A stretch of 64,000 nt of DNA, taken from NCBI RefSeq assembly GCF_000802205.1, contig NZ_CP012850.1, positions 682,001-746,000 on the forward strand, in the 5' to 3' direction. The translations under genes and the position numbers were made by a program. Below the pieces are notes generated by a model, which saw nothing but the letters and a program-made list of their open reading frames with translations, had not been told where the DNA came from and ran no database searches. Source of the DNA: Candidatus Nitrosocosmicus oleophilus. Lineage in GTDB: Archaea; Thermoproteota; Nitrososphaeria; Nitrososphaerales; Nitrososphaeraceae. This document shows, one piece after another, positions 1 through 64,000 of this stretch; the first letter of the stretch is position 1, and every line of letters starts with the position of its first letter.

Positions 1-719
1 ACTACTCCTCTCAATAGGACAATCATGTCTATAATTTTTTCCTTTTTTATAGGATCCTTTAGAGCATCTTTATTTGCTATGAGTACTGCTGTAGATTCCA
101 TTACTTGATCTATGATTTTTAAATTATTTTGAATAAGGGTGGTTCCTGTTTCTGTGATGTCAAAAACTGCATCGACATCTTCTGGAGGTTTTGCCTCTGT
201 TGCTCCGAACGATAAGAAGATTTCTACCATTTTATTATTACCTGTCCTAGACCAAGGAGTTACTATTGTGGGTTCCAGATCACCAAAGTATTTTTTATAG
301 CTCTCCTTTGATTTTATATACGAGGATGTTGATTTTAGATATTCCGTTGAAAATCTCAATGTCTTTTTGTTCTGAGCAAAATTATCTATCAACTCATCCA
401 GACTATTGAACTCAAAAAATTCCGGAATAGCTATTACCTGCTTAACTTTGCCATATTCTAAATCTAACAATACTTTGACATCAGCATTAGTTTCTCTTAT
501 CCAGTCTTTGCCTGTTATTCCAACATCATGAAATCCCTCTTGTACGTATGTTGGAATTTCCTGAGGTCTTAAAATTTTGACCTCTATATCTGGGTCTGCA
601 ATCTTTACCCTGTATATTCTACCCCTTCCACTAACACTGCATTGCCATGCCTGTTCTATCATTTTAAAAGTAGCCTCTTCTATACTGCCTTTGGGCACCG
701 CGAATTTAATAAGACCCAT
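1..719 (-). CDS. hisG: ATP phosphoribosyltransferase HisG (3' end beyond window)
   Basis: Catalyses the first step of histidine synthesis, ATP + PRPP to phosphoribosyl-ATP, in the cytoplasm. The reading frame starts at the ATG at 719 (MGLIKFAVPKGS) and runs off the left edge after about 239 codons, so the C-terminus is missing. HisG features seen are the N-terminal KFAVPKGS, a VGITGKDW segment and the PRPP-loop-like stretch around ITETGTTL. A TATA-like stretch lies at about 738-745. Four other his genes lie 41 kb away at 41169-43904, so the pathway is split in this genome. The gene follows the HMG-CoA reductase gene on the same strand with a 78-bp gap and may have its own promoter. Confidence 0.93.
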   Translation of the reverse strand, partial: MGLIKFAVPKGSIEEATFKMIEQAWQCSVSGRGRIYRVKIADPDIEVKILRPQEIPTYVQEGFHDVGITGKDWIRETNADVKVLLDLEYGKVKQVIAIPEFFEFNSLDELIDNFAQNKKTLRFSTEYLKSTSSYIKSKESYKKYFGDLEPTIVTPWSRTGNNKMVEIFLSFGATEAKPPEDVDAVFDITETGTTLIQNNLKIIDQVMESTAVLIANKDALKDPIKKEKIIDMIVLLRGV

Positions 720-797
720 ATTTGATACCTATATCGCATATACTAATTATTACGTTGTTTATTTGTTTTATTAATTCGACTTTCTATTTTATCAAGC

Positions 798-2078
798 TTA
801 ATTTTCTTTTAATGATTCTAGAATTTCCTTGGCTCTTGAAACTGATACATTTCTCTCTTCAACCATTTTTCTAGAGACCATTTCTATTTTGTCATTTGTA
901 GCTCCTGCGATTATTGCAATATTTTTTGAGTGCAGTTTCATGTGTCCCTTCTGAATACCTTCGTTAGATAAAGCTCTAATTGCTGAGAAATTCTGTGCTA
1001 ATCCTGAAGCAGCAATAATGGTAGCTAATTCCTGCGAATTTGATATATTCATTAATTTCAAACACGCTTTAACGATAGGGTGTGTGTTTGTTATCCCTCC
1101 AATTATTCCCACCGCCATTGGAATTTCTATTTCTCCCACGAGATCTCCTTTAGAATTTTGATACCATTTAGTCAAAGATCTATACTGTCCATCTCTGCAC
1201 GCATATGCATGACATCCTGCCTCAATAGCTCTAAAATCCTGACCAGTGGCTATTGCTACGCTATCAATCCCATTCATAATTCCTTTATTATGAGTAACGG
1301 CTCTATGGACATCAGTGAACGCTAGCGAATAAGCAAATAAAATCCTTTTAAGAATTTCTTCACCACCAATTAATTCTGTCGGAAATATCCCTCTACATTT
1401 TACTAGGCGTTGGGTGGCATAATTAGATAAAATTTTTAGTACTACTTTACATCCTGTTAATGCTTCTATTTCGGGTGCAATGGCTTCACACATTGTATTA
1501 ACAACATTTGCACCCATTGCATCTTTGGTATCCACCATGATTTCTATTATTATCATCTGTCCGAGTTTGTTTATGCTTTCATCATTGACTTGTTTAATTT
1601 TAATGTCTAAACATTTCGCAAATTTGCTTTTAGTATTTGCTAGAGATATTATGTCAATCTTATTATTTGATATCAACTCGATTAGATTTTGAACTTTTGG
1701 TTGATCGTATGAGCTATTTGGGATTAATTGAATTTGCCCAATCATGATAGAATCATCTGCTTGAGCCATAAAACCTCCACCTTTACTTGCTATCTTTGCG
1801 GCGTTGCTTGCAGCAGCTATCACAGATGGTTCTTCTATTGCCATCGGAACCAAATATTCCTTATTGTTGATGACAAAATTGTTTGCTATTCCGATAGGGA
1901 GTGGAAAAATTCCGATAGCATTTTCTATCATCCCATCGATATTACTAAATTTAAATACCGATGTATTTCTAAACAAATCAATTTCGTTATCATCTAAGCT
2001 TGTATTTACTTTAATAAATTGAAGTCTTTCTTCATGTGTCATGTTCCTAAATTTTTTCTTATCCAAATTTTTACTCAT
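798..2078 (-). CDS. mvaA: Hydroxymethylglutaryl-CoA reductase, class II type
   Basis: Makes mevalonate from HMG-CoA for isoprenoid ether-lipid synthesis. The 426-residue length and the motifs match class II enzymes (Pseudomonas mevalonii type) and not class I. MAIEEPSV places the catalytic Glu at residue 83, HNKGIMNG gives Lys265 and Asn269, and TGQDFRAIEAG gives Asp281. The C-terminal KGHMKLHSKN carries the catalytic His. There is no N-terminal membrane domain. The start is the ATG at 2078. A second ATGAGTAAAA lies 10 bp upstream but is out of frame. The gene begins 14 bp after the sugar dehydrogenase stop, so the two are probably co-transcribed. NADH or NADPH preference cannot be read with certainty. 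Confidence 0.93.
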   Translation of the reverse strand: MSKNLDKKKFRNMTHEERLQFIKVNTSLDDNEIDLFRNTSVFKFSNIDGMIENAIGIFPLPIGIANNFVINNKEYLVPMAIEEPSVIAAASNAAKIASKGGGFMAQADDSIMIGQIQLIPNSSYDQPKVQNLIELISNNKIDIISLANTKSKFAKCLDIKIKQVNDESINKLGQMIIIEIMVDTKDAMGANVVNTMCEAIAPEIEALTGCKVVLKILSNYATQRLVKCRGIFPTELIGGEEILKRILFAYSLAFTDVHRAVTHNKGIMNGIDSVAIATGQDFRAIEAGCHAYACRDGQYRSLTKWYQNSKGDLVGEIEIPMAVGIIGGITNTHPIVKACLKLMNISNSQELATIIAASGLAQNFSAIRALSNEGIQKGHMKLHSKNIAIIAGATNDKIEMVSRKMVEERNVSVSRAKEILESLKEN

Positions 2079-2092
2079 TTTTACTCATTTTT

Positions 2093-3205
2093 TTAATTAT
2101 TCTTAACAATTTTTAACAATTTGTCGATTGCACCACCACCGTTATCAAAAAAGTCTCTATTGTTTGTTATCAGATATAATGATCCATCGCTATCTTCTGT
2201 CACATCCTTGATTTTGCCATATCCGGTTAATATTGAAGATTGATCTTTTGAGATAGGATCAATACTTCTCAAATGCTCACCTTTTAAAGTAGCCACAATT
2301 AATTTTCCATAGTAATCTAGTTCCGTAGAATTGCTTATCAAAATTCCAGAAGGATATATAGAAGGCGTAAAACAAAATTCTGCATTAATGAATAAACTTT
2401 CTTCTAAATTACCGCATTCTTCTATTGGCCAACCATAATTTTCACCCGCTTTGATTACATTAATTTCATCATTTCCAATCCTGCCAGCTTCACTAGCATA
2501 CATTGTATTATTGTTAAAATCCCACGTAATACCTACAACATTTCTATGTCCATATGAATAAATTGAAGAATTAGGAAATGGGTTGTCACTGGGTATGGTT
2601 CCATCATCGTTTACACGGAGTATTTTTCCTGCCAAACTAGATAAATTCTGAGCTAACTCTGAATTTGTAGTATCTCCAACACCAATGTACAATTTTCCAT
2701 CCGGTCCAAACTTTAATACTCCGCCATTATGAAGCTTTGAAGCCGGTATATGATCGATTATTGTCTCTGCTTCACTAAGTGAGTTATTTTTTTCTTGTAA
2801 TCGTATTATCTTGTTGAATGTCTGATTATCATTATTTTTATAAGTATAATAAAGATACAAATAATGATTATTGACAAATTGAGGATGAATTACCAATCCT
2901 AATAGTCCTGCACCCTCGTCAAAATAATTATCCGTTACTTCGTAATTATTCAACTGGGATCCGTTACTATTGAGAATTAATGCCTTTCCTGTTTGTTCTG
3001 TTATTATGATTCTTTTATCAGGTAAAACTGCGACACCTGTGGGATATTCTAAACCATCTGCAATAACTTTGACAGCCGAAGCCCTATCTTCTGCGTACGG
3101 TGAAGGTAAAAGGATCGTTGTATCTGAAGGAGTATTTATTATTGTTAATGCACTTATTATTACAACTGTAATTCCAATTACTATGACTACATACTTATTC
3201 ATCAT
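2093..3205 (-). CDS. PQQ-dependent sugar (aldose/sorbosone-type) dehydrogenase, membrane-anchored
   Basis: 370 residues. An N-terminal hydrophobic segment (about residues 4-24) predicts export or anchoring outside the membrane. The rest reads as a six-bladed beta-propeller of the soluble aldose sugar dehydrogenase / glucose-sorbosone dehydrogenase family. Family features seen are the GLEYPTGVAVLPD opening, LHNGGVLKFGPDGKLYIGVGD, GKILRVNDDGTIP, and the YSYGHRNVVGITWD and GENYGWP segments. The expected reaction is PQQ-dependent oxidation of an aldose at the cell surface. The true substrate and electron acceptor are unknown, and some archaeal family members have no proven activity. ATG at 3205 or 3202 both fit. 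No PQQ synthesis genes are in the window. Confidence 0.82.
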   Translation of the reverse strand: MMNKYVVIVIGITVVIISALTIINTPSDTTILLPSPYAEDRASAVKVIADGLEYPTGVAVLPDKRIIITEQTGKALILNSNGSQLNNYEVTDNYFDEGAGLLGLVIHPQFVNNHYLYLYYTYKNNDNQTFNKIIRLQEKNNSLSEAETIIDHIPASKLHNGGVLKFGPDGKLYIGVGDTTNSELAQNLSSLAGKILRVNDDGTIPSDNPFPNSSIYSYGHRNVVGITWDFNNNTMYASEAGRIGNDEINVIKAGENYGWPIEECGNLEESLFINAEFCFTPSIYPSGILISNSTELDYYGKLIVATLKGEHLRSIDPISKDQSSILTGYGKIKDVTEDSDGSLYLITNNRDFFDNGGGAIDKLLKIVKNN

Positions 3206-3526
3206 CTTTTATCTTATGACCTATAAGTTGTCTTATAGTCAATATAAAATATTATTCTACAATAAATTTTGAAGTACTATGTGTTTCTATATCCGTTGAA
3301 ACTATGCCAACTATTCTCTCTATCTGATTGACATAAACGACTCACAACCATTGATTTTATTTTTCTCTTCTTTTGTTTGAATTGGTCCAAATATTTTTAG
3401 ACCGTACTCTTTTTTATCCTTTATGAGAAAATGATGAGGATATAGCAGTAGACTATGGATCAAAATCAAAATTTTCAGCGCAGATGAGGAGATTTGAACT
3501 CCTGATCGCCATACGGCGAATCGGCT

Positions 3527-3551
3527 TTCTTTTAATCTACCTTGTTATTGA
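3527..3551 (-). other. tRNA intron at canonical position 37/38
   Basis: The anticodon loop reads CTTGAG, then 25 nt, then A before the 3' stem. A relaxed bulge-helix-bulge fits: outer helix TCGGC/GCCGA, central CTTG/AAAG (three pairs plus a G-A mismatch), bulges AGT and AAA, and a short AAT/ATT inner helix. The cuts AG^T and AA^A give exactly the 37/38 junction. Confidence 0.85.
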
Positions 3552-3570
3552 CTCAAGGCCGACGCATTAC

Positions 3571-3597
3571 TATGGTCCTAATAATTCTGCATTAGGA
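3571..3597 (-). other. tRNA intron in the D-loop (bulge-helix-bulge)
   Basis: Minus-strand order is TGGT, bulge CAT, CCTAAT, loop GCAGAATT, ATTAGG, ACCA, bulge TAG. This gives a 4-bp central helix with two 3-nt bulges and a 6-bp inner helix. Cuts within the bulges release 27 nt and leave a 13-nt D-loop. An A at both junctions makes the ligated sequence the same for either of two cut registers. Confidence 0.85.
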
Positions 3598-3804
3598 TGA
3601 CCACTCTGCCACATCTGCACTAAAACTAATTATTATTGCCCTCTATTATATTTTAACACACTTTATATTCATCTTCGTTTAGGAAGTATTACAGTCTCTA
3701 CACCGTACGCTATGGTGAACTACACTAAATAAAACTGATATTTCTAATTAATTAATTCCGTTTATTACTGATTTTTATATCTGTTAGATAATAATTATAA
3801 AATA

Positions 3805-4926
3805 ATGATTCCAATAAATAAGCCGTGGTTGGATGATGATGCTAAACAAGAAGTTTTGAATGTACTTGATGAAAATGCATTGACTTCTCCAGCTAAAAAT
3901 GGTGGAAAACGGGTACAAGCATTTGAGAATCTCTTAAAATCTTATCTCAAGGTGAAGCATGTAATAGCTGTTAATTCGGGAACATCTGCTATACATGCCG
4001 CCTTATTGTCTTTGGGAATTAAACCTGGCGACGAAGTACTTCTTCCATCCTTTACTTTTGTAGCTACGGCCAATTCAGTTGTTGCTACTGGAGCAAAGCC
4101 TGTTTTTGTCGATATAAACAAGAATGACTATACAATAGACGTTTCAGATGTTGTGAAAAAAATTAATAAAAATACAAAAGCAATTCTTCCAGTTCATCTT
4201 TACGGTCATCCCTCTGATATGGATGAGATCAATTCTATTGCAAAAGATAATTCATTAAAAGTTGTGGAGGATTCATGTCAATCATTAGGTTCTTTGTATG
4301 ATCAAAAACAAACTGGTATAATGGGAAATTTGGGTTGTTTTAGTTTTTATGCTAGTAAAGTGCTCACGACTGGCGAAGGGGGAGCAATTGTTACTAGTGA
4401 TGATGATTTATATGAAAAATTGCTAATGATAAGAAACCATGGTATGGTAAATGGGTATGATACAGAGATATTTGGTCTGAACTTGAGATTACCCGAAGTA
4501 AGTGCCGCCATAGGAATTGCTCAGATGCGAAAGCTAGACAAGATGCTAGAAATGAGAAAAACAAATGCAAAATTATTGTTTGATGGATTAAAGAAATTTG
4601 AACAGAAATGCTTACTCACATTGCCTTATGAACCTGAGAATAAGAAATTCAACTGGTACCTGTTTACTATTGGGTTCAAGGAAAACTCTCAACGAGATTT
4701 GATCAAAAATGCTCTTATTAAGGAAGAAATTGGTGCTACTGTTTATTATGATCCACCAATACATAAAACTCCTTATTATAGTCACTCTAATGATCTTAAC
4801 TCTGATACTTTTCTCTCCAATACTGTTTGGGCTTGGAATCATGTGTTGTCATTGCCTGTTCACCCGTTGATAACTGAAGCCGATATTAACAAAATTCTAA
4901 AAACATTTGAGAATAATCTACAGTGA
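3805..4926 (+). CDS. DegT/DnrJ/EryC1/StrS family PLP-dependent aminotransferase
   Basis: 373 residues, full length for the sugar aminotransferase (AHBA-synthase-like) family. NSGTSAIHAALLSLG near residue 58, the GDEVLLPSFTFVATANS core and EDSCQSLGS near residue 157 shape the cofactor site. Lys185 in FYASKVLTTGEGG is the expected Schiff-base lysine. Family members convert keto-sugar nucleotides to amino-sugar nucleotides for surface polysaccharide or glycoprotein glycans. The exact substrate cannot be told. The ATG start lies about 30 bp after a TTTTTATATC box, which fits a leaderless mRNA. It stands alone, with a tRNA behind and a membrane protein in front. Confidence 0.88.
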   Translation: MIPINKPWLDDDAKQEVLNVLDENALTSPAKNGGKRVQAFENLLKSYLKVKHVIAVNSGTSAIHAALLSLGIKPGDEVLLPSFTFVATANSVVATGAKPVFVDINKNDYTIDVSDVVKKINKNTKAILPVHLYGHPSDMDEINSIAKDNSLKVVEDSCQSLGSLYDQKQTGIMGNLGCFSFYASKVLTTGEGGAIVTSDDDLYEKLLMIRNHGMVNGYDTEIFGLNLRLPEVSAAIGIAQMRKLDKMLEMRKTNAKLLFDGLKKFEQKCLLTLPYEPENKKFNWYLFTIGFKENSQRDLIKNALIKEEIGATVYYDPPIHKTPYYSHSNDLNSDTFLSNTVWAWNHVLSLPVHPLITEADINKILKTFENNLQ

Positions 4927-5014
4927 TCAAAAATACTACTTGAATTAGTTTGAACTGGGGTTTTCTCAATAAAATACCATTTTTATGTGAGTTCTTAAGT
5001 CGGGTTTAATGTAA

Positions 5015-5554
5015 ATGAAATTAACCATAGAAAAAGACGAATTTCTTTCTAGGAGATTCTACCTAGTCATTTTTTATTTATGTGCATTTGTTATGGCTGC
5101 AATTACGTTTTATTCATTATATGTAAGTCTTTATGAATATTTGAATACTGGAAAGGTCATAATAGGAGAGGTATTGGTTAATACTGAATTCCCAGTTAAG
5201 GGGCTAGCAAAATTGGTAACCTATCTTATGATCGTTTCTGTGGTAGCGTGGTATTGCGTTACTAAACTTGGAGAAGATAGGGTAAAAAATATCCCAAAAA
5301 GTATAAGATCCATTTTGCAATTGATAGTACTTGCAATACTAATAATTTCAATTTATGAATTCATTTATAATTTTATAATATGGAGCGCATTAATCACTGC
5401 TGACTTGGTTAATGGTGAATTAAGATTGGACGATTTATTTATGCCCTATCCTAATCCTAATACTCCTTGGAACTTGGTATTTGCTACAAAGATGTCTTTG
5501 GCAGCTTTGATTATTTCTGCTCATGGTTTCTACATAATATCGAAAAGAACCTGA
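5015..5554 (+). CDS. Four-helix integral membrane protein of unknown function
   Basis: 179 residues, not recognised. Four hydrophobic segments are visible at about residues 13-40, 64-84, 95-120 and 153-175. A short loop before the last one holds acidic residues and a PYPNPNTPWN stretch. No cofactor or catalytic motif is seen. It lies 88 bp after the aminotransferase on the same strand and could be transcribed with it or alone. The base composition is like its neighbours. Confidence 0.75.
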   Translation: MKLTIEKDEFLSRRFYLVIFYLCAFVMAAITFYSLYVSLYEYLNTGKVIIGEVLVNTEFPVKGLAKLVTYLMIVSVVAWYCVTKLGEDRVKNIPKSIRSILQLIVLAILIISIYEFIYNFIIWSALITADLVNGELRLDDLFMPYPNPNTPWNLVFATKMSLAALIISAHGFYIISKRT

Positions 5555-5736
5555 AAAGGCGATAAAGTTAGAGATTAGAGATAGATACTTTGGTTCAAAA
5601 AAAGCTAGTTATTTATCATTATTGATGCCACCACTATTGCTGTCCTACTGCCTGTCTACTTCATTTTTAGAGACTCGCATGCCCTCACATATTAAAAGCA
5701 AATAAGATTTTATTACAGAAACTGAAAAATTTTAAC

Positions 5737-5892
5737 ATGGGTAATACTGACAAAAAGAGTATTCAATTAACCGAAAAAGAGTGGCAAGTAATACTTGATT
5801 CTTTGAGCAATACTATTTTTAACGAAGAAATAACTGAAGAGGCCAGAAAAAATGCTAAAGATCTGTTTCTCAAAATAAATAAGAATATCTAA
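5737..5892 (+). CDS. Small 51-residue hypothetical protein
   Basis: ATG at 5737, TAA at 5890-5892. The product begins MGNTDKKSIQLTEKEWQVIL and reads as one or two amphipathic helices with a soluble, charged, coding-like composition (Trp, Glu and Lys rich, no low-complexity run). An A/T-rich stretch upstream could be a promoter. I do not recognise a family. Sequence alone cannot prove it is expressed. Confidence 0.45.
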   Translation: MGNTDKKSIQLTEKEWQVILDSLSNTIFNEEITEEARKNAKDLFLKINKNI

Positions 5893-6403
5893 TTTATTGT
5901 GTTTAATGTAATTATTTACAAATTAGTAAAAAAATCACATTTGGATCTATGATGTAAATAGTTTCCATTTCGATCCATTTCTGATGGTTTATCTATATTA
6001 TGAAGGAAATTTATCATATTTGTAGCATCTTGAGTTTCCTTGTCACATTTGCTTAATCTTCAGCTGAATCTACAAAATGTGTCTATCTTGTTGTTCATTT
6101 GACGAATTTCCGTTCTAACCTATATATAAAACCTGACACTCGGAGAAAAAATGCAATTTCGCCAGTGATTCGACTAAGGTTTTTTCTAGTTTCAACTAAT
6201 GCTTATATTGTAGGAGTATCCACAACACTGCATCGTTGTATTGATTTATTGAGACTTTTTTTATATTATTAATAATTTATCAAACAACTAATTGACATGG
6301 AGAACAAAATTCCTGTGTATTCGTCACATGATTCCGACTAGGCAAAATGAATCTGATTTTAACCATATTCTAAGAATATCTTAAGATCAATATAGTTTCT
6401 AAT
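5893..6403. other. Intergenic region, nothing recognised
   Basis: About 510 bp of AT-rich DNA between the small plus-strand gene and the convergent minus-strand gene. TATATATAAAA occurs near 6121-6131, but no open frame of useful length follows. No tRNA arm or strong hairpin was seen. Confidence 0.5.
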
Positions 6404-7282
6404 CTACTTTGTAAGCAAATTTCTAATCTGTTTTACTAATTCCAATATTCTATCAATATCGTTTGCTTCTGGATTCAAATCTATATATTTATAAAGAATT
6501 TCTAGAGCTTGTTCATATTCCTTATTTCTATATAAAATTATACCTTTGTCTCTGAGTGCTTCAGAACTAGTGCTATCCAGGGAGAGGATCATCTCGTTTA
6601 TTTTCATTATTTTGTTTAAATCGTCCACTTCCATGTATCCATTTTTCAAATTATTTAAGACCCTGATTGTGATTTGTAATGAATTTGTCTTCTTCAACAA
6701 GTCGTTAGACAAAGAAATGGTAGATCTAGGATATGCCTTGTTTAAAAGATCTTGTAAGACGTAGTCATCCATGATTCGGCCCTTGTTGAACGGATCAATT
6801 ACTATCGATTCGTCCGAATCTTCATCTAATACGTATTTGACTAAAAAATGAGATGGAAAATTAACGGGATGGAGTTTAAAATCCATATAACTAGCAAGGT
6901 GAATATAGATCAATGACAGCGTTATGGGAATTCCTGTCCTTTTTTCTAATACTATGTTTAAATAATTATTGACAGGATTATAATAGTCACTAATATTTGG
7001 TTGAAATTTTTTATCATCAAAGAAAAAATCATTTAATTTTTCAATAACATGGGTTGGCCTCATACCTTTTGTATTTTTTATTTGGCCGGTTAACTCTTTT
7101 CCCATCTCATTCATCATGTTCATATATTCTGATATTTTCAGGTTGGGATAATCGATAATTCTAGCAATATGAAGTACATGTTCAGTTATGTTTACTATGT
7201 CATCATTTTCTTGTACTTTGTCAATTACTGTCTTTTTCCAATCTTCTAGATAGTCTTTCTCTATCTTATCTTCAAAACCCAA
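6404..7282 (-). CDS. SirB1-type transglutaminase-like protein with TPR-like C-terminus
   Basis: 292 residues. The middle (about residues 95-170) matches the transglutaminase-like core 2 domain of SirB1/UPF0162 proteins: NNYLNIVLEKRTGIPITLSL, then HPVNFPSHFLVKY and a VIDPFNKGRI segment. The usual catalytic Cys of true transglutaminases is absent at the family position, so enzymatic activity is doubtful. The C-terminal 80 residues read as TPR-like helices (SSEALRDKGIILYRNKEYEQALEIL). The role of the family is not settled. It lies 49 bp downstream of the peptidase gene on the same strand, so the two may form an operon. Confidence 0.8.
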   Translation of the reverse strand: MGFEDKIEKDYLEDWKKTVIDKVQENDDIVNITEHVLHIARIIDYPNLKISEYMNMMNEMGKELTGQIKNTKGMRPTHVIEKLNDFFFDDKKFQPNISDYYNPVNNYLNIVLEKRTGIPITLSLIYIHLASYMDFKLHPVNFPSHFLVKYVLDEDSDESIVIDPFNKGRIMDDYVLQDLLNKAYPRSTISLSNDLLKKTNSLQITIRVLNNLKNGYMEVDDLNKIMKINEMILSLDSTSSEALRDKGIILYRNKEYEQALEILYKYIDLNPEANDIDRILELVKQIRNLLTK

Positions 7283-7331
7283 TATTAGTAAAAGCTTGTT
7301 TCATCCTTATAAGTAAAATCAAAAAAATGTA

Positions 7332-8711
7332 TCATGTTGCAGTCGTTGAAATATTGTCGATGATTTTTATCATACATTTAGTAGTTTTTTCAAGAAGGTC
7401 GATCTTAGCAAATTCGTTGGGTGAATGTATCCTTGAGAATATATAGGTCCCACCAATTGAAATGCAAGGAGCCTTTAGCAAATCAATAAAATCATACATA
7501 GGTCCAGTACCTGCAGATGAAATCGATATTATTGAATCTCCAAAAATTTCATTTGCAGATTTTTCAACTATTTTTACATACTGATTATCTAATGCAGTTC
7601 TTCCAGCGGCTTCTCCATGAATAAGTGTGACTTTAATGTCCTCAAATCCGTTTTCTACTAGATGTTTCTCTAGCCTTTTAAACTGAAGAGCAGGGTTCAT
7701 ATTTGGAACCAAACGAAAGTCAATCTTTGCCATTGCTTTTGAAGGAGTTATGGTTTTTGCACCTGGACCTGAATATCCAGAATTTAATCCAGATATGTTA
7801 CAAGTTGGTTCACAAGTCAAAGCTTTCTTTACCCCTTTCCCGCTAAGATTATTGATAAATTTGTTGATTCCATATTCTTTTTTGAAACTTTCCTCATCAA
7901 ATGGTTCGCTGTCTATTATCAAACTTTCCTCTTCAGATAATTCTTTAACTTCTTTAAACCAATCCTTTATCAAAATTTTTCCTTCCCTGTCAACCAATGT
8001 TGATAAAGCTTGGACAATTCTCAAAGCAGGGTTTTCTATCAAAACAGCTAAACTAGAATGAACGTCTCTGGAGGCACCTTGTGCCGTCAATTCTACGTAT
8101 AAAAGACCTTTCATTCCCAAACTGATAATGGGTTTTTGTTCCTGATCTATATATCCAAATTCCCAAATAACTAAATCGGTGTTAAATTTTGTATTGTATT
8201 TTTTTAGATATTCTGATATGCTCTTGCTTCCAATCTCCTCTTCTCCCTCAATTAGAAACTTTATATTCATTGGAACATCGCCTCTTTGTTTTAGAATAAA
8301 CTCTATTGCTTTTAACCTGGTTACAAGTTCGCCCTTATCGTCGGAAGCACCTCTCCCATAAATCAAATTCCCTTCTACTTTACCTTCAAACGGTTCATAT
8401 TCCCATAAATCCCTAGGTTCTTCTGGTTGTACGTCGTAATGATTATAAAATAATAAAGTCTTCCCATTTGGATTTGATTTGGATTTGACCTCTCCATAAA
8501 CTAGTGGAGGAGGTGTAGAATTTTTCTGATCATCATCAAAATATATCAACTCTGCGGCGATTCCTATTCTTTTCATCATTACAACGATCTCTTTGGCACA
8601 CTCTTCCAAGTTTTGCTTTCTTGCAGAAACACTCGGAATTTTTATCAATTTCTGAAGATCGCTTATCAGTCCATGAGTATCAATATCTATGGTCAACTTG
8701 TTTGAAGACAT
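7332..8711 (-). CDS. M20 family metallopeptidase (dipeptidase / carboxypeptidase type)
   Basis: 459 residues, the usual length for M20 di-zinc peptidases. The first metal region FYNHYDVQPEEP (His and catalytic Asp) is near residue 99, followed by YGRGASDDKGE, then EGEEEIGS with the catalytic Glu pair near residue 154. The mid-domain dimerisation part follows, with a C-terminal IHSPNEF that supplies the last metal His. Expected role: cytoplasmic cleavage of dipeptides or N-acyl amino acids. The substrate is unknown. The start is the ATG at 8711 (MSSNKLTID). The gene is divergent from the acyl-CoA synthetase gene. Confidence 0.9.
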   Translation of the reverse strand: MSSNKLTIDIDTHGLISDLQKLIKIPSVSARKQNLEECAKEIVVMMKRIGIAAELIYFDDDQKNSTPPPLVYGEVKSKSNPNGKTLLFYNHYDVQPEEPRDLWEYEPFEGKVEGNLIYGRGASDDKGELVTRLKAIEFILKQRGDVPMNIKFLIEGEEEIGSKSISEYLKKYNTKFNTDLVIWEFGYIDQEQKPIISLGMKGLLYVELTAQGASRDVHSSLAVLIENPALRIVQALSTLVDREGKILIKDWFKEVKELSEEESLIIDSEPFDEESFKKEYGINKFINNLSGKGVKKALTCEPTCNISGLNSGYSGPGAKTITPSKAMAKIDFRLVPNMNPALQFKRLEKHLVENGFEDIKVTLIHGEAAGRTALDNQYVKIVEKSANEIFGDSIISISSAGTGPMYDFIDLLKAPCISIGGTYIFSRIHSPNEFAKIDLLEKTTKCMIKIIDNISTTAT

Positions 8712-8793
8712 TTAGCTATGATGATAAATATTTCTTTAATATAAAAACTAAATTTTTTTAATATTTTTATAACCAGATGATATACTTTTTTTA

Positions 8794-10911
8794 TTGAGTA
8801 ATGAAAATCTAAAGAACATTTTCCTGTCACCATCTTCTATTGCTGTAATAGGAGCATCAGAAAAACCTGGGGTAGGTAAAGCTATTTTTTCCAATATATT
8901 GAACGGCTATAAGGGAAAAATATATCCGATTACCCCGACTAGTTCATCGGTATCGGGCATAAAAGCCTACAAAAGCGTACTTGATGTCGATGACAACATT
9001 GACCTTGCGGTAGTCGCCACTCCAAATAGAATCGTTCCCGCAGTTATGGAAGAAATAGGAAAAAAAAATATAAAATCTTGCATAATTGTTTCTGCAGGCT
9101 TTAAAGAAGTTGACGAAACTGGTGCACAATTGGAACAACAAGTACAAGATGTTGGTAAAAAATATGGAATCAGAATAATAGGGCCTAATTGCCTTGGAAT
9201 AATGAGTCTTACAGATCAAAATCTTATGAATTTAACATTTTTGAAAATTACTCCTAAACATGGCGAAATAGCTCTTGTTTCTCAGAGTGGAGCCATTTGC
9301 GCAGCTACTGTAGAGGATGCCATAGCTCAGGGAATAGGGTTTTCCAAAGTAATTAGTATGGGAAACAAGGTGGACATGAATGAAACTGATATACTTGAAT
9401 TATTAGAAGATGATCCTTATACCAAAGTGATTGTGATGTATTTGGAGGATATCCATGATGGACGACGGTTCATGAATACTTCTAAAAGAATTACTTTGGA
9501 AAAAAGAAAACCAATTATTGTTTTAAAATCTGGTAGGACTCCAGAAGGTGCCAGAGCAGCAATGTCTCATACAGGTGCATTGATGGGTTCAGACGAAGTA
9601 TACGATGCTGTATTTAAGCAAGCTGGTGTGATTAGGGTAGATACAATGCAGGAATTATTTGAATTAGCAACTGCTTTTTCAAAACAGCCTTTACCAATGA
9701 ATAACTTGGGGGTGGTAATTGTTTCTAATGCAGGCGGACCTGCAATCATTTCCACCGATTCTTGTTCCAAATATAATATACAAATGGCAGATATTTCTAA
9801 TTCAAGAGAAAGTATAGCTAAGGTTATCCCGCCGCATGGATCCTCCAGAAATCCTGTTGATATAGTAGGCGATGCGGATTTCAATAGATTTGAAAAAGTA
9901 TTGGTTGAAGTATTGTCTAATTCTAATGTTGGGTCTGTAGTAACAATGTGTACCCCTTCTGCGACTTTAGATTATAATGAATTAGCCAATACAATAATTC
10001 GAACATCAAAGAATAGTGGAAAGACAATGCTAGCTGCATTAATGGGTTTGGCTGAAGGTGTTGAAAACAAATCTATATTGTCAGAAGGAGGAGTACCTCA
10101 TTTTATGTATGCAGAACCTGCCATAAGAACATTAGATTCGATGTATAAGTTTAGTAATTGGTTAAGCAACAAAAAGGAATCTATACCATCTTTCTCCGTT
10201 AATAAGGAGAAGGTTAAGGATGTTATATCTAGCGTTTACGAACAAAGCAGAACAAATCTTTTGGAAGATGAGGGCTATGCTGTACTTCAAGCGTACGGAT
10301 TTCCAGTTCCAAAAAGTATGCTAGTAAATAATGAAGATGATGCTGTTAAATCTGCAATAGAAATTGGTTATCCTGTTGTCATGAAAATATCTTCAAAAGA
10401 TATTATACACAAATCAGAATCGGGTGGTGTAAAAGTTGGTTTAAAAAATACCGATGATGTTCGAAATGCGTATAATTCTATCATGTCTAGTGTAAAAAAT
10501 TATAATCCAAACGCAAGAATTGAAGGTGTATTGATCCAGGAAATGGTAACCAATTCCAAAGAATTAATCCTTGGTGCAAAACAAGACAAATTATTTGGGC
10601 CATTGCTGATGTTTGGATTAGGAGGAATCTACGTTGAGATTTTGAAGGATGTAAATTTCAGGTTGGCTCCTATTTCTGAATCCGAAGCCAGAGAAATGGT
10701 GGATTCAATCAAAACAATTTCGTTATTGAAAGGCGCAAGAGGTGAAAAATCATCAGATATCCCATCCGTAGTTGATTGCTTGCTAAGATTGTCTCAACTA
10801 ATTACAGATTTTCCAGAAATCGAAGAATTTGATATTAATCCGTTACTGGTCCTAGAGGAAGGACGTGGTTCACGGGTAGTAGATGTGAGAATTGGATTAA
10901 AAAATAAATAG
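8794..10911 (+). CDS. ADP-forming acyl-CoA synthetase (fused alpha-beta), candidate 3HP/4HB-CoA synthetase
   Basis: 705 residues. The N-terminal half is a CoA-binding and CoA-ligase unit (SIAVIGASEKPGVGKAIFSN, then IIGPNCLGIMS and SQSGAICAA, with the phospho-His candidate His259 in AAMSHTGAL). The C-terminal third is an ATP-grasp domain (YPVVMKISSKDIIHKSESGG, then FGLGGIYVEILKDVNFRLAP). In Nitrosopumilus, enzymes of this layout activate 3-hydroxypropionate and 4-hydroxybutyrate in the energy-saving CO2-fixation cycle. That assignment here is by family and organism, and acetate activation is an alternative. The start is TTG at 8794, about 26 bp after an ATTTTTATAACC box, consistent with a leaderless transcript. 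Confidence 0.85.
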   Translation: MSNENLKNIFLSPSSIAVIGASEKPGVGKAIFSNILNGYKGKIYPITPTSSSVSGIKAYKSVLDVDDNIDLAVVATPNRIVPAVMEEIGKKNIKSCIIVSAGFKEVDETGAQLEQQVQDVGKKYGIRIIGPNCLGIMSLTDQNLMNLTFLKITPKHGEIALVSQSGAICAATVEDAIAQGIGFSKVISMGNKVDMNETDILELLEDDPYTKVIVMYLEDIHDGRRFMNTSKRITLEKRKPIIVLKSGRTPEGARAAMSHTGALMGSDEVYDAVFKQAGVIRVDTMQELFELATAFSKQPLPMNNLGVVIVSNAGGPAIISTDSCSKYNIQMADISNSRESIAKVIPPHGSSRNPVDIVGDADFNRFEKVLVEVLSNSNVGSVVTMCTPSATLDYNELANTIIRTSKNSGKTMLAALMGLAEGVENKSILSEGGVPHFMYAEPAIRTLDSMYKFSNWLSNKKESIPSFSVNKEKVKDVISSVYEQSRTNLLEDEGYAVLQAYGFPVPKSMLVNNEDDAVKSAIEIGYPVVMKISSKDIIHKSESGGVKVGLKNTDDVRNAYNSIMSSVKNYNPNARIEGVLIQEMVTNSKELILGAKQDKLFGPLLMFGLGGIYVEILKDVNFRLAPISESEAREMVDSIKTISLLKGARGEKSSDIPSVVDCLLRLSQLITDFPEIEEFDINPLLVLEEGRGSRVVDVRIGLKNK

Positions 10912-10916
10912 CTTTT

Positions 10917-11855
10917 TCATTCCAATTTTTTGCCACATTCTTCACAAAAAATAGATTCTACTTCATTATTGTATTTGCAATTTCTACACGTTTTACCATC
11001 TAATTTTGTTGCTGCTGCTGCTGCTGCTGCTGATGAACTATCGATGTCCGTATTACTGCTACTATTACCATTATCACTACTAACGTTATGAATACTTCCA
11101 GAACCTCTTGATTTAATCTCGTTAGACTGGGAATTTTGGTCTGCCAATATAATTATGTCTCCTATTTTAGAAATCTTATTCCATTCTATTTCTTTAACTT
11201 CATTGTTTGAATTTTTTATCTTGAAACTGAATTCAACATTCCCATCTAATAATTTTCTTAAACCAATTTCCTGTACTTTACCAATTAGGTGTGCATTATT
11301 ATCATAAGTTGACATCCCAATTATTTTTTCAATATGCACATACGTGGATTTTACATCTGGAATGACTTTATCATCATTGTTATTTTCAATTTGATTGATT
11401 GGTTTACTGCTCTTGCTCTTGTTTTCGCTCTTGCTTTCATTTCTATTTTCTGTTTCTAGTACTTCGTTAACTCTGTCTTGCTCTTGCTCTACTTCTCTTT
11501 TTCCTCCCCCTTCTTCTATTTCTTCTTTTTTTGATTCATCAAATTTTCTATACTGTGCTATAATGTAATCACAGGTTTTGCATTTGTATTCTCCTTTTTC
11601 TTTTAGTATTATATTCTCACCCAGATCTTCGTTGGGGTTTTCAAATTCAAGATTAGGTGCTCCTTGATATTCTTTTTCACATTTGTTACAATAATATTTC
11701 TTAAATCTTTCTTTATCTAACTTGCCTATGCCTGCCAAAAAAAGTTCAGGACCACCCAAATTTGCTATCTTTTGCTCGTCGTCACTAACCTTTGCAATTG
11801 CATATCCTCCAGAACCTCTTAATTTTTTTTCGACAAATGTTTTTTCCTTACTCAT
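10917..11855 (-). CDS. Zinc-ribbon / PRC-barrel-like / zinc-ribbon protein
   Basis: 312 residues. An N-terminal zinc-ribbon-like part has CNKCEKEY near residue 57 and CKTCDYIIAQY near residue 93. A charged low-complexity linker follows, rich in Glu, Lys, Asn and Ser. At about residues 170-235 is a PRC-barrel-like domain (IGMSTYDNNAHLIGKVQEI). A Ser/Asn tract and a run of seven alanines from a GCN microsatellite come next. The protein ends in a second zinc ribbon (CRNCKYN, then CEECGKKLE). Similar tripartite proteins occur in Nitrososphaeria, but I know no function. RNA or protein binding is only a guess. It is convergent with the synthetase gene, with a 5-bp gap. Confidence 0.75.
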   Translation of the reverse strand: MSKEKTFVEKKLRGSGGYAIAKVSDDEQKIANLGGPELFLAGIGKLDKERFKKYYCNKCEKEYQGAPNLEFENPNEDLGENIILKEKGEYKCKTCDYIIAQYRKFDESKKEEIEEGGGKREVEQEQDRVNEVLETENRNESKSENKSKSSKPINQIENNNDDKVIPDVKSTYVHIEKIIGMSTYDNNAHLIGKVQEIGLRKLLDGNVEFSFKIKNSNNEVKEIEWNKISKIGDIIILADQNSQSNEIKSRGSGSIHNVSSDNGNSSSNTDIDSSSAAAAAAATKLDGKTCRNCKYNNEVESIFCEECGKKLE

Positions 11856-11948
11856 GGTTACAAGGCCAATTAAAGGTGAAATCCAAATAATATATAGGTA
11901 TCTTGGTTTAAATGTTACAAATTAGGCTTTATGAACAAGAAAAAAATG

Positions 11949-12407
11949 TTAATCAGGACCCACTATAGGTAGTGCCTTGCTAGCGGGCAAAGTTATTATT
12001 TTTTCTTGTTGGTCTTTATCTATTCTTTCAAATTCAAGTGTCATCTCAATAGGTGCGTTATATTTTAAACTCAGTTCTTCTGCAAGTTGAGCTATAGATT
12101 GTTTATCTGCAAATTCTTTAGAACCTTGCAAGAATCCCCTTGTTTGTTTATATGCTACTTTACCACCAAACTTTGAATTGAGAAAATTTGCAATATCTTT
12201 AACCTTTTCAACCGGTATCTCGTTGTAGTAGAAACATATTCCATTAACAGGTTCCTTATCAAATGGCGTTCCGTACCTATACCAAAATACACCAAAATGC
12301 TCATGGTCTCCTTGTAAACATTTAATCTCCCAATGATTTACATTGTCAATCGGATAAGTTCCCTCTCTTAAATCATTTAGGCTGAGCCTCCAGTATCTAA
12401 CACGCAT
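11949..12407 (-). CDS. Conserved hypothetical protein, 152 residues
   Basis: Not recognised. It is soluble, with no signal peptide or membrane helix, and a mixed alpha/beta composition. It begins MRVRYWRLSLNDLREGTYP, and the middle is rich in aromatic residues (HFGVFWYRYGTPFDKEP, ICFYYNEIP). The C-terminal part has charged helices. The ATG at 12407 is preceded by an AT-rich stretch. It is a single gene between the zinc-ribbon protein and the divergent HEAT-repeat gene, with coding-like composition and full length. No catalytic motif stands out. Confidence 0.7.
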   Translation of the reverse strand: MRVRYWRLSLNDLREGTYPIDNVNHWEIKCLQGDHEHFGVFWYRYGTPFDKEPVNGICFYYNEIPVEKVKDIANFLNSKFGGKVAYKQTRGFLQGSKEFADKQSIAQLAEELSLKYNAPIEMTLEFERIDKDQQEKIITLPASKALPIVGPD

Positions 12408-12594
12408 GTTTATTTAGGGATAGGATTATGCATTTTATATTTGTAGATTTATTTTGATGTTCTAAATCTACTTTTTGGTTTACAAAGGCATTGTATTCCT
12501 TAATGTGACTTGCTAGAAAAAAAAGTTGTAATGAATTTTCCTAAGGGAGAATTTTACAAACCGTTATAAATCCTTGTAATTTGTCTAAATCTAT

Positions 12595-13071
12595 TTGGAT
12601 AATAGATTGAACTTGTTAATGGAAATGGAACAACGCTTTGATAATAAAGACGAGACATATTTTAAGAATCTAGTTGACCACAAGGATTATGTAATAAGAA
12701 CTAGAGCCGTATGCATACTAGCAGATATTTCTGGAGAAAAAGCCATTGAATCTATTGGACGAGTTCTATTAAATGATTCAGACCAACTTGTAAGACACGA
12801 AGCAGCCTTTTCTCTAGGCCAATTAGGGCACACAAGGGGAATAGACGTTTTATCAAAAGCTGTGCTAGAGGATCCAAGTTTTTTTGTTAGACATGAGGCC
12901 GCAGTAGCATTGGGAGTTATAGGATCCGAACAATCACGCAAAACCCTTGAACAAGCACTAAATGATGAGAGCGAAGAGGTAAGGGAATCTGCAATGATAG
13001 CACTAGCAAATCTGGATTATATCGCGCATGTACAAAGAACTAACAAGTTTACAAGTTTGACCGGTGGATAA
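12595..13071 (+). CDS. HEAT-like repeat protein
   Basis: 158 residues built from about four HEAT-like helical repeats of roughly 30 residues. Matching repeat cores are VIRTRAVCILADIS, LVRHEAAFSLGQLG, FVRHEAAVALGVIG and EVRESAMIALANL. This is a PBS-lyase-type HEAT pattern, also found in deoxyhypusine hydroxylase. The His-Glu metal pairs of that enzyme appear only partly (RHEAA twice), so a scaffold role is more likely than hydroxylation. The start is TTG at 12595, about 28 bp after a GTTATAAAT box, which favours a leaderless transcript. A downstream in-frame ATG at 12619 is possible. Confidence 0.82.
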   Translation: MDNRLNLLMEMEQRFDNKDETYFKNLVDHKDYVIRTRAVCILADISGEKAIESIGRVLLNDSDQLVRHEAAFSLGQLGHTRGIDVLSKAVLEDPSFFVRHEAAVALGVIGSEQSRKTLEQALNDESEEVRESAMIALANLDYIAHVQRTNKFTSLTGG

Positions 13072-13218
13072 TTAAGATGATTATTGATTCAAATTCAAGA
13101 AATTAAGACCATCAATCTTACACAGGGAAATATAATATTATTCCATACTCTATAGATGCGTTGGTAATTATAAAAATCGACAAATTAATATTGATTCTCG
13201 AAAAAATAGTATTATAAG

Positions 13219-13704
13219 ATGTCTGATCTCAAACAAGATGAAGGCCTTACTCTACTTCTTGAGGAAAAAGTAAACGAATTTAATGAGTGGCGTTTAGAAA
13301 ATCTCACTATAAAATTAGACTTTACAGGAACTGATTTTTCAAATAAAGATATTTCTAACGCTTATCTTAATGGTGTTAATCTTACTGGATGTGATTTTTC
13401 AAATTCAATAGTCGTGGGCACTAATTTCGTGCAATCCAATTTGTCTGAAACTACTTTTGAAGGTTCCGACATGTCTGAAGCTTTGATTATGTACGCCACA
13501 GTAAAGGGTTCTAATATTGTCAAAACTCAATTAAGTAATACCAATTTTATGTGGTCTGATTTACAGAATTCAGATCTCAGGGAAAGCATTATGTACAAGA
13601 CTATTTTTGTTGAGGCCGATCTCAGAAATGCCAATACCGAAGGATTAGATAAAAATGACGCGTATTTAAAATATGCAAAATTGAAAGGAACTACTTGGGA
13701 ATAA
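13219..13704 (+). CDS. Pentapeptide repeat protein
   Basis: 161 residues. From about residue 30 to the end it follows the A(D/N)LXX pattern: FTGTDFSNKDISNAYLNGVN, then GCDFSNS, SNLSETTFEGSDMSEALI, SDLQNSDLRES and EADLRNANTEG. Such repeats form a right-handed quadrilateral beta-helix. The first 30 residues are a charged helix. Family roles vary, including DNA mimicry and unknown binding functions, and no target can be named here. It is cytoplasmic by sequence, with no signal peptide. It stands alone between the HEAT gene and the kinase gene. Confidence 0.88.
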   Translation: MSDLKQDEGLTLLLEEKVNEFNEWRLENLTIKLDFTGTDFSNKDISNAYLNGVNLTGCDFSNSIVVGTNFVQSNLSETTFEGSDMSEALIMYATVKGSNIVKTQLSNTNFMWSDLQNSDLRESIMYKTIFVEADLRNANTEGLDKNDAYLKYAKLKGTTWE

Positions 13705-13939
13705 CATTTTTTCAATTATCTGTAGACTTGAGCAACATCATTATGTAAAAAAAATCACTGCAAGTATTTTCAAACCAAGTTGCCTATTTTTCTCTATTTT
13801 ATAACTATTGGGTTAACTTAGATTAATAACTAAAACCATTGTCATTTTGTGTCGTATAGTTTTTTGGTTTTGTTAATGTAACAAAGTCATTGTATCATTA
13901 ACGATACCTTTTTTATTAAATAATTGATATTTACTCTTG

Positions 13940-15982
13940 ATGAATATTGCACAGTCAATCCAAAATAACACTTTAATAAATAAAATGGTTCTAACTAAAA
14001 CTATGATTGCATGTCCATTAATGATGACTATGCATGTAAATTTATGGAATGTAAATGCAATAAAGTTAAAGAGCTTGGAAAATAAACATGATATTAGTCA
14101 AAGTGTAGAATGTATTATTGTGATGGTACAATGGATTACAATTTTCGTATATATCTCCTTATCTGCCTTGCTGCCATCTTTTTATATTGTTGTCAATATA
14201 AAACAATCTAAACCATTTAATACCATTTTATATAAAAAATTAATATGTCTGCATAACTTTTTAGATAAGATGGAGGAAATAGGTACTGCAGAAGGATTAG
14301 AAGAGTCCACAAAAACAATCCTCAATGTATTAAATAATTCAACAAACAGTCTTTTAATTTGTGCAGACCAGTACTGGCCTTCAGTCGCGATTGGCATAGA
14401 AGTATTTAATAAAGGGATGTTTGACTTAAAGAAAAGAAATGTAAAATGCAGGTTTATTACAGAAGTAACTAAAGAAAATATTGCTTTTTGTAAAGAATTA
14501 TTGAAGATAGCTGCAGTACATCATTTACCTGGATTAAAAGGAAATTTTGCAGTAAATGAAAATGAGTACATTGCATCGGCGACAATGAAAAATTTACAAT
14601 TATTGTCTCAAGTGGTATACAGCAATTCAAAGGCAGTTGTAGAACAACATAATTTCTTTTTTGAGAATCTGTGGGATAAATCAATTTCTGCAACAGAGAA
14701 AATTGATGAAATTGAAAAGGGTATTGTTCCTGAAATTGTAGCTGTCATTAAAAATCCCCTCGAAATAAAAAACATCTATTTTGATGTTCTAAAATCCAGT
14801 GTTACTGAAATAATGCTTATTCTTACAACATCCACTGTTTTTCTAAGTGAGGAAAACGATGGATTAATGCAATCTTTGATAGATGCTTCAAATAGAAATG
14901 TAAAAATAAGAATAATTACTCCGTCATTTAGTAACGCAAAAAATGAGATTGACAATCTAAGTCAAAAGAACAAAATTGAAGTTAGACGTATCGAATCGCC
15001 TTTTGATGCGCCGATAAATATACTAGTCGTAGATGAAAAGTATTCACTGATAGTTGAATTAAAGAATGACACAAAGCAGAAATTTACCGAAGCAGTTGGC
15101 TCGGCGATATATTCTACAAGTCAACCAAATGTTATATCATTTGTTACCATTTTTGATACATTATGGAAACAAACAGAGCTATATGAAAAACTAAAAGACG
15201 CAGATAATCTTAAAGAAGAATATATAAAAAAACTGCGGGTGGCCGACAAAGCAAAAGACGAGTTTGTTAATATAGCTGCCCATGAACTACGAACTCCAAC
15301 ACAAAGCATTTTGACATTTGCAAATTTATTAAAATATGATGTTAATAAAAATGAATCTATAGAAGCGATTTATAGGAACGCTAAAAGACTCAACGTTTTG
15401 ATAAAAAATATTTTAGATGTTACTAAAATCGAAAGTAACAAACTTGTATTACATCAAGAAAATTTTAACATAAACGATTTATTAACTACCGTCATAAAGG
15501 ATTACACAAGACAGTTAAAAAAACCTACTTATAAAAGGCGCATAAAAGTGTATTATACTCTACAGAGTGAAATCTTAGGACCGGATGCTCTTATTCATGC
15601 TGATAAGGAAAGAATTATTCAGGTTATTTCAAATTTGCTCGATAATGCAATAAAATTTATTGAAAAAGATGGATTGATTAGGATAACTCTTAAGATATCA
15701 AAAGGAGAGAGTCCACATGCGAATGGATACGCAGAAATAATAATTAAAGACAGTGGAAGTGGGATTTCAGAAGAAATCCTTCCTCATCTTTTTAGTAAAT
15801 TTTCTACTAGGTCGTTTCAAGGTACCGGATTGGGATTGTACATTTCAAAGAATATTATTGAGTCTCATAGTGGAAGTATGTGGGCTGAAAATAATAAAGA
15901 TGGAAAAGGTGCAACTTTCTCTTTTAGAATTCCATTAATTAAGACCGATCTGATTCAAAATAGTTCTGGGGTGAGTATATAA
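13940..15982 (+). CDS. Sensor histidine kinase with thaumarchaeal N-terminal sensor region
   Basis: HisKA has the phospho-His in NIAAHELRTPTQS, with the H-box around residue 450. HATPase follows, with the N-box (LLDNAIKFIE), the G1 box (DSGSGIS) and the G2 box (GTGLGLYISKNIIESH). Upstream are two alpha/beta sensor-like segments and a short coiled coil. The start is uncertain. From ATG 13940, 680 residues include one membrane-like helix around 55-75. ATG 14270, 12 nt after the spacing expected from a TTATATAA box at about 14228, would give 570 residues beginning right at the sensor region. The gene for a lone receiver starts 1 nt after the stop, so the two form an operon. Confidence 0.88.
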   Translation: MNIAQSIQNNTLINKMVLTKTMIACPLMMTMHVNLWNVNAIKLKSLENKHDISQSVECIIVMVQWITIFVYISLSALLPSFYIVVNIKQSKPFNTILYKKLICLHNFLDKMEEIGTAEGLEESTKTILNVLNNSTNSLLICADQYWPSVAIGIEVFNKGMFDLKKRNVKCRFITEVTKENIAFCKELLKIAAVHHLPGLKGNFAVNENEYIASATMKNLQLLSQVVYSNSKAVVEQHNFFFENLWDKSISATEKIDEIEKGIVPEIVAVIKNPLEIKNIYFDVLKSSVTEIMLILTTSTVFLSEENDGLMQSLIDASNRNVKIRIITPSFSNAKNEIDNLSQKNKIEVRRIESPFDAPINILVVDEKYSLIVELKNDTKQKFTEAVGSAIYSTSQPNVISFVTIFDTLWKQTELYEKLKDADNLKEEYIKKLRVADKAKDEFVNIAAHELRTPTQSILTFANLLKYDVNKNESIEAIYRNAKRLNVLIKNILDVTKIESNKLVLHQENFNINDLLTTVIKDYTRQLKKPTYKRRIKVYYTLQSEILGPDALIHADKERIIQVISNLLDNAIKFIEKDGLIRITLKISKGESPHANGYAEIIIKDSGSGISEEILPHLFSKFSTRSFQGTGLGLYISKNIIESHSGSMWAENNKDGKGATFSFRIPLIKTDLIQNSSGVSI

Positions 15983-15983
15983 A

Positions 15984-16367
15984 ATGAAAATCAAAAAAAA
16001 TAAAATAAAAATTCTTATCGTAGATGACGAGGATGATATTACTTTATCTTTTAAACGTATCTTAGAAATTCATGGATTTGAAGTGGATGCCTTTAATGAT
16101 TCAAAGTTAGCTTTGTCAAAATTTAAAGTAAATTACTACGATATTGCACTTCTTGATATTAAGATGCCATATATAGATGGTTTTGATTTGTACAAGCAAA
16201 TAAAGGAAATGGACGATAACATCAAAATATGTTTTTTGACTGCTAGCGAGGCTTATTATCAAAAATTTCGGGAAAAGGACTATCATGAATTAAGTAGGGA
16301 TTTATTTATCCAAAAACCAATTGAACTCGAAGAATTATTAAAAAGACTTGCCTATTTGATGAAATAA
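15984..16367 (+). CDS. Single-domain response regulator (receiver)
   Basis: 127 residues, all receiver domain: the acidic pair in VDDEDD, phospho-acceptor Asp in ALLDIKMP, a Thr in CFLTAS and a Lys in IQKPIE. There is no output domain. It is probably the phosphorylation partner of the histidine kinase just upstream (ATG 1 nt after the kinase stop). A receiver with no DNA-binding part may act by protein contact or pass phosphate on. The cyclase-receiver fusion encoded 290 bp downstream is a plausible partner in the same network, by position only. Confidence 0.92.
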   Translation: MKIKKNKIKILIVDDEDDITLSFKRILEIHGFEVDAFNDSKLALSKFKVNYYDIALLDIKMPYIDGFDLYKQIKEMDDNIKICFLTASEAYYQKFREKDYHELSRDLFIQKPIELEELLKRLAYLMK

Positions 16368-16656
16368 TCATAATGACAGGATTGGGTGTCTCATCAACCC
16401 AAAGGACAAGTCTTCAACCTATACAGCCCTCACAAATCCGTAATAAGTAAACCATTGTCCTCATTATTATTATCTGACTCTAACGACAATAGCATTATAA
16501 TTTACAATAGTAATGTTTTTAAACCTTGTTTTAATAAGCAAAGTTAACAGTGTATTGAACCACCGTGACCAAAGCTTCAAGTATTGCGCTAAAACGATTC
16601 TTTTATAATGATATTGGTATATATTTGCAATAATAAACAAAAGTCATAAATAGTAC

Positions 16657-17889
16657 ATGATCTGTATTATCCATATAAAGATGATAGATAGTCTAAATGA
16701 TCTATCTAATTACGATAAGGAGAATAACTCTGAGAGTACTTTCAATAGTTCCAGCGATGGTATTCCAAGATCAAATGCCGATCCGAATAGTTTAACTAAA
16801 GAAAGTAATCAAGAACAAATAAATTTTATTAATTTTACACAGCAATATTGTATCGGATTTATCGATATAATTAATTCCACTCAAGAAACTGCAAAAATAA
16901 AAGACCCTAAAAAGTTAAGAAAATATTATTCACTTTTTTTGAATTCGATGAGTACTATACTTAATCAATACCATGGAAAAATTATTAAAAATAGTGGAGA
17001 TAATTTGTTTTTTTACTTTCCAAAAACATCAAATCCTGGTGATCTACATGCATTGCAAAACGTTTTTGATTGCAGCAATTCAATGATTAAATCAAACAAA
17101 CCTTTGAATCAAGAACTGGCAGCAGAAAACTTACCTCCAGTCCATTATAGAATTAGTATGGATTATGGATTAGTAGAAGTTGCCTTGGGCTCTAATAACA
17201 AGGAAGTAGATTTATTTGGCTCGGTAGTAAATGAATGCGCTAAAATAAACAGCTTGTCTAAATCAAATGGATTGGTAATAGGAAAGAACTTGCATAGTTT
17301 ATTAATCAATTCAACATTTGGTAAAGAATTTGAAATATCTGAGATTGAACTATCATTGGATGGGAATAGCAAAAATATTAATTCCTGTTATACAATAATA
17401 GATAATAGAAATTTATTAATCGCAAACAAACGGGATGAAGCCCTCAAACACCAAGTCCCTTCTAATGAAATCAAACGAACTAGTCAAATAGAAAACAAAA
17501 AGTACAATATCTTACTAATAGATGACGAGGAGGATATTCTATACACATTTCATTCACTGTTAAAAAAGGAAGGATATCAAGTACATTCTTATTCAAATCC
17601 TATCGAAGCTCTAGAAAACTTGGCAAAAAAAAATTCTCATAATTATGATTTGGTAGTTATGGATATAAGAATGCGCGAGGTGAGCGGAATAAGGCTATTC
17701 TACAGATTTAAAGCGATAGATCCATATTTGAATATCATTTTTGTAACTGCTCTAGATCTGGTTGGCGAGTTCGTCGAAGCTTTACCTGAAATCAAAATGA
17801 CTGAAATTGTGAGAAAACCTTTAAACGGTCAACAGTTTTTATCGATCATAAAAAGGAAGTTAGCTGAAACTAAAACAGTTGGTAAATGA
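16657..17889 (+). CDS. Class III nucleotidyl cyclase-like domain fused to a C-terminal receiver
   Basis: 410 residues. Residues about 65-250 form a class III cyclase homology domain. The two metal Asp positions are seen in GFIDIINST and KNSGDNLF, with the Lys expected for adenine recognition before the second and an Asp in DLFGSVVN. The Asn of the transition-state pair is present (VVNECAKIN), but the Arg is replaced by Lys, so activity may be altered. Residues about 285-405 form a receiver (LLIDDEEDI, VVMDIRMREV, VRKPL). This inverted order (output first, receiver last) recurs in the paralogue at 29506-30678. No membrane helix is seen. The start is ATG 16657; ATG 16681 is possible. Confidence 0.85.
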   Translation: MICIIHIKMIDSLNDLSNYDKENNSESTFNSSSDGIPRSNADPNSLTKESNQEQINFINFTQQYCIGFIDIINSTQETAKIKDPKKLRKYYSLFLNSMSTILNQYHGKIIKNSGDNLFFYFPKTSNPGDLHALQNVFDCSNSMIKSNKPLNQELAAENLPPVHYRISMDYGLVEVALGSNNKEVDLFGSVVNECAKINSLSKSNGLVIGKNLHSLLINSTFGKEFEISEIELSLDGNSKNINSCYTIIDNRNLLIANKRDEALKHQVPSNEIKRTSQIENKKYNILLIDDEEDILYTFHSLLKKEGYQVHSYSNPIEALENLAKKNSHNYDLVVMDIRMREVSGIRLFYRFKAIDPYLNIIFVTALDLVGEFVEALPEIKMTEIVRKPLNGQQFLSIIKRKLAETKTVGK

Positions 17890-18025
17890 CAGTATTGGAT
17901 TTGTTAATTTTTGCTATCTTTGGTGTTGAAATTGAATTCGTACTTGAATTCATAACTAGTAGTAGACCAATAGACTTTCCTAACCTGTCGAATATTTTGA
18001 ATTTTATAATAATCATTGGTTAAAG

Positions 18026-19756
18026 ATGATGCTATTGAAAAATCTCGATCATATTTTCTCCCAGGATTCACTTTTATCAAGTCTAATTAAATTAGTAGTT
18101 TTTCCATGTCTACTGCTGACGCTGTTCTTAGCAATCTCATTAGATCCTACTTTATGGGTTAGTTCAGAGATACATCATTTTTACATCGAATTGATTGCAG
18201 TAATATTAGGTTCGGCCCTATCCTTTTATTACATTTTGCGCTATAGAGTTCTACGAGATCGATTTAGTCTTTTTGTTGGTATAGGATTTTTCATTAGTGT
18301 TTCCATTGATTTGTTCCATGTTGTAGTGTCTTTCGCTTTAATAGAGAATATATCTTTCATAAAGTATTTTATTCCTCAAACTTGGTTTGCTGGACGTTTC
18401 TTCCTTGGTGCGATGCTCCTAATTGCAATTTTAAAATATTCATCGGTATCTCCAAGAGAAGAAATAGAACAACTGTCTGATGTCAGAGCACCATCATATA
18501 CACGAGAAGAAGAAAATGAACAAAAGGCCATTACTGAAAAAAAAGATGGTATGATTTTCTATATATCCATTTTAGGGATTATTGCAATAGTAACGGCTGT
18601 AAGCTCACTCTTTTTGGTTTATCCTTCATCAGTTTTAGATGATTATTCTGTTCATAGGCCGTACGAAATTCCACCTCTAATACTTTTTTGTTTGGTATTG
18701 TTCTTTTTTTACAAGAAAAAACTCTATCAAAAAAAAGATGTAGTGTATAAAGGACTTGCCTTGTATCTTGTAATTGATATATTTACACAGGTCGTCATGG
18801 CCTTTTCTGCTATGTCTTTTGATACTGCTCACAATATGGCACATGTTCTTAAAGACGTAGGATATTTTGTAAATATTATTGCACTTATTATGTCAAGCAT
18901 GCAATACAGTGCTTATCTGAAAAAGGCTAATTCATTAATCAAAGAAAATCTTAAAAAATTACAGGAAAACGAAAAACTCAAGGATGATTTTATTAACATA
19001 GCTGCCCATGAACTACGAACTCCAATTCAACCCATTCTAGGACTTTCTGATCTGATTAATCATAGTCTTCAGAATGACACTAGCGAGATCGATAAATCAG
19101 AATTGAAAAGTGATATGAAAGTGATATATAGAAACGCAAAGAAATTACAAAAGCTAACCAACGATATTTTGGACGTCTCCAGAATAGATAGTCATATTTT
19201 AAATCTGAATACCTCGAGATTTGATTTTGTGGAACTTATTAAAAATACCATTGAGGATTTTACCACAAATTCAGAAAAAAAAGAAGAAAATGTATACATT
19301 GATTTTGATCTCCGCGATGAAACTAAATCAAAAGAAGTTCTTGACCAATCAATATTGATAGAAGGAGATAAGACTAGAATATCGCAGGTTTTGTTAAATT
19401 TGTTAAATAATGCAAGAAAGTTTACCGAAGAAGGAAAAATAACTGTAACGGTATTGATAAAAAAGGACGCCAAAGAAGTAATAGTAAGTATCAGTGACAG
19501 TGGAAAAGGAATTAATTCTGAAGTAATGAATCATCTATTTGAAAAGTTTATTTCAAGGTCAGATAGTGGGACTGGTTTAGGACTATACATTTCAAAAAAC
19601 ATAATAGAAGCACATAGAGGTAAAATTTGGGCATCAAACAACCAGAACGGAATTGGAAGTACCTTTAGCTTTAGTATCCCTGTTGAAACAAGATCTATGA
19701 CAGAATCCGAACCCAAACCTGAACCCAAACCAAACGCAGGAATAAATCGCGCCTGA
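18026..19756 (+). CDS. Membrane sensor histidine kinase with MASE-like multi-helix domain
   Basis: 576 residues. The first 310 residues hold about seven to eight hydrophobic helices resembling MASE-type sensor domains, with a charged insert around 150-175. HisKA follows (FINIAAHELRTPIQP), then HATPase with LLNNARKFTEEG, DSGKGIN and GTGLGLYISKN. The C-terminus is a short PKPEPKPN tail. The signal is unknown but is sensed in or near the membrane. Its HisKA core is nearly word-for-word like the kinase at 13940, so the two are related. It lies 136 bp after the cyclase-receiver gene on the same strand. The next gene downstream is the first of the exported-protein island. Confidence 0.9.
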   Translation: MMLLKNLDHIFSQDSLLSSLIKLVVFPCLLLTLFLAISLDPTLWVSSEIHHFYIELIAVILGSALSFYYILRYRVLRDRFSLFVGIGFFISVSIDLFHVVVSFALIENISFIKYFIPQTWFAGRFFLGAMLLIAILKYSSVSPREEIEQLSDVRAPSYTREEENEQKAITEKKDGMIFYISILGIIAIVTAVSSLFLVYPSSVLDDYSVHRPYEIPPLILFCLVLFFFYKKKLYQKKDVVYKGLALYLVIDIFTQVVMAFSAMSFDTAHNMAHVLKDVGYFVNIIALIMSSMQYSAYLKKANSLIKENLKKLQENEKLKDDFINIAAHELRTPIQPILGLSDLINHSLQNDTSEIDKSELKSDMKVIYRNAKKLQKLTNDILDVSRIDSHILNLNTSRFDFVELIKNTIEDFTTNSEKKEENVYIDFDLRDETKSKEVLDQSILIEGDKTRISQVLLNLLNNARKFTEEGKITVTVLIKKDAKEVIVSISDSGKGINSEVMNHLFEKFISRSDSGTGLGLYISKNIIEAHRGKIWASNNQNGIGSTFSFSIPVETRSMTESEPKPEPKPNAGINRA

Positions 19757-20423
19757 ACTAAACCCTATCAAATCAAATTTTATTTATTGAAAATTATTGT
19801 AAACAAAAGAAGGATAATATCCTTATAAGGTATATCTTGGTATCCGCATTGGCCTAACAATCATAGTCCTATTCTCAATTTCTCATAAAAACCTAATCTC
19901 AATTGAGCTACCAGCACGTGTAACTTTTTTCATTATTGATAGTTTTTAGATCTTAAATTATTTTCTATGTTACCATTATGGTTACAATATCATTAATTCC
20001 AATTTCATAATTTGCATCCAGATTCTTGCTTAACTGAATATTATAGGTCTTCATCACAGTAATCAAGAATCTTGATCATTTTTCCAGAAAACCTGAAGGT
20101 CGTTTATACCAAAAATAATAATATATAGATCGAGCAATAATAAAATAAAAAGATCAACTCATCAAATTCTGATTTAATTAATCAACTTAATTTCGAAATA
20201 AAGTACAATTTTTTTCCATTCTACTTAATTTACATGAAATCAAATTGCAATTGTGATTTTGGCAAAATATTATCTACTCGTATTTTTTTACTTAATATCC
20301 TTACAGTAATACAGTATCGGATTTGATCTATTACTTTTGTATATCTTGTTAATATATGTTAGAGTTACAGGTTTTTAAGAAGAATTCTAAATATGCACAA
20401 TATTAATTTAAATAGTGAATAAG
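19757..20423. other. Long AT-rich intergenic region
   Basis: 667 bp between the membrane kinase and the first exported protein. No RNA gene or open frame was recognised. TTTTTAAG-like and ATATGC-like boxes near 20370-20395 could promote the downstream gene. Confidence 0.5.
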
Positions 20424-21140
20424 ATGAAATCAAATTCAAAGCTCTTCATAATGACAATAGTTTTAGGCAGTCTATTTATTGGATTGTTATCTTACGTACA
20501 AGTTCAATCCTCAAGCGCACAATCTACAGGGTTGTCAGCCTTAAAAAATATTCCTGGATATAGCATGTTTGAAGAAACCCTTAACGATAAAGCTGGAGCT
20601 TCTACTGCTGCAATAGGTACTCCGGATTATAGAATAATTGATAAAGCTGTAATCGCAAAATCTGCAAATAATGTACAGGCTGTTTTGCAAGCTCATGGAC
20701 ATATTCCAACTAATGGAGATGGTGGTGCTTTCGGGTATGGTATTTTGACTACTCAAGGTTTAAACGCTGTAATGGTAAGCACTACTCATAAAGGTGTATA
20801 CGATAGTGAAGATCAAAAAGGTACTAATGACCCAAGGTGGCACAACCATTATGTATCGTTGGCAGATGTTCCAGGTGATCCCTGTGGTTCCAATCCAGCA
20901 GTCACATCAATAACATTCCAATCTCCAGGTGAAGTGGTAGTTAACAAGAATAAAGCAGTAATGTCAAATCTTCCAGCTAAATTTACAGGTACTTCACCAC
21001 CATCCGATGTACACCGAGTTACATTAAATCCTGGAACTAATGTGCAAGATGTAGTGTCATTTACCCTTGAACCTACAGGCAATTCGGTATGTGTGACTAA
21101 TATCAAGCATATAGATAAAGACGATATAATAAAGAACTAG
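20424..21140 (+). CDS. Exported protein of unknown function
   Basis: 238 residues from ATG 20424; an in-frame GTG at 20415 is an alternative. A clear signal peptide is visible: KLFIMTIVLGSLFIGLL followed by VQSSSAQS. The mature part is beta-rich with Gly and Asn turns. It has a WHNHYVSLADVP segment, whose two His could bind metal, and two cysteines (GDPCGSN and VCVTN) that could form a disulfide. I do not recognise a family. It is the first of seven consecutive exported-protein genes and is not low-complexity, unlike several of its neighbours. Confidence 0.75.
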   Translation: MKSNSKLFIMTIVLGSLFIGLLSYVQVQSSSAQSTGLSALKNIPGYSMFEETLNDKAGASTAAIGTPDYRIIDKAVIAKSANNVQAVLQAHGHIPTNGDGGAFGYGILTTQGLNAVMVSTTHKGVYDSEDQKGTNDPRWHNHYVSLADVPGDPCGSNPAVTSITFQSPGEVVVNKNKAVMSNLPAKFTGTSPPSDVHRVTLNPGTNVQDVVSFTLEPTGNSVCVTNIKHIDKDDIIKN

Positions 21141-21739
21141 AATCCTTATTATCAATTTTTTTGATTGAGTTATAGAAATTTTCTTGATTCTGTGTATTTC
21201 TATCATACCCTTCATCTCATAATGAACTGAGTGATTAAGATGGAGATCTAATGATATATTTTCAAAAAAATCTGAATTATTACATTTAGCGCTTTTGCGT
21301 AGATTATTGAATTGTCTGACGACTAGAATAAGTTGTCATGTTAGATCCTGTTGTTCTTTTTCTTTAAATCAAAAAAATTTATTCTAATTACTACCCTAAA
21401 TTATCATTCTTGTTGTGATCATCAATATGATATGAACGTCATATTTTTCCTTATTAGAAAGAGATAATATAACCATAACAATAGATGTCATATGGTAGTT
21501 GATTCAAGCATAATCTACGGATCAATAGATTTAAAATTTGTCGGTACGCCTGCTAATTTTTCCTATTTGCAAATGAATATTAAAATAAGGATGTAATTGG
21601 TATCGAATAAGAATCTCTTAACAAATGATCCAACACGAGTATCTGGGATTAATGCTCACTTGTTCTTGTTCTATATGGACTTTTAATAAGCAAAATTGCT
21701 TTTACAAATTATATTTTATTATCATAAGGCCTTTTTTGG
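21141..21739. other. Intergenic region with one small palindrome
   Basis: 599 bp. At 21430-21444 lies an inverted repeat, ATATGA-ACG-TCATAT, which could be an operator. A box around 21706-21719 (AATTATATTTTATT) sits about 26 bp before the TTG of the next gene. Nothing else was recognised. Confidence 0.45.
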
Positions 21740-22330
21740 TTGAGCTTGAAAGCTAAGATATGTTTTTATGTATTGTGTCTTATCTACTTTCTAATGAAAA
21801 AAGCAAATAACCTATATGTTTTATTGTTTTTTGCATTTATGATATTGTTGCCCACTGGCATACAATTCTCATATTCTCAAGGTCAGGAATTGTCAACTGG
21901 GCAAGTACAATCCAATAGCACGAATGCAACAAATACTCCATTAATAAGTAATTCTCAAACTTTGTTATTAGAGGATACAACCTTACCTCAAGCAAGTTAT
22001 CTTCATCTTTATGACTCTTCCCCATATAAAATTATGAATAGTCATATTGCTGCAAAAATTCCATGTAACGATGACTACACCACGCCAATAATCTTCCTTT
22101 TTGGGCCAGACATTCAGGTGCCTCTTGATGGATTAGCATTGTCACCTTTACTTTCACAAGCCGGTGGACTATGTATGTATAAGGGCGATATTATAGGAAA
22201 TGGAACCACAAACTTTACGGATATTGCAATATACAATAACTCCACTGATGATATTGTCTTTCCGCCAACATCAACCATAAATATAAGAGTCAATGAGGTT
22301 TCTCCACAACTAAACAACACCATCCAGTAA
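21740..22330 (+). CDS. Exported protein of unknown function
   Basis: 196 residues from TTG 21740, which lies about 26 bp after a TATA-like box. From ATG 21794 it would have 178 residues with a more typical signal peptide (KKANNLYVLLFFAFMILLP). A Ser/Thr/Asn/Gln-rich stretch follows, then a globular part with two cysteines (AAKIPCNDDYTTP and GGLCMYKGD) and Asn-rich ends with several Asn-X-Ser/Thr sites. No family is recognised. It is a single gene with long spacers on both sides, in the exported-protein island. Confidence 0.7.
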   Translation: MSLKAKICFYVLCLIYFLMKKANNLYVLLFFAFMILLPTGIQFSYSQGQELSTGQVQSNSTNATNTPLISNSQTLLLEDTTLPQASYLHLYDSSPYKIMNSHIAAKIPCNDDYTTPIIFLFGPDIQVPLDGLALSPLLSQAGGLCMYKGDIIGNGTTNFTDIAIYNNSTDDIVFPPTSTINIRVNEVSPQLNNTIQ

Positions 22331-22773
22331 CACTTTCTTTTTTCTTTTCTCAGAAAATCAACTAATCGATTATTTGGACAAGAGGCATCTTTTTCATACA
22401 TTATGACTAAAATGAAATAATGATACTGTAAACAAATTACCCGTTATTTAGAAATGATGGTCTATAATAATCCGATACTGTCACGCTTACTTTTCTATCA
22501 TCAATAAGTGATAGTGACATGTCCATATGTAAACAGGAGTGATTATTTTTATGCTATGAATTTATTACTCTAATTTTTCTACCTAACCAAATTATTTACG
22601 TTTCCAAAACAACCAATTATCTATCTATTCATGTCTTATTTTTGATTAACTTGATAAGAAACGTTGATAATTAGATGGTCAAATATTTTCGAATACTTTT
22701 ATTACTATTTATTAATATACACAAATAAAGTTGTAGTACTGGGAGACTGGACTAAAAATTGTTTAAAAAAGGA
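22331..22773. other. Intergenic region with a nested hairpin
   Basis: 443 bp between convergent genes. CTATCA (22495-22500) pairs with TGATAG (22509-22514), and TGTCAC (22479-22484) with GTGACA (22514-22519). The two stems share a base, so they are alternatives or an imperfect longer stem. This could be a transcript-end structure; function is unknown. Confidence 0.4.
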
Positions 22774-23037
22774 TTATTGTTGACCTAGAGCATTGTTACC
22801 GAAGTTAAGGTTCAATGATGCATCTACATTATTACACGATGCTAATGATGTTCCATTTTCAGAAAAACATGAGGAGCTCTGTAATGTTTCAGATTGCTGT
22901 CCAATTCCTTCTTCTGCTACATTTTTTTTGTTTTTTGATGCAAAAACTGTGTTATGGTCTATAGTTATTACTGAACCAATAAGTGCTGTTGCAACAAATA
23001 TTGTCATAAATGCCAATCTGGTTTGATTTTTATTCAT
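22774..23037 (-). CDS. Small exported protein ending in a GNNALGQQ motif
   Basis: 87 residues. The N-terminal signal peptide (RLAFMTIFVATALIGSVITI) is followed by about 55 mature residues with two cysteines (SSSCFSENGTSLASC). The Asn-rich tail is SLNLNFGNNALGQQ. The ATG at 23037 is preceded by a GTATATTTAAC box. I know no family function. The size, Cys pair and patterned Asn/Gly tail suggest a small extracellular structural or assembly protein, but this is inference. It is transcribed opposite to its exported neighbour at 21740. Confidence 0.65.
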   Translation of the reverse strand: MNKNQTRLAFMTIFVATALIGSVITIDHNTVFASKNKKNVAEEGIGQQSETLQSSSCFSENGTSLASCNNVDASLNLNFGNNALGQQ

Positions 23038-23448
23038 AATTAAAAATGTTAAATATACTACATTAAACTTGCCAATACTAATTCTGCTTGCTTTTCTCTA
23101 TAGATTTTTCTAAAAGAATATTTTGTAAAAGTTTAATGCATGTTTTATGGTCAATTCTAAACAATAATAAATCTCCTATTAAAGATGTGTCAAAAAAAGA
23201 TTACTTATTTTTGAAAAGAACTTGTGTCAGCTAACCAGTGATATACTTTAATATATTTTTAAGAGTTTATGTGAAAAAAGACTCTTACTCCTTATGATCA
23301 TCATACGTAGGAATTTAGATATCTGCTGACGGTAACAAAGAAATTCCTATATTTACTAACGCTATCCATTGAAAGATATCAAATTCATTGCAAACAGACT
23401 CATATATTGTATTTAGATTCCTGCGATGCGATTGTAATCAATCTGAGA
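23038..23448. other. Intergenic region, nothing recognised
   Basis: 411 bp of AT-rich DNA upstream of the 87-residue gene and downstream of the Gly-Gly-Asn gene. No gene or strong structure was seen. Confidence 0.45.
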
Positions 23449-24042
23449 TTAGCTATTGCCACCATTGCCACCATTGCCACCTATACTGTTTCCACCATTG
23501 CCACCATTGCCACCTATACTGTTTCCACCATTGCCACCATTGCCACCATTGCCACCATTGCCACCATTGCCACCATTGCCACCATTGCCACCATTGCCAC
23601 CATTGCCACCATTGCCACCATTGCCACCATTGCCCCCTATACTGTTTCCACCATTGCTACCTATACTATCGACAGCATTGTTCTTTCCTGTTCTATCGTC
23701 CGATTTACTTGAACATGTGTCATCTCTATCATTGCCACCATTGCCACCATTGCCACCATTGCCACCATTGCCACCATTGCCACCATTGCCACCATTAATT
23801 CCAGTGCCATTACTACCATCTAGACCATTGCTACCATCTAGACCGTTGCTACCATCTAGACCGTTGCCACCATCTTTACCCTTTACATTACATGAGGAAA
23901 AAAGCGTATCTTTGGTCATAGTATTCGAAGAATTAGACAAAGTTTCGTTGTCTACATTACCAGTGCCAGAATAAGCGCTTTGGTTGCCAATTAAACATAA
24001 AAATAAAGTACTAAAAATTCCCCAAATTAGTAATTGATTCAA
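23449..24042 (-). CDS. Exported Gly-Gly-Asn repeat protein
   Basis: 197 residues. The start is TTG 24042, about 28 bp after an ACTTTATATC box, so probably leaderless. A short signal peptide (LLIWGIFSTLFLCLIG) is followed by a Ser/Thr/Asn segment. Next come GLDGSN repeats, a GGN run of about seven triplets, a 24-residue Asp/Ser/Cys spacer, and a second GGN run of more than fifteen triplets broken by NSI inserts. Glycine falls at two of three positions, as in proteins expected to form polyglycine II helices. An extracellular structural role is inferred. The spacer has one Cys and the N-terminal part another. Confidence 0.75.
   Translation of the reverse strand: MNQLLIWGIFSTLFLCLIGNQSAYSGTGNVDNETLSNSSNTMTKDTLFSSCNVKGKDGGNGLDGSNGLDGSNGLDGSNGTGINGGNGGNGGNGGNGGNGGNGGNDRDDTCSSKSDDRTGKNNAVDSIGSNGGNSIGGNGGNGGNGGNGGNGGNGGNGGNGGNGGNGGNGGNGGNSIGGNGGNGGNSIGGNGGNGGNS
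23455..23796. repeat. 9-bp tandem repeat tracts encoding Gly-Gly-Asn
   Basis: On the plus strand ATTGCCACC is repeated head to tail. The main tract is 23455-23639, interrupted by TATACTGTTTCC inserts. A second tract is at about 23729-23796. Copies are nearly perfect, so copy number may change by slippage while staying in frame. Confidence 0.9.
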
Positions 24043-24444
24043 TAGTGATTAATAACAGGTCAAAGATATAAAGTATTTTGCCTAATTCTTATTACGTAAA
24101 ATCAATGGGTTATATTTTAAGGTTTAATGGATCTTTTCTAAAATGGGTTAAATTATTCTGTATTAAATTAAATGAAAATCTACAAAATACTACCTTCTTC
24201 CTTTCTATTAATAAATAATTTGCAAAAAATTCTAATAATAGGCAACTGCAGTGGTATTCATTTTTAGTATACCAAGCTAAAAATTTTTTAAAAGCTGAAA
24301 CATTTCATAATTGGGACATTAAGATAACTAGGATTCATATCTTAAATCTTGGTAAAAATGTAGATTTAAATTATCATGAACAATTTAAAGGTCATTTTAT
24401 ATTTACTGCAAATATACTATGCACGTTTAGATATGTGCTAATAC
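24043..24444. other. Divergent intergenic region between two repeat-protein genes
   Basis: 402 bp holding both promoters: an ACTTTATATC-type box for the minus-strand gene at about 24066-24076, and a TTTTATATTTAC box near 24396-24407 for the plus-strand gene. No RNA gene was seen. Confidence 0.5.
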
Positions 24445-24828
24445 ATGAATATCAAAAAGAAATCAATAATACTCACATTTTTGGGCATTCAATTACTATC
24501 AGGAATTCTATTGTTTACAAATCCATTAAGTGCGAACGCTCAATTGGACTTTTTGAATTTAGGCGAGCAAGTATCACCTAATGATAATCAAACCAGCTTT
24601 AGTTCTCTATTTTCAACACCCGAAAATACAGGATCTCAAAATACAAGCAGTAATCAAGATGATATTTTAATTCCTAGTATGTCGTTCCATGATGGTCAAG
24701 ATGGTCAAGACGGCTTATCAGGTCAAGATGGTCAAGACGGCTTATCAGGTCAAGATGGTCAAGACGGCTTATCAGGTCAAGATGGTCAAGACGGCTTATC
24801 AGGTCCGGAAAGGACAGTTATACCATAA
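24445..24828 (+). CDS. Exported protein with collagen-like Gly-X-Y repeats
   Basis: 127 residues. The signal peptide (SIILTFLGIQLLSGILLF, then LSANAQ) is followed by a 55-residue Asn/Ser/Gln-rich segment. Four perfect nine-residue repeats GQDGQDGLS follow, then GPERTVIP. Every third residue in the repeat block is Gly, so the block is a short collagen-like stretch of about 12-13 triplets. There is no Pro in the triplets except at the end, and no assembly domain, so triple-helix stability is uncertain. It may be a natural short form or a contracted allele. It is divergent from the Gly-Gly-Asn gene. Confidence 0.78.
   Translation: MNIKKKSIILTFLGIQLLSGILLFTNPLSANAQLDFLNLGEQVSPNDNQTSFSSLFSTPENTGSQNTSSNQDDILIPSMSFHDGQDGQDGLSGQDGQDGLSGQDGQDGLSGQDGQDGLSGPERTVIP
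24694..24801. repeat. Four perfect 27-bp tandem repeats
   Basis: The 27-bp unit begins GGTCAAGATGG and ends GGCTTATCA. It occurs four times with no mismatch and codes for GQDGQDGLS each time. The lack of drift, even at third positions, points to recent expansion. Confidence 0.95.
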
Positions 24829-25456
24829 TCTTTTGTAAATCTCTTTTTTTGCTTAAATACCATCACTCATTATTTCCTTTATACCTGATTCGCTACTTCA
24901 TTTGGAATAGCATAACATAGCATCAAGAAAAGTAAACTGATCAGGTCCGTCTGCTGAATATTATTATGGTATATCCAAATATGTCCCTCAAGGGTTCAGA
25001 CAAGATTATTTATTAATCAAGATGGATAATGAATGTTTTGATAGGTGTTCATTTGCCTAATCTATATCCAAAATAGCATTGTATGAACCGAGAATTTGGC
25101 GAGTGAGACGTATTTCCGAATTGAATTACCTATTTATTGTTATTGTAGCTTTGTTCTCTTTCTACGAACGTTCCTTAAATGTTTTATATATCACCGTGAT
25201 CTGTCATTTCAAAATATCGGAGTTATAATCCATTTTCAAAAAGAGAATGATACCTGAATATTCAATTTTTGTTCGTATTATTAACTTAAATTTGAATATC
25301 TCTAATAAGGTTCAAATGAAAAAATTGGAATCTATCTAATATTGTTCAACTGAAAAATTGGAACTAATTTCTACTATACTATTACTATAGATTATATCCA
25401 ATTATTTTTCCATAATAAAAAACCTTATATAGCTACTTTGTGAAAGGTACACAACT
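24829..25456. other. Upstream region of the 809-residue repeat gene, with a direct repeat
   Basis: 628 bp. GTTCAAATGAAAAAATTGG (from 25310) and GTTCAACTGAAAAATTGG (from 25344) form an imperfect direct repeat 34 bp apart, about 60-110 bp before the promoter box CCTTATATAGC at 25423-25433. Two turns of spacing would be 21 bp and three 31.5 bp, so protein binding on one face is possible but not shown. Confidence 0.5.
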
Positions 25457-27886
25457 TTGATCAATAACAAGTATATGCTATTTAGCATGGTATTTTTCTT
25501 AGCCATGACTTTATTAGGTCCAATTTATACAAATCCTGCTCTTGCAGCTAATAACGGCGGCTCAGGCGGTGACGGCGGCTCAGGCGGTAGCGGCGGTAGC
25601 TCAGGTGGCGCCATATCAGTTGGCGGCTCCGGCGGGTCTGGCGGCAATAGTGGCTCTGGCGGTAACGGTGGTAACAGCGGCGACGGCGGCTCTGGTGGCG
25701 ACGGCGGCGGCAGTGGCGGTGGAGGAGACAATGAAGCCAATGGTGGCGACGGCGGTGACTCTGAAGGCGGCGACGGAGGAGACTCTGAAGCTGGTGACGG
25801 TGGCAACGGCGGCGACAGCGGCGATGCAACAAGCGGTGACTCCGACGGCGGCTCAGGCGGCGACGGCGGCTCTGGCGGCGACGCTGGTTCCGGCTCACTC
25901 TTCTCAGTAGGAGACGATGATGATGAAGATAATACAGGCGGCGACGGCGGTGCAGGCGGCGACGGAGGCGAAGGCGGCGATAGCGGTGACGCTGTTTCCA
26001 TAGGCGGCTTTGGCGGCGACGGCGGCGACAGTGACACTGGTGGCGACGGCGGTACAGCTGGTAACGGCGGTAACGGCGGTGAAGGCGGTATTGCTGTGGG
26101 CATTGGTGACGACGGAGAAAACGAAGCCAATGGTGGCGACGGCGGTGACTCTGAAGGCGGCAACGGAGGAGACTCTGAAGCTGGTGACGGTGGCAACGGC
26201 GGCGACAGCGGCGATGCAACAAGCGGTAGCGCTAACGGTGGCTCAGGCGGCGACGGCGGCTCTGGCGGCGACGCTGGTTCCGGCTCACTCTTCTCAGTAT
26301 TGAGTAGCAATGAAGGAACTAACACTGGCGGTACAGGCGGCGACGGCGGTACAGGCGGCGACGGCGGTGAAACCGGTCTAGCATTTACACTAGGCGGCTT
26401 TGGCGGTAACGGCGGCGACAGTGCTGCAGGCGGCGCAGGTGGCAATAGTGCTACAGGCGGCGACGGAGGCGAAGGCGGTTTCATCTTAGGCTTTGGCGAT
26501 GATCAACAAAACGAAGCCAATGGTGGCGACGGCGGTGACTCTGAAGGCGGCAACGGAGGAGACTCTGAAGCTGGTGACGGTGGCAACGGCGGCGACAGCG
26601 GCGATGCAACAAGCGGTAGCGCTAACGGTGGCTCTGGCGGCGACGGCGGCTCTGGCGGCGACGCTGGTTCCGGCTCACTCTTCTCAGTATTGAGTAGCAA
26701 TGATGAGGATAATACAGGAGGTTCTGGCGGCTCTGGCGGCTCTGGCGGTGCAGGCGGTGAAACCGGTCTAGCAGCAGCTGTAGGCGGCTTTGGTGGCGAC
26801 GGCGGCGACAGTGACACTGGCGGCGACGGAGGTACAGCTGGTAACGGCGGTGCAGGTGCTGCAGGTGGTATTATTATAGGCGTAGGTGACGGACAAGAAA
26901 ACGAAGCCAATGGTGGCGACGGCGGTGACTCTGAAGGCGGCAACGGAGGAGACTCTGAAGCTGGTGACGGTGGCAACGGCGGCGACAGCGGCGATGCAAC
27001 AAGCGGTAGCGCTAACGGTGGCTCTGGCGGCGACGGCGGCTCTGGCGGCGACGCTGGTTCCGGCTCACTCTTCTCAGTATTGAGTAGCAATGAAGGAACT
27101 AACACTGGCGGTACAGGCGGCGACGGCGGTACAGGCGGCGACGGCGGTGAAACCGGTCTAGCATTTACACTAGGCGGCTTTGGCGGTAACGGCGGCGACA
27201 GTGCTGCAGGCGGCGCAGGTGGCAATAGTGCTACAGGCGGCGACGGAGGCGAAGGCGGTTTCATCTTAGGCTTTGGCGATGATCAACAAAACGAAGCCAA
27301 TGGTGGCGACGGCGGTGACTCTGAAGGCGGCAACGGAGGAGACTCTGAAGCTGGTGACGGTGGCAACGGCGGCGACAGCGGCGATGCAACAAGCGGTAGC
27401 GCTAACGGTGGCTCTGGCGGCGACGGCGGCTCTGGCGGCGACGCTGGTTCCGGCTCACTCTTCTCAGTATTGAGTAGCAATGATGAGGATAATACAGGAG
27501 GTTCTGGCGGCTCTGGCGGCTCTGGCGGTGCAGGCGGCTTTAGTAACTTTGCAGCTTCTATAGGCGGCTTTGGTGCTGATGGCGGTAACAGCGAAAACGG
27601 CGGTAACGGCGGTACAGCTGGTAACGGCGGTGCAGGCGAAGACGCTGGTATTGCTATAGGTATTGGTGACGATGCAGAAAGCGAAGCCAATGGTGGCGAC
27701 GGCGGTGACTCTGAAGGCGGCAACGGAGGAGACTCTGAAGCTGGTGACGGTGGCAACGGCGGCGACAGCGGCGATGCAACAAGCGGTAGCGCTAACGGCG
27801 GTGCAGGCGGTGCAGGCGGTGCAGGCGGCAACGCAGGTTTATTTTCATACTTCAAAGTCTTTGACTTTGATAACCTATTCACTTAA
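25457..27886 (+). CDS. Large exported acidic Gly-rich repeat protein (130-residue units)
   Basis: 809 residues. The start is TTG 25457, 29 bp after the box at 25423-25433; ATG 25475 is an alternative. A signal peptide (MLFSMVFFLAMTLLGPIY, then PALAA) is followed by almost pure GGx sequence rich in Asp, Glu, Ser, Asn and Ala. The 130-residue unit begins NEANGGDGGDSEGG at residues 92, 222, 352, 482, 612 and 742 and carries one hydrophobic SGSLFSV motif and one GGFGG motif. Between the signal peptide and the aromatic tail (LFSYFKVFDFDNLFT) I find no Arg and only one Lys, in that tail. A secreted, negatively charged structural or matrix protein is inferred. It is GC-rich, unlike all its neighbours. 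Confidence 0.85.
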   Translation: MINNKYMLFSMVFFLAMTLLGPIYTNPALAANNGGSGGDGGSGGSGGSSGGAISVGGSGGSGGNSGSGGNGGNSGDGGSGGDGGGSGGGGDNEANGGDGGDSEGGDGGDSEAGDGGNGGDSGDATSGDSDGGSGGDGGSGGDAGSGSLFSVGDDDDEDNTGGDGGAGGDGGEGGDSGDAVSIGGFGGDGGDSDTGGDGGTAGNGGNGGEGGIAVGIGDDGENEANGGDGGDSEGGNGGDSEAGDGGNGGDSGDATSGSANGGSGGDGGSGGDAGSGSLFSVLSSNEGTNTGGTGGDGGTGGDGGETGLAFTLGGFGGNGGDSAAGGAGGNSATGGDGGEGGFILGFGDDQQNEANGGDGGDSEGGNGGDSEAGDGGNGGDSGDATSGSANGGSGGDGGSGGDAGSGSLFSVLSSNDEDNTGGSGGSGGSGGAGGETGLAAAVGGFGGDGGDSDTGGDGGTAGNGGAGAAGGIIIGVGDGQENEANGGDGGDSEGGNGGDSEAGDGGNGGDSGDATSGSANGGSGGDGGSGGDAGSGSLFSVLSSNEGTNTGGTGGDGGTGGDGGETGLAFTLGGFGGNGGDSAAGGAGGNSATGGDGGEGGFILGFGDDQQNEANGGDGGDSEGGNGGDSEAGDGGNGGDSGDATSGSANGGSGGDGGSGGDAGSGSLFSVLSSNDEDNTGGSGGSGGSGGAGGFSNFAASIGGFGADGGNSENGGNGGTAGNGGAGEDAGIAIGIGDDAESEANGGDGGDSEGGNGGDSEAGDGGNGGDSGDATSGSANGGAGGAGGAGGNAGLFSYFKVFDFDNLFT
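25730..27800. repeat. 390-bp tandem repeat array with 780-bp higher-order unit
   Basis: The word ACGAAGCCAA or its variant recurs at exactly 390-bp steps, with unit starts at 25730, 26120, 26510, 26900, 27290 and 27680 (the last unit partial). Segments 26116-26757 and 26896-27537 differ at one base in 642 (26245 A versus T). Pairs of units have therefore been copied as 780-bp blocks recently. Confidence 0.95.
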
Positions 27887-28572
27887 ACCTGAACTAACTA
27901 CTACATACTAGCCTAACAGAACAGAATATGATGAAAAGGTAACTTTTCATCTTTATTTTATTATATTATTAAAAGAAATTGAAACTTTATTAATCCCATA
28001 TAAGTGTACGTTAGAAAAAAAGAATAGCATCTAAAACAATTCATTAGATCGATAATTTTTATAAATTTGTGTTCTATTGATAATTTATTTCGACGACTAA
28101 TGGTAGTGTTATTAAGATATCACTTGAAGGAATCATAAAATATATAAAGTACGCATGTCAATCTACTTTGTTTAAAATACTTTTATGTTCTCCGTAAAAG
28201 GAGTATTTATACTTATCCACAAATTACAACAATTTGAATTAAGTTACAATGCATCTTGATCCACTTTTATCAATCATCTGTTGTATAGTTACTAAACATA
28301 AGAAAACAAAGACGATTGACTATATCCAGACCAGGTCCCATAATATGAATGCTGTCTTCTTTATTTTTCCTTATTTTAAATAATATACTTGCGCTAACAG
28401 GCAAATAATATTCTCATGTTTATTTTACATGTGTTATTATATATCTAAATAAGTAATTTAGTCTATTATTATGATCATATTCATAGGATCTTCGAATAGC
28501 GTAATAAGTAACTAAATAATGGATAAAAATGATTAATCCCTTAAAAGAGATTAAGGGATTAATTAACCTAGT
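27887..28572. other. Intergenic region between convergent repeat-protein genes
   Basis: 686 bp of AT-rich DNA. Apart from the hairpin at 28532-28563 nothing was recognised. The composition drops sharply to AT-rich right after the 809-residue gene ends. Confidence 0.5.
28532..28563. terminator. 13-bp perfect inverted repeat, candidate transcript-end hairpin
   Basis: ATTAATCCCTTAA (28532-28544) pairs fully with TTAAGGGATTAAT (28551-28563) across a 6-nt loop. It starts 9 bp beyond the stop of the minus-strand Gly-rich gene (28573), so it lies in its 3' UTR. It is not followed by a long T-run on that strand, so it may be an RNA-stability element and not a true terminator. Confidence 0.6.
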
Positions 28573-29169
28573 TTAAATTGTTTCTGTTCCTGGGACTTTA
28601 GGTATTAATGAGTCTTCTCCTTCTTCATTGCATGCAAATGCATTGCAAATAGCTATTGCATCTCCACCTTTTCCACCGTTACCGCCTGCGCCACCGTCAG
28701 CATTTCCACCGTTTGTCTCACTAGTACTACCGCCGTCACCACCAGCACCTGCAGTAGAGTCACCACCAGCACCACCAGTAGTGCTACCACCGTTGCCACC
28801 GTTAGCAGAGTTCTCTCCTACATACTCATCTGCACCGACTAATTCTAATGCTGCATCAAGTAATTCTTCGCCTATATTGCCTCCAGCACCGCCTTCTCCG
28901 CCGTTACCGCTATTACCACCAGCGCCACCAGCTTCGCTAGCACCACCTTCACCACCGTCTCCAGCAGTTGCGTCTGCTCCGCCTCCTTCACCACCATCAC
29001 CACCATTGCCAGCGTCTCCACCGTTTCCAGCAGTTTGCGTTAATGCATTTGCAAGTGAGGTTGATGGAACCATTGTTGTCAAAAGAGCTAGTGCAACTGC
29101 ACCAAGCACTGCCATATACAATAATGAGCTTTTTTTCTCATTCTTGGATTTTTCATTACGTTGAGTCAT
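28573..29169 (-). CDS. Exported Gly-rich (GGx) protein
   Basis: 198 residues. A charged N-terminus of 16 residues is followed by one hydrophobic export segment (LLYMAVLGAVALALLTTMV, then STSLANA). Two GGx blocks rich in Asp, Glu and Ala (about residues 47-100 and 117-170) are split by a non-repetitive helix-like segment (EELLDAALELVGADEYVG). The C-terminal 25 residues have a Cys pair (ICNAFACNEE) and no Gly repeat. The DNA repeats are less exact than in the other Gly-rich genes, so this copy looks older. An exported structural role is inferred. The ATG at 29169 is clear. Confidence 0.78.
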   Translation of the reverse strand: MTQRNEKSKNEKKSSLLYMAVLGAVALALLTTMVPSTSLANALTQTAGNGGDAGNGGDGGEGGGADATAGDGGEGGASEAGGAGGNSGNGGEGGAGGNIGEELLDAALELVGADEYVGENSANGGNGGSTTGGAGGDSTAGAGGDGGSTSETNGGNADGGAGGNGGKGGDAIAICNAFACNEEGEDSLIPKVPGTETI

Positions 29170-29505
29170 ATTAAAAATTATTGTAGATCATAATTATATT
29201 ATAATTTGGAGTGATAATTTCATTATAATTTTCTAGTATTATATTTGGTAGAATTATTAACATTAGAATTTTGAATGTATGGGCGTAAATGGGGGATATC
29301 TTGAATATTTTGAATATAAAGGAGAAATTTGTCATTTATTTACTTTTAAATTGTATTGTAGTATTCTGGTCGCCACTAATCCATCAGTAATTGATTCTAG
29401 ATGTACTGCTTAGAACTGTTAATTGTCAAATAAGTTATCTTGCTGTTGTCTTAATTATTGACTTTTCTGCAAGTCAATTCCATGCCATGTCTTCTAACTA
29501 ATTTC
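29170..29505. other. Intergenic region, promoter side of the Gly-rich gene
   Basis: 336 bp. AT-rich boxes (ATTATATTATAATTT near 29190-29205) lie upstream of the minus-strand Gly-rich gene. The rest lies downstream of the cyclase-receiver gene and shows nothing recognisable. Confidence 0.45.
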
Positions 29506-30678
29506 TTATTTTCTTAATGCTATATTTATTTTGTCTAATAGTTGTTGGGATTCTACAGGTTTTCTCAAGATATCTGAATCATTAATTTCAGGAAATAAGC
29601 TTAACAATTCCCAAACAGCGTCTAAGGCCGATATAAAAAGTATCTTTACGTTGGGATTCATTATTCTAAATTTGGAGTATAATTTAATACCATTTATTCC
29701 CGGCATCCGTATATCCATTATAACTAAATCGTACAAATATGGATTCGTTGTTGAAAAGTCATTGAGGGCTTTGTATGGATTTGAAAAAGAGGTTATTTTA
29801 AAGCCTTGACTTTTAATTATCGCTGAATATGTAAAAAGAATGTCTTTGTCATCATCTATCAACAAAATGTTAAAAGACGAGTTATTTCTATTTTGATTAA
29901 TACGCTTACGTTCAGCATGTAATTCTAGTATTTTACTTTCTATTTCTTTTTGTTTATTAATATCTTCAAATCGACGTACAGAATAAGTTGTATATACATT
30001 TCTATTATTCTCTGAATGATGGTCGTTACCATGGTTTTTACGTTCTATTTCCTCAAATACATAGTCATCGAAATATGGCATTTCTTTAATGACTTGATAA
30101 AGATCTCTATGAATAATCATTTGATTTGATGAAGCTAAATGATTTATTTTAGAACATATATTTACAGGTGTTCCAAAAATATCACCGCTATGAGAATTTG
30201 CTACGATAGCTAATTCTACTTTACCATAACTTGCACTAATCCTATAATTTATAGGAGGTAAACCATTTAAATCCAACAACAGATCCATTTGATCCTTTGC
30301 ATCAATCATCGATAATCCACATTCAATTACATTTTGAAAATCTAAATGGTTACTCTCATTCATTGTACTTGGAAAATAGTACAACAAGTTATCGCCAGCG
30401 TTTTTAACTACTTTGCCCCCATGACGACTTATAATTGAGGTCATGGTATTGAGGAATACAGAGTAGTATTGCTTGATCTTTTTAGATTCTAATATGTCAT
30501 ATGTATTGTTTGTAGAATCAATTATATCAATTATGCATACACAATAATTATTGGAAAAATCAACAAAGGTTATTTGATTATCCTGTGGACTATCTTCTTT
30601 TAGGGAAAGATGTATTTTGCTTTCATCTTTTGTTGTACTATTTTTATTTTCCAAATAATCCGCCAACTTCTTATTCAT
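29506..30678 (-). CDS. Class III nucleotidyl cyclase-like domain fused to a receiver (paralogue)
   Basis: 390 residues with the same order as the gene at 16657. The cyclase-like domain spans about residues 35-225, with metal Asp positions in CVCIIDIIDST and KNAGDNLLYYF, and Asp in GDIFGTPVN. The Asn of the catalytic pair is present, with Lys in place of Arg (VNICSKIN). A coiled linker follows, then a receiver (LLIDDDKDI, VIMDIRMPG, LRKPVE). It should be soluble. Phosphorylation of the receiver probably controls the cyclase part, or the part acts as a nucleotide sensor if inactive. The partner kinase is unknown; the histidine kinases at 13.9-19.8 kb are candidates. Confidence 0.85.
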   Translation of the reverse strand: MNKKLADYLENKNSTTKDESKIHLSLKEDSPQDNQITFVDFSNNYCVCIIDIIDSTNNTYDILESKKIKQYYSVFLNTMTSIISRHGGKVVKNAGDNLLYYFPSTMNESNHLDFQNVIECGLSMIDAKDQMDLLLDLNGLPPINYRISASYGKVELAIVANSHSGDIFGTPVNICSKINHLASSNQMIIHRDLYQVIKEMPYFDDYVFEEIERKNHGNDHHSENNRNVYTTYSVRRFEDINKQKEIESKILELHAERKRINQNRNNSSFNILLIDDDKDILFTYSAIIKSQGFKITSFSNPYKALNDFSTTNPYLYDLVIMDIRMPGINGIKLYSKFRIMNPNVKILFISALDAVWELLSLFPEINDSDILRKPVESQQLLDKINIALRK

Positions 30679-31004
30679 TTTCTACTGGTTTAACTGGACC
30701 ATTAAACTGATGCAACTTCTTCTAATGTGTATCTTTTATAGATAGCAGCATGAAAATATCTGGTTTTCATGTTCAATTAATTCATGTAATGACGAGGTAT
30801 TAATATGTAAATATGTGATCTTGTTAAGCATTACCAAAATATCACAATAATTATATATAAAGGTTGTCAGTAAATGTTTTTATTTAATGAAATTGGAAGC
30901 ATACCCAACATTCAAAATAATAGATGGACGATAAACGTGAAAGGAGAAGATATCCAAATAACTCCTTACGTAGTTTTTCTAACTACTACCAACTAATTTT
31001 TTTG
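30679..31004. other. Intergenic region, nothing recognised
   Basis: 326 bp. It holds the promoter side of the cyclase-receiver gene (AT-rich, with a GTATATATAA-like stretch absent) and the 3' side of the next minus-strand gene. No RNA gene was seen. Confidence 0.4.
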
Positions 31005-32306
31005 CTAGTGAGCCCTGTTACTAAAACTAACTCCAGCTTTTCCTGGTTTTCCAATTCTACCTACAATAGATGGATTAAACTTGTGTTTGGATAACTCTTC
31101 TATAATGGTTGCTGCAAAGTCTTTAGATACTATTATAATATTTGTATCCGGAGTAGAAGCACTAACATTTGACAATAGGTGCTCCTTTGATACAAAATTC
31201 TTAATGTCATTATCCACATATGGAACATTATCAATTATTATTTGGTTATTAATTAATTTTGAAAGTTCCGCAAATGATGCAATACCGTTCTTTGAGATCG
31301 GATGTGTTACTAATATATTGGATTGTAAATCGAATTGGTTTTCAAAATCAGGAAGATACTTGGATACTGTTTTCCCAATCGATACTTTTGGCTCTGTGAG
31401 ACTTTTAAGAGCCTGATCCTTTAATTGATTTACTTTCTCTCTATCTATACCATATTTATTCATTTTTTGAAATACTGTGTCATCTAGATTAGTGATTATG
31501 TATAAACCAAGACATGCCAAAAGTCCCAAGCTTTCAGTTGCTATAATTTGCATATCTTGTTCTATCAAATCATATCTGTTTGGCAATTCTTTATGAGTAT
31601 TACCTACTGCTGTGGTACCAAAAAAAAGACCGCCAAACTTCAACGAACTATAGTCTTCAAATGTATAATTATATTTTGCTGTAAAACTATCAATATTTCT
31701 TCTTATATCATCTAATAATTCATCATTTGGTGCATCATATATTGGATAAAGTTTAATGTCTTTAGAACACCCAAGTAGATTTAAAAGACTAATAGATTCG
31801 GTAAAGGATATTTCCATATGAATTGGAGAGCCTATTGGTTGAGTAACATCTGTTGCCTGGGTATTAGAATTAGTAACAATTGTATATCCAGTTTTGTTTC
31901 CCCTTTGAGTTTTAATATGATCAAACAAAATAAACTGGAAATCCTTTTTACTGTTTGTAGGTATGATAGATACCTTATCTACTTCTATTTTAGTATCAAA
32001 AGACCCAGATATTTTCTTGATCTCGCTCACTAATAGGTCTTCGTCATTAACTGTGTTTTTATCATACTTTAATATTGATACAGCTTTTTTAGTTTTCAGA
32101 TCTTCGTGCCTAAACTCTTCGTCTATTTTGTAAACTCTTCTAATTATTTCTGCATCTTTTTTTTCTGGATATTGGAAATAGCTATAATGATTTGGTATTA
32201 TTCTTAAATTATTTCTATTTTTGAATTCGTCTGCAATGTCATCAAACTTTTCATGCTTTAACTCGTTAGAACAATCAGGTAACCATCTCAATGGATCAAA
32301 GCCCAA
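31005..32306 (-). CDS. SelD/PurM (AIR synthase-related) superfamily-like protein
   Basis: 433 residues, no signal peptide. The resemblance is weak and lies mostly in the C-terminal half. One segment of the type NILVTHPISKNGIASFAEL matches where PurM-like proteins have a domain-joining strand. A later segment, TNIIIVSKDFAATIIEELSK then IVGRIGKPGKAGVSF, resembles the end of selenophosphate synthetases. The usual DPQTSGG motif is absent, and the N-terminal ATP-site Asp/Gly signatures are not clear. It is divergent from cysH-sat, which suggests a role linked to sulfur or a related metabolite. No function can be assigned safely. Confidence 0.45.
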   Translation of the reverse strand: MGFDPLRWLPDCSNELKHEKFDDIADEFKNRNNLRIIPNHYSYFQYPEKKDAEIIRRVYKIDEEFRHEDLKTKKAVSILKYDKNTVNDEDLLVSEIKKISGSFDTKIEVDKVSIIPTNSKKDFQFILFDHIKTQRGNKTGYTIVTNSNTQATDVTQPIGSPIHMEISFTESISLLNLLGCSKDIKLYPIYDAPNDELLDDIRRNIDSFTAKYNYTFEDYSSLKFGGLFFGTTAVGNTHKELPNRYDLIEQDMQIIATESLGLLACLGLYIITNLDDTVFQKMNKYGIDREKVNQLKDQALKSLTEPKVSIGKTVSKYLPDFENQFDLQSNILVTHPISKNGIASFAELSKLINNQIIIDNVPYVDNDIKNFVSKEHLLSNVSASTPDTNIIIVSKDFAATIIEELSKHKFNPSIVGRIGKPGKAGVSFSNRAH

Positions 32307-32513
32307 ATTATTATATTCTGAAAATAATTCCCACTTTTCTAAACTCAGACCCTACTTTCACCACGAGTTCTGTTTACTATGGTAACCTCCCTAATAAACT
32401 AGATGTCCTTGTAAAAACCTCCTTTTTTGCAATATCACATTTTAACACTTTACTTACCCTACGTTGATTTAACTTAAGAAAATATTATATGAGTTATAGT
32501 TCCAACTAATAAT

Positions 32514-33254
32514 ATGTCCAACAATGATGGGAAAATTGAATTTATGAAACTCTATTCTGAAAATCCATCTAAATTTGAAGCAGAAACTGCAAAAGATATC
32601 TTATCTTTGTCAATCAAGACCTTTTCTCCAAAAATAGCCTTTGCATCAAGTTTTGGTGCAGAAGATGTTGTAATAATTGATTTGATGTATAATATTCATG
32701 GTGATAATACTCGAGTTTTTACTTTGGATACAGGCAGACTTAATCCAGAGACTTATGATGTAATGGACAAAATAAGAAAAAAGTATTCTATATCCATTGA
32801 AACTATGTTTCCAGACTATATGGAAGTAGAGAAAATGGTGACAGAAAACGGAGTAAATCTAATGTACAACAGCGTTCAAGAACGGAAATTGTGTTGTGAA
32901 ATCCGTAAAGTTCATCCTTTAAGAAGAATGCTAAAGGATCTGGATGCCTGGATAACCGGGTTAAGACGTGAGCAGACTTTTACTAGGTCTAATGCAAAAA
33001 AAGTTGAAATTGATGAATCAAATAACAATATTATCAAAATCAATCCTATCGTGGACTGGACCAATGACATGGTTTGGGATTATATAAAAAAGAATAACAT
33101 ACCATATAATAAACTCCACGATAAGGGATATCCGAGTATAGGCTGTGCCCCTTGCACCCGTGCAGTAGCAGCAGGTGAAGACCTAAGAGCTGGCAGATGG
33201 TGGTGGGAAAATGATTTACATAAAGAATGCGGACTACATTGGAATAAGAATTGA
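32514..33254 (+). CDS. cysH: Adenylyl-sulfate (APS/PAPS) reductase
   Basis: 246 residues, full length for the CysH family. It reduces activated sulfate to sulfite in assimilation. The PP-loop-like opening SFGAEDVVIIDL binds the nucleotide. CCEIRKVHPL and GCAPCTR carry the four cysteines of a [4Fe-4S] cluster, the mark of APS-type reductases. The C-terminal ECGLH holds the catalytic Cys. ATG 32514 is the start. The gene for sulfate adenylyltransferase follows 114 bp later on the same strand, so the pair turns sulfate to APS and then sulfite. APS is the more likely substrate because of the cluster. Confidence 0.93.
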   Translation: MSNNDGKIEFMKLYSENPSKFEAETAKDILSLSIKTFSPKIAFASSFGAEDVVIIDLMYNIHGDNTRVFTLDTGRLNPETYDVMDKIRKKYSISIETMFPDYMEVEKMVTENGVNLMYNSVQERKLCCEIRKVHPLRRMLKDLDAWITGLRREQTFTRSNAKKVEIDESNNNIIKINPIVDWTNDMVWDYIKKNNIPYNKLHDKGYPSIGCAPCTRAVAAGEDLRAGRWWWENDLHKECGLHWNKN

Positions 33255-33368
33255 TTAATTCTAGCAAGATAAAAACATCCCTTCCAATTTAAGTTAAGCA
33301 AAACATAACAAAACAAATCATATAAGAAAAAAAGAAAGAAATAACCTCTTCTATCATTCTATAGAAGG

Positions 33369-34502
33369 ATGCCTAGACCCCATGGTGGTAGCTTAACAAA
33401 TAATTTTATAGATCTGTCTAGAATTGACAAGGATTTATTTACACTAGATGTGGATACTGGACTAAAAATGGAAATAGAGAATATTTCATTTGGAGTATTT
33501 AGCCCATTAAAAGGATTTTTAAATGAAGAAGATTTTACTAGCGTAGTAAAAAGAGGGAGATTATCTAATGATTTACCATGGACAATTCCTATTGTTTTAG
33601 ATGCCAATGAAGAGGTAGCAAAAAAAGTAAAAGATTCGTCCCAAGTTGCTTTACGTAACGACGGCCAAATTTTTGGAGTAATGCAGGTAGAAGACTTGTA
33701 TAAATTTGATAAAACTGAAAGCGCTAAATCCGTTTTTCAAACTGACGATCCATCACATCCCGGATTCAATAAATTTGTTACGATGCAGGATATACTTATT
33801 GCAGGAGAGGTTAAAACAGTCAGTACCACACCCAACAATAAATTTTTAGAGGACCTTCGCTTAACTCCTGCAGAATCTCGAAAAAAGATTGAAGATCGAG
33901 GTTGGAAAAGTACGGTTGCATTTCAAACCCGAAATGTTCCACATGTGGCTCACGAAATGTTGCAAAAAGCTGCATTAAACATTTACGATGGTTTATTTAT
34001 AAATCCTTTAATAGGTAAAAAAAAGGTAGGAGATTTTAAAGACGAAGTAATATTGAATTCTTATACGGTCTTGATAGATAATTATTATCCCAAATATAGA
34101 ATCATTTTTTCTACCTTACATACCGAAATGAAATATGCCGGACCAAGAGAAGCTATTCATCATGCCATTATGCGTCAAAATTTTGGATGCTCTCATATAA
34201 TAATAGGCAGGGATCATGCTGGTGTGGGTAATTATTATTCCCCATTTGCAGCTCACGATATTTTTAAAGATTATCCAGAACTTGAAATTGAACCTATCTT
34301 CTTTCCGGCCTTTTATTACTGTAAAAAATGTCAAAGCTATGTTAACGACCGCACATGTCCTCATTATTTGGACTATAGGGAAGAATTAAGTGGAACCAAA
34401 ATGCGAAAAATGTTTTCCTCAGGCGAATTACCACCTTCTCATCTAATGAGACCTGAAATTTCTAAAGTAATATTATCCTATCCAAGACCATTTGTAGAAT
34501 GA
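33369..34502 (+). CDS. sat: Sulfate adenylyltransferase (ATP sulfurylase)
   Basis: 377 residues, the usual length for archaeal and bacterial monofunctional Sat. It makes APS from ATP and sulfate. Active-site motifs are FQTRNVPHVAHE (QxRN), IIGRDHAGVG (GRDHAG) and a later MRKMFSSGELPP. A zinc knuckle (CKKC, then CPHY) precedes the last part, as in archaeal homologues. No APS kinase domain is fused. Start ATG 33369 (MPRPHGG). The partner is CysH upstream. Confidence 0.95.
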   Translation: MPRPHGGSLTNNFIDLSRIDKDLFTLDVDTGLKMEIENISFGVFSPLKGFLNEEDFTSVVKRGRLSNDLPWTIPIVLDANEEVAKKVKDSSQVALRNDGQIFGVMQVEDLYKFDKTESAKSVFQTDDPSHPGFNKFVTMQDILIAGEVKTVSTTPNNKFLEDLRLTPAESRKKIEDRGWKSTVAFQTRNVPHVAHEMLQKAALNIYDGLFINPLIGKKKVGDFKDEVILNSYTVLIDNYYPKYRIIFSTLHTEMKYAGPREAIHHAIMRQNFGCSHIIIGRDHAGVGNYYSPFAAHDIFKDYPELEIEPIFFPAFYYCKKCQSYVNDRTCPHYLDYREELSGTKMRKMFSSGELPPSHLMRPEISKVILSYPRPFVE

Positions 34503-34549
34503 TTTACTATACATTTTACAAATATATAATCGCATTATGAAGAATTAGT

Positions 34550-35305
34550 ATGATAATAAATTATAAATTTTCGAGTTATAATTTATCATATTACCACATT
34601 TTCTTAATTCTTGGTTTAGGTTTAACTATTGTTATGGTGGTGAGTATTTTTTCCCCAAATCCCTCATTCTCTCAATTAACTAATATTTCTCAAGAATTTC
34701 AAACAGCCAAAACCAATGTCTCAGAAAGTTTTGTTTTGCCTTTTAATGATACTAATACTGATAGACGGAATCCGGTTGAATATGTTTTTAATGAACCAAA
34801 GGTAAATAATTGGATTATCTCGATATATAACAATCTTAGCTATTACAATGATAATGCTTCTAAAACCATCATAAAAATTAAGGAGCCACCTCCTAGTGAG
34901 AAATTTATCGAATTGATGTTATTTGGTGATCAGTCAAAGAGATTTATAGTATCTGTGAATACAAATGACACTGGATATATGCGAATGTATGAAAACAATC
35001 AAAATGGATGGTCTACGGACGGTCCGGTAACCGTATCTCATGCCAATGTCCAAGGATTGTCTGTCACCAACGGAAAAAGGATTGTATTAGATAAACTTGG
35101 ATTAAACGGATTCGACGTGGGATCTATAGAAGTTTATGGAAAAGATGAACCTTCAATGTCTAATTCTACATTTGGGGGCTCTATCCAATTCGAAGTTCTC
35201 AATGGCAGTCTAACTGAATCTGTTCTTTACTATATGCCGTTAGTAATGATAGTAGGTGTAGGAGGAACCTTGATATTCTTGTTGTTTTGGAAAAAGCGAA
35301 ATTAA
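34550..35305 (+). CDS. Surface protein with N-terminal signal/anchor and C-terminal membrane helix
   Basis: 251 residues. The N-terminal hydrophobic segment (HIFLILGLGLTIVMVVSIF) is followed by an extracellular beta-rich part of about 170 residues with many Asn. It has no cysteines and contains EPPPSEKFIELMLFGDQSKR. A C-terminal helix (YYMPLVMIVGVGGTLIFLLF) ends in KKRN. This is a tail-anchored surface topology. I know no family. It lies 47 bp after sat on the same strand, so it may be co-transcribed, but no sulfur motif is visible. Confidence 0.72.
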   Translation: MIINYKFSSYNLSYYHIFLILGLGLTIVMVVSIFSPNPSFSQLTNISQEFQTAKTNVSESFVLPFNDTNTDRRNPVEYVFNEPKVNNWIISIYNNLSYYNDNASKTIIKIKEPPPSEKFIELMLFGDQSKRFIVSVNTNDTGYMRMYENNQNGWSTDGPVTVSHANVQGLSVTNGKRIVLDKLGLNGFDVGSIEVYGKDEPSMSNSTFGGSIQFEVLNGSLTESVLYYMPLVMIVGVGGTLIFLLFWKKRN

Positions 35306-35339
35306 AGTTATCAAGATGGGTGTCCAAAATACTAGAAAC

Positions 35340-36038
35340 TTAGACCTTTTTTATTTTTCTTTTTCTTGCTTTGGTTGTGTTTTCTTTGTTTTCTTTATAA
35401 TACTTGCAAATTTGTCTTAGATTACAGTAATTGCATTTTGGTTTTAGCGGAAGGCAGATATTTTGGCCGTACCTCACAAATGCAGAATTTAGCCTAATCC
35501 AGTGTTTTCTGTCTACCGATGCAGACAATTCCTTTTCTGTTTCTTCTGGGCTTTTTGTATTTACTATTCCTAATCTATTGCAAATTCTATGCACATGAGT
35601 ATCTACAGGTATGGCGGATTTTTGGAAGGCATACACGAGTACGCAATTTGCAGTTTTTCTTCCTACTCCTGGTAGTTTTAACAGTTCTTCTTCATTATTT
35701 GGTACTTGTCCATGAAATTCACTTTTTATAATATTTGCAACTTGTTTTATCCTAGCTGCCTTGATATTGTAAAAACCGACGGATGATATCTCCTTTTTAA
35801 TATCATCCAAATTCGCTTTAGAAATCTCTTCTACTCCTTCATATTTGTTAAATAGTTTTAAAAGCGCCTGCGTGGTATTTTCATCTCTTGTTCTAGCCGA
35901 AAGAATTGTGCCAATCAAAATTTTAAACGGATCTCCTTTTTCATTTTTATGAAGATCCTCTAAAGCTGTTAATCTCAAAAAGTTGTTGGTGTTTAAAGCA
36001 AATTCTATTTCACCAAGTATTTTTAAGATATCATACAT
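35340..36038 (-). CDS. nth: Endonuclease III (base-excision DNA glycosylase/AP lyase)
   Basis: 232 residues. The helix-hairpin-helix LPGVGRKTANCVLVYAF carries the catalytic Lys. The following VDTHVHRICNRLG carries the catalytic Asp. The C-terminal CLPLKPKCNYCNLRQIC has the C-x6-C-x2-C-x5-C cluster pattern for a [4Fe-4S]. It removes oxidised pyrimidines from DNA. The ATG at 36038 is 29 bp after the uL2 stop, so it is probably transcribed with rpl2. The tail is Lys/Arg rich. Confidence 0.94.
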   Translation of the reverse strand: MYDILKILGEIEFALNTNNFLRLTALEDLHKNEKGDPFKILIGTILSARTRDENTTQALLKLFNKYEGVEEISKANLDDIKKEISSVGFYNIKAARIKQVANIIKSEFHGQVPNNEEELLKLPGVGRKTANCVLVYAFQKSAIPVDTHVHRICNRLGIVNTKSPEETEKELSASVDRKHWIRLNSAFVRYGQNICLPLKPKCNYCNLRQICKYYKENKENTTKARKRKIKKV

Positions 36039-36067
36039 TACAATAAATTATTTTTGGATTTCTTAAT

Positions 36068-36799
36068 TTATTGTCTCTTTTTAATTCTTGCTCTTCCTGT
36101 CTTTCTGGGTGCAATGTTACCTACTTTGGCACCAGGTGGGGTATTTCTTGCTACAGACGATGGATGACCTATGTGTTGATGTCTTCCTCCACCATGAGGG
36201 TGATATACTGCTGCTTGAGCAATTCCTCTTACAACTGGGTATAATCTTCCTCTGGATTGCATATATTTCGCTTTATTACCTGCTTTAAGGAACGGTTTTT
36301 CTGATTTTCCACCTCCTGCAACAACTCCAATCATTGCACGACATTTAGGATTCATGTTTAGGATCATTCCTGACGGAAATTTCACCTTTACACTATCAAC
36401 TGAATGTGAAAATACTATTGCTGATGTTCCGGCTGCTTTTATCAATTTTCCACCGTCACCAATGTTTTTTTCAATATTACAAACAAGTGTTCCATCTGGT
36501 ATGGATCCTAAGTCTAGAATATTTTTAGACAAAGGTTTTGCTCCGTTTCCTATCTCAATTTTGCTTCCGACTGTTGTGCCTTCTGGGGCCGGAATATATG
36601 AATAATTATTGTCATCAAATTTAATTTTAGCAACTGGTGCATCTCTCCCTCTTTCATGTACCAAATCCATTACAATACCATGATGAACTTCATTAATCTC
36701 AAAATTAGGATATTTAGTGGGAGCTATTTTTCCAGTTATAATTGCTCTAAATTGCTTTCCTCCTTTCCCTCTTCTTCTTACTAATGTCCTCTTTCCCAA
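36068..36799 (-). CDS. rpl2: 50S ribosomal protein uL2
   Basis: 243 residues, full archaeal length. It binds 23S rRNA near the peptidyl-transferase centre. The signature HPHGGGRHQHIGHPSS near residue 200 holds the conserved His, and the C-terminal basic tail (PRKTGRARIKKRQ) is typical. It stands outside a ribosomal-protein operon here, with nth downstream, which is worth noting. The start is ATG 36799 (MGKRTLVRRRGKGG). Confidence 0.96.
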   Translation of the reverse strand: MGKRTLVRRRGKGGKQFRAIITGKIAPTKYPNFEINEVHHGIVMDLVHERGRDAPVAKIKFDDNNYSYIPAPEGTTVGSKIEIGNGAKPLSKNILDLGSIPDGTLVCNIEKNIGDGGKLIKAAGTSAIVFSHSVDSVKVKFPSGMILNMNPKCRAMIGVVAGGGKSEKPFLKAGNKAKYMQSRGRLYPVVRGIAQAAVYHPHGGGRHQHIGHPSSVARNTPPGAKVGNIAPRKTGRARIKKRQ

Positions 36800-36969
36800 T
36801 TAAATCTAATATATCGATCTCAACGGCCCGCTATTAAATTTATTCTTGATAGATTTAGGAATTTTAATAGTATGACGATTTCTATTATAATGGAATCAGA
36901 CACAACATTAATTTGAAATTTTCCAAATTAAAGAATATCTGAGAGAGAAATCAACCAATTCTTGATAAT

Positions 36970-36980
36970 AAAGTTATAAA
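36970..36980 (+). promoter_or_regulatory. TATA-like box that sets the CDC48 start
   Basis: AAGTTATAAAG is centred about 27 bp before ATG 37002, the spacing of a leaderless archaeal transcript. A TTG codon at 36984 in the same frame lies too close to be the start. Confidence 0.6.
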
Positions 36981-37001
36981 GAGTTGTGTAGTTATATAAT
37001 T

Positions 37002-39176
37002 ATGAGCCAAAACACCATATCACTAAAGGTGCTTGAAGCTTATACCCGAGATGTAGGCCGTGGTGTTGCTAGAATTGATTATGAATCTATGGATGCTTTG
37101 AGCGCATCTACAGGTGATGTCGTGGAAATTAAAGGTAAACGTAGAACAGTTGCAAAATGTTTGCCTCTTTATCCGTCGGACGAAGGTAAGGGTATACTCC
37201 GAGTTGATGGTCTGGTTAGAAATAATGCGGGTGTAGCTATAGGAGACACTATAATTGTTAGAAAGATTAAAGCTGTTCCTGCAGAAAAAGTCATAGTTGC
37301 ACCATTAGAAGCTATTCCTCCAATTGATGAACGATATTTAGCTGATGCTCTTGAAAGTGTACCATTAATCAAAGGCGACAATGTGATGGTGCCATATTTT
37401 GGTGGTAGACTTACATTTCAAGTCATAGGTGTCACTCCAGGTCCTGGTGTTGATGCCGTTTTAGTTACTCAAAAAACTGTATTTCATATTGCTGAAAGGG
37501 GAGAAACTCTTCGTGGAGTACCCCAAGTAACATACGAAGATATCGGTGGCTTAAAAGAGGAAGCCCAAAAAGTTCGTGAAATGATAGAACTGCCATTACG
37601 ACATCCAGAAATATTTGAAAAACTGGGTATCGAGGCACCAAAGGGAGTGTTGTTGTATGGACCTCCAGGTACCGGTAAAACCTTGTTGGCAAAAGCAGTG
37701 GCCAATGAAAGTAATGCACACTTCGTGAGTATTTCTGGTCCAGAAATAATGAGCAAATTCTACGGTGAATCTGAAGCAAGACTGCGTGAAATATTTAAAG
37801 AAACCAAAGAAAAGGCTCCTTCTATAATGTTTATCGATGAAATAGACTCTATAACTCCAAAGCGAGAAGAGGTAACAGGAGAAGTTGAAAGAAGAGTTGT
37901 ATCTCAGTTATTATCTTTGATGGATGGATTAGAAGCAAGAGGTAAAGTTATAGTTATCGCTGCCACAAATAGGCCAAATGCTATAGATCCAGCTCTAAGA
38001 AGACCTGGTCGATTTGACCGAGAAATTGAAATCAAAGTTCCTGATAAACGTGGTAGATTAGAAATCCTACAAATTCACACAAGAAACATGCCTTTAGAAT
38101 CAGATGTAAATCAAGAAAAAATAGCATCTGTAAGTCATGGTTTTGTTGGTGCAGATTTGGAATACCTCTGTAAGGAAGCTGCGATGAAATGTCTTAGACG
38201 ATTGTTACCTGAACTTAACTTGGAAGATGAGAAAATAAATCCTGAAGTATTGAATAAGTTAATTGTTACCATGTCTGACTTTGAAAATGCTCTTAAAGAA
38301 GTGATGCCATCTGCCATGAGGGAAGTTTATCTGGAATCTCCCGATGTTGAATGGAATGATATAGGTGGATTAGATGATGTTAAACGAGAGTTACAGGAAG
38401 CAGTGGAATGGCCGTTAAGGTACCCAGATCTTTATACAAAACTTGGCCACTCTAATCCCAAAGGAATTCTGATGCATGGTCCCTCTGGTACCGGAAAAAC
38501 TATGCTTGCCAAGGCAGTCGCAACAGAATCTGAATCTAATTTCATTAGCGTAAAAGGACCAGAATTATTGTCAAAATGGGTTGGCGAATCTGAAAGAGGG
38601 ATCAGAGAAATTTTCCGACGAGCAAGACAAGCTGCACCATGTGTTGTTTTCTTTGATGAAATAGATTCGATCGCACCAGTAAGAGGACTGGGAGGTGACA
38701 GCATGGTGACTGAAAGAGTCGTTTCCCAACTATTAACCGAATTGGATGGAATTCAACAATTAACCAGTGTGGTTATTATTGCCGCAACTAACCGATCGGA
38801 CATGATAGATCCTGCATTGTTAAGACCAGGTAGGTTTGACAAGATAGTATATGTGCCTTTACCTGACAAGGCTACAAGAAAGAAAATATTGGAGATTCAT
38901 TCATTAGAAAAACCTATTTCTGACATCGTTGATTTCGATAGAATCGCTGAAATTACAGATGGATTTAGCGGAGCTGATGTATCTGCTGTTTCAAATACGG
39001 CGGTTTCACTCGTGTTGCATGAGTATCTTCAAAAATATAGTAATCCTGAAGACGCTGCAAAACACGCAACAGAGGCACATGTTACAATGAAACATTTCGA
39101 AGATGCTGTAAAGAAGATAAAAACTCAAAGAGATAGTAAGTCGGGTGAGAAAGTTACAGTACCTTATTACAGGTAA
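37002..39176 (+). CDS. CDC48/VCP-type AAA ATPase
   Basis: 724 residues. An N-terminal double-psi barrel/CDC48 domain covers about residues 1-185. AAA D1 has Walker [11 protein letters not shown], Walker B FIDEID and an arginine finger region. AAA D2 has Walker [11 protein letters not shown] (Ser for the usual second Pro) and Walker B FFDEID. It acts as a hexameric unfoldase feeding the proteasome and remodelling complexes. The start is taken as ATG 37002 because of the promoter spacing, not TTG 36984. The C-terminus (VTVPYYR) has no clear HbYX motif. It is a single gene. Confidence 0.95.
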
Positions 39177-39357
39177 TTTTTTCTATTTTCTTCCATATTT
39201 TGATTTCTTTATTAGTTGAAAAAAGTTGTATTCTTATATTTTTTATTGATATTGCATAAAAATTATTATAAATTATTTAACATAATTATTAAAATGAAAA
39301 TAATTTTTAAGGGCAATGTTTTTAAGTATAATTTCTTGAATAACTTTCACAAAAAGA

Positions 39358-40716
39358 ATGGTTGAAAATGCACTACAGATTATTCAAAACAAAGTAACGT
39401 TATCTAAGATTAATCGTTTCTTTACAGACGAAGAAATTAGCCAGTTGGTTGAAAAATATGGGACTCCGTTATATCTAGTAGACGAAGAGGCTCTGCATGA
39501 TAAAGTCTTAGAACTTAACAGAGCTTATGAAAAATTCCATGGTCATGTAAAGATTGCTTATTCAATTAAAGCCAATTTTAATCCCTCTATACTTAGAACA
39601 TTCGTGAAAGACAATATTACTTTTGATCTTACTTCTCTGGGAGAATTGTTTTTTATACGGGAATTAAACATTAATCCTGAAAATATTGTCTACACAAGTG
39701 TAACAGAGGAACTAGATGAGTATAAACAGGTCCTTTCTTACGGGGTTACGAGAATTGTCGTAAGTTCTTACTTTGGATTAGTTAATTTGGCTCAAGCTGC
39801 TAACGTTGTTGGCATTATTCCTAAAGTAATGGTACGTATGAATCCTGAAGTAGGCGTTAAAGCTGAGGTGCGTGCATCTTACAAAAATGGCAAATTTGGA
39901 GTTCCTTTAAACGGTGGGAAAGTTGATTCAGCTTATTTCATTGTTAAATCCATTTTCAATAATCCCTTGTTGGAGTTTGAAGGTTTTCATTTTCATTTGG
40001 GGTCTCAAATTACTGACTTTGTATGTTATGTTAATGCTCTAGACCGACTAAATTCGTTATTAAATAAACTAAAAAAAGAGATCCCAAATTTTTCATTAAA
40101 AACACTCGATATTGGTGGCGGGACTCCTGTATTTTATAACGAGCCCGTTCCTACCCCAAGTGAAATGTCCTCTGTATATATAGAAAAACTGAATAATCTA
40201 GTGTCCTCTCATGGTAAATTTACGCTAATGATAGAGAGTGGTAGATACCTAGTTGCAGAATCATCTATAATGGTTTCAAAAATTGTAAACACTAAAGAAT
40301 ACAATGATCATAAAATAGTTATTTTAGATACAGGATACCATCTTTTGTTAGATGCTGCTTTACTTAAACAAGAATATCCTCAGGAAGTAATATCAACCAA
40401 AAACAATAACAATCATCTTTACTTTTCCGATTCTAACAAACAGTATACTGGGAAGAATATTCATCTTGTGGGAAGGTTGTGTGATACGTTGGATGTTTTT
40501 CCTACCTCCAAACTATCCGACCTGTCATATGCTAACATTGGGAATTATGTTTTGTTTTATAATGTGGGAGCCTATTCTCTAGTGTTTAATATGCCCTTTC
40601 ATTGTCAAACTAAGCCCCCAGTTCTGATGAAAACTTGTGAAGGCGATATAAAATTAATAAGAAAAGGTACCTCTTATAAGGATCTTTATGAAGAAGAAGG
40701 CGGCCTAATTTCATAA
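39358..40716 (+). CDS. Diaminopimelate decarboxylase-family PLP enzyme
   Basis: 452 residues, full length for fold III (alanine racemase-like) decarboxylases. The PLP Lys lies in AYSIKANFNP. Also present are the NGKFGVP and FHFHLGSQI segments, DIGGGTPV for phosphate binding, ESGRYLVAES, the substrate Cys-Asp in RLCDTLDVF and the Tyr in GAYS. LysA is the closest guess. Nitrososphaeria make lysine by the LysW/aminoadipate route, so another substrate such as a carboxy-polyamine or an arginine/ornithine-like compound is possible. The ATG 39358 follows a TTTTTAAGTATAA box at about 39319-39331. Acylphosphatase follows 26 bp later. Confidence 0.82.
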   Translation: MVENALQIIQNKVTLSKINRFFTDEEISQLVEKYGTPLYLVDEEALHDKVLELNRAYEKFHGHVKIAYSIKANFNPSILRTFVKDNITFDLTSLGELFFIRELNINPENIVYTSVTEELDEYKQVLSYGVTRIVVSSYFGLVNLAQAANVVGIIPKVMVRMNPEVGVKAEVRASYKNGKFGVPLNGGKVDSAYFIVKSIFNNPLLEFEGFHFHLGSQITDFVCYVNALDRLNSLLNKLKKEIPNFSLKTLDIGGGTPVFYNEPVPTPSEMSSVYIEKLNNLVSSHGKFTLMIESGRYLVAESSIMVSKIVNTKEYNDHKIVILDTGYHLLLDAALLKQEYPQEVISTKNNNNHLYFSDSNKQYTGKNIHLVGRLCDTLDVFPTSKLSDLSYANIGNYVLFYNVGAYSLVFNMPFHCQTKPPVLMKTCEGDIKLIRKGTSYKDLYEEEGGLIS

Positions 40717-40742
40717 CTTTTTGTATGTGATTCGAATATCAC

Positions 40743-41045
40743 GTGGTGATTTTGACTTTGATAAATTATACTAGAGTCCATATTTTTGTAAGCGGAAAGG
40801 TACAGGGAGTATATTATCGTCAAAACACTGCTCAAAAAGCAGAGGAGCTAGGCATCGTTGGTTGGGTTAGAAATTTGTCCGACGGACGGGTAGAATCTGT
40901 AATGGAGGGTTTGGATGTCAATATTGATAAAATGCTTAGTTGGTGTAAGTTTGGACCTAAAGATGCCTTAGTGACAGATATTAAAATTATGAATGAGGAA
41001 TATAAGAAGGAGTTTTCTACTTTTGATATCGTCAAAACACTTTAG
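40743..41045 (+). CDS. acyP: Acylphosphatase
   Basis: About 100 residues. It hydrolyses acyl-phosphates such as carbamoyl or aminoacyl phosphate. The family signature VQGVYYRQNTAQKAEELGI has the catalytic Arg, and GWVRNLSDGRVE has the catalytic Asn. GTG 40743 is the reported start, with GTG 40746 and TTG 40758 as options; the conserved domain begins after residue 10. A short hairpin (GTGAT-TCGAAT-ATCAC at 40727-40742) sits right before it. It is probably co-transcribed with the decarboxylase. Confidence 0.93.
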   Translation: MVILTLINYTRVHIFVSGKVQGVYYRQNTAQKAEELGIVGWVRNLSDGRVESVMEGLDVNIDKMLSWCKFGPKDALVTDIKIMNEEYKKEFSTFDIVKTL

Positions 41046-41168
41046 ATGCATGATGAATGCTCCTCTAATGAGTAATACTTTTAGTTTTAATTTTAGAATA
41101 TTTTAGAATATTGTTACTGTTTTGTTTTTCCAATACTACCTTATAACTTAAATTAACTTAAATGAGCG

Positions 41169-41969
41169 TTACGGTCTTACTAATATGTTATTTTTCTCTA
41201 GGTATTTTTTAACATCTTTTAGCTTTGCCTTATTAAAATGGAACAGAGATGCTGCCAATGCTGCATCGACATCTGTTTTTTTATACACTTTTAGTATATC
41301 ATCAACCGATCCGCAGCCTCCTGAGGCTATAACAGGAATGTTTATTTTATCACAAATCGAATTAATTAATTCAATATCGTATCCATTTTCTGTCCCGTCT
41401 GTATCTATGCTTGTCAAAAGTATTTCTCCTGCTCCCATTTTTTCAACTTTTTTGGCCCATTCGATCGCATCAATACCTGTAGATTTTTTCCCACCAAAAA
41501 TCTTGATTTCAAACCAATATTTTTTCCCATCCTTGGAAAAAAAATATTTTCCACCTTGATCATAGTTTCTTTTTACATCCAAAGCAACTACTATACACTG
41601 CTTTCCGAAAATACACATTAATTCCTGGATCAATTCTGGATCTACTACTGCTGCGGTATTTATTGAAACCCTGTCTGCACCACTTAAGAGTAGATTGCGT
41701 GCATCTTCCAATGTTTTTATGCCGCCCCCAACCGTAAAGGGTATGTTTATTACACTAGCTACATTTTTTACAATATCTTTCATTGTTTTACGATGTTCTT
41801 CAGCCGCAGTAATATCTAAAAATATTAATTCATCGGCGCCTTCGTCGCTATATTGTTTGGCTAATTTGACAGGATCTCCCGCATCTTTTAGTTCCTTAAA
41901 GTTAATACCCTTTACAACTCTACCCTTATTTACATCCAGACAGGGAATGATTCTTTTTGCCACTGCCAT
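41169..41969 (-). CDS. hisF: Imidazole glycerol phosphate synthase subunit HisF
   Basis: 266 residues, a (beta/alpha)8 barrel cyclase. With HisH it forms imidazole glycerol phosphate and AICAR. The catalytic Asp pair is seen in IPCLDVNKGRVVKG near residue 12 and in VVALDVKRN near residue 130. Phosphate sites are GGGIKTLED and ASGGCGSVDD. The start ATG 41969 lies 1 nt after the hisA stop. It is last in the cluster HAD-hisB-hisH-hisA-hisF. Confidence 0.97.
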   Translation of the reverse strand: MAVAKRIIPCLDVNKGRVVKGINFKELKDAGDPVKLAKQYSDEGADELIFLDITAAEEHRKTMKDIVKNVASVINIPFTVGGGIKTLEDARNLLLSGADRVSINTAAVVDPELIQELMCIFGKQCIVVALDVKRNYDQGGKYFFSKDGKKYWFEIKIFGGKKSTGIDAIEWAKKVEKMGAGEILLTSIDTDGTENGYDIELINSICDKINIPVIASGGCGSVDDILKVYKKTDVDAALAASLFHFNKAKLKDVKKYLEKNNILVRP

Positions 41970-41970
41970 T

Positions 41971-42687
41971 TTAAATCAATTCTTGAACATGTTCTATTTT
42001 CAATTTCTCGTCATACAATGCTTTCCCTAAGATTACTGCATAACAATTAACGTTCCTTAACTTTAATATATCTATTATATTGCTAACTCCTCCGCTAGAA
42101 ACTATTTTTATGTCTTTAAAGGTATTATTTATTTTAATTAGTGTTTCTATATCAGGACCTTCCAAAGTGCCATCTTTGCCAATGTTTGTTAACAAGAACT
42201 CATTAATACCCAGTTCTTGATAAAACCTGATGGCATCAAATAGTTTTATGCCTGAAAATTCCTTCCATCCAGAGATCATTACATTTTCTTCGTTATGATC
42301 TACTGAAATTATGATCCGATTTAGTCTTTTCTTTGATATCTTTTGTATCATCTCAGGTTGTTTGAAGGCAAATGTTCCTATGACAACCTTGATTGGTTTT
42401 TTGATATCTAAGAATCTATTTATACTGTTAATAGTTCGGATACCACCTGCAACCTGTACTGGAATGTTTACCGAATCAATAATCTTTAATATTATTTCGC
42501 TATTGTTCTTTCCCGTATTCAAAGCTGCATTTAGATCAACTATGTGTAACATATCGACCCCTTCGGATTCCCATTTTTTTGCTACTTCTAATGGATTGTC
42601 ACCGTACACGGTTTTATTTTCTAATTTACCGTTAACCAATCTTACTACTTGGCCATCTAATAGATCAATTGCTGCGATGCTTTTCAT
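41971..42687 (-). CDS. hisA: Phosphoribosylformimino-AICAR-phosphate isomerase HisA
   Basis: 238 residues from ATG 42687, which overlaps the hisH stop as ATGA. This start gives MKSIAAIDLLDGQVVRL; an in-frame codon 15 bp further upstream exists but lies within hisH. It is a (beta/alpha)8 barrel with catalytic Asp in AAIDLLDG and the second acid in DGTLEGPD, plus phosphate sites AGGIRTIN and SSGGVSN. It isomerises ProFAR to PRFAR for HisF-HisH. Confidence 0.96.
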   Translation of the reverse strand: MKSIAAIDLLDGQVVRLVNGKLENKTVYGDNPLEVAKKWESEGVDMLHIVDLNAALNTGKNNSEIILKIIDSVNIPVQVAGGIRTINSINRFLDIKKPIKVVIGTFAFKQPEMIQKISKKRLNRIIISVDHNEENVMISGWKEFSGIKLFDAIRFYQELGINEFLLTNIGKDGTLEGPDIETLIKINNTFKDIKIVSSGGVSNIIDILKLRNVNCYAVILGKALYDEKLKIEHVQELI

Positions 42688-43301
42688 TTTGATCGTTTGC
42701 AAATATTTATAAAGTTTTTAATCATTTTTTCGCCAGTTGTACTTGATTTTTCTGGATGAAACTGCGTACAATAAATACTGTCAATTTCTATTGAGGCCGG
42801 GATGTGTACTCCATAATTCGATTTTGATGTTATTATGTCGCTATTTTTAGGTTTAGTATAATAAGAATGTACAAAATATACCCAAGATTTATTTGGTATT
42901 CCTTCAAATAATTTACTCTTCTTGTCTGTTATCTCCAAACTATTCCATCCAATATGAGGGATTTTTACCAAGTTTTTGGGTAGGGACAACACTTCTCCTT
43001 CAATTATGTCAAGTCCTGCTAATTGTCCCTCTTCGCTTTTCTCAAATAACATCTCCATTCCCAAGCATATTCCCAAAACTGGAATGTTTTTTTCAATAAA
43101 TCGGGAGAATCCTGTTTTACATTTATTTATTGAAATAATTGCTGGATCAAAATTTCCGACACCGGGTAATACTATTCCATCCACTTCTGATGATTCTTCA
43201 AAATCATTTATGATTGATACTTGTGCTCCGTTTCTTTGCAAGGAAGATTGAAGACTAAAAATGTTTCCTGCTCCATAATCAAAAATTGATATTTTCACCA
43301 T
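42684..43301 (-). CDS. hisH: Imidazole glycerol phosphate synthase glutaminase subunit HisH
   Basis: 205 residues, a class I glutamine amidotransferase. The nucleophile Cys is in PVLGICLGMEMLFE, and the His-Glu pair is in TQFHPEKSS near the C-terminus. It supplies ammonia to HisF. The 4-bp overlap with hisA and the 3-bp gap to hisB show a tight operon. A GAGNIF segment near the N-terminus (DYGAGNIFSLQ) is typical of the family. Confidence 0.97.
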   Translation of the reverse strand: MVKISIFDYGAGNIFSLQSSLQRNGAQVSIINDFEESSEVDGIVLPGVGNFDPAIISINKCKTGFSRFIEKNIPVLGICLGMEMLFEKSEEGQLAGLDIIEGEVLSLPKNLVKIPHIGWNSLEITDKKSKLFEGIPNKSWVYFVHSYYTKPKNSDIITSKSNYGVHIPASIEIDSIYCTQFHPEKSSTTGEKMIKNFINICKRSK

Positions 43302-43304
43302 ATG

Positions 43305-43904
43305 CTACATCATTCCTTTGGTAGTGGGACCACCCTCACTGTTTGGGTCAATCCCTATTGCGTTCCTCAATGCAACTGCAGCGGCTTTTATAGCAGATTC
43401 AACTTTATGGTGATCATTTGTTCCATAATGTACGATAATATGCATACAACAATTAATATTTCCAATAAATGATTGAAAAAAGTGAATAATATCTTCTTGC
43501 GACATGTTCTCAATCTTTTCTCTTTCTAATTTCATGTCGATGTGACTATATTGTCTCTTTATCAGATCTACAGCGACGCTTGAAGCGGATTCATCCATTG
43601 GAACTGTAGCATTTCCAAAACGATTAATGTTCTCTCTCTTGCCCAGGGCTTTATCAATGGCTTGGCCTAATACGATGCCTGTATCTTCAATTAGATGGTG
43701 TTTGATACCGTCTTCGCTTTTTGCTTTCAAATCAATGTCAATCTTACTGTGTTTTGAAAAAGATACTACAATATGATTTAAAAAATCGATCCCTGTATTA
43801 ACGTTTGAATTTCCTTTTCCGTCTAAATTGATCTTGATCACTATACTTACTTCCTTTGTCCTTCTTTCAATTTCACACGTACGTTGATGATCCTCAATAA
43901 TCAC
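43305..43904 (-). CDS. hisB: Imidazoleglycerol-phosphate dehydratase HisB
   Basis: 199 residues, the monofunctional dehydratase length. Metal-binding His motifs are KHHLIEDTG, and DHHKVESAIKA near the C-terminus, typical of the Mn-dependent IGPD fold. No fused histidinol-phosphate phosphatase domain is present, unlike enterobacterial HisB. That leaves the phosphatase step to another gene, possibly the HAD protein just upstream (9-bp gap). Confidence 0.97.
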   Translation of the reverse strand: MIIEDHQRTCEIERRTKEVSIVIKINLDGKGNSNVNTGIDFLNHIVVSFSKHSKIDIDLKAKSEDGIKHHLIEDTGIVLGQAIDKALGKRENINRFGNATVPMDESASSVAVDLIKRQYSHIDMKLEREKIENMSQEDIIHFFQSFIGNINCCMHIIVHYGTNDHHKVESAIKAAAVALRNAIGIDPNSEGGPTTKGMM

Positions 43905-43913
43905 TATGTGCTT

Positions 43914-44888
43914 TTAATTTTTTGTATTATTTAATATATTTGGTAAATCGTTTACATTTTTGATGATTACGTCTGCATTATTTGATTTTAGTAGTCTTTT
44001 CTTATCATTTGATCCTTTGTTGTTTTCACCATCATCATCCCCATATACTCCACAAAAAAATATTCTATCCTCTCCTGTTTGTTTCCTAAAATTTTCTACC
44101 ATTAAGAGATCTGCAATGGAGTCTCCTACATACAATGCACTAGTTAATTTCAATTTATCAAATACTTTGCGTAGGGAAAATGCATTCGGTTTGGAAAATT
44201 CTCTATTTTCATCCTCCAAAAACACACAAGCATTTTCATTAAAATAATTTATGATACTGTTAAGAGTGAAATAAGACGCAATCTTGCTCCGTCCGGATAT
44301 CAATCCCAAATTTCCTTTAAATTTCTCTGAAAGAAGACGTATTGTACTCTCTTTAATTATTAGAATATCCTTGCTTATGAGTGGCTCGTCAAAATAATAT
44401 ATCGGCTCCTTATTGAACCGTTCTTTATATAAAATTGGACCATAAAAGATCTCATTAAAAAGAGTGGAAATCGTATCGTCATCACTGGGATACCTTAATT
44501 CTTTTGTTATGGATGTTATATTTCCGATCTTCCCGAGTTCTTTTTCTACCGAGTCTTTGCCCTTGTCATCTAATTTCTCTAATATATTATGAAAAACTTG
44601 AATGGTCTTGTCTGTATTCATTTTATTTATAAAGATACAATATAAAATTATTAGGACTATTGAATAAGCGGTATCGATATCATTATTAAATCCACCCGTA
44701 TTTCGAAGTTTTGAAATAATATCCTGAAATGGAAAGTTATCTACATTTGTATTAAAACTCTTAATTAGAATAAACTGAACTGTTTTTATTATTGCTTGAT
44801 CATATGATTTCTTTACGTCAACTAATACACCATCTATATCAAAAATAATCGCTTCACAATCTGAAAAATTGATTTTCTTATTAGTCAA
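43914..44888 (-). CDS. HAD-superfamily hydrolase, first gene of the his cluster
   Basis: 324 residues. Motif I AIIFDIDGVLVDVKKSYDQ has the nucleophile and acid Asp near residues 17-19. A motif II-like SGRSK and a motif IV-like YVGDSIADLLM with the metal Asp are also seen. A cap-like helical insert of about 130 residues lies between motifs I and II, longer than in small HAD phosphatases. Its position in the his operon (9 bp from hisB) suggests histidinol-phosphatase activity, an inference from context. Other phospho-sugar substrates are possible. Start ATG 44888. Confidence 0.8.
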   Translation of the reverse strand: MTNKKINFSDCEAIIFDIDGVLVDVKKSYDQAIIKTVQFILIKSFNTNVDNFPFQDIISKLRNTGGFNNDIDTAYSIVLIILYCIFINKMNTDKTIQVFHNILEKLDDKGKDSVEKELGKIGNITSITKELRYPSDDDTISTLFNEIFYGPILYKERFNKEPIYYFDEPLISKDILIIKESTIRLLSEKFKGNLGLISGRSKIASYFTLNSIINYFNENACVFLEDENREFSKPNAFSLRKVFDKLKLTSALYVGDSIADLLMVENFRKQTGEDRIFFCGVYGDDDGENNKGSNDKKRLLKSNNADVIIKNVNDLPNILNNTKN

Positions 44889-45027
44889 CTTTATAGAAAA
44901 GATGATCAGTAATCAATAATTAATACCCTGGTATAATCTTGCGTATGTATAATTAAATCGACTATAGTATATTAATATAGAATAATCAACAATACAAGTT
45001 ATATAATACATTCTTCTATATTATTGT

Positions 45028-45294
45028 GTGAAATATCGGAATAGGACCGAAATAATTTCTAATATCCTAAATGCCGCCAATGGAGGCATTTCAAAAACTA
45101 AAATAATGTACAAGGCCTTTCTATCATATGCTCAGATAAAGGAATACTTGCCTATATTATTGGAAAATAACTTGTTGGCTCTTGGCACCGACGGCAAATA
45201 CAGGACTACTGAAAAGGGTATTAGGTTCCTAAAGATGAATGAGGAGATTCAAGAATTAATCGAATCAAAATCACTTCAGGATGATTTTACCTAA
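45028..45294 (+). CDS. Small winged-helix DNA-binding protein
   Basis: 88 residues. It fits the archaeal single-wing HTH family of about 80-90 residues: EIISNILNAANGGISKTKIM forms the first helices, AQIKEYLPILLENNLLA the recognition part, and GKYRTTEKGIRFLK the wing. It is predicted to be a transcription regulator, and members of the family often act on neighbouring genes. The start is GTG 45028. It is divergent from the his cluster across a 139-bp gap that could hold the operator and both promoters. Confidence 0.85.
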   Translation: MKYRNRTEIISNILNAANGGISKTKIMYKAFLSYAQIKEYLPILLENNLLALGTDGKYRTTEKGIRFLKMNEEIQELIESKSLQDDFT

Positions 45295-45441
45295 TTATAA
45301 TATCCCGATATGAATAATTTTATTAAAATAATGGTTTTATCTTAAAAAATTAGGGCTTTGGCTTACCAAATAATCCTATTTTTAGCTTAAATATAAAAAC
45401 CAATATATTGTTATGGTAAGAAATAAAGATGGATTTAGGTA

Positions 45442-46125
45442 ATGCTAGTTGTTAAAATTTTTCATCTAGGAATCTTATTTACTGTTTTTATCTTTACTAT
45501 TCATATTAGTTCCGTTTATGCTACAGTTGATGCCAAAAACAACAATAGTTCTTCAACCGGTAATAACACTTCACCTGTAAAACCTGATAATTACGCTATT
45601 AAAGTGGGGGAAGGAAATCATACTGTATCTTATACAAAGTATTTTCCTGATTATGTGGAAATAGCTGCCGGGGATAGTATAACGTGGTATAATGGAGTCG
45701 ATGTTCCATTACCTCATACTGTTACCTTTATAAATGATTTAGGTAATACCGAAAAGATCGGGCTTCCATTCTACGTTTCTAATAACACACAATTTACTCC
45801 CGTATTAAATAATCTGGGAGAACCATTAGAAGAAACGACCGGAAATGGAACACGGATTGTAATGATGTTAAATGCAAGAGCTTTAACTCCTACTGTAATT
45901 ACAGCAGATAATAAAGTAATGGAACTAAAAAAAGACTCTATATATACTCTTAACGGAACTGAAAAATTCGTTAACTCTGGACCGTTGCTATCTTTGGATA
46001 AAAAACAGACCTTTGATTACTCTTTTAGCAACTCCTTTACTGTTGTTTTTAATAAACCCGGATTTTATGAATATACATGTCTATTTCATCCTTGGATGAT
46101 TGGAAAGTTATTGGTGAAACCCTAA
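45442..46125 (+). CDS. Exported cupredoxin (plastocyanin/amicyanin-like blue copper protein)
   Basis: 227 residues. The N-terminal signal peptide (HLGILFTVFIFTIHISSVYA) is followed by an Asn/Ser linker and one cupredoxin domain. Type 1 copper ligands are visible: His in PLPHTVTF near residue 93, then Cys, His and Met in YTCLFHPWMIGK at the C-terminus. It is a likely extracellular electron carrier. AOA use many such copper proteins around ammonia oxidation, so a redox role there is plausible but not shown. ATG 45442. Confidence 0.9.
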   Translation: MLVVKIFHLGILFTVFIFTIHISSVYATVDAKNNNSSSTGNNTSPVKPDNYAIKVGEGNHTVSYTKYFPDYVEIAAGDSITWYNGVDVPLPHTVTFINDLGNTEKIGLPFYVSNNTQFTPVLNNLGEPLEETTGNGTRIVMMLNARALTPTVITADNKVMELKKDSIYTLNGTEKFVNSGPLLSLDKKQTFDYSFSNSFTVVFNKPGFYEYTCLFHPWMIGKLLVKP

Positions 46126-46206
46126 GGAGCTATATATACTACCTTCTTAAAATTTACTTTTTATGATCTAACTATATATTTTCTAACCTTTTTCATACTT
46201 GTATAA

Positions 46207-47625
46207 TTGACAAGAAATATTGATCTCGATTCTCATGATAGCTCTGATAAAAACTATAGTAGAAATTCTCAAAAAATTTTAAACAAATTTAATGTTAGCT
46301 TAGGTTATGAAGTGAAAATAGTTACTAAAAAAGCAGAATTTTTTGGCATTATCTTACCCAGATATGAAACATTTAGTGATAAATATATCGTTTTAAAATT
46401 GAAAAGCGGTTACAATATTGGAATTGAAATAGAAAATATTATAGAAATTATTAGTAAAAATGTTGATCAATTATCAAAAAAACCTATAGCAAAATCAGAT
46501 CCACGTGATAATGCCACTGCTAACGATGATAATAACAGCCGCAATTTATTCGATAAACGCAATGGTTCTAAATTATTACCAAAAATATTGCTAATTAGCA
46601 CTGGTGGCACTATTGCAAGTAAAATTGATTATAGAACAGGTGGAGTAACTTCACTTTTGAGTGCATCCGAATTATATTCTGCTTTTCCAGAACTTTCTGA
46701 CTACGGATACATTTATCCTGAATTCTTATTCAATGAATATAGTGAAAACATGAATCCCAATCATTGGTCTGCTCTAGCGGATAGAATTTCATTTGCTATC
46801 CGCAACGAACACTATGATGGAATTATTGTATCTCACGGTACGGATACAATGCATTATACTTCCTCTGCACTAAGTTTCGCTCTCCAAAATGTCCCAATTC
46901 CTGTAGTTTTGGTTGGTTCTCAGAGATCATCCGATAGACCTTCTTCAGACGCATTTAGCAATCTAGTTGGTGCAATAAGATTTATCAAGGATACAAAACA
47001 TTCAGGTATTTTTGTTTGTATGCACCATAATACTTCAGATGAAGTAATTGCATGTCATCTTGGGACACGAGTGAGAAAAAACCATACCAGCAAACGTGAT
47101 GCATTTAAATCTCTTGATGCTATGCCTTTTGCATTAATTGAGAATTCGGACATAACATACAATAAATTACTACACAACGGGATGGAACGTGCGAATATTT
47201 CAAAAAATTTTACTTCAAAGACGGCTTTCAGTGATAAAGTGTTTTTATTGAAATTCTATCCTGGATTTAGTTCTTCATTTCTTGAGAACTTTTTACAGAT
47301 GGATTATAAAGTCATTATATTGGAGGGTACTGGGCTTGGACATGTGAGTAAAGACTGCTTTCCTATTTTAGAAAAACTAATAGAGGCAGGTATTTTTGTT
47401 TTTATGACTTCACAATGTATATTTGGTACGGTACGGATGACCGTTTATGATACCGGCAGAGACCTTTTGGCTTTGGGTGTTATCCCTCTTTCAAATATGA
47501 GTTCAGAAACTGCTGTCGTTAAAGCAATGTGGGCATTAGGTAATAATACGGGTGCTGAGGATTTTGTTAGGATCATGAAAACTGATTGTTCTAGTGAAAT
47601 TTCTAATATGTTGCCACTAGTTTAA
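46207..47625 (+). CDS. gatD: Glutamyl-tRNA(Gln) amidotransferase subunit D
   Basis: 472 residues. An N-terminal AnsA-like tudor/SH3 region (VSLGYEVKIVTKKAEFFGII) is followed by an L-asparaginase type I fold. The fold has the nucleophile Thr in ISTGGTIASK and the second Thr with the catalytic Asp-Lys set in VSHGTDTMHYTSSAL. It releases ammonia for GatE in the archaea-specific route to Gln-tRNA. The start is TTG 46207, about 30 bp after a CTATATATTT box. It is followed by gatE 21 bp downstream. Confidence 0.94.
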   Translation: MTRNIDLDSHDSSDKNYSRNSQKILNKFNVSLGYEVKIVTKKAEFFGIILPRYETFSDKYIVLKLKSGYNIGIEIENIIEIISKNVDQLSKKPIAKSDPRDNATANDDNNSRNLFDKRNGSKLLPKILLISTGGTIASKIDYRTGGVTSLLSASELYSAFPELSDYGYIYPEFLFNEYSENMNPNHWSALADRISFAIRNEHYDGIIVSHGTDTMHYTSSALSFALQNVPIPVVLVGSQRSSDRPSSDAFSNLVGAIRFIKDTKHSGIFVCMHHNTSDEVIACHLGTRVRKNHTSKRDAFKSLDAMPFALIENSDITYNKLLHNGMERANISKNFTSKTAFSDKVFLLKFYPGFSSSFLENFLQMDYKVIILEGTGLGHVSKDCFPILEKLIEAGIFVFMTSQCIFGTVRMTVYDTGRDLLALGVIPLSNMSSETAVVKAMWALGNNTGAEDFVRIMKTDCSSEISNMLPLV

Positions 47626-47646
47626 GATTTAAAGAGGACAAGTTTG

Positions 47647-49584
47647 ATGAATCTAGATATCGACAAATTACACGTAAAGGTTGGCTTTGAAATACATCAA
47701 CAACTAAGTACATCGTCTAAACTCTTTTGTAGTTGCAAAGGTGATGGATCCAACGACGAGGGTTATGATTTCAACTTTATTCGTATTTTGAGACCTACAA
47801 AAAGTGAATTGGGTGATTTTGACAAAGCTGCATTATTTGAACACTCCAAAATGAATTCAATCAAGTATTATTCTAAAGTAGGATACAGCTGTTTAGTAGA
47901 AGCTGACGAGGAGCCCCCGCATGAAGTAAGCAAAGATGCACTTGAAACAGCATTGTTGTTTTCACTTGCTCTAAGTTCAAATATTGTTGATGAAATTCAT
48001 GTCATGAGGAAATTAGTGATAGATGGCTCTAATGTTAGTGGATTTCAAAGAACTATGTTGATATCAACTGGAGGTTACTTAGAAGTCGATAATTTTAACA
48101 AGGTAGGTGTCCAGGGTATATGTTTAGAAGAGGATGCAGCAAAATTAATTTCTACCAATCCTCTATTAAAGGAATATGGACTCGACAGGCTTGGGATCCC
48201 GTTAGTCGAAATCGCACTTGATCCTATATCTGGGACTCCTGCAGAAATTGTAAACGTCGCATTAACTCTAGGTCGATTACTTCGAAGTAGTAAAAGAGTC
48301 ACTCGAGGAATTGGGAGCATAAGGCAGGATGTGAATATATCTGTCAATGGTGGTCAGGTAGTCGAAGTCAAGGGAGTACAGCAATTATCACAACTTATCA
48401 AAGTTTTAGACTACGAAACAAAAAGACAGTACGGATTAATCAAAATTGCGGAAGAATTTAAAAATAGAGATATCGATGATTCCTTTATTGGCGACAGAAT
48501 TGAAGACATAACATCCTTGTTCTCAAATTCATCATCTAAGGTGATAAAAAAAATATTAAAAGATCCAGACCCGGTCATTAATTGTATCCGTTTAAGGGGT
48601 CTAAGAGGATTGATTGGCTATGAACCTATAGAAGACATAAGACTCGGTAAAGAGTTGGGAGAGTTTGTTAGATTTTTTGGTTTGGGTGGTGTCTTTCATT
48701 CCGATGAGTTACCCAATTATGGAATCACTATCAATGAGATAGATAACCTTAAGAAATCTGTTGATATTTCCTCTGACGATGCATTTGTACTAATAGGTGG
48801 TAACAGGGAAAAAATAAGCAATCTTCTTGAACCATTAATTAAAAGGATAATCCAATTTAAATATGGTGTCATTGCTGAAACTCGTTCAGTTACTCTAGAC
48901 GGAACTACTATTTTTTCACGACCCCGACCAGGTTCATCCAGAATGTATCCTGAAACGGATATAATGCCAATTCCTGTTGATAGTAACTTACTTGATAGTT
49001 TGAAAGATAAAATACCTTTGCCGTGGAATGAACTAATCAAAGGAATTATGAAAAAGTATGGATTGAATATGAAATTATCTGAACAAATCTTTGATTCTGA
49101 TTATTATAATTTATTTGAAAAACTCTTGATAACCAATCCCACTATTTCGCCCACCTTTGTTGCATCAAAACTTACTGAAGATATTGTTAGTCTCTCCAGA
49201 AATAATCTTGATAAGGACCTCTTAACAGATGAAATGATTCTAGACATTTTCAATAGGCTTGATAAGGGATTTATTGCAAAAGAGTCTATAATATTAATTT
49301 TTGAAAAATTAATGAAAAAGGATTACATCTCGGTAGAGGAAGCAATAAATTCTCTCAACCTAACTAAATTGGATGATGCAGACTTATTTTCTACATTGGA
49401 TAAATTATTTGATGATAATTTGAGCGTTATAAGAGAAAAGGGGCCCAATTCCATGGGTGTGTTGATGGGGAAAAGTATGGCGGTTCTGCGAGGTAAGGTA
49501 GACGGTAGCAAGATTAATGACTATTTGAAGCATAAGTTAGAAACATTTCTTAACGAAGGATCTTCATCTCCTTCATCTTCTTAG
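47647..49584 (+). CDS. gatE: Glutamyl-tRNA(Gln) amidotransferase subunit E
   Basis: 645 residues from ATG 47647; a TTG at 47644 is directly before it. It is a GatB-type catalytic cradle with VGFEIHQQLSTSSKLFCSC at the start, EADEEPPHEV for metal and phosphoryl transfer, and LEEDAAKLI. An AspRS-like insert region follows (about 400-500), then a YqeY-like C-terminal tail that binds tRNA. It forms a complex with GatD. The next gene begins 1 nt later. Confidence 0.95.
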   Translation: MNLDIDKLHVKVGFEIHQQLSTSSKLFCSCKGDGSNDEGYDFNFIRILRPTKSELGDFDKAALFEHSKMNSIKYYSKVGYSCLVEADEEPPHEVSKDALETALLFSLALSSNIVDEIHVMRKLVIDGSNVSGFQRTMLISTGGYLEVDNFNKVGVQGICLEEDAAKLISTNPLLKEYGLDRLGIPLVEIALDPISGTPAEIVNVALTLGRLLRSSKRVTRGIGSIRQDVNISVNGGQVVEVKGVQQLSQLIKVLDYETKRQYGLIKIAEEFKNRDIDDSFIGDRIEDITSLFSNSSSKVIKKILKDPDPVINCIRLRGLRGLIGYEPIEDIRLGKELGEFVRFFGLGGVFHSDELPNYGITINEIDNLKKSVDISSDDAFVLIGGNREKISNLLEPLIKRIIQFKYGVIAETRSVTLDGTTIFSRPRPGSSRMYPETDIMPIPVDSNLLDSLKDKIPLPWNELIKGIMKKYGLNMKLSEQIFDSDYYNLFEKLLITNPTISPTFVASKLTEDIVSLSRNNLDKDLLTDEMILDIFNRLDKGFIAKESIILIFEKLMKKDYISVEEAINSLNLTKLDDADLFSTLDKLFDDNLSVIREKGPNSMGVLMGKSMAVLRGKVDGSKINDYLKHKLETFLNEGSSSPSSS

Positions 49585-49585
49585 C

Positions 49586-49924
49586 ATGACTCGCGTACCT
49601 AAATCAATCAAGAATCACTATGTTGATTCCTTTCTCATAAATTCCGAGAACTTGAAGTCATTCCTCTCGTCTCACGAGATTTCAAACACAGAACTGGAGG
49701 ATGTGTCATTTACAATTTCCAAACTATATAATCAAAAGATGGAGGCTATTTTAGAATCGTGTGGCAATGATTGGGCTAGGCTAGATTCTGCTTCTTCTCC
49801 TTTAATTTTATTCGTTCAATGCATTGATGAATTACTCAGTGAAGATCACTCGAATATTTCATCACGATGTAGGTTTATTCTAAATTCATTCTCAAAAACG
49901 TTAGAATCTTGGATGATTTGGTAG
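49586..49924 (+). CDS. Conserved hypothetical protein linked to gatDE
   Basis: 112 residues, mostly helical and soluble, with no known motif. It begins MTRVPKSIKNHYVDSFL and has a WARLDSASSPLILFVQCIDE core with one Cys. The ATG is 1 nt after the gatE stop, so it is translated from the same mRNA. It may help the amidotransferase or the tRNA, an inference from position only. No promoter is seen between. Confidence 0.65.
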   Translation: MTRVPKSIKNHYVDSFLINSENLKSFLSSHEISNTELEDVSFTISKLYNQKMEAILESCGNDWARLDSASSPLILFVQCIDELLSEDHSNISSRCRFILNSFSKTLESWMIW

Positions 49925-50022
49925 TTTATGATTTGTTGTGTTGTATTGATTTAATGTATTTACTCTTGTATTTCTGACTGAATAAATTTATATAATTTTA
50001 TTGCTGATTCTAAAAAAAATAT

Positions 50023-50586
<564 letters not shown>

Positions 50587-50667
50587 CTATAATATATAAA
50601 TCATGTGTAGTAATATCTATTAGAAGCTAGATATTTCGAGAAATTTTGCATAAATCTTTGATCCGAT

Positions 50668-51999
50668 TTATTCTTTCTTATTCACCAATTGAATATATTG
50701 GTACGCAGAGGTTTCATTATCAAAAGCATAATGTACCTTTTGAAAATTCTTTTTAAACTCTGTTACATTTTGCAAAACTTTAGGAATATCTTGCTTGTCT
50801 ATTACAACTTTCTTAATAAAGGTTGCTATTTCTTGCATTTCGTCTTCCTTCATTCCTAGTCTGGTTACTTCGGGAACTCCTATTCTAACGCCACTGGGAT
50901 GAAAATAATTTCTTCCCTCTTTTATGTCTCCAGGAAGCAATTGTCTGTTTAAGATTATATTACATTTTTCCAGATCCTTTTCTATAGTTCCGCCATCACC
51001 ATAGTTTGAGACATCGACAGCAAGCTGATGTGATTCGGTATAACCTCGCTTTTCCCCTAAAACATTGAATCCATGATTTGCAAGGGAGTAGGCAAGCATT
51101 TTTGCATTCTTGATGACTTGTTTAGCATATTCTTCTCCAAATTCTAGTGATTCAGCTAATGCTACTGCTTTGCCCGCAACATGATGTAAGTGATGACTAC
51201 TTGTATTTCCAGGAAAAATAGCCTTCTTTATAGGATCCGAATACTTTTCAACCGATACTATGATGCCCCCTTGGGGTCCCCATAGTGTCTTGTGCGAACT
51301 CATAGTCATTGAATCAACGCCTTCTCGTAAAGGGTCTTGAAATTGTCCCCCCGCGATTAGACCTGCTACGTGGGCTCCATCGTAATTTATATACACATTA
51401 CGTTCATGCAAGAATTCTGATAATTCCTTCACAGGATGGGGGAACAAAAAAAGACTCCCACCAAACATCGCTATTTTCGGTCCTTTTCCTTCGGAAATCA
51501 TTGTATCTATTTTTTTCTTGGTCAGCTCAACATCGATGGTCATGTTTTCTTTTGAAAATGGAAAGTGTTCTATTGTTAATCCATGAACCAAGCCAGCCGT
51601 TCCTGAGTGTTCCTTTTTTCCATGTGAAATATGTCCACCAGTGGGAATCGACGATGCTATCATAGTGTCTCCAGGATTTGAAAATGCAGAATATATTGCC
51701 AAATTTGCGACAACCCCAGATGTTGCTCTACAATCTGCAAATTCAGCTTTAAATACCGATCTTGCTAAATCATTGCAAATATTTTCAACTTTGTCTATAA
51801 AAGTGCAGCCTGCATATACCCTTTCTCCAGGCCACCCCTCAGCATATCTATTTCCAAAATCAGACGCTACAGCTTCCCTGACTGCTGGACTGGGGATGTT
51901 TTCACTTGCTATGAGGGGAATGGAGTTATTGAACCAGTCGTGATGTTCTTTAATTAATTTTAGAATGTTATCCTGAATTTCTTTTGCATTCAATATCAT
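50668..51999 (-). CDS. glyA: Serine hydroxymethyltransferase
   Basis: 443 residues from ATG 51999 (MILNAKEIQDN). A TTG at 52008 lies too close to the box TTTATATAAG at about 52014-52024 to be likely. PLP motifs are SMTMSSHKTLWGPQGG with the Schiff-base Lys, YDGAHVAGLIAGG, and RYAEGWPGERVYAG near the N-terminus. It interconverts serine and glycine and passes C1 units to tetrahydrofolate or a pterin. It is cytoplasmic and stands alone. Confidence 0.95.
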   Translation of the reverse strand: MILNAKEIQDNILKLIKEHHDWFNNSIPLIASENIPSPAVREAVASDFGNRYAEGWPGERVYAGCTFIDKVENICNDLARSVFKAEFADCRATSGVVANLAIYSAFSNPGDTMIASSIPTGGHISHGKKEHSGTAGLVHGLTIEHFPFSKENMTIDVELTKKKIDTMISEGKGPKIAMFGGSLFLFPHPVKELSEFLHERNVYINYDGAHVAGLIAGGQFQDPLREGVDSMTMSSHKTLWGPQGGIIVSVEKYSDPIKKAIFPGNTSSHHLHHVAGKAVALAESLEFGEEYAKQVIKNAKMLAYSLANHGFNVLGEKRGYTESHQLAVDVSNYGDGGTIEKDLEKCNIILNRQLLPGDIKEGRNYFHPSGVRIGVPEVTRLGMKEDEMQEIATFIKKVVIDKQDIPKVLQNVTEFKKNFQKVHYAFDNETSAYQYIQLVNKKE

Positions 52000-52115
52000 T
52001 TTTTGCAATAATTACTTATATAAAATATCGTAATCTGGCAAAATAGTACTATTTTAGTGATGATTTTTTGGTCATTTATAACAATAATTTTATACTACAT
52101 GTATTTTATCTACTC

Positions 52116-52286
52116 ATGCAGAAGGTTAAACAGATGGAAGGATATTGTGTTAAATGCAAAGCAAAAAGAGAAATGAAAGATGAAAAAGAGGTAACCATGA
52201 AAAATGGAAGACCTGCTACTCAAGGTATATGTACAGTGTGTAATACGAAAATGTTCAAGATAGGAGGAAGTAAAAAATCAAAATAA
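52116..52286 (+). CDS. Small zinc-ribbon protein (DUF5679-like)
   Basis: 56 residues from ATG 52116, about 25 bp after an ATTTTATACTAC box; ATG 52134 (50 residues) is the alternative. The core MEGYCVKCKAKREM has a first CxxC and GICTVCNTKMFKIG a second, so a single zinc-ribbon fold is expected. KNGRPATQG links them. Such small ribbons are common and well conserved in archaea, with no settled function. It is divergent from glyA. The C-terminus is Lys/Ser-rich. Confidence 0.85.
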   Translation: MQKVKQMEGYCVKCKAKREMKDEKEVTMKNGRPATQGICTVCNTKMFKIGGSKKSK

Positions 52287-52613
52287 ATAAAAAAAATTTC
52301 AATAATCTAGTAGTCGATTCACATCGATATTTCCTATATTTACCTTTTTGATATGATTTGTTGATATTGTTTGTTATCCATAAATTGATTGATTTCAACT
52401 TGTTTGAGAATAGATTGTCAATTTGTTTTAAATTGGAATTAAATGCAGTTGAAAACAAAATTCTTTGGTAATTAGCTGTTTTTCATTGGTATTTCTCAAA
52501 AATCTACTTAATATTTTTATAGGTGACATTATTTTATGATATTACAGTAATGATGACAACCTTCTAGCTCTGAACTGTTGTATTTTAATTAATGGCTATT
52601 TATATAGGAATTT
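52287..52613. other. Intergenic region, nothing recognised
   Basis: 327 bp of AT-rich DNA. A box-like TTATATAGG stretch lies at about 52602, very close to the downstream start. A minus-strand reading frame here is Lys/Asn-rich with no coding signs. Confidence 0.4.
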
Positions 52614-53132
52614 ATGGATGGATTGGACAGGGAATTTGAAAGACCCGATTGGGACGTTTACTTTATGATACAAGCTTTTTTGGCAAAGCTACGATCCAAC
52701 TGTCTCACCAGGCAAATCGGAGCTGTAATAGTTAAAGATAATAGACAAATATCAACTGGTTACAACGGTACTCCATCTGGATTTCAAAATTGCTTTGAAG
52801 GTGGATGCAGAAGATGTACAGATAGGATTAAAGGTATTGTTAAATCGGGTGAATCTTTAGAGAGATGTATTTGCGTTCATGCTGAGGCCAACGCAATAAT
52901 GCAATGTGTTATGTTTGGAAATGCTGGCAGTACCAAAAATGCTACTTTATACTCTACTCTTGCTCCATGCATAGAATGTAGTAAGATGGCGATTACGGTA
53001 GGGATCAATAGAGTGGTTATTTTGTCTAAATATGACGAGGACGGAACCGAGATCCTAAGGCATGGAAATGTACAAATACTGGAAATGAACCCAGCTAAAT
53101 TGCAACTTTGGATCTCAAAGCTATTTGGATGA
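52614..53132 (+). CDS. Deoxycytidylate (dCMP) deaminase, ComEB-type
   Basis: 172 residues. The zinc-deaminase motifs are HAEANAIMQC with catalytic Glu and LAPCIECSKMAI with two Cys ligands. An upstream NGTPSGFQNCFEGGC insert with extra cysteines matches dCMP deaminases that bind a second zinc. It converts dCMP to dUMP for dTTP synthesis. ATG 52614. A single gene, convergent with amoC. Confidence 0.93.
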   Translation: MDGLDREFERPDWDVYFMIQAFLAKLRSNCLTRQIGAVIVKDNRQISTGYNGTPSGFQNCFEGGCRRCTDRIKGIVKSGESLERCICVHAEANAIMQCVMFGNAGSTKNATLYSTLAPCIECSKMAITVGINRVVILSKYDEDGTEILRHGNVQILEMNPAKLQLWISKLFG

Positions 53133-53248
53133 TGCTCCTCAAGAGTACAATTTCTGTCTAGTTGATCTTATCTATCCTGAGTATCTAAATAATTAACTAC
53201 AAAGTTTACTAACTAAAATAAAACAAAAAACTAAAAACAAAAAAAAGA

Positions 53249-53812
53249 TTATGGAACTGATCTGCTGTAGAGTTTTCCTTCTAATGCTAGTTTGTACATT
53301 TCTGCTACATAGGGGTTCCTTGCAGGAGTTTCGGCGCCAAGTTCCACCAAACGTGCGTATACTCTAACTACATAGGCCAAAGCACCCATGAAAGCTACTA
53401 CTACACCCATGTTAAACATCCAGTGGTTAGGTACTGAAAATATTTCTTCAACAAACCAAAAGTGCCACATTTCATTGATACCAATGGTGAACATGGTAGC
53501 TAAATAACCGATAATGGTTATCTTTAGACCCGTATTCATTGAATTGTTTGGCCCTCTTAAAGCTGGTACTCTCCTGTCATACATTGCAACAAATCCCCAA
53601 CCTAGTGGGAGTGCAATAAAGTGACTGTATAACCACCAATGAGCTGGTGTAAATGCACTGTCTCTGATGGCTGTTTGATGCAATGATCCGTCAACAAAGT
53701 TGTCTACTTCTACTGATGCAGCAATAGACCCTAGCATAATGACCATTAAATAGATCTTTTTTAGCCTCTGGATTTCTACTTCCTTTGGAATTAATGCAGG
53801 CATTTGTGCCAT
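53249..53812 (-). CDS. amoC: Ammonia monooxygenase subunit C
   Basis: 187 residues, the length of archaeal AmoC. It is part of the membrane copper enzyme oxidising ammonia to hydroxylamine. Asp41, His45 and His58 (DGSLH, then FTPAH) line up with the copper ligands of methane monooxygenase PmoC. Several transmembrane helices are clear, among them LMVIMLGSIAA, WWLYSHFIALPLGWGFVAM and MFNMGVVVAFMGALAYVV. It stands alone here, with no amoA, amoB or amoX in the window. A TATA-like ATATATAA lies at about 53842-53849, about 33 bp upstream. ATG 53812. Confidence 0.97.
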   Translation of the reverse strand: MAQMPALIPKEVEIQRLKKIYLMVIMLGSIAASVEVDNFVDGSLHQTAIRDSAFTPAHWWLYSHFIALPLGWGFVAMYDRRVPALRGPNNSMNTGLKITIIGYLATMFTIGINEMWHFWFVEEIFSVPNHWMFNMGVVVAFMGALAYVVRVYARLVELGAETPARNPYVAEMYKLALEGKLYSRSVP

Positions 53813-53840
53813 TTTACTATCATTATGTCTTCGTCGATTA

Positions 53841-53877
53841 AATATATAAGATGTGAACTAAAATATTTATAAATAAT
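53841..53877 (-). promoter_or_regulatory. Candidate amoC promoter region
   Basis: Two A/T boxes lie upstream of amoC: ATATATAA (about 53842-53849, 33 bp before the ATG) and AAATATTTATAAATA (about 53861-53875). The nearer would give a leader of a few nucleotides. The farther would give about 25 nt. The sequence does not decide between them. Confidence 0.5.
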
Positions 53878-54034
53878 ACTAGATATTGATGTAATATTGT
53901 ATAATTATTAGACTATTAGTTAATTAATTAACTAAAATTCTTTTGTTTTATCATAATTGCCAAGCTTATCTTCAATGATTATCATTGGTGATAAAATAAT
54001 CTAAACTATAAATAATTAATGGCTTTAAAAATAC

Positions 54035-54736
54035 TTGGTGAGACCATTCATCTTCTTTGATCTTGGGCAAACTCTCATTGATGAATGGAGCTACGTTACT
54101 TATTTTGATAAACTATTATTCCAGACACTTAATGACTATGGGGCTAGGATAGATCAAAGAAACTATTATGCGTTGAGAAATGATTTAGTTCGAAACAGAA
54201 AATTTGGTTCATCAGGATTTCTTGAAATTATTTCTCTAATGGTACGTCTTATTCTTCCTAGGGGGTATGATTCTGTAATTTTCGATGATTTGAAGACAGA
54301 TTTATTAGAAAATAAAAGAAAACTAGTCAAACTATTTAGTCAGGCTAACTACCTCATCCCATTATTATCCAAGAAATATTCATTAGGTATTATCAGCAAC
54401 AATTCATCCGGCTCAGCCAATTTGTTGGTTCTAAATGGTCTAGATAAACATTTTAAAATAGTGTGTTTGGCAGAAGACATTGGATCTAGAAAGCCCAATC
54501 ATGAAATATTTCATAAGGCGTTACTTGATTCTAATTCAAGTATCGACAATTGCATCATGGTTGGAGATAGATTGGATATCGATATTTTACCTGCCAATGA
54601 GCTGGGAATGAAGACCATAAGAACTTTGGACTCTTTATACAAAATTCAAGAGCCTGTAAACAAAAAGGAGACACCACTTTTCACTATATCTTCTCTATCT
54701 GAATTACCAAAAGTTTTGTCCCGTATTTCTTCTTAG
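54035..54736 (+). CDS. HAD-superfamily hydrolase
   Basis: 233 residues. Motif I is FIFFDLGQTLIDEW, motif II IISNNSSGSANLL, motif III a Lys in SRKPNHEIF, and motif IV MVGDRLDIDILPA with two Asp. This is the haloacid dehalogenase/phosphoglycolate phosphatase-like layout with a small helical cap. Substrate unknown. TTG 54035 or GTG 54038 are both possible starts. The stop overlaps the end of the convergent HIT gene by 4 bp. Confidence 0.88.
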   Translation: MVRPFIFFDLGQTLIDEWSYVTYFDKLLFQTLNDYGARIDQRNYYALRNDLVRNRKFGSSGFLEIISLMVRLILPRGYDSVIFDDLKTDLLENKRKLVKLFSQANYLIPLLSKKYSLGIISNNSSGSANLLVLNGLDKHFKIVCLAEDIGSRKPNHEIFHKALLDSNSSIDNCIMVGDRLDIDILPANELGMKTIRTLDSLYKIQEPVNKKETPLFTISSLSELPKVLSRISS

Positions 54737-55170
54737 TTTCTTTGTATTTCTTTGGATATTTTTCTCCATTGTTCATCTAAATCACTCCCCTGAGTATCTC
54801 GTTTACTAAAAAGAGAATGAATTGAAATCTTTTCATTTGATTCTGCAATTGGAATAATATGAATATGGAAATGAGGAATTTCTTGTCCGGCATCTCTTCC
54901 ATTATGTATACCTATTAGTGAAGAACTACAGTTCATTGATTTTTCTATTTTTTCGGTCAATAAATGTAATGCATCAAAAATGTCCCTGTTTTCTATCAAG
55001 CTCAAATCTTGAATTTTGGGTTTATGTGATTTGGAAATAATAAGTGAATGTCCATCCTTGAGGGGAAATGCGTCTAAAATTGCTATTGAATGTTCAGTTT
55101 CATATATCTTTCTAGCTTTAATATTTCCATTAACTATTTCACAAAACACGCACTTGTTTATCGAATTCAT
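54733..55170 (-). CDS. HIT-family nucleotide hydrolase/transferase
   Basis: 145 residues. CVFCEIVNGNIKARKIYE opens the protein (zinc-type Cys pair in the Hint branch). The histidine triad is IPHFHIHIIP near residue 95. Family members hydrolyse AMP-linked compounds such as AMP-lysine or Ap4A. The exact substrate is not known. The gene overlaps the convergent HAD gene by 4 bp. ATG 55170. Confidence 0.92.
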   Translation of the reverse strand: MNSINKCVFCEIVNGNIKARKIYETEHSIAILDAFPLKDGHSLIISKSHKPKIQDLSLIENRDIFDALHLLTEKIEKSMNCSSSLIGIHNGRDAGQEIPHFHIHIIPIAESNEKISIHSLFSKRDTQGSDLDEQWRKISKEIQRN

Positions 55171-55265
55171 AGTAATATTTTGTGCAACTGTTCAATAAAT
55201 GATTATTATTCCTATATCACTCTAATTAATCAAGATTAATAAAATTGGATGAAAAAAAGTAACCT

Positions 55266-55832
55266 ATGGGAAAAACTATAGTTCATGAAAGACCATTGAC
55301 TACAATTGTGATGAATGAAAATATTGCAAAAGTACTAAGCGATCCCCACAGACTAAAGATTTTAGATTTTCTTTATCATAAGAATCTCTCGACCAAGGAT
55401 TTATTTGATTTATTAAAAAAAGCAAAATTTAACATCGCCATGACTACTCTGAGACATCACATAACCATATTGAAAAAAAATGATTTGATAAGTGTTTATA
55501 AAACAGAAGAGGTTAAGGGAACCTTAGTAAAATATTATAAAGCTAATGTAAAGATGCTGGCTTATGAAAACTATCCATTTGTTTCGATCGTGAGAGATAA
55601 CAGGGAAATTATTGATATGCTATATCCAAAATTCTATAAAGCCATCAAGAAAATCATGATAACTGAAAAAAATTTAATGGCTGCCATTTCATCCGAATCA
55701 AAATCAAGATGCCGAATTTGTAAGACTTTTCATTATGCCGAATTTTTGATTTTCATGATTCTGAATATGATCATAACGAAAGTTTTACGAAAGTTATTGA
55801 AAACTAGGACTAGGACCAATGTTCAGATGTAA
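55266..55832 (+). CDS. ArsR-type winged-helix regulator
   Basis: 188 residues. The N-terminal 90 residues are an ArsR-like winged helix: SDPHRLKILDFLYHKNLSTK, MTTLRHHITILKKNDLISVY as the recognition helix, and a wing with VKGTLVKYYKA. The C-terminal part is basic, with a hydrophobic segment and a Cys pair (SRCRICKTFHY) that may bind metal or form a disulfide. It may respond to a metal or redox signal, inferred. ATG 55266. Divergent from the HIT gene. Confidence 0.85.
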   Translation: MGKTIVHERPLTTIVMNENIAKVLSDPHRLKILDFLYHKNLSTKDLFDLLKKAKFNIAMTTLRHHITILKKNDLISVYKTEEVKGTLVKYYKANVKMLAYENYPFVSIVRDNREIIDMLYPKFYKAIKKIMITEKNLMAAISSESKSRCRICKTFHYAEFLIFMILNMIITKVLRKLLKTRTRTNVQM

Positions 55833-56165
55833 TTGATTTTTATTCACAAAAAATGGTATGTGTACTTTTGATGTTCTTAGCATCAGTTCATCCTGATATA
55901 TTTTATTATTACATCTTTAATCCAAGTAAAAAAAACATGGTTGAAATAATTTACAATGTATATCTAGAATGGGGCTAAATATGACTTTATTATTGTGATT
56001 GTCTACCAAAATACAAATAATTAACTGATTCTAGTTGTTAACCCTTTTTGAATATTAACTATAAGAAAATGAGTTCAATCTGTTGCAGCAGCCGCAGCAG
56101 CATCAAATCAGTTCCTGAACACTAATAGATATATTTTAAAATACCGACAAGCTCATATTTTATTT
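55833..56165. other. Intergenic region, nothing recognised
   Basis: 333 bp. A TATTTTAAAATA stretch at about 56132-56143 lies about 28 bp before the GTG start of the ABC ATPase gene and could be its promoter. A short GCAGCAGCCGCAGCAGC microsatellite lies at 56084-56101. Confidence 0.45.
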
Positions 56166-57185
56166 GTGTCATCTTTGCCTGTACCTTTGCCTTTGCTTCA
56201 AGTCAAAAATATAAACAAAACTTTTCCAATTCATAGGAATATTTTCCACCTTTTATCTTCATCAAATCCAGCCAGAAAGGCAATTGATAATGTATCTTTT
56301 GATTTGGGACAGGGGGAAGTATTGGTTATAGCCGGCGAATCCGGTTCTGGAAAAACTACACTTGCTAAACTTATAATGGGTGCTTTAATCCCTGACGATG
56401 GTACTATATCCTTTGAAGGGAATTACATACACTCTCTAAAAAAAAGGAAGGCACTTTATTCGATGATCCAGATGATCCATCAGGATCCATATAGTTCCCT
56501 AAATCCCAACATCAAAATAAAAGACATAGTCATGGAGCCGCTAAAAATTCATGAGAACAATTTGAGTCGCAACGAAAAAGATGAGAAAGTGCGTCTTGCG
56601 CTACGTAGAACAAGACTTGAACCAGTTGAAGAAATTTTAGAGAAATATCCAACCATGCTTTCAGGTGGTCAAAGGCAACGTGTTTCAATTGCAAGATCTA
56701 TTGTAAAAATCCCAAAATTAATAATAGCAGATGAACCTGTTTCGATGTTAGACATTTCTGTTAGAGCTGAAATCTTATCATTATTAAATGAGCTAAGGAA
56801 GACTCTGAATATTTCCATTATCTATATCACACATGATTTGGCAACCTCACGATTTATCGGTGATAAGATTGGGATTATGTTTGCTGGAAGCATCATCGAA
56901 TATGGGGAAATTGATGAAGTATTACATAATCCGCTTCATCCGTATACTTGGATGTTGCTGGATGCGGTTACTTTTTCAACCAATGAATCTAAATTCTATA
57001 AGAGCTTCGATGGAATAAATTTATCTGAATTACCGTTAAAAGGATGTAAATTTTATAATAGGTGTAAGTTATCTTTTACGGATTGTACTAATGATTTAGA
57101 ACAATTTGATATTAGTAAGCGACACTCTGTTTCTTGTTTTTATTATAGAAACCAGAACATAAATCGTAATCGTAATATCGATTAG
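56166..57185 (+). CDS. ABC transporter ATP-binding protein, oligopeptide/dipeptide (OppF/DppF) type
   Basis: 339 residues. Walker A is GESGSGKTTLAK near residue 59, the signature is LSGGQRQRVSIARS, Walker B is LIIADEPVSMLD, and the H-loop is YITHDLA. The C-terminal Cys-rich oligopeptide-family tail (GCKFYNRCKLSFTDC) is present. It powers peptide or nickel uptake in its family, but no permease, binding protein or partner ATPase lies nearby, so it is an orphan here. The start is GTG 56166. It is convergent with smc. Confidence 0.92.
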   Translation: MSSLPVPLPLLQVKNINKTFPIHRNIFHLLSSSNPARKAIDNVSFDLGQGEVLVIAGESGSGKTTLAKLIMGALIPDDGTISFEGNYIHSLKKRKALYSMIQMIHQDPYSSLNPNIKIKDIVMEPLKIHENNLSRNEKDEKVRLALRRTRLEPVEEILEKYPTMLSGGQRQRVSIARSIVKIPKLIIADEPVSMLDISVRAEILSLLNELRKTLNISIIYITHDLATSRFIGDKIGIMFAGSIIEYGEIDEVLHNPLHPYTWMLLDAVTFSTNESKFYKSFDGINLSELPLKGCKFYNRCKLSFTDCTNDLEQFDISKRHSVSCFYYRNQNINRNRNID

Positions 57186-57220
57186 GATTCAATTTATTCT
57201 TCGTTTAATTAATTTATGTG

Positions 57221-60200
57221 TCATTCTACTTCTAATTTGACTTTGCTTGGATGATTGTACTTTACCACTTGAGATATTCCATTCTTTGGATAAACCCCAA
57301 ATATTAAATCTGATTTTGCTACTGTGGAATCTTTGAGTGTTACCATTATAATTTGATTATTGACAGATCTAAGCAGTAGTATTTTTGATAGCCTTTCAGT
57401 GTTTTGAGCATCAAGATGGGCGTCTACCTCGTCCATTAAATAAAATGGAGACGGTTTTAGCGATTGTAATGCCAGGAGGAATACTATTGCAGCCATTGTT
57501 TTTTCACCTCCGGACAAGGATGTGGATTCCCTAGCAGGTTTATTAGGAAACTGTACCATTAATAAGATCCCGCCAGAAAAAATGTTATCAGGATCCTCCA
57601 ATTCCAAATAGGCATTACCTCCAGTAATATCGGAGAATGTTCTTCTAATATCATCATCAACCTTCTTAAAAGCATCAGTAAATAGATTTTCTTTTTCTTT
57701 ACCTATTTCTTCAATGAAATTCACAATTGAATTTCTTTCTTCTTCAAGATGGTTTCTTTTATCTGATAAACCTCTGTATCCTTCTATTATTTCTAAATAA
57801 GTTTCATCTGCTCTAAAATTTACTTTATCTCTTACATTTTCGTACTCTTCTTTTAGTTCGCGATATAAGTTATCTACATCAAAACTCTCCAATAAGGTTT
57901 TGTGACCTAATCTCGCAAGATCGTTAGTTTGATTCATTTTTTGATACTCCAGATCCAGAATATCTTTTCTCAAAAATCCAATATCTTTTTCTAATTGATT
58001 TGATTCTTTGTCAAGCTTTTTTTCGAGTTCGGTTAACTTCTTGATCTCAGTTTCATACTCTTGTAATCTTGAGTAAGTGGTACTCGTTGCTTGAATTATT
58101 TCATCTTCCTTTTCCCTCAGAGTTCTTAATTCTGATTCTACATCTTTGCCATCTGATAAGGCTTTTTCTAGAATCCTATTTCTCTCGATCTTATCTATCT
58201 TGATTTGATCCTCTTCTTGTATGGATTTATTATGTGCTCGAGTAGTATTTTCTATATTATTCTTTACCATCGAATGTGTTAATTTCAATTGATTTAGTCG
58301 GGTGTTTATGATATCTAGTTCACCAACAATTTTGCGTTCATCTCCTTCAATTTTCATTATCCTTTGCATGTCAATTCTTTCATCCGTATTTTTCATTTCA
58401 TTATTCATTCTGATATTGGTATTAGTAATAATTTTGAACCTCCTTTTAGAGTAGTTAAAATTGCTAAAAAGATCGTCCAAATGTGTACTATGTTCCTTGT
58501 TTATAGCATATAGTATATTCATATTTTTAATATTTGCAGATAAAAGATTTTCTAACTCATCAATGTTTTTTACGATATTGGACTTTTCTAGAGCAAATGT
58601 ATCCAGTTTTTCTCTCAAAGATGTCCTCTCCTTATTTATCATATCAAGTTCCGTAATTCTTATCCTTGTCAATTCTTGTAATTTTTCTATATTGGTTCTT
58701 AAATTTTCAATAGAGTCAGAAAGAAGTAAATCCTTGGTAACATCTGCAATTTTAGATCCATAATCAAATTGCATTAACGACAAGTTAGGAAAAAAAATTT
58801 CTCCACTCGTTGATACAGCTTTGAAACCATTATTGGATAATAAATATGCTGTCAACGGATTCTTCGTAAGAATCGTGTTTCCAAATAAAAATTCAGGTAA
58901 GTGTTTTACTTTGCTTGAGACAAAATCTGAGAGAACTCCCAAAATAGATGGATTGTCTTCAATGTCTTTTATCTTTTCCCCACTAAGTAATTCTAATGGA
59001 ATTATCTTAAGAAAATGTATACCCTTATTTTTTGAGAATTCTGCAAGTGTAATCATACTTTTGATGTCTTTTACAATTACCGCTTTCATCCATTCATTTC
59101 CGGATGCTACTACAGCTTTTTGATATTTCTCATTCCATGTTATTAAATTAAATACGTATCCTATTACATCTAAATTCTTAAAGTCTTTTAATAAGGTCGC
59201 AATTGAATAGTCCTCAGTTAAACTATTCTTTGCAAGGTTTATTTTCTCTTCATATTTGACGATCACTTTTTCTGCATTTTCTATTACTCTTTTTGAGATA
59301 TTAGTTTCGGTAGTGTCCTTGAAAAATTTATTATCAATTGTTTCTTTCTCGGCTTCCATCTTACTTATTTCAGTATCGATCTCATTAATCTTTGATCTTG
59401 AACTGATAATAACACTTTGAATTTCCTGATTCTTTGCAAGGAACTTGTGGATTTGTGAGTCATTTTCTTTTATCTTTTCGGAATAATTTTTGATATTTTC
59501 TTCAAATCTGGCTATGGCTATTTCAATTTTTCCTTTTATGGGAATTAATTTATTTATTCTATCTGTCAAGAAATTCTTGTACGTTATCTCGCCTGAATTT
59601 ATCTTGTTAATTTCATCTATTTCTTTTGTTATCTCAGATTTCTTGTTTCTCAACTCATTTTGGTTTTCCTCATCTATCTTGATCTTTGATTCAATATCTA
59701 TTAATTGATTGTTTAATTCAATCTCTTTTTCTCTAAAAGTTTTTTGCTCGATCTCGTTGGTTTTCTCCTTTTGATGTAATTGGTCAAAATAGTGTTCTGC
59801 CTCTTTTATTGTAGCTCTATTTCTTTCGTATTCATAAGCTACCGTTGATAGTCTTTTCTCATTTTTTGTTCTCTCACTGCTTGCAGAATTGGCCTGAACC
59901 AAAAATAGCTTTTTCTCTTGGCTGATGTTTTCGATTTGAGTGGTTATATCTTCTAGTTTTTTTGAAACCTCTTGACTTTTAATTTCCTTAGTTTTTTGCT
60001 CTTCATTGAATTCTGATATTTTTCTAGTTAGATTGTTTATACTTCCGGACAGTTTTATGGCTTTTAGCCGGTTAATTTCTGATTCTATTTGCATATATCT
60101 ATGTTGATCATTTCTCTCTTCTTCTAACTCATCAATCCTGTTCCTTACTTCGTCCATTTTAGCCAATGCTATTTCAAGCCTTCTGTCTGATTCCTCTAGC

Positions 60201-60748
60201 TGTTTATAGGCCTGATCTTTTTTTTCATCAAAATAAGAGAGTCCTACTATATCTTCAATTATTTTTCTCCTTTCTTCTGAATTCAGTTCTGATATTCTAG
60301 TAATCATCCCCTGCTGGACTATATTCAATTTATTAGGAGATGCGACCACTATCTCCAATAGTTCCAAGATGTTATTTCTCGATACTCTCTTTTTATTCAA
60401 ATAGTATTGACTTTCTCCAGTGTTGGCTCCGGACATTTCTCTTGTTATGGTAACAAGATTGTCATCAATGGGAATTCCTCTATCTTCATTATCAAAAGTT
60501 ACACTGACCTTAACTATTTTATGAGCATTATTTGAACTACTATCATGAAAAAGTGAGTGAAATTTGTCTACACGAAGTGCTTTTGGACTGTTCTCACCTA
60601 AAGCGAATATTATTGCATCAAGAATATTGCTTTTGCCAGATCCATTTGGTCCAGTTACAGCTATTAGACCTTTTTGAAAATTTAGTGAAATGTTCTTTGA
60701 TCCAAACGATTTAAATCCAAAAACATCTAATTTCTTGATGTAGACCAA
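57221..60748 (-). CDS. smc: Chromosome segregation ATPase SMC
   Basis: 1175 residues, full length. The N-terminal Walker A is GPNGSGKSNIL. A long coiled coil flanks a hinge at roughly residues 510-660. The C-terminal signature LSGGEKTMAA and Walker B MDEVDAHLD close the head. It organises and condenses chromosomal DNA. ATG 60748. The adjacent minus-strand gene upstream is the HD-domain protein, 53 bp away. No scpA is seen next to it. Confidence 0.95.
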   Translation of the reverse strand: MVYIKKLDVFGFKSFGSKNISLNFQKGLIAVTGPNGSGKSNILDAIIFALGENSPKALRVDKFHSLFHDSSSNNAHKIVKVSVTFDNEDRGIPIDDNLVTITREMSGANTGESQYYLNKKRVSRNNILELLEIVVASPNKLNIVQQGMITRISELNSEERRKIIEDIVGLSYFDEKKDQAYKQLEESDRRLEIALAKMDEVRNRIDELEEERNDQHRYMQIESEINRLKAIKLSGSINNLTRKISEFNEEQKTKEIKSQEVSKKLEDITTQIENISQEKKLFLVQANSASSERTKNEKRLSTVAYEYERNRATIKEAEHYFDQLHQKEKTNEIEQKTFREKEIELNNQLIDIESKIKIDEENQNELRNKKSEITKEIDEINKINSGEITYKNFLTDRINKLIPIKGKIEIAIARFEENIKNYSEKIKENDSQIHKFLAKNQEIQSVIISSRSKINEIDTEISKMEAEKETIDNKFFKDTTETNISKRVIENAEKVIVKYEEKINLAKNSLTEDYSIATLLKDFKNLDVIGYVFNLITWNEKYQKAVVASGNEWMKAVIVKDIKSMITLAEFSKNKGIHFLKIIPLELLSGEKIKDIEDNPSILGVLSDFVSSKVKHLPEFLFGNTILTKNPLTAYLLSNNGFKAVSTSGEIFFPNLSLMQFDYGSKIADVTKDLLLSDSIENLRTNIEKLQELTRIRITELDMINKERTSLREKLDTFALEKSNIVKNIDELENLLSANIKNMNILYAINKEHSTHLDDLFSNFNYSKRRFKIITNTNIRMNNEMKNTDERIDMQRIMKIEGDERKIVGELDIINTRLNQLKLTHSMVKNNIENTTRAHNKSIQEEDQIKIDKIERNRILEKALSDGKDVESELRTLREKEDEIIQATSTTYSRLQEYETEIKKLTELEKKLDKESNQLEKDIGFLRKDILDLEYQKMNQTNDLARLGHKTLLESFDVDNLYRELKEEYENVRDKVNFRADETYLEIIEGYRGLSDKRNHLEEERNSIVNFIEEIGKEKENLFTDAFKKVDDDIRRTFSDITGGNAYLELEDPDNIFSGGILLMVQFPNKPARESTSLSGGEKTMAAIVFLLALQSLKPSPFYLMDEVDAHLDAQNTERLSKILLLRSVNNQIIMVTLKDSTVAKSDLIFGVYPKNGISQVVKYNHPSKVKLEVE

Positions 60749-60801
60749 AATTATATTATATTTGGATGTTTTCTTTCTTTATTAATTCTTTTTTTTATAG
60801 G

Positions 60802-63213
60802 TCATTTTTGTATGTTGTTGTTGTTATTTTGTTGTTTTTGAATAGTTATTATTTTGACATTTTTAGCGTCTTTGGTGTGTCTTGATTTATCTGGATTCAG
60901 TGCTCCTGACGCAACCTTACCGAATGTGTCAATTATTTTAAAGTCATGCTCAGGTATTAATGACATTATTTTTCTAAAATCCTGTTCGTTTTCCACAATA
61001 ATTTGAATAGTCCCGTCTTGGCTCAATTTAGACATATACGAATGAAGGAGATTTTTTAGAATCCTTTCTTTATTAATTCTTTTTTCAGAATTATCACAAA
61101 AGATTGTGATCATGAAATTATCAACGGATTTATCTTTTATGAAAGGTAGAATGTTGTCCGGGTTGCCTGGAAGAATCTCTAAATTCTCTATTTGAAGCTC
61201 TGATAATTTGGTTTGTGCCTTTATTATTTCGTCTTTATCTCTTATAATTCCTATATGATATTCGTTCTTATTATGAAGAGCAGTGTTAATTAAATAATCG
61301 CAATTACTGACCAATACATCCATGTTAATTTTTTCATATTTTGTTTTAGCATCTAAAATTAGATTGTTTATTTTGTTTGATGGATTTCCCTCGTGAAAAA
61401 ATTGATATACATTGTCCCATTTTTGTCTGAAAACATCTGGAAAGGTTTTTCTTGATATTATGTCCTTGAATAATGAGCCTTCTGAAAATAATGACAAAAA
61501 TCTGTCAGTTCTAGAAACAGCTCCTACCAATGGAAAATCTAATTCTTCGTACAATTTTACCACTCTGTTCCATGCTAAAAGAGGATCAGAACTAAGATAT
61601 GTTACTGATAGATCAGCTAATGATAGAATTTCTGCAATTAGGTTAATTTTCTCTACGGAAAAATCTTGACCATCTATCTCTTTTAGTAACTGATTAAAAT
61701 TGTTATAAGCATTTTCATTAAAGGGAAAGTCGGTTCTCCAAATTAAAGCTTCAACTATTTTACCTTCGACTCTAGTTTCTATGTCATTTAACATTTCTGG
61801 ATGAGTAGTAGCAAATTCTTGCGCCTCTACCAAAGGAGGGGATGCATTTTTTCTAAAAAACCTTACTAGTTCTTCGCTATTTAGTATAAAATATGCATCA
61901 TGAATTCTTTTTCTTTTTATTTCCGTTATGGTGTTTGCTACTGTGGGAACTCTTGAATACATCAAATCATAATGAGAGGTACCTTGCACCGGATCGTAAT
62001 CATGCAACAATGCTGCAACTAGCATTATTTCATAGTCTCTTTTGGTAATGGTGTAACCATGAATTTCCTTTGGTAACATGTTTAGGCTCATATATGCGAC
62101 CTCTAGAGAATGATGTAGATTATGATATTCACTCGATCCTTCTCCTAAGCCTAGCTTATCGTATTCTTTTTTTAGATATTGGGTCAATAAATGCAATTTA
62201 GTCAATGATTCCTCATTGATGCCTATGGTTCTGGCTTTTAACAAAATAGAATCAATTAGATAATCTAGAGATACACTTGAAAGATTTTCATTCGTGTATT
62301 GTATTTGACGCTCTTTAACACCCGGAAGTATTTCTATAATTCTACTGTACACTATCCTTATGGGTAGACTTTTGTTTAAGTACGTAGAGAGGGATGTAAG
62401 AACATTTCCAGAATATTTCAGAAAAGGCTCTTCTTTGAAAATTATTTCATCAATTATTTTAGGTATGTTTTTATTAACATCTGAAAGTATACTTGTTACT
62501 GTGTTTATTTCTGTTTGAGAGAAAATGTTAAATCTTTTATATTCTGTGTTAATTACTAGCCATTGCGGAATAATAATCCTAAATATCGCATTCTTATTAT
62601 CAGTTGATTCATTTTTCTTTCCTGGAGAATCTACCTGATTGAATTTTTTTAATATAACAACTACGTTACCCTTTCCTCTTTTAAAAGGGAGATTTACATC
62701 CTTTGTCACTTCCAGTCTTACGTTCTTGTTTACTTTCCGCAACTCTAATAATATCTTCCAGTATTTTCCCTTATCAAGCCAGTGGGGTACTTCGTTTTCC
62801 CTATCCCAAAAATCTACTAAACTATGATACGCATACCCATCTTCTAAATGATTTGTTTCCGGATTGAACGTTTCATAGTCATATTCTCCTATAAATGGGT
62901 CTAGTTTACGACATGAATGCCATGTATTCCTTATCATTTTTGCAGTGTTATCAAACTGTGAATGTGCCATAAGACCCCATATACAACCCAACGCACTAGT
63001 AGTAGTGAAAAGTACGTTGGTCCAATCTCTATTCCAATCAAGTTCCTTACCAGAAAAAAGATCTGATATTAGTGGAATGGCGAAAATACCCGTTGTGATC
63101 ATCGAAGCAAATGATAATGAAATGAAAAAACAACTCGCATAATCATAATAGGACAAATTAAAAGTCCATTTCTTAATCGACTCGCCTACATTCAAATCAA
63201 TTTTCCCCCCCAA
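60802..63213 (-). CDS. Membrane HD-domain protein with degenerate TrmB-like methyltransferase C-terminus
   Basis: 803 residues. Two N-terminal membrane helices (about residues 20-48 and 67-85) precede a long unknown region. An HD domain follows around residue 365 (YHNLHHSLEVAYMSL, then AALLHDYDP). At about residues 650-770 the order of elements follows tRNA m7G methyltransferase TrmB: YHIGIIRDKDEIIKAQTKL, IENLEILPG, CDNSEKRINKERI. The SAM Gly-rich loop is lost (SNCDYLIN where TrmB has a GxGxG-like turn), so methylation is unlikely. HD phosphohydrolase activity on a nucleotide is plausible. It is encoded just upstream of smc, 53 bp apart. Confidence 0.7.
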   Translation of the reverse strand: MGGKIDLNVGESIKKWTFNLSYYDYASCFFISLSFASMITTGIFAIPLISDLFSGKELDWNRDWTNVLFTTTSALGCIWGLMAHSQFDNTAKMIRNTWHSCRKLDPFIGEYDYETFNPETNHLEDGYAYHSLVDFWDRENEVPHWLDKGKYWKILLELRKVNKNVRLEVTKDVNLPFKRGKGNVVVILKKFNQVDSPGKKNESTDNKNAIFRIIIPQWLVINTEYKRFNIFSQTEINTVTSILSDVNKNIPKIIDEIIFKEEPFLKYSGNVLTSLSTYLNKSLPIRIVYSRIIEILPGVKERQIQYTNENLSSVSLDYLIDSILLKARTIGINEESLTKLHLLTQYLKKEYDKLGLGEGSSEYHNLHHSLEVAYMSLNMLPKEIHGYTITKRDYEIMLVAALLHDYDPVQGTSHYDLMYSRVPTVANTITEIKRKRIHDAYFILNSEELVRFFRKNASPPLVEAQEFATTHPEMLNDIETRVEGKIVEALIWRTDFPFNENAYNNFNQLLKEIDGQDFSVEKINLIAEILSLADLSVTYLSSDPLLAWNRVVKLYEELDFPLVGAVSRTDRFLSLFSEGSLFKDIISRKTFPDVFRQKWDNVYQFFHEGNPSNKINNLILDAKTKYEKINMDVLVSNCDYLINTALHNKNEYHIGIIRDKDEIIKAQTKLSELQIENLEILPGNPDNILPFIKDKSVDNFMITIFCDNSEKRINKERILKNLLHSYMSKLSQDGTIQIIVENEQDFRKIMSLIPEHDFKIIDTFGKVASGALNPDKSRHTKDAKNVKIITIQKQQNNNNNIQK

Positions 63214-63459
63214 ATGGAAATTGGGTTCTGTTTAAGTTTCCATTTATTGATATTTAACTTGAATTATCCCTCTATCTATCTTATGAATGTTATTTTTGCA
63301 TTACCTCATATTGATACTAAAAATTATATACCAACATATACGTATGATAAAATACTATAAGAAGTTAGGAAACTGCTTTGAAATTTTGATTTTGATTTTG
63401 AATTAGTATTCGATATTCAAAATTGGTAGAAATACTTTGAAAAAAGATAGTAAACACCA

Positions 63460-64000
63460 TTAGGAAATATTCATTTGTTTCGCTTTATTCACTATGTTTC
63501 TTATAATGTTATTAGATGCAGAAAGCTGACTTTGGGGATTAAATATCACTTCTAATTCCTCTTTGCTTACATTTTTGATAATTTCTTCTTCTTTTATTAG
63601 AGCATCAAAAAAATGTTCTTGTTTTTCAACTGCATTGAAGGCAATTGATTGAATATCTCTATATGCTTTGAATCTGGGAATACCCTTTAATACCAAAACC
63701 TGCAGGACAAATTCGGCAAATATTTGACCCTTGGTCAATTCTATATTATTTACTATTTTTTCCTTGTTTATTTTCAAACCTGCGATGATCTTTATCATTG
63801 TGGTTATCATATCATCCACCAGGATGGATGACATTGGAATAATAAAACGTTCGTTAGCCGAATTTGATAAATCTCTTTCATGCCATAATGCTATATTTTC
63901 TAAAGAAACGTTCAGATTTGATTTAACGATTCTGGCCAATGAAGAGATTCTTTCGCTCTTTATTGGATTTTTTTTTACTGGTACTGCGCTACTTCCCATC
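63460..64000 (-). CDS. purB: Adenylosuccinate lyase, C-terminal part (gene runs past the window)
   Basis: About 180 C-terminal residues are visible. The first readable residues GSSAVPVKKNPIKSE are the fumarase/aspartase-superfamily signature loop, which lies in the middle of the protein. The Met before it is therefore internal and the true start is outside the window. It continues with IIPMSSILVDDMITTM and ELTKGQIFAEFVLQVLVLKG, typical of PurB. It acts in purine synthesis at two steps. A Ser-rich tail ends it at 63460. Confidence 0.9.
   Translation of the reverse strand, partial: MGSSAVPVKKNPIKSERISSLARIVKSNLNVSLENIALWHERDLSNSANERFIIPMSSILVDDMITTMIKIIAGLKINKEKIVNNIELTKGQIFAEFVLQVLVLKGIPRFKAYRDIQSIAFNAVEKQEHFFDALIKEEEIIKNVSKEELEVIFNPQSQLSASNNIIRNIVNKAKQMNIS

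Follow-up and report, generated by a model that had tools for sequence, protein, structure and literature searches.

A co-inherited four-gene cassette of predicted secreted glycine-repeat proteins in Nitrosocosmicus

A block of seven consecutive genes for exported-looking proteins, four of them glycine-repeat proteins, lies among signalling genes in the single-contig, 3.43-Mb genome (G000) of Candidatus Nitrosocosmicus oleophilus. Does such a block encode one surface system and, if not, which of its genes belong together and what could their products build? The stretch analysed here, called the window, covers 64,000 nucleotides, and all seven open reading frames, termed A to G, were confirmed at positions 20424–29169. 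Each of them begins with a strongly hydrophobic segment (best 12-residue Kyte–Doolittle mean of 2.2–2.9), which resembles a signal peptide according to this hydropathy heuristic, and no further transmembrane segment is seen by hydropathy. Genes A (20424–21140, plus strand), B (21794–22330, plus strand, with its start at 21794) and C (22774–23037, minus strand) encode predicted exported proteins of 238, 178 and 87 residues. The glycine-repeat proteins are encoded by D (23449–24042, minus strand, 197 residues), E (24445–24828, plus strand, 127 residues), F (25457–27886, plus strand, 809 residues) and G (28573–29169, minus strand, 198 residues), the start codon of D and F being TTG. The strands are thus mixed, and the gaps inside the block (336–686 bp) are three to seven times longer than the median of 101 bp in the rest of the window. 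The original prediction had described these long spacers, as well as the flanking histidine kinase genes (13937–15982 and 18026–19756) and the two cyclase-receiver genes (16657–17889, plus strand, and 29506–30678, minus strand, with Pfam matches PF00211 and PF00072), and all of these were recovered.

A few other features of the region can be recorded. The first histidine kinase shows a weak match to a PLD-like domain ahead of its kinase core, and the counterpart of the kinase gene at 18026 in genome G012 (L126 4330-6044) is apparently split into two overlapping frames. No RNA was found with Rfam between 15 and 34 kb of the window. The G000 genome encodes a pair of CDC48-type AAA ATPases that are about 92% alike, one at 36984–39176 of the window and the other at G000:C1:3238073-3240253; two copies are also present in G003, G005, G007 and G010.

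Whether the seven genes form a single island was addressed by comparing, across the genus, the slot bounded by the pentapeptide-repeat gene 13219 on one side and by gene 31005, CysH and Sat on the other. The block is absent from most genus members. The slot is empty in G005, where D–G lie 1.4 Mb away, and in G008, with no pentapeptide gene seen there. It holds only a relative of B in G003, C plus other genes in G007, and the cyclase-RR1 and kinase genes with none of A–G in G010. The G012 slot contains cyclase-RR1, the kinase, C and cyclase-RR2, followed by a collagen-like gene and a relative of A. In G036, the kinase, A and cyclase-RR2 are retained with 356 bp replacing 8.2 kb, and B–G are absent. 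At the base level, G000 and G012 differ by three separate breaks, which correspond to A (19797–21231), B (21592–22717) and D–G (23173–29471). Of note, G036 is placed in another genus (g11), and its contig C68 (L030) matches the DNA of this locus with up to 92% identity, which may reflect a binning error or a recent transfer.

The distribution of the first three genes completes this picture. Relatives of A, which has no Pfam or NCBIfam match, occur in 16 of 61 genomes, with three copies in its own genome; A is missing between the kinase and C in G012. Gene B is found throughout the Nitrososphaeraceae (53 of 70 genomes, 11 of 12 genera) and, in the comparison with G012, it is a separate indel of 1.1 kb. 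For gene C, about 50 paralogues make up a family, with 51 matches in its own genome (among them L193, L195, L200 and L202-L210), 43 in G003 and 5–37 in other genus members. This family has no Pfam or NCBIfam entry and is confined to the genus apart from three matches in G036; its relatives in GTDB contigs almost all carry the label Candidatus Nitrosocosmicus. Orthologues of C occupy the corresponding position in G012 (90% identity) and G007 (64%). Some copies comprise two or more units ending in GNNA..Q, and a curlin-repeat origin, considered because of the GNNALGQQ motif, was dropped since no Pfam hit was obtained. Several Nitrosocosmicus collagen-like proteins (L211:901-1638, L029:5111-5842 and L029:6285-6935) start with a C-type cap (C..SGEST...CNN), followed by a proline-rich collagen run and a C-terminal Cys domain, which links the C and collagen-like families. 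Given the three separate indels, the empty slots, the family-wide presence of B and the many copies of C, the block is best described as a lineage-special assembly at a variable site. The genes A, B and C, which encode unrelated secreted proteins, merely occupy this variable slot together with D–G, and the seven genes do not stay together in relatives.

The four glycine-repeat genes behave differently. Full-length relatives of D and E occur in exactly four of the 15 genus genomes (G000, G005, G006 and G012), and the distribution of D was unchanged when the search was extended to 300 genomes of the order. F and G occur only in these four genomes: F was found in all of them but G012, and G in all but G006. 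The contig carrying the genes of G012 (C67) stops 171 bp past E, and the G006 contigs C713 and C12 stop beside E and D, so that F in G012 and G in G006 would lie beyond the contig ends. The gene order is D, alcohol dehydrogenase (ADH), TatD, G, E and F in G005, where the four cassette genes lie at 140,046–149,296, and E, G, D, ADH and TatD in G012; in G006, F and E lie on one contig and D, ADH and TatD on another. D, E, F and G thus occur in the same four genomes and near each other, so the set of four, as originally singled out, is inherited together in several species: it is a real co-inherited cassette.

In G005, G006 and G012, the cassette adjoins the ADH/TatD pair, and epimerase and glycosyltransferase genes follow it in G005, the only one of these with a long contig. 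The ADH–TatD pair of G000 is found at 2.349 Mb, near a glycosyltransferase gene and without the cassette. The pair without the cassette also occurs in G003, G007, G008, G009 and G010, and in G014 within the limits of its short contig. Since the cassette occupies different sites in G000 and in the three other genomes, it has changed place. The cassette proteins encoded by G000 are 44–51% identical to the versions of the relatives, with 49–51% for the G orthologues of G005 and G012. The identities around the G012 cassette are far from uniform. Between G012 and G000, CysH and gene 31005 are 96 and 92% identical; between G012 and G006, the values are 95% for TatD, 88% for ADH, 86% for D and 94% for E. 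Judging from these identities, the cassette may have moved between species near G012, and a chimeric G012 bin would give the same picture.

Purifying selection acts on each of the four genes. The dN/dS ratios reach 0.15–0.16 for D and 0.10–0.17 for E in comparisons among G005, G006 and G012, 0.23 for F (G005–G006) and 0.18 for G (G005–G012), with 0.04–0.10 for the neighbouring TatD gene in the same three genomes. A stretch of 64 bp directly upstream of G (29190–29253, minus strand) is strongly conserved in G000, G005 and G012, more so than the G protein itself (about 50% identical). The local alignments comprise 77 of 93 positions identical to G005 and 82 of 104 to G012, with scores of 55–58 against shuffle maxima of 30–33. 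This conservation above all shuffles marks 29190–29253 as a candidate promoter or 5′ leader element. The element was not seen elsewhere in the window. The G000 upstream regions of D, E and F show no comparable conservation, their best scores reaching or barely exceeding the shuffle maximum, and no motif common to the upstream regions of the four genes was found.

Glycine accounts for 36% of D, 41% of F, 28% of G and 13% of E, and its lag-3 values in the four proteins (0.76, 0.71, 0.63 and 0.57) exceed the maxima of 500 shuffles (0.35–0.48). GGx runs extend over 2–13 triplets. D has the organization Cys-(Gly-X-Y)-GGN-Cys-GGN, with a tandem array of 9-bp (GGN) repeats detected by TRF at 23455–23634 (18.7 copies) and a second 9-bp array at 23730–23796 (7.4 perfect copies). 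F is a strongly acidic GGx protein (130 Asp and Glu versus 2 Lys and Arg). G is a GGx protein ending in AIAICN..C, with a module in common with F. D, F and G are variants of one GGx pattern and do not represent the different repeat chemistries that had been proposed for the four proteins; only E stands apart, as a proline-free Gly-X-Y protein. Its 27-bp repeat (24694–24805; 4.1 copies, 100% identical) gives four perfect repeats of Gly-Gln-Asp/Gly-Leu-Ser triplets, and E passes the Pfam collagen model PF01391 (30.1 bits for a cut-off of 27.2). No Pfam family, even at E 1, and no NCBIfam match was obtained for D, F and G, nor any Pfam hit at E 10 for their relatives. No relatives of G were found in a scan of the GTDB contigs, a collection that may omit very close genomes.

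The number of repeats changes between species, as originally suggested. In G000, F is made of 5.4 units of 130 residues (TRF period 390), with five complete units at 25733–27682 (starts at 25733, 26123, 26513, 26903 and 27293) and a partial sixth one from 27683; only about two units are present in G005 (308 residues) and G006 (290 residues). Units 2 and 4 share 389 of 390 bases, and units 2–3 and 4–5 differ once in the first 635 of their 780 bases, which is the pattern that a recent in-frame duplication of two units would leave. The repeat periods of D, E and F (9, 27 and 390 bp) are all multiples of three, and the Cys and Gly register is conserved among the relatives of the repeat proteins.

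The same association of repeat types is observed outside the genus. In G035, a Cys-GGx-Cys protein, a GAD collagen-like protein and a GGx protein, corresponding to the D, E and F/G types, are the products of three adjacent genes. In G079, genes for a Gly-X-Asp protein and for a GGx protein are neighbours, and single proteins of G064, G079 and G025 combine GGx and Gly-X-Asp runs. The pairing of GGx with proline-poor Gly-X-Asp repeats thus recurs in two other genera of the family. These loci were inspected because weak profile matches brought them in, so that the pairing is treated as an association and not as a proof of common descent. The proteins of G035, G064, G079 and G025 resemble the cassette in this pairing, as neighbours or fusions, but they differ in their repeat sequences, carry extra Cys-containing domains and align only weakly to D–G.

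Several known systems offer partial comparisons. Like the bacterial collagen-like proteins (PF01391; Scl, Lcl), E has an uninterrupted Gly-X-Y run after the signal peptide that scores over the Pfam cut-off, but it differs by its length of about 13 triplets, its lack of proline, the absence of a C-terminal globular or anchor domain and its inheritance with GGx proteins. The cassette proteins share with the mycobacterial PE_PGRS proteins a predicted export, GGx triplet runs and copy-number changes by whole triplets. They are archaeal and strongly acidic, with a Sec-type signal peptide instead of a PE domain, which was not detected in D, F or G by Pfam even at E 1. The GGx repeats of PE_PGRS proteins are predicted to form polyglycine II sandwiches (PMC10216338). 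AlphaFold2 gave very low confidence for G (198 residues, 3 sequences; pLDDT 37.5) and for residues 1–352 of F (5 sequences; pLDDT 40.3), so that a polyglycine II fold stays an analogy with PE_PGRS, and no credible match was obtained when solved structures were searched with F and G profiles. RTX repeat proteins are likewise rich in Gly and Asp, and F contains 44 GGxGxD matches; but the GGxGxDx[hydrophobic] pattern occurs in neither D nor F, which do not conform to the calcium-binding beta-roll consensus, and once in G. The thaumarchaeal S-layer protein and its anchor (slp, slaB) would occupy the same cell compartment as D–G, which are mostly small low-complexity proteins.

What could such a cassette be for? 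The reading that we favour, with moderate confidence, is that D–G form an accessory cassette of secreted structural proteins for the coat or matrix of the S-layer-less Nitrosocosmicus. Members of this genus have no S-layer, slp and slaB being absent, and imaging by cryo-tomography has revealed, in N. oleophilus MY3 and N. franklandus, a wall of 18 nm and 30-nm hair-like structures whose make-up is unknown (PMC11559005). These published data are compatible with a role of D–G in such a coat or in a matrix. This role also fits exported-looking acidic Gly-repeat proteins encoded near polysaccharide genes in a relative. Biofilms of the Nitrosocosmicus clade arise from suspended aggregates (PMC12448741). 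We infer export, fold, partner binding and location of the D–G proteins as follows. The Sec pathway would export them; D, F and G, with their GGx repeats, would give stiff rods or sheets, possibly of polyglycine II type, or acidic gels, and E a short proline-free collagen-like segment; together with surface polysaccharide, they would contribute to an outer coat or an intercellular matrix. No anchor domain was found in the D–G proteins. Since the cassette is absent from 11 of the 15 genus genomes, it is not the universal Nitrosocosmicus coat, and would be an accessory component at most. The matrix role first proposed for the whole block remains plausible for D–G, and its extension to seven genes is contradicted by the separate indels. 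A more specific proposal, which we consider quite improbable, is that polyglycine II-type GGx proteins and proline-free Gly-X-Asp triple-helix proteins co-assemble as a hair-like coat replacing the S-layer in some Nitrosocosmicus, its thickness being tuned by in-frame repeat duplication.

Two other roles appear unlikely to about the same extent. The D–G proteins could bind water, ice or ions outside the cell during drought, freezing or salt stress, as do hydrophilins or the Gly-rich snow flea antifreeze protein; the very acidic, Gly-rich composition of F would suit this role, and the snow flea protein folds as a small polyglycine II bundle, as cited in PMC10216338. Against this, the profile searches with F and G provided no relative of solved structure. 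E is moreover collagen-like, and we know of no precedent for a collagen-like partner in ice-, water- or ion-binding stress-protein systems.

Alternatively, D–G could be variable surface molecules used for adhesion or for evasion of phages or grazers, with repeat changes as a source of diversity. Changes in the repeats of mycobacterial PE_PGRS proteins have been proposed to create surface diversity in this way. The varying number of repeats, perfect enough for slippage, the patchy distribution, the movement between sites and the seemingly exchanged cassette region of G012 all agree with this idea; the dN/dS values of 0.10–0.23 indicate constraint and not diversifying selection, and no binding domain was detected in D, F and G with Pfam and NCBIfam.

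That D–G are only low-complexity reading frames with signal peptides, spread by repeat slippage and lacking a fixed role, is very unlikely: the lack of known families for D, F and G and the very patchy presence would be explained, but not the purifying selection on all four genes, the conserved Cys and Gly register, the conserved element upstream of G or the pairing that recurs in other genera. Least probable of all is a single matrix or surface-layer system comprising all seven genes under the control of the flanking kinases and cyclase-receiver proteins. The contiguity of the genes between signalling genes in G000 speaks for it; the separate indels of A, B and D–G relative to G012, the slots of G036, G010 and G005, the mixed strands and the long gaps speak against it. 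The regulators do not travel with D–G: they occur without D–G at this place in G010, G012 and G036, and the D–G site of G005, G006 and G012 is devoid of them. The proposed control thus lacks comparative support, and the cyclase-receiver gene next to G is present in the slots of G012 and G036 without D–G.

The favoured reading of D–G as an accessory coat or matrix cassette can also be set against published work. In full-text searches of the literature, neither Gly-rich nor relevant collagen-like proteins were found to be described for Nitrosocosmicus, and a search by terms of the main text of the N. franklandianus biofilm transcriptome paper (PMC12448741) showed no mention of such proteins. Within the literature searched, D–G is thus a previously undescribed accessory cassette, made of building blocks of known types.

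The ammonia oxidisers of the genus Nitrosocosmicus are common in soil; they lack the S-layer of other ammonia-oxidising archaea, and the composition of their thick coat is open (PMC11559005). The cassette gives four candidates, mostly small, for coat components. Both imaged strains, MY3 and N. franklandus, presumably carry it and close relatives do not, which allows a direct comparison. At the level of the family, the cassette would join the GGx and proline-free Gly-X-Asp repeats as a recurring pair, which is found within single proteins in three genomes.

Follow-up and report, generated by a model that had tools for sequence, protein, structure and literature searches.

How did a single gene of a soil-dwelling, ammonia-oxidising archaeon come to be built largely from a regular 390-bp DNA repeat, and what kind of protein could tolerate, or even exploit, such growth? 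The gene, here called gene C (25457..27886, plus strand), lies in the window, a 64,000-nucleotide stretch of the Candidatus Nitrosocosmicus oleophilus genome, and is a single open reading frame with a TTG start encoding a secreted-looking GGX glycine-rich repeat protein of 809 aa. TRF places the array of 390-bp units at 25726..27839 on the same strand, with a period of 390 and 5.4 copies, and direct comparison puts the unit starts at 25726, 26116, 26506, 26896, 27286 and, for a partial sixth unit, 27676. The two approaches thus agree with an earlier note on this DNA, made from the sequence alone, which had noted that unit starts follow each other at exact 390-bp steps five times running; its description of the repeats as exact holds for the period but not for the copies, which are 78-99.7% identical. 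Alternate units are closer to each other than to their neighbours, as that note had also recognized: units 2 and 4 share 99.7% and units 3 and 5 share 89.5% identity, versus 79-84% for neighbours. The tails follow a B-A-B-A-B pattern, in which units 1, 3 and 5 are mutually 73-78% identical, units 2 and 4 are the same and odd-even pairs share 58-68%. The higher-order two-unit block is real. At the unit heads, ~108 bp are near-invariant in all six units, and in units 2-5 ~190 bp agree at all but one position, synonymous sites included, while the tails diverge. This conserved core, at 25733..25837 (plus strand) in unit 1, recurs every 390 bp and is a likely recombination substrate.

The two near-exact copies of the block, 26116..26757 and 26896..27537 (both plus strand), were found again to differ at one position in 642 bp (26245, A/T), which amounts to a single synonymous codon difference (TCA/TCT) in 213 codons. 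We shuffled synonymous codons within the ORF in 1000 trials and recomputed the identity of the block copies; the shuffles gave a mean of 78.4% (0.784) and a maximum of 83.7% (0.837), against 99.8% (0.998) observed. Because the observed identity far exceeds this expectation, the block pair reflects recent copying of DNA, beyond protein conservation alone. A recent duplication of 780 bp had been proposed, and this is borne out in part: near-identity covers 642 of the 780 bp, whereas the final ~132 bp of units 3 and 5 are only 73% identical. Given these tails, the block arose either by a 780-bp duplication with later replacement of part of one tail or by a shorter conversion tract. An invariant core with divergent tails would be the pattern expected of repeated exchange or gene conversion through the shared core. 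The one mismatch may itself be the edge of an exchanged tract and not a fresh mutation, since at 26245 unit 2 reads as unit 1 does and units 3, 4 and 5 share the other base.

We propose that gene C was lengthened recently, when a two-module block would have been copied by homologous recombination between the recurring cores, either as unequal exchange or as gene conversion. As 390 is divisible by three, the reading frame is kept. In-frame growth by two-unit blocks, as proposed earlier, is supported by an array that is wholly coding (390 bp being 130 codons), by a copy that is near-exact at synonymous sites and by the two-unit orthologues of two other Nitrosocosmicus genomes.

The encoded protein is built from five related modules of 130 residues and half of a sixth. 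It begins with a signal-peptide-like N-terminus, LINNKYMLFSMVFFLAMTLLGPIYTNPALA (25457..25546, plus strand), and the orthologues start with MIN or MTN at the same place; a putative TATA-box-like element, CTTATATAG (25424..25432, plus strand), lies ~25-30 bp upstream of the TTG. The 779 residues after the 30-residue N-terminus comprise 42.6% Gly, 12% Asp and 12% Ser and no Cys, with 130 acidic residues (D+E) against 1 basic (K/R/H). Glycine spacing peaks near 3 residues, higher than in every shuffle; 44% of residues fall within GGXGG, and a GGX domain is present, the X of its triplets being D in 26 cases, S in 23, N in 16 and A in 8. Each module holds ~8 GGX tracts with short variable turns between them, the linkers being short and acidic or hydrophobic; three of them contain hydrophobic residues (SLFSVLSSN, LAFTLGG, FILGFGDD). 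Gene C has no match in Pfam (E<=1) or NCBIfam, and a PDB sequence search returned chance matches only (E 0.6); neither an anchor domain nor a membrane segment at the C-terminus was seen. AlphaFold2 gave a mean pLDDT of 35 for three units (390 aa, 5-sequence alignment) and of 33 for 1.5 units (195 aa, 9-sequence alignment), with no confident residue in either model.

The gene also stands out in composition. Its GC content is 61%, versus 34% for the window, because of its glycine codons, which are GGC in 208 cases, GGT in 99, GGA in 25 and GGG in 1, whereas nearby genes use mainly GGA; Asp and Asn codons likewise favour a C ending. The GGC preference, mostly accompanied by raised C-ending Asp, is common to the C orthologues and is thus a trait of the gene C family. 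High expression as the sole cause found no support: in this genome, AmoA favours GGA.

Among known systems, the GGX proteins of the PGRS or polyglycine-sandwich type would be the closest analogues of gene C in the way they work. The PE_PGRS proteins of mycobacteria are exported or surface proteins with long GGX tracts (X = Asp, Asn, Ser or Ala), modular and tolerant of in-frame indels (PMC10216338). Gene C shares the long GGX tracts and the modularity, but it is archaeal, far more acidic and without a Pfam match, and a long, regular module of 130 aa, repeated in blocks of two, is something that we did not find described for PGRS. It was rejected as a PE_PGRS protein proper, as it has no PE domain (Pfam E<=1, NCBIfam). 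Polyglycine-II bundles are known from gp38, the tail adhesin of phage S16, with 10 motifs, and from the snow flea antifreeze protein, with five or six helices (PMC6851490). Glycine-rich motifs with short variable loops between them are common to both and to gene C; both are short, however, gene C has no PDB sequence match, and its polyglycine-II fold is putative. In PGRS and polyglycine-sandwich proteins, the fold can survive the gain or loss of whole helices (PMC10216338, PMC6851490). Collagen-like adhesins such as Scl and Lcl find their likeness in the neighbouring gene B, which has a true GXY repeat; gene C differs from them in having GGX rather than GXY and no LPXTG anchor, and was dismissed as collagen-like, its longest strict GXY run being 2 triplets. 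With the variable-unit surface adhesins of fungi and bacteria, gene C, whose secretion is judged from the N-terminus, shares near-identical in-frame repeats; it differs in its higher-order B-A-B-A-B arrangement and in that its variation is known between species (2 vs 5.4 units).

Gene C adjoins three other genes, and all four products are secreted-looking and glycine-rich or collagen-like. Gene A (23449..24042, minus strand; 197 aa), with orthologues in genomes G005, G006 and G012, combines a short GXY stretch with long (GGN)n tracts; a 9-bp DNA repeat of 18.7 copies at 23455-23634 encodes its GGN triplets. Gene B (24445..24828, plus strand) encodes a small collagen-like protein whose GXY runs match Pfam PF01391 (Collagen) with 30.1 bits against a cut-off of 27.2, and its 27-bp repeats (GQDGQDGLS) are exact and in frame at 24694-24805 (TRF: 4.1 copies, 100% matches). 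Gene D (28573..29169, minus strand; 198 aa) is GGX glycine-rich, with a signal-like N-terminus and a conserved C-terminal AIAICN..C motif. Its start and upstream DNA (29156-29260) are 81-83% identical in two species (L037 9452-9555, L040 1521-1625), which suggests a conserved promoter upstream of gene D.

We surveyed 15 Nitrosocosmicus genomes, one per species, G000 being that of the window. Genes A and B occur together in 4 of the 15 (G000, G005, G006 and G012), with C and/or D beside them; C is found in G000, G005 and G006 and full-length D in G000, G005 and G012, where the member missing from each of the fragmented G006 and G012 assemblies may lie past a contig end. G013 has one weak A-type match; a neighbouring gene there is 96.6% DNA-identical to the window, and the array region could not be located in its assembly. 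Species differ in unit number: C orthologues of the same layout hold two units in G005 (308 aa) and G006 (290 aa), against the 5.4 of G000. An alignment-based contig scan gave one named match, JAKDMR010000140.1 (Candidatus Nitrosocosmicus sp. 48_S62), corresponding to G006; a pattern scan of contigs with gene C gave 88 matches, 0 of them confirmed. The C profile had no match at E<=0.001 in 55 genomes of other genera in the family, and the plasmid and phage collections gave none. GGX DNA-pattern matches in other genomes were rejected as relatives, being mostly GGM tails; in the genome that holds the window, such a tail ends a 564-aa ORF, which we read as a thermosome subunit.

A sulfate adenylyltransferase tree places the carriers G000, G006 and G012 with the non-carriers G010 and G014, and the carrier G005 with the non-carriers G007, G002 and G009. 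With carriers and non-carriers intermixed in this way, the distribution of the cluster is patchy, through loss or transfer. Its position varies as well. In G005, G006 and G012 the cluster genes lie near alcohol-dehydrogenase-like and TatD-like genes (named by sequence reading), whereas 1.6 Mb separate the TatD-like orthologue from the cluster in the genome of the window. G012 has the window flanks 22717-23173 and 29471-30884 at 88% identity with 213 bp between them; the 6.3-kb block 23174-29470, with all four glycine-rich genes, is absent at this matching site (L094 2207-2420), and G012 carries the cluster at another site. Considering these joined flanks and the distant TatD-like orthologue, the block occupies different sites in different species. 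A mobile-element origin was looked for, and the ends of the block have no notable repeats, direct or inverted.

Our main reading, to which we give a probability of roughly 0.55, is that the product of gene C is an extracellular protein, structural or adhesive, with a length that depends on how many modules it has, and that recombination between the cores made it grow. The coding array, the recent copying of DNA, the module homology across species with 2 vs 5.4 units and the conservation of the cluster are observed, whereas we infer export, fold, a role in coat or adhesion and the recombination pathway. Outside the cell, the GGX tracts would pack as polyglycine-II-type helices to form a rod or sheet, the length of which would be set by the number of modules, and the protein would work alongside the GGX and collagen-like proteins encoded next to it, as part of the cell coat or of the matrix of aggregates. 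This packing is without support from prediction, as AlphaFold2 gave no fold from its tiny alignments. A role in a coat or matrix is suggested by context: Nitrosocosmicus, unusual among ammonia oxidisers, has no S-layer genes and no visible S-layer, cryo-tomography of two of its species shows hair-like ~30-nm surface structures of unknown make-up, and the composition of the outermost layer is stated as unresolved (PMC11559005); in aggregates of N. franklandianus, no adhesion homologues account for attachment (PMC12448741). The cluster cannot be a genus-wide substitute for the S-layer, since it is absent from most Nitrosocosmicus genomes, and the mature gene C protein has no N-glycosylation sequon, which argues against its being the proposed glycoprotein coat itself. 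More tentatively, and as less likely than not, the products of the four genes may build a matrix of protein or a hair-like coat in those S-layer-less species that carry them, with block recombination in gene C tuning coat length between lineages.

Other explanations need to be weighed against the main reading. The array could be an assembly artefact, the assembler having duplicated or collapsed the near-exact block so that the true unit number differs; indeed, 642 bp with one mismatch exceed short-read resolution, and assembly errors from repeats are well documented (PMC6868369). We nevertheless regard this as improbable, because the genome is one 3.43-Mb contig (3,430,706 bp), the block copies carry one base difference and have different right-hand neighbours, and the alternation takes in units 1, 3 and 5 as well, units that differ clearly from one another. 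A real array might still be a selfish or neutral low-complexity expansion without function, its unit number drifting. The patchy occurrence in the genus would fit such an expansion, as would the 9-, 27- and 390-bp repeats in adjoining genes, which suggest a slippage-prone region, and the fast divergence of gene C, which is ~51% identical to its orthologues while a core protein shares 91% identity with its G006 counterpart. However, the frame is open over 809 codons, the signal-like N-termini and linker motifs are conserved, the GGC/GGT glycine preference is common to the C orthologues, unlike in background genes, and cluster members stay together in at least four species, so that neutral expansion is unlikely.

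Function might also reside in charge rather than in fold. Gene C would then be a disordered polyanionic filler, forming a hydrated, charged brush that surrounds the cell and binds cations such as Ca2+, Mg2+ or ammonium. The acidic excess after residue 30 and the lack of order in both AlphaFold2 models are in line with this, and an ammonium-concentrating effect has been proposed for the acidic surface layers that other ammonia oxidisers have (PMC11559005). Against it, the strict GGX triplets and the regularly spaced hydrophobic and linker segments, kept across species, suggest a packed repeat, and we consider the brush a serious though rather doubtful candidate. Calcium could instead be bound by an RTX-like beta-roll, as gene C is Gly/Asp-rich and secreted-looking and contains 44 GGxGxD matches; yet it has 0 full GGxGxDx[hydrophobic]x nonapeptides and no match to a Pfam calcium-binding repeat, which makes this very unlikely. 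The cluster offers concrete candidate proteins for the covering, aggregation and attachment of S-layer-less Nitrosocosmicus, and the two-module repeat would be a marker of rapid surface-protein evolution in an archaeon. We found no paper describing the cluster proteins in the open-access literature, which is weak evidence of novelty.

Several minor observations concern the surroundings of the cluster and the rest of the genome. A weak match to the collagen-like and GGN profile lies at G000:C1:2418741-2418995, inside a 1554-aa open frame. Two paralogous proteins flank the glycine-rich cluster (16657-17889, plus strand, and 29506-30678, minus strand); in both, an adenylate/guanylate cyclase-type domain is fused to a C-terminal response-regulator receiver domain, an arrangement unusual for an archaeon. 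Beside the cyclase/receiver gene, G012 carries a 3.5-kb insertion (L094 3837-7327) between window positions 30884 and 30886, which suggests that this area often gains and loses genes.
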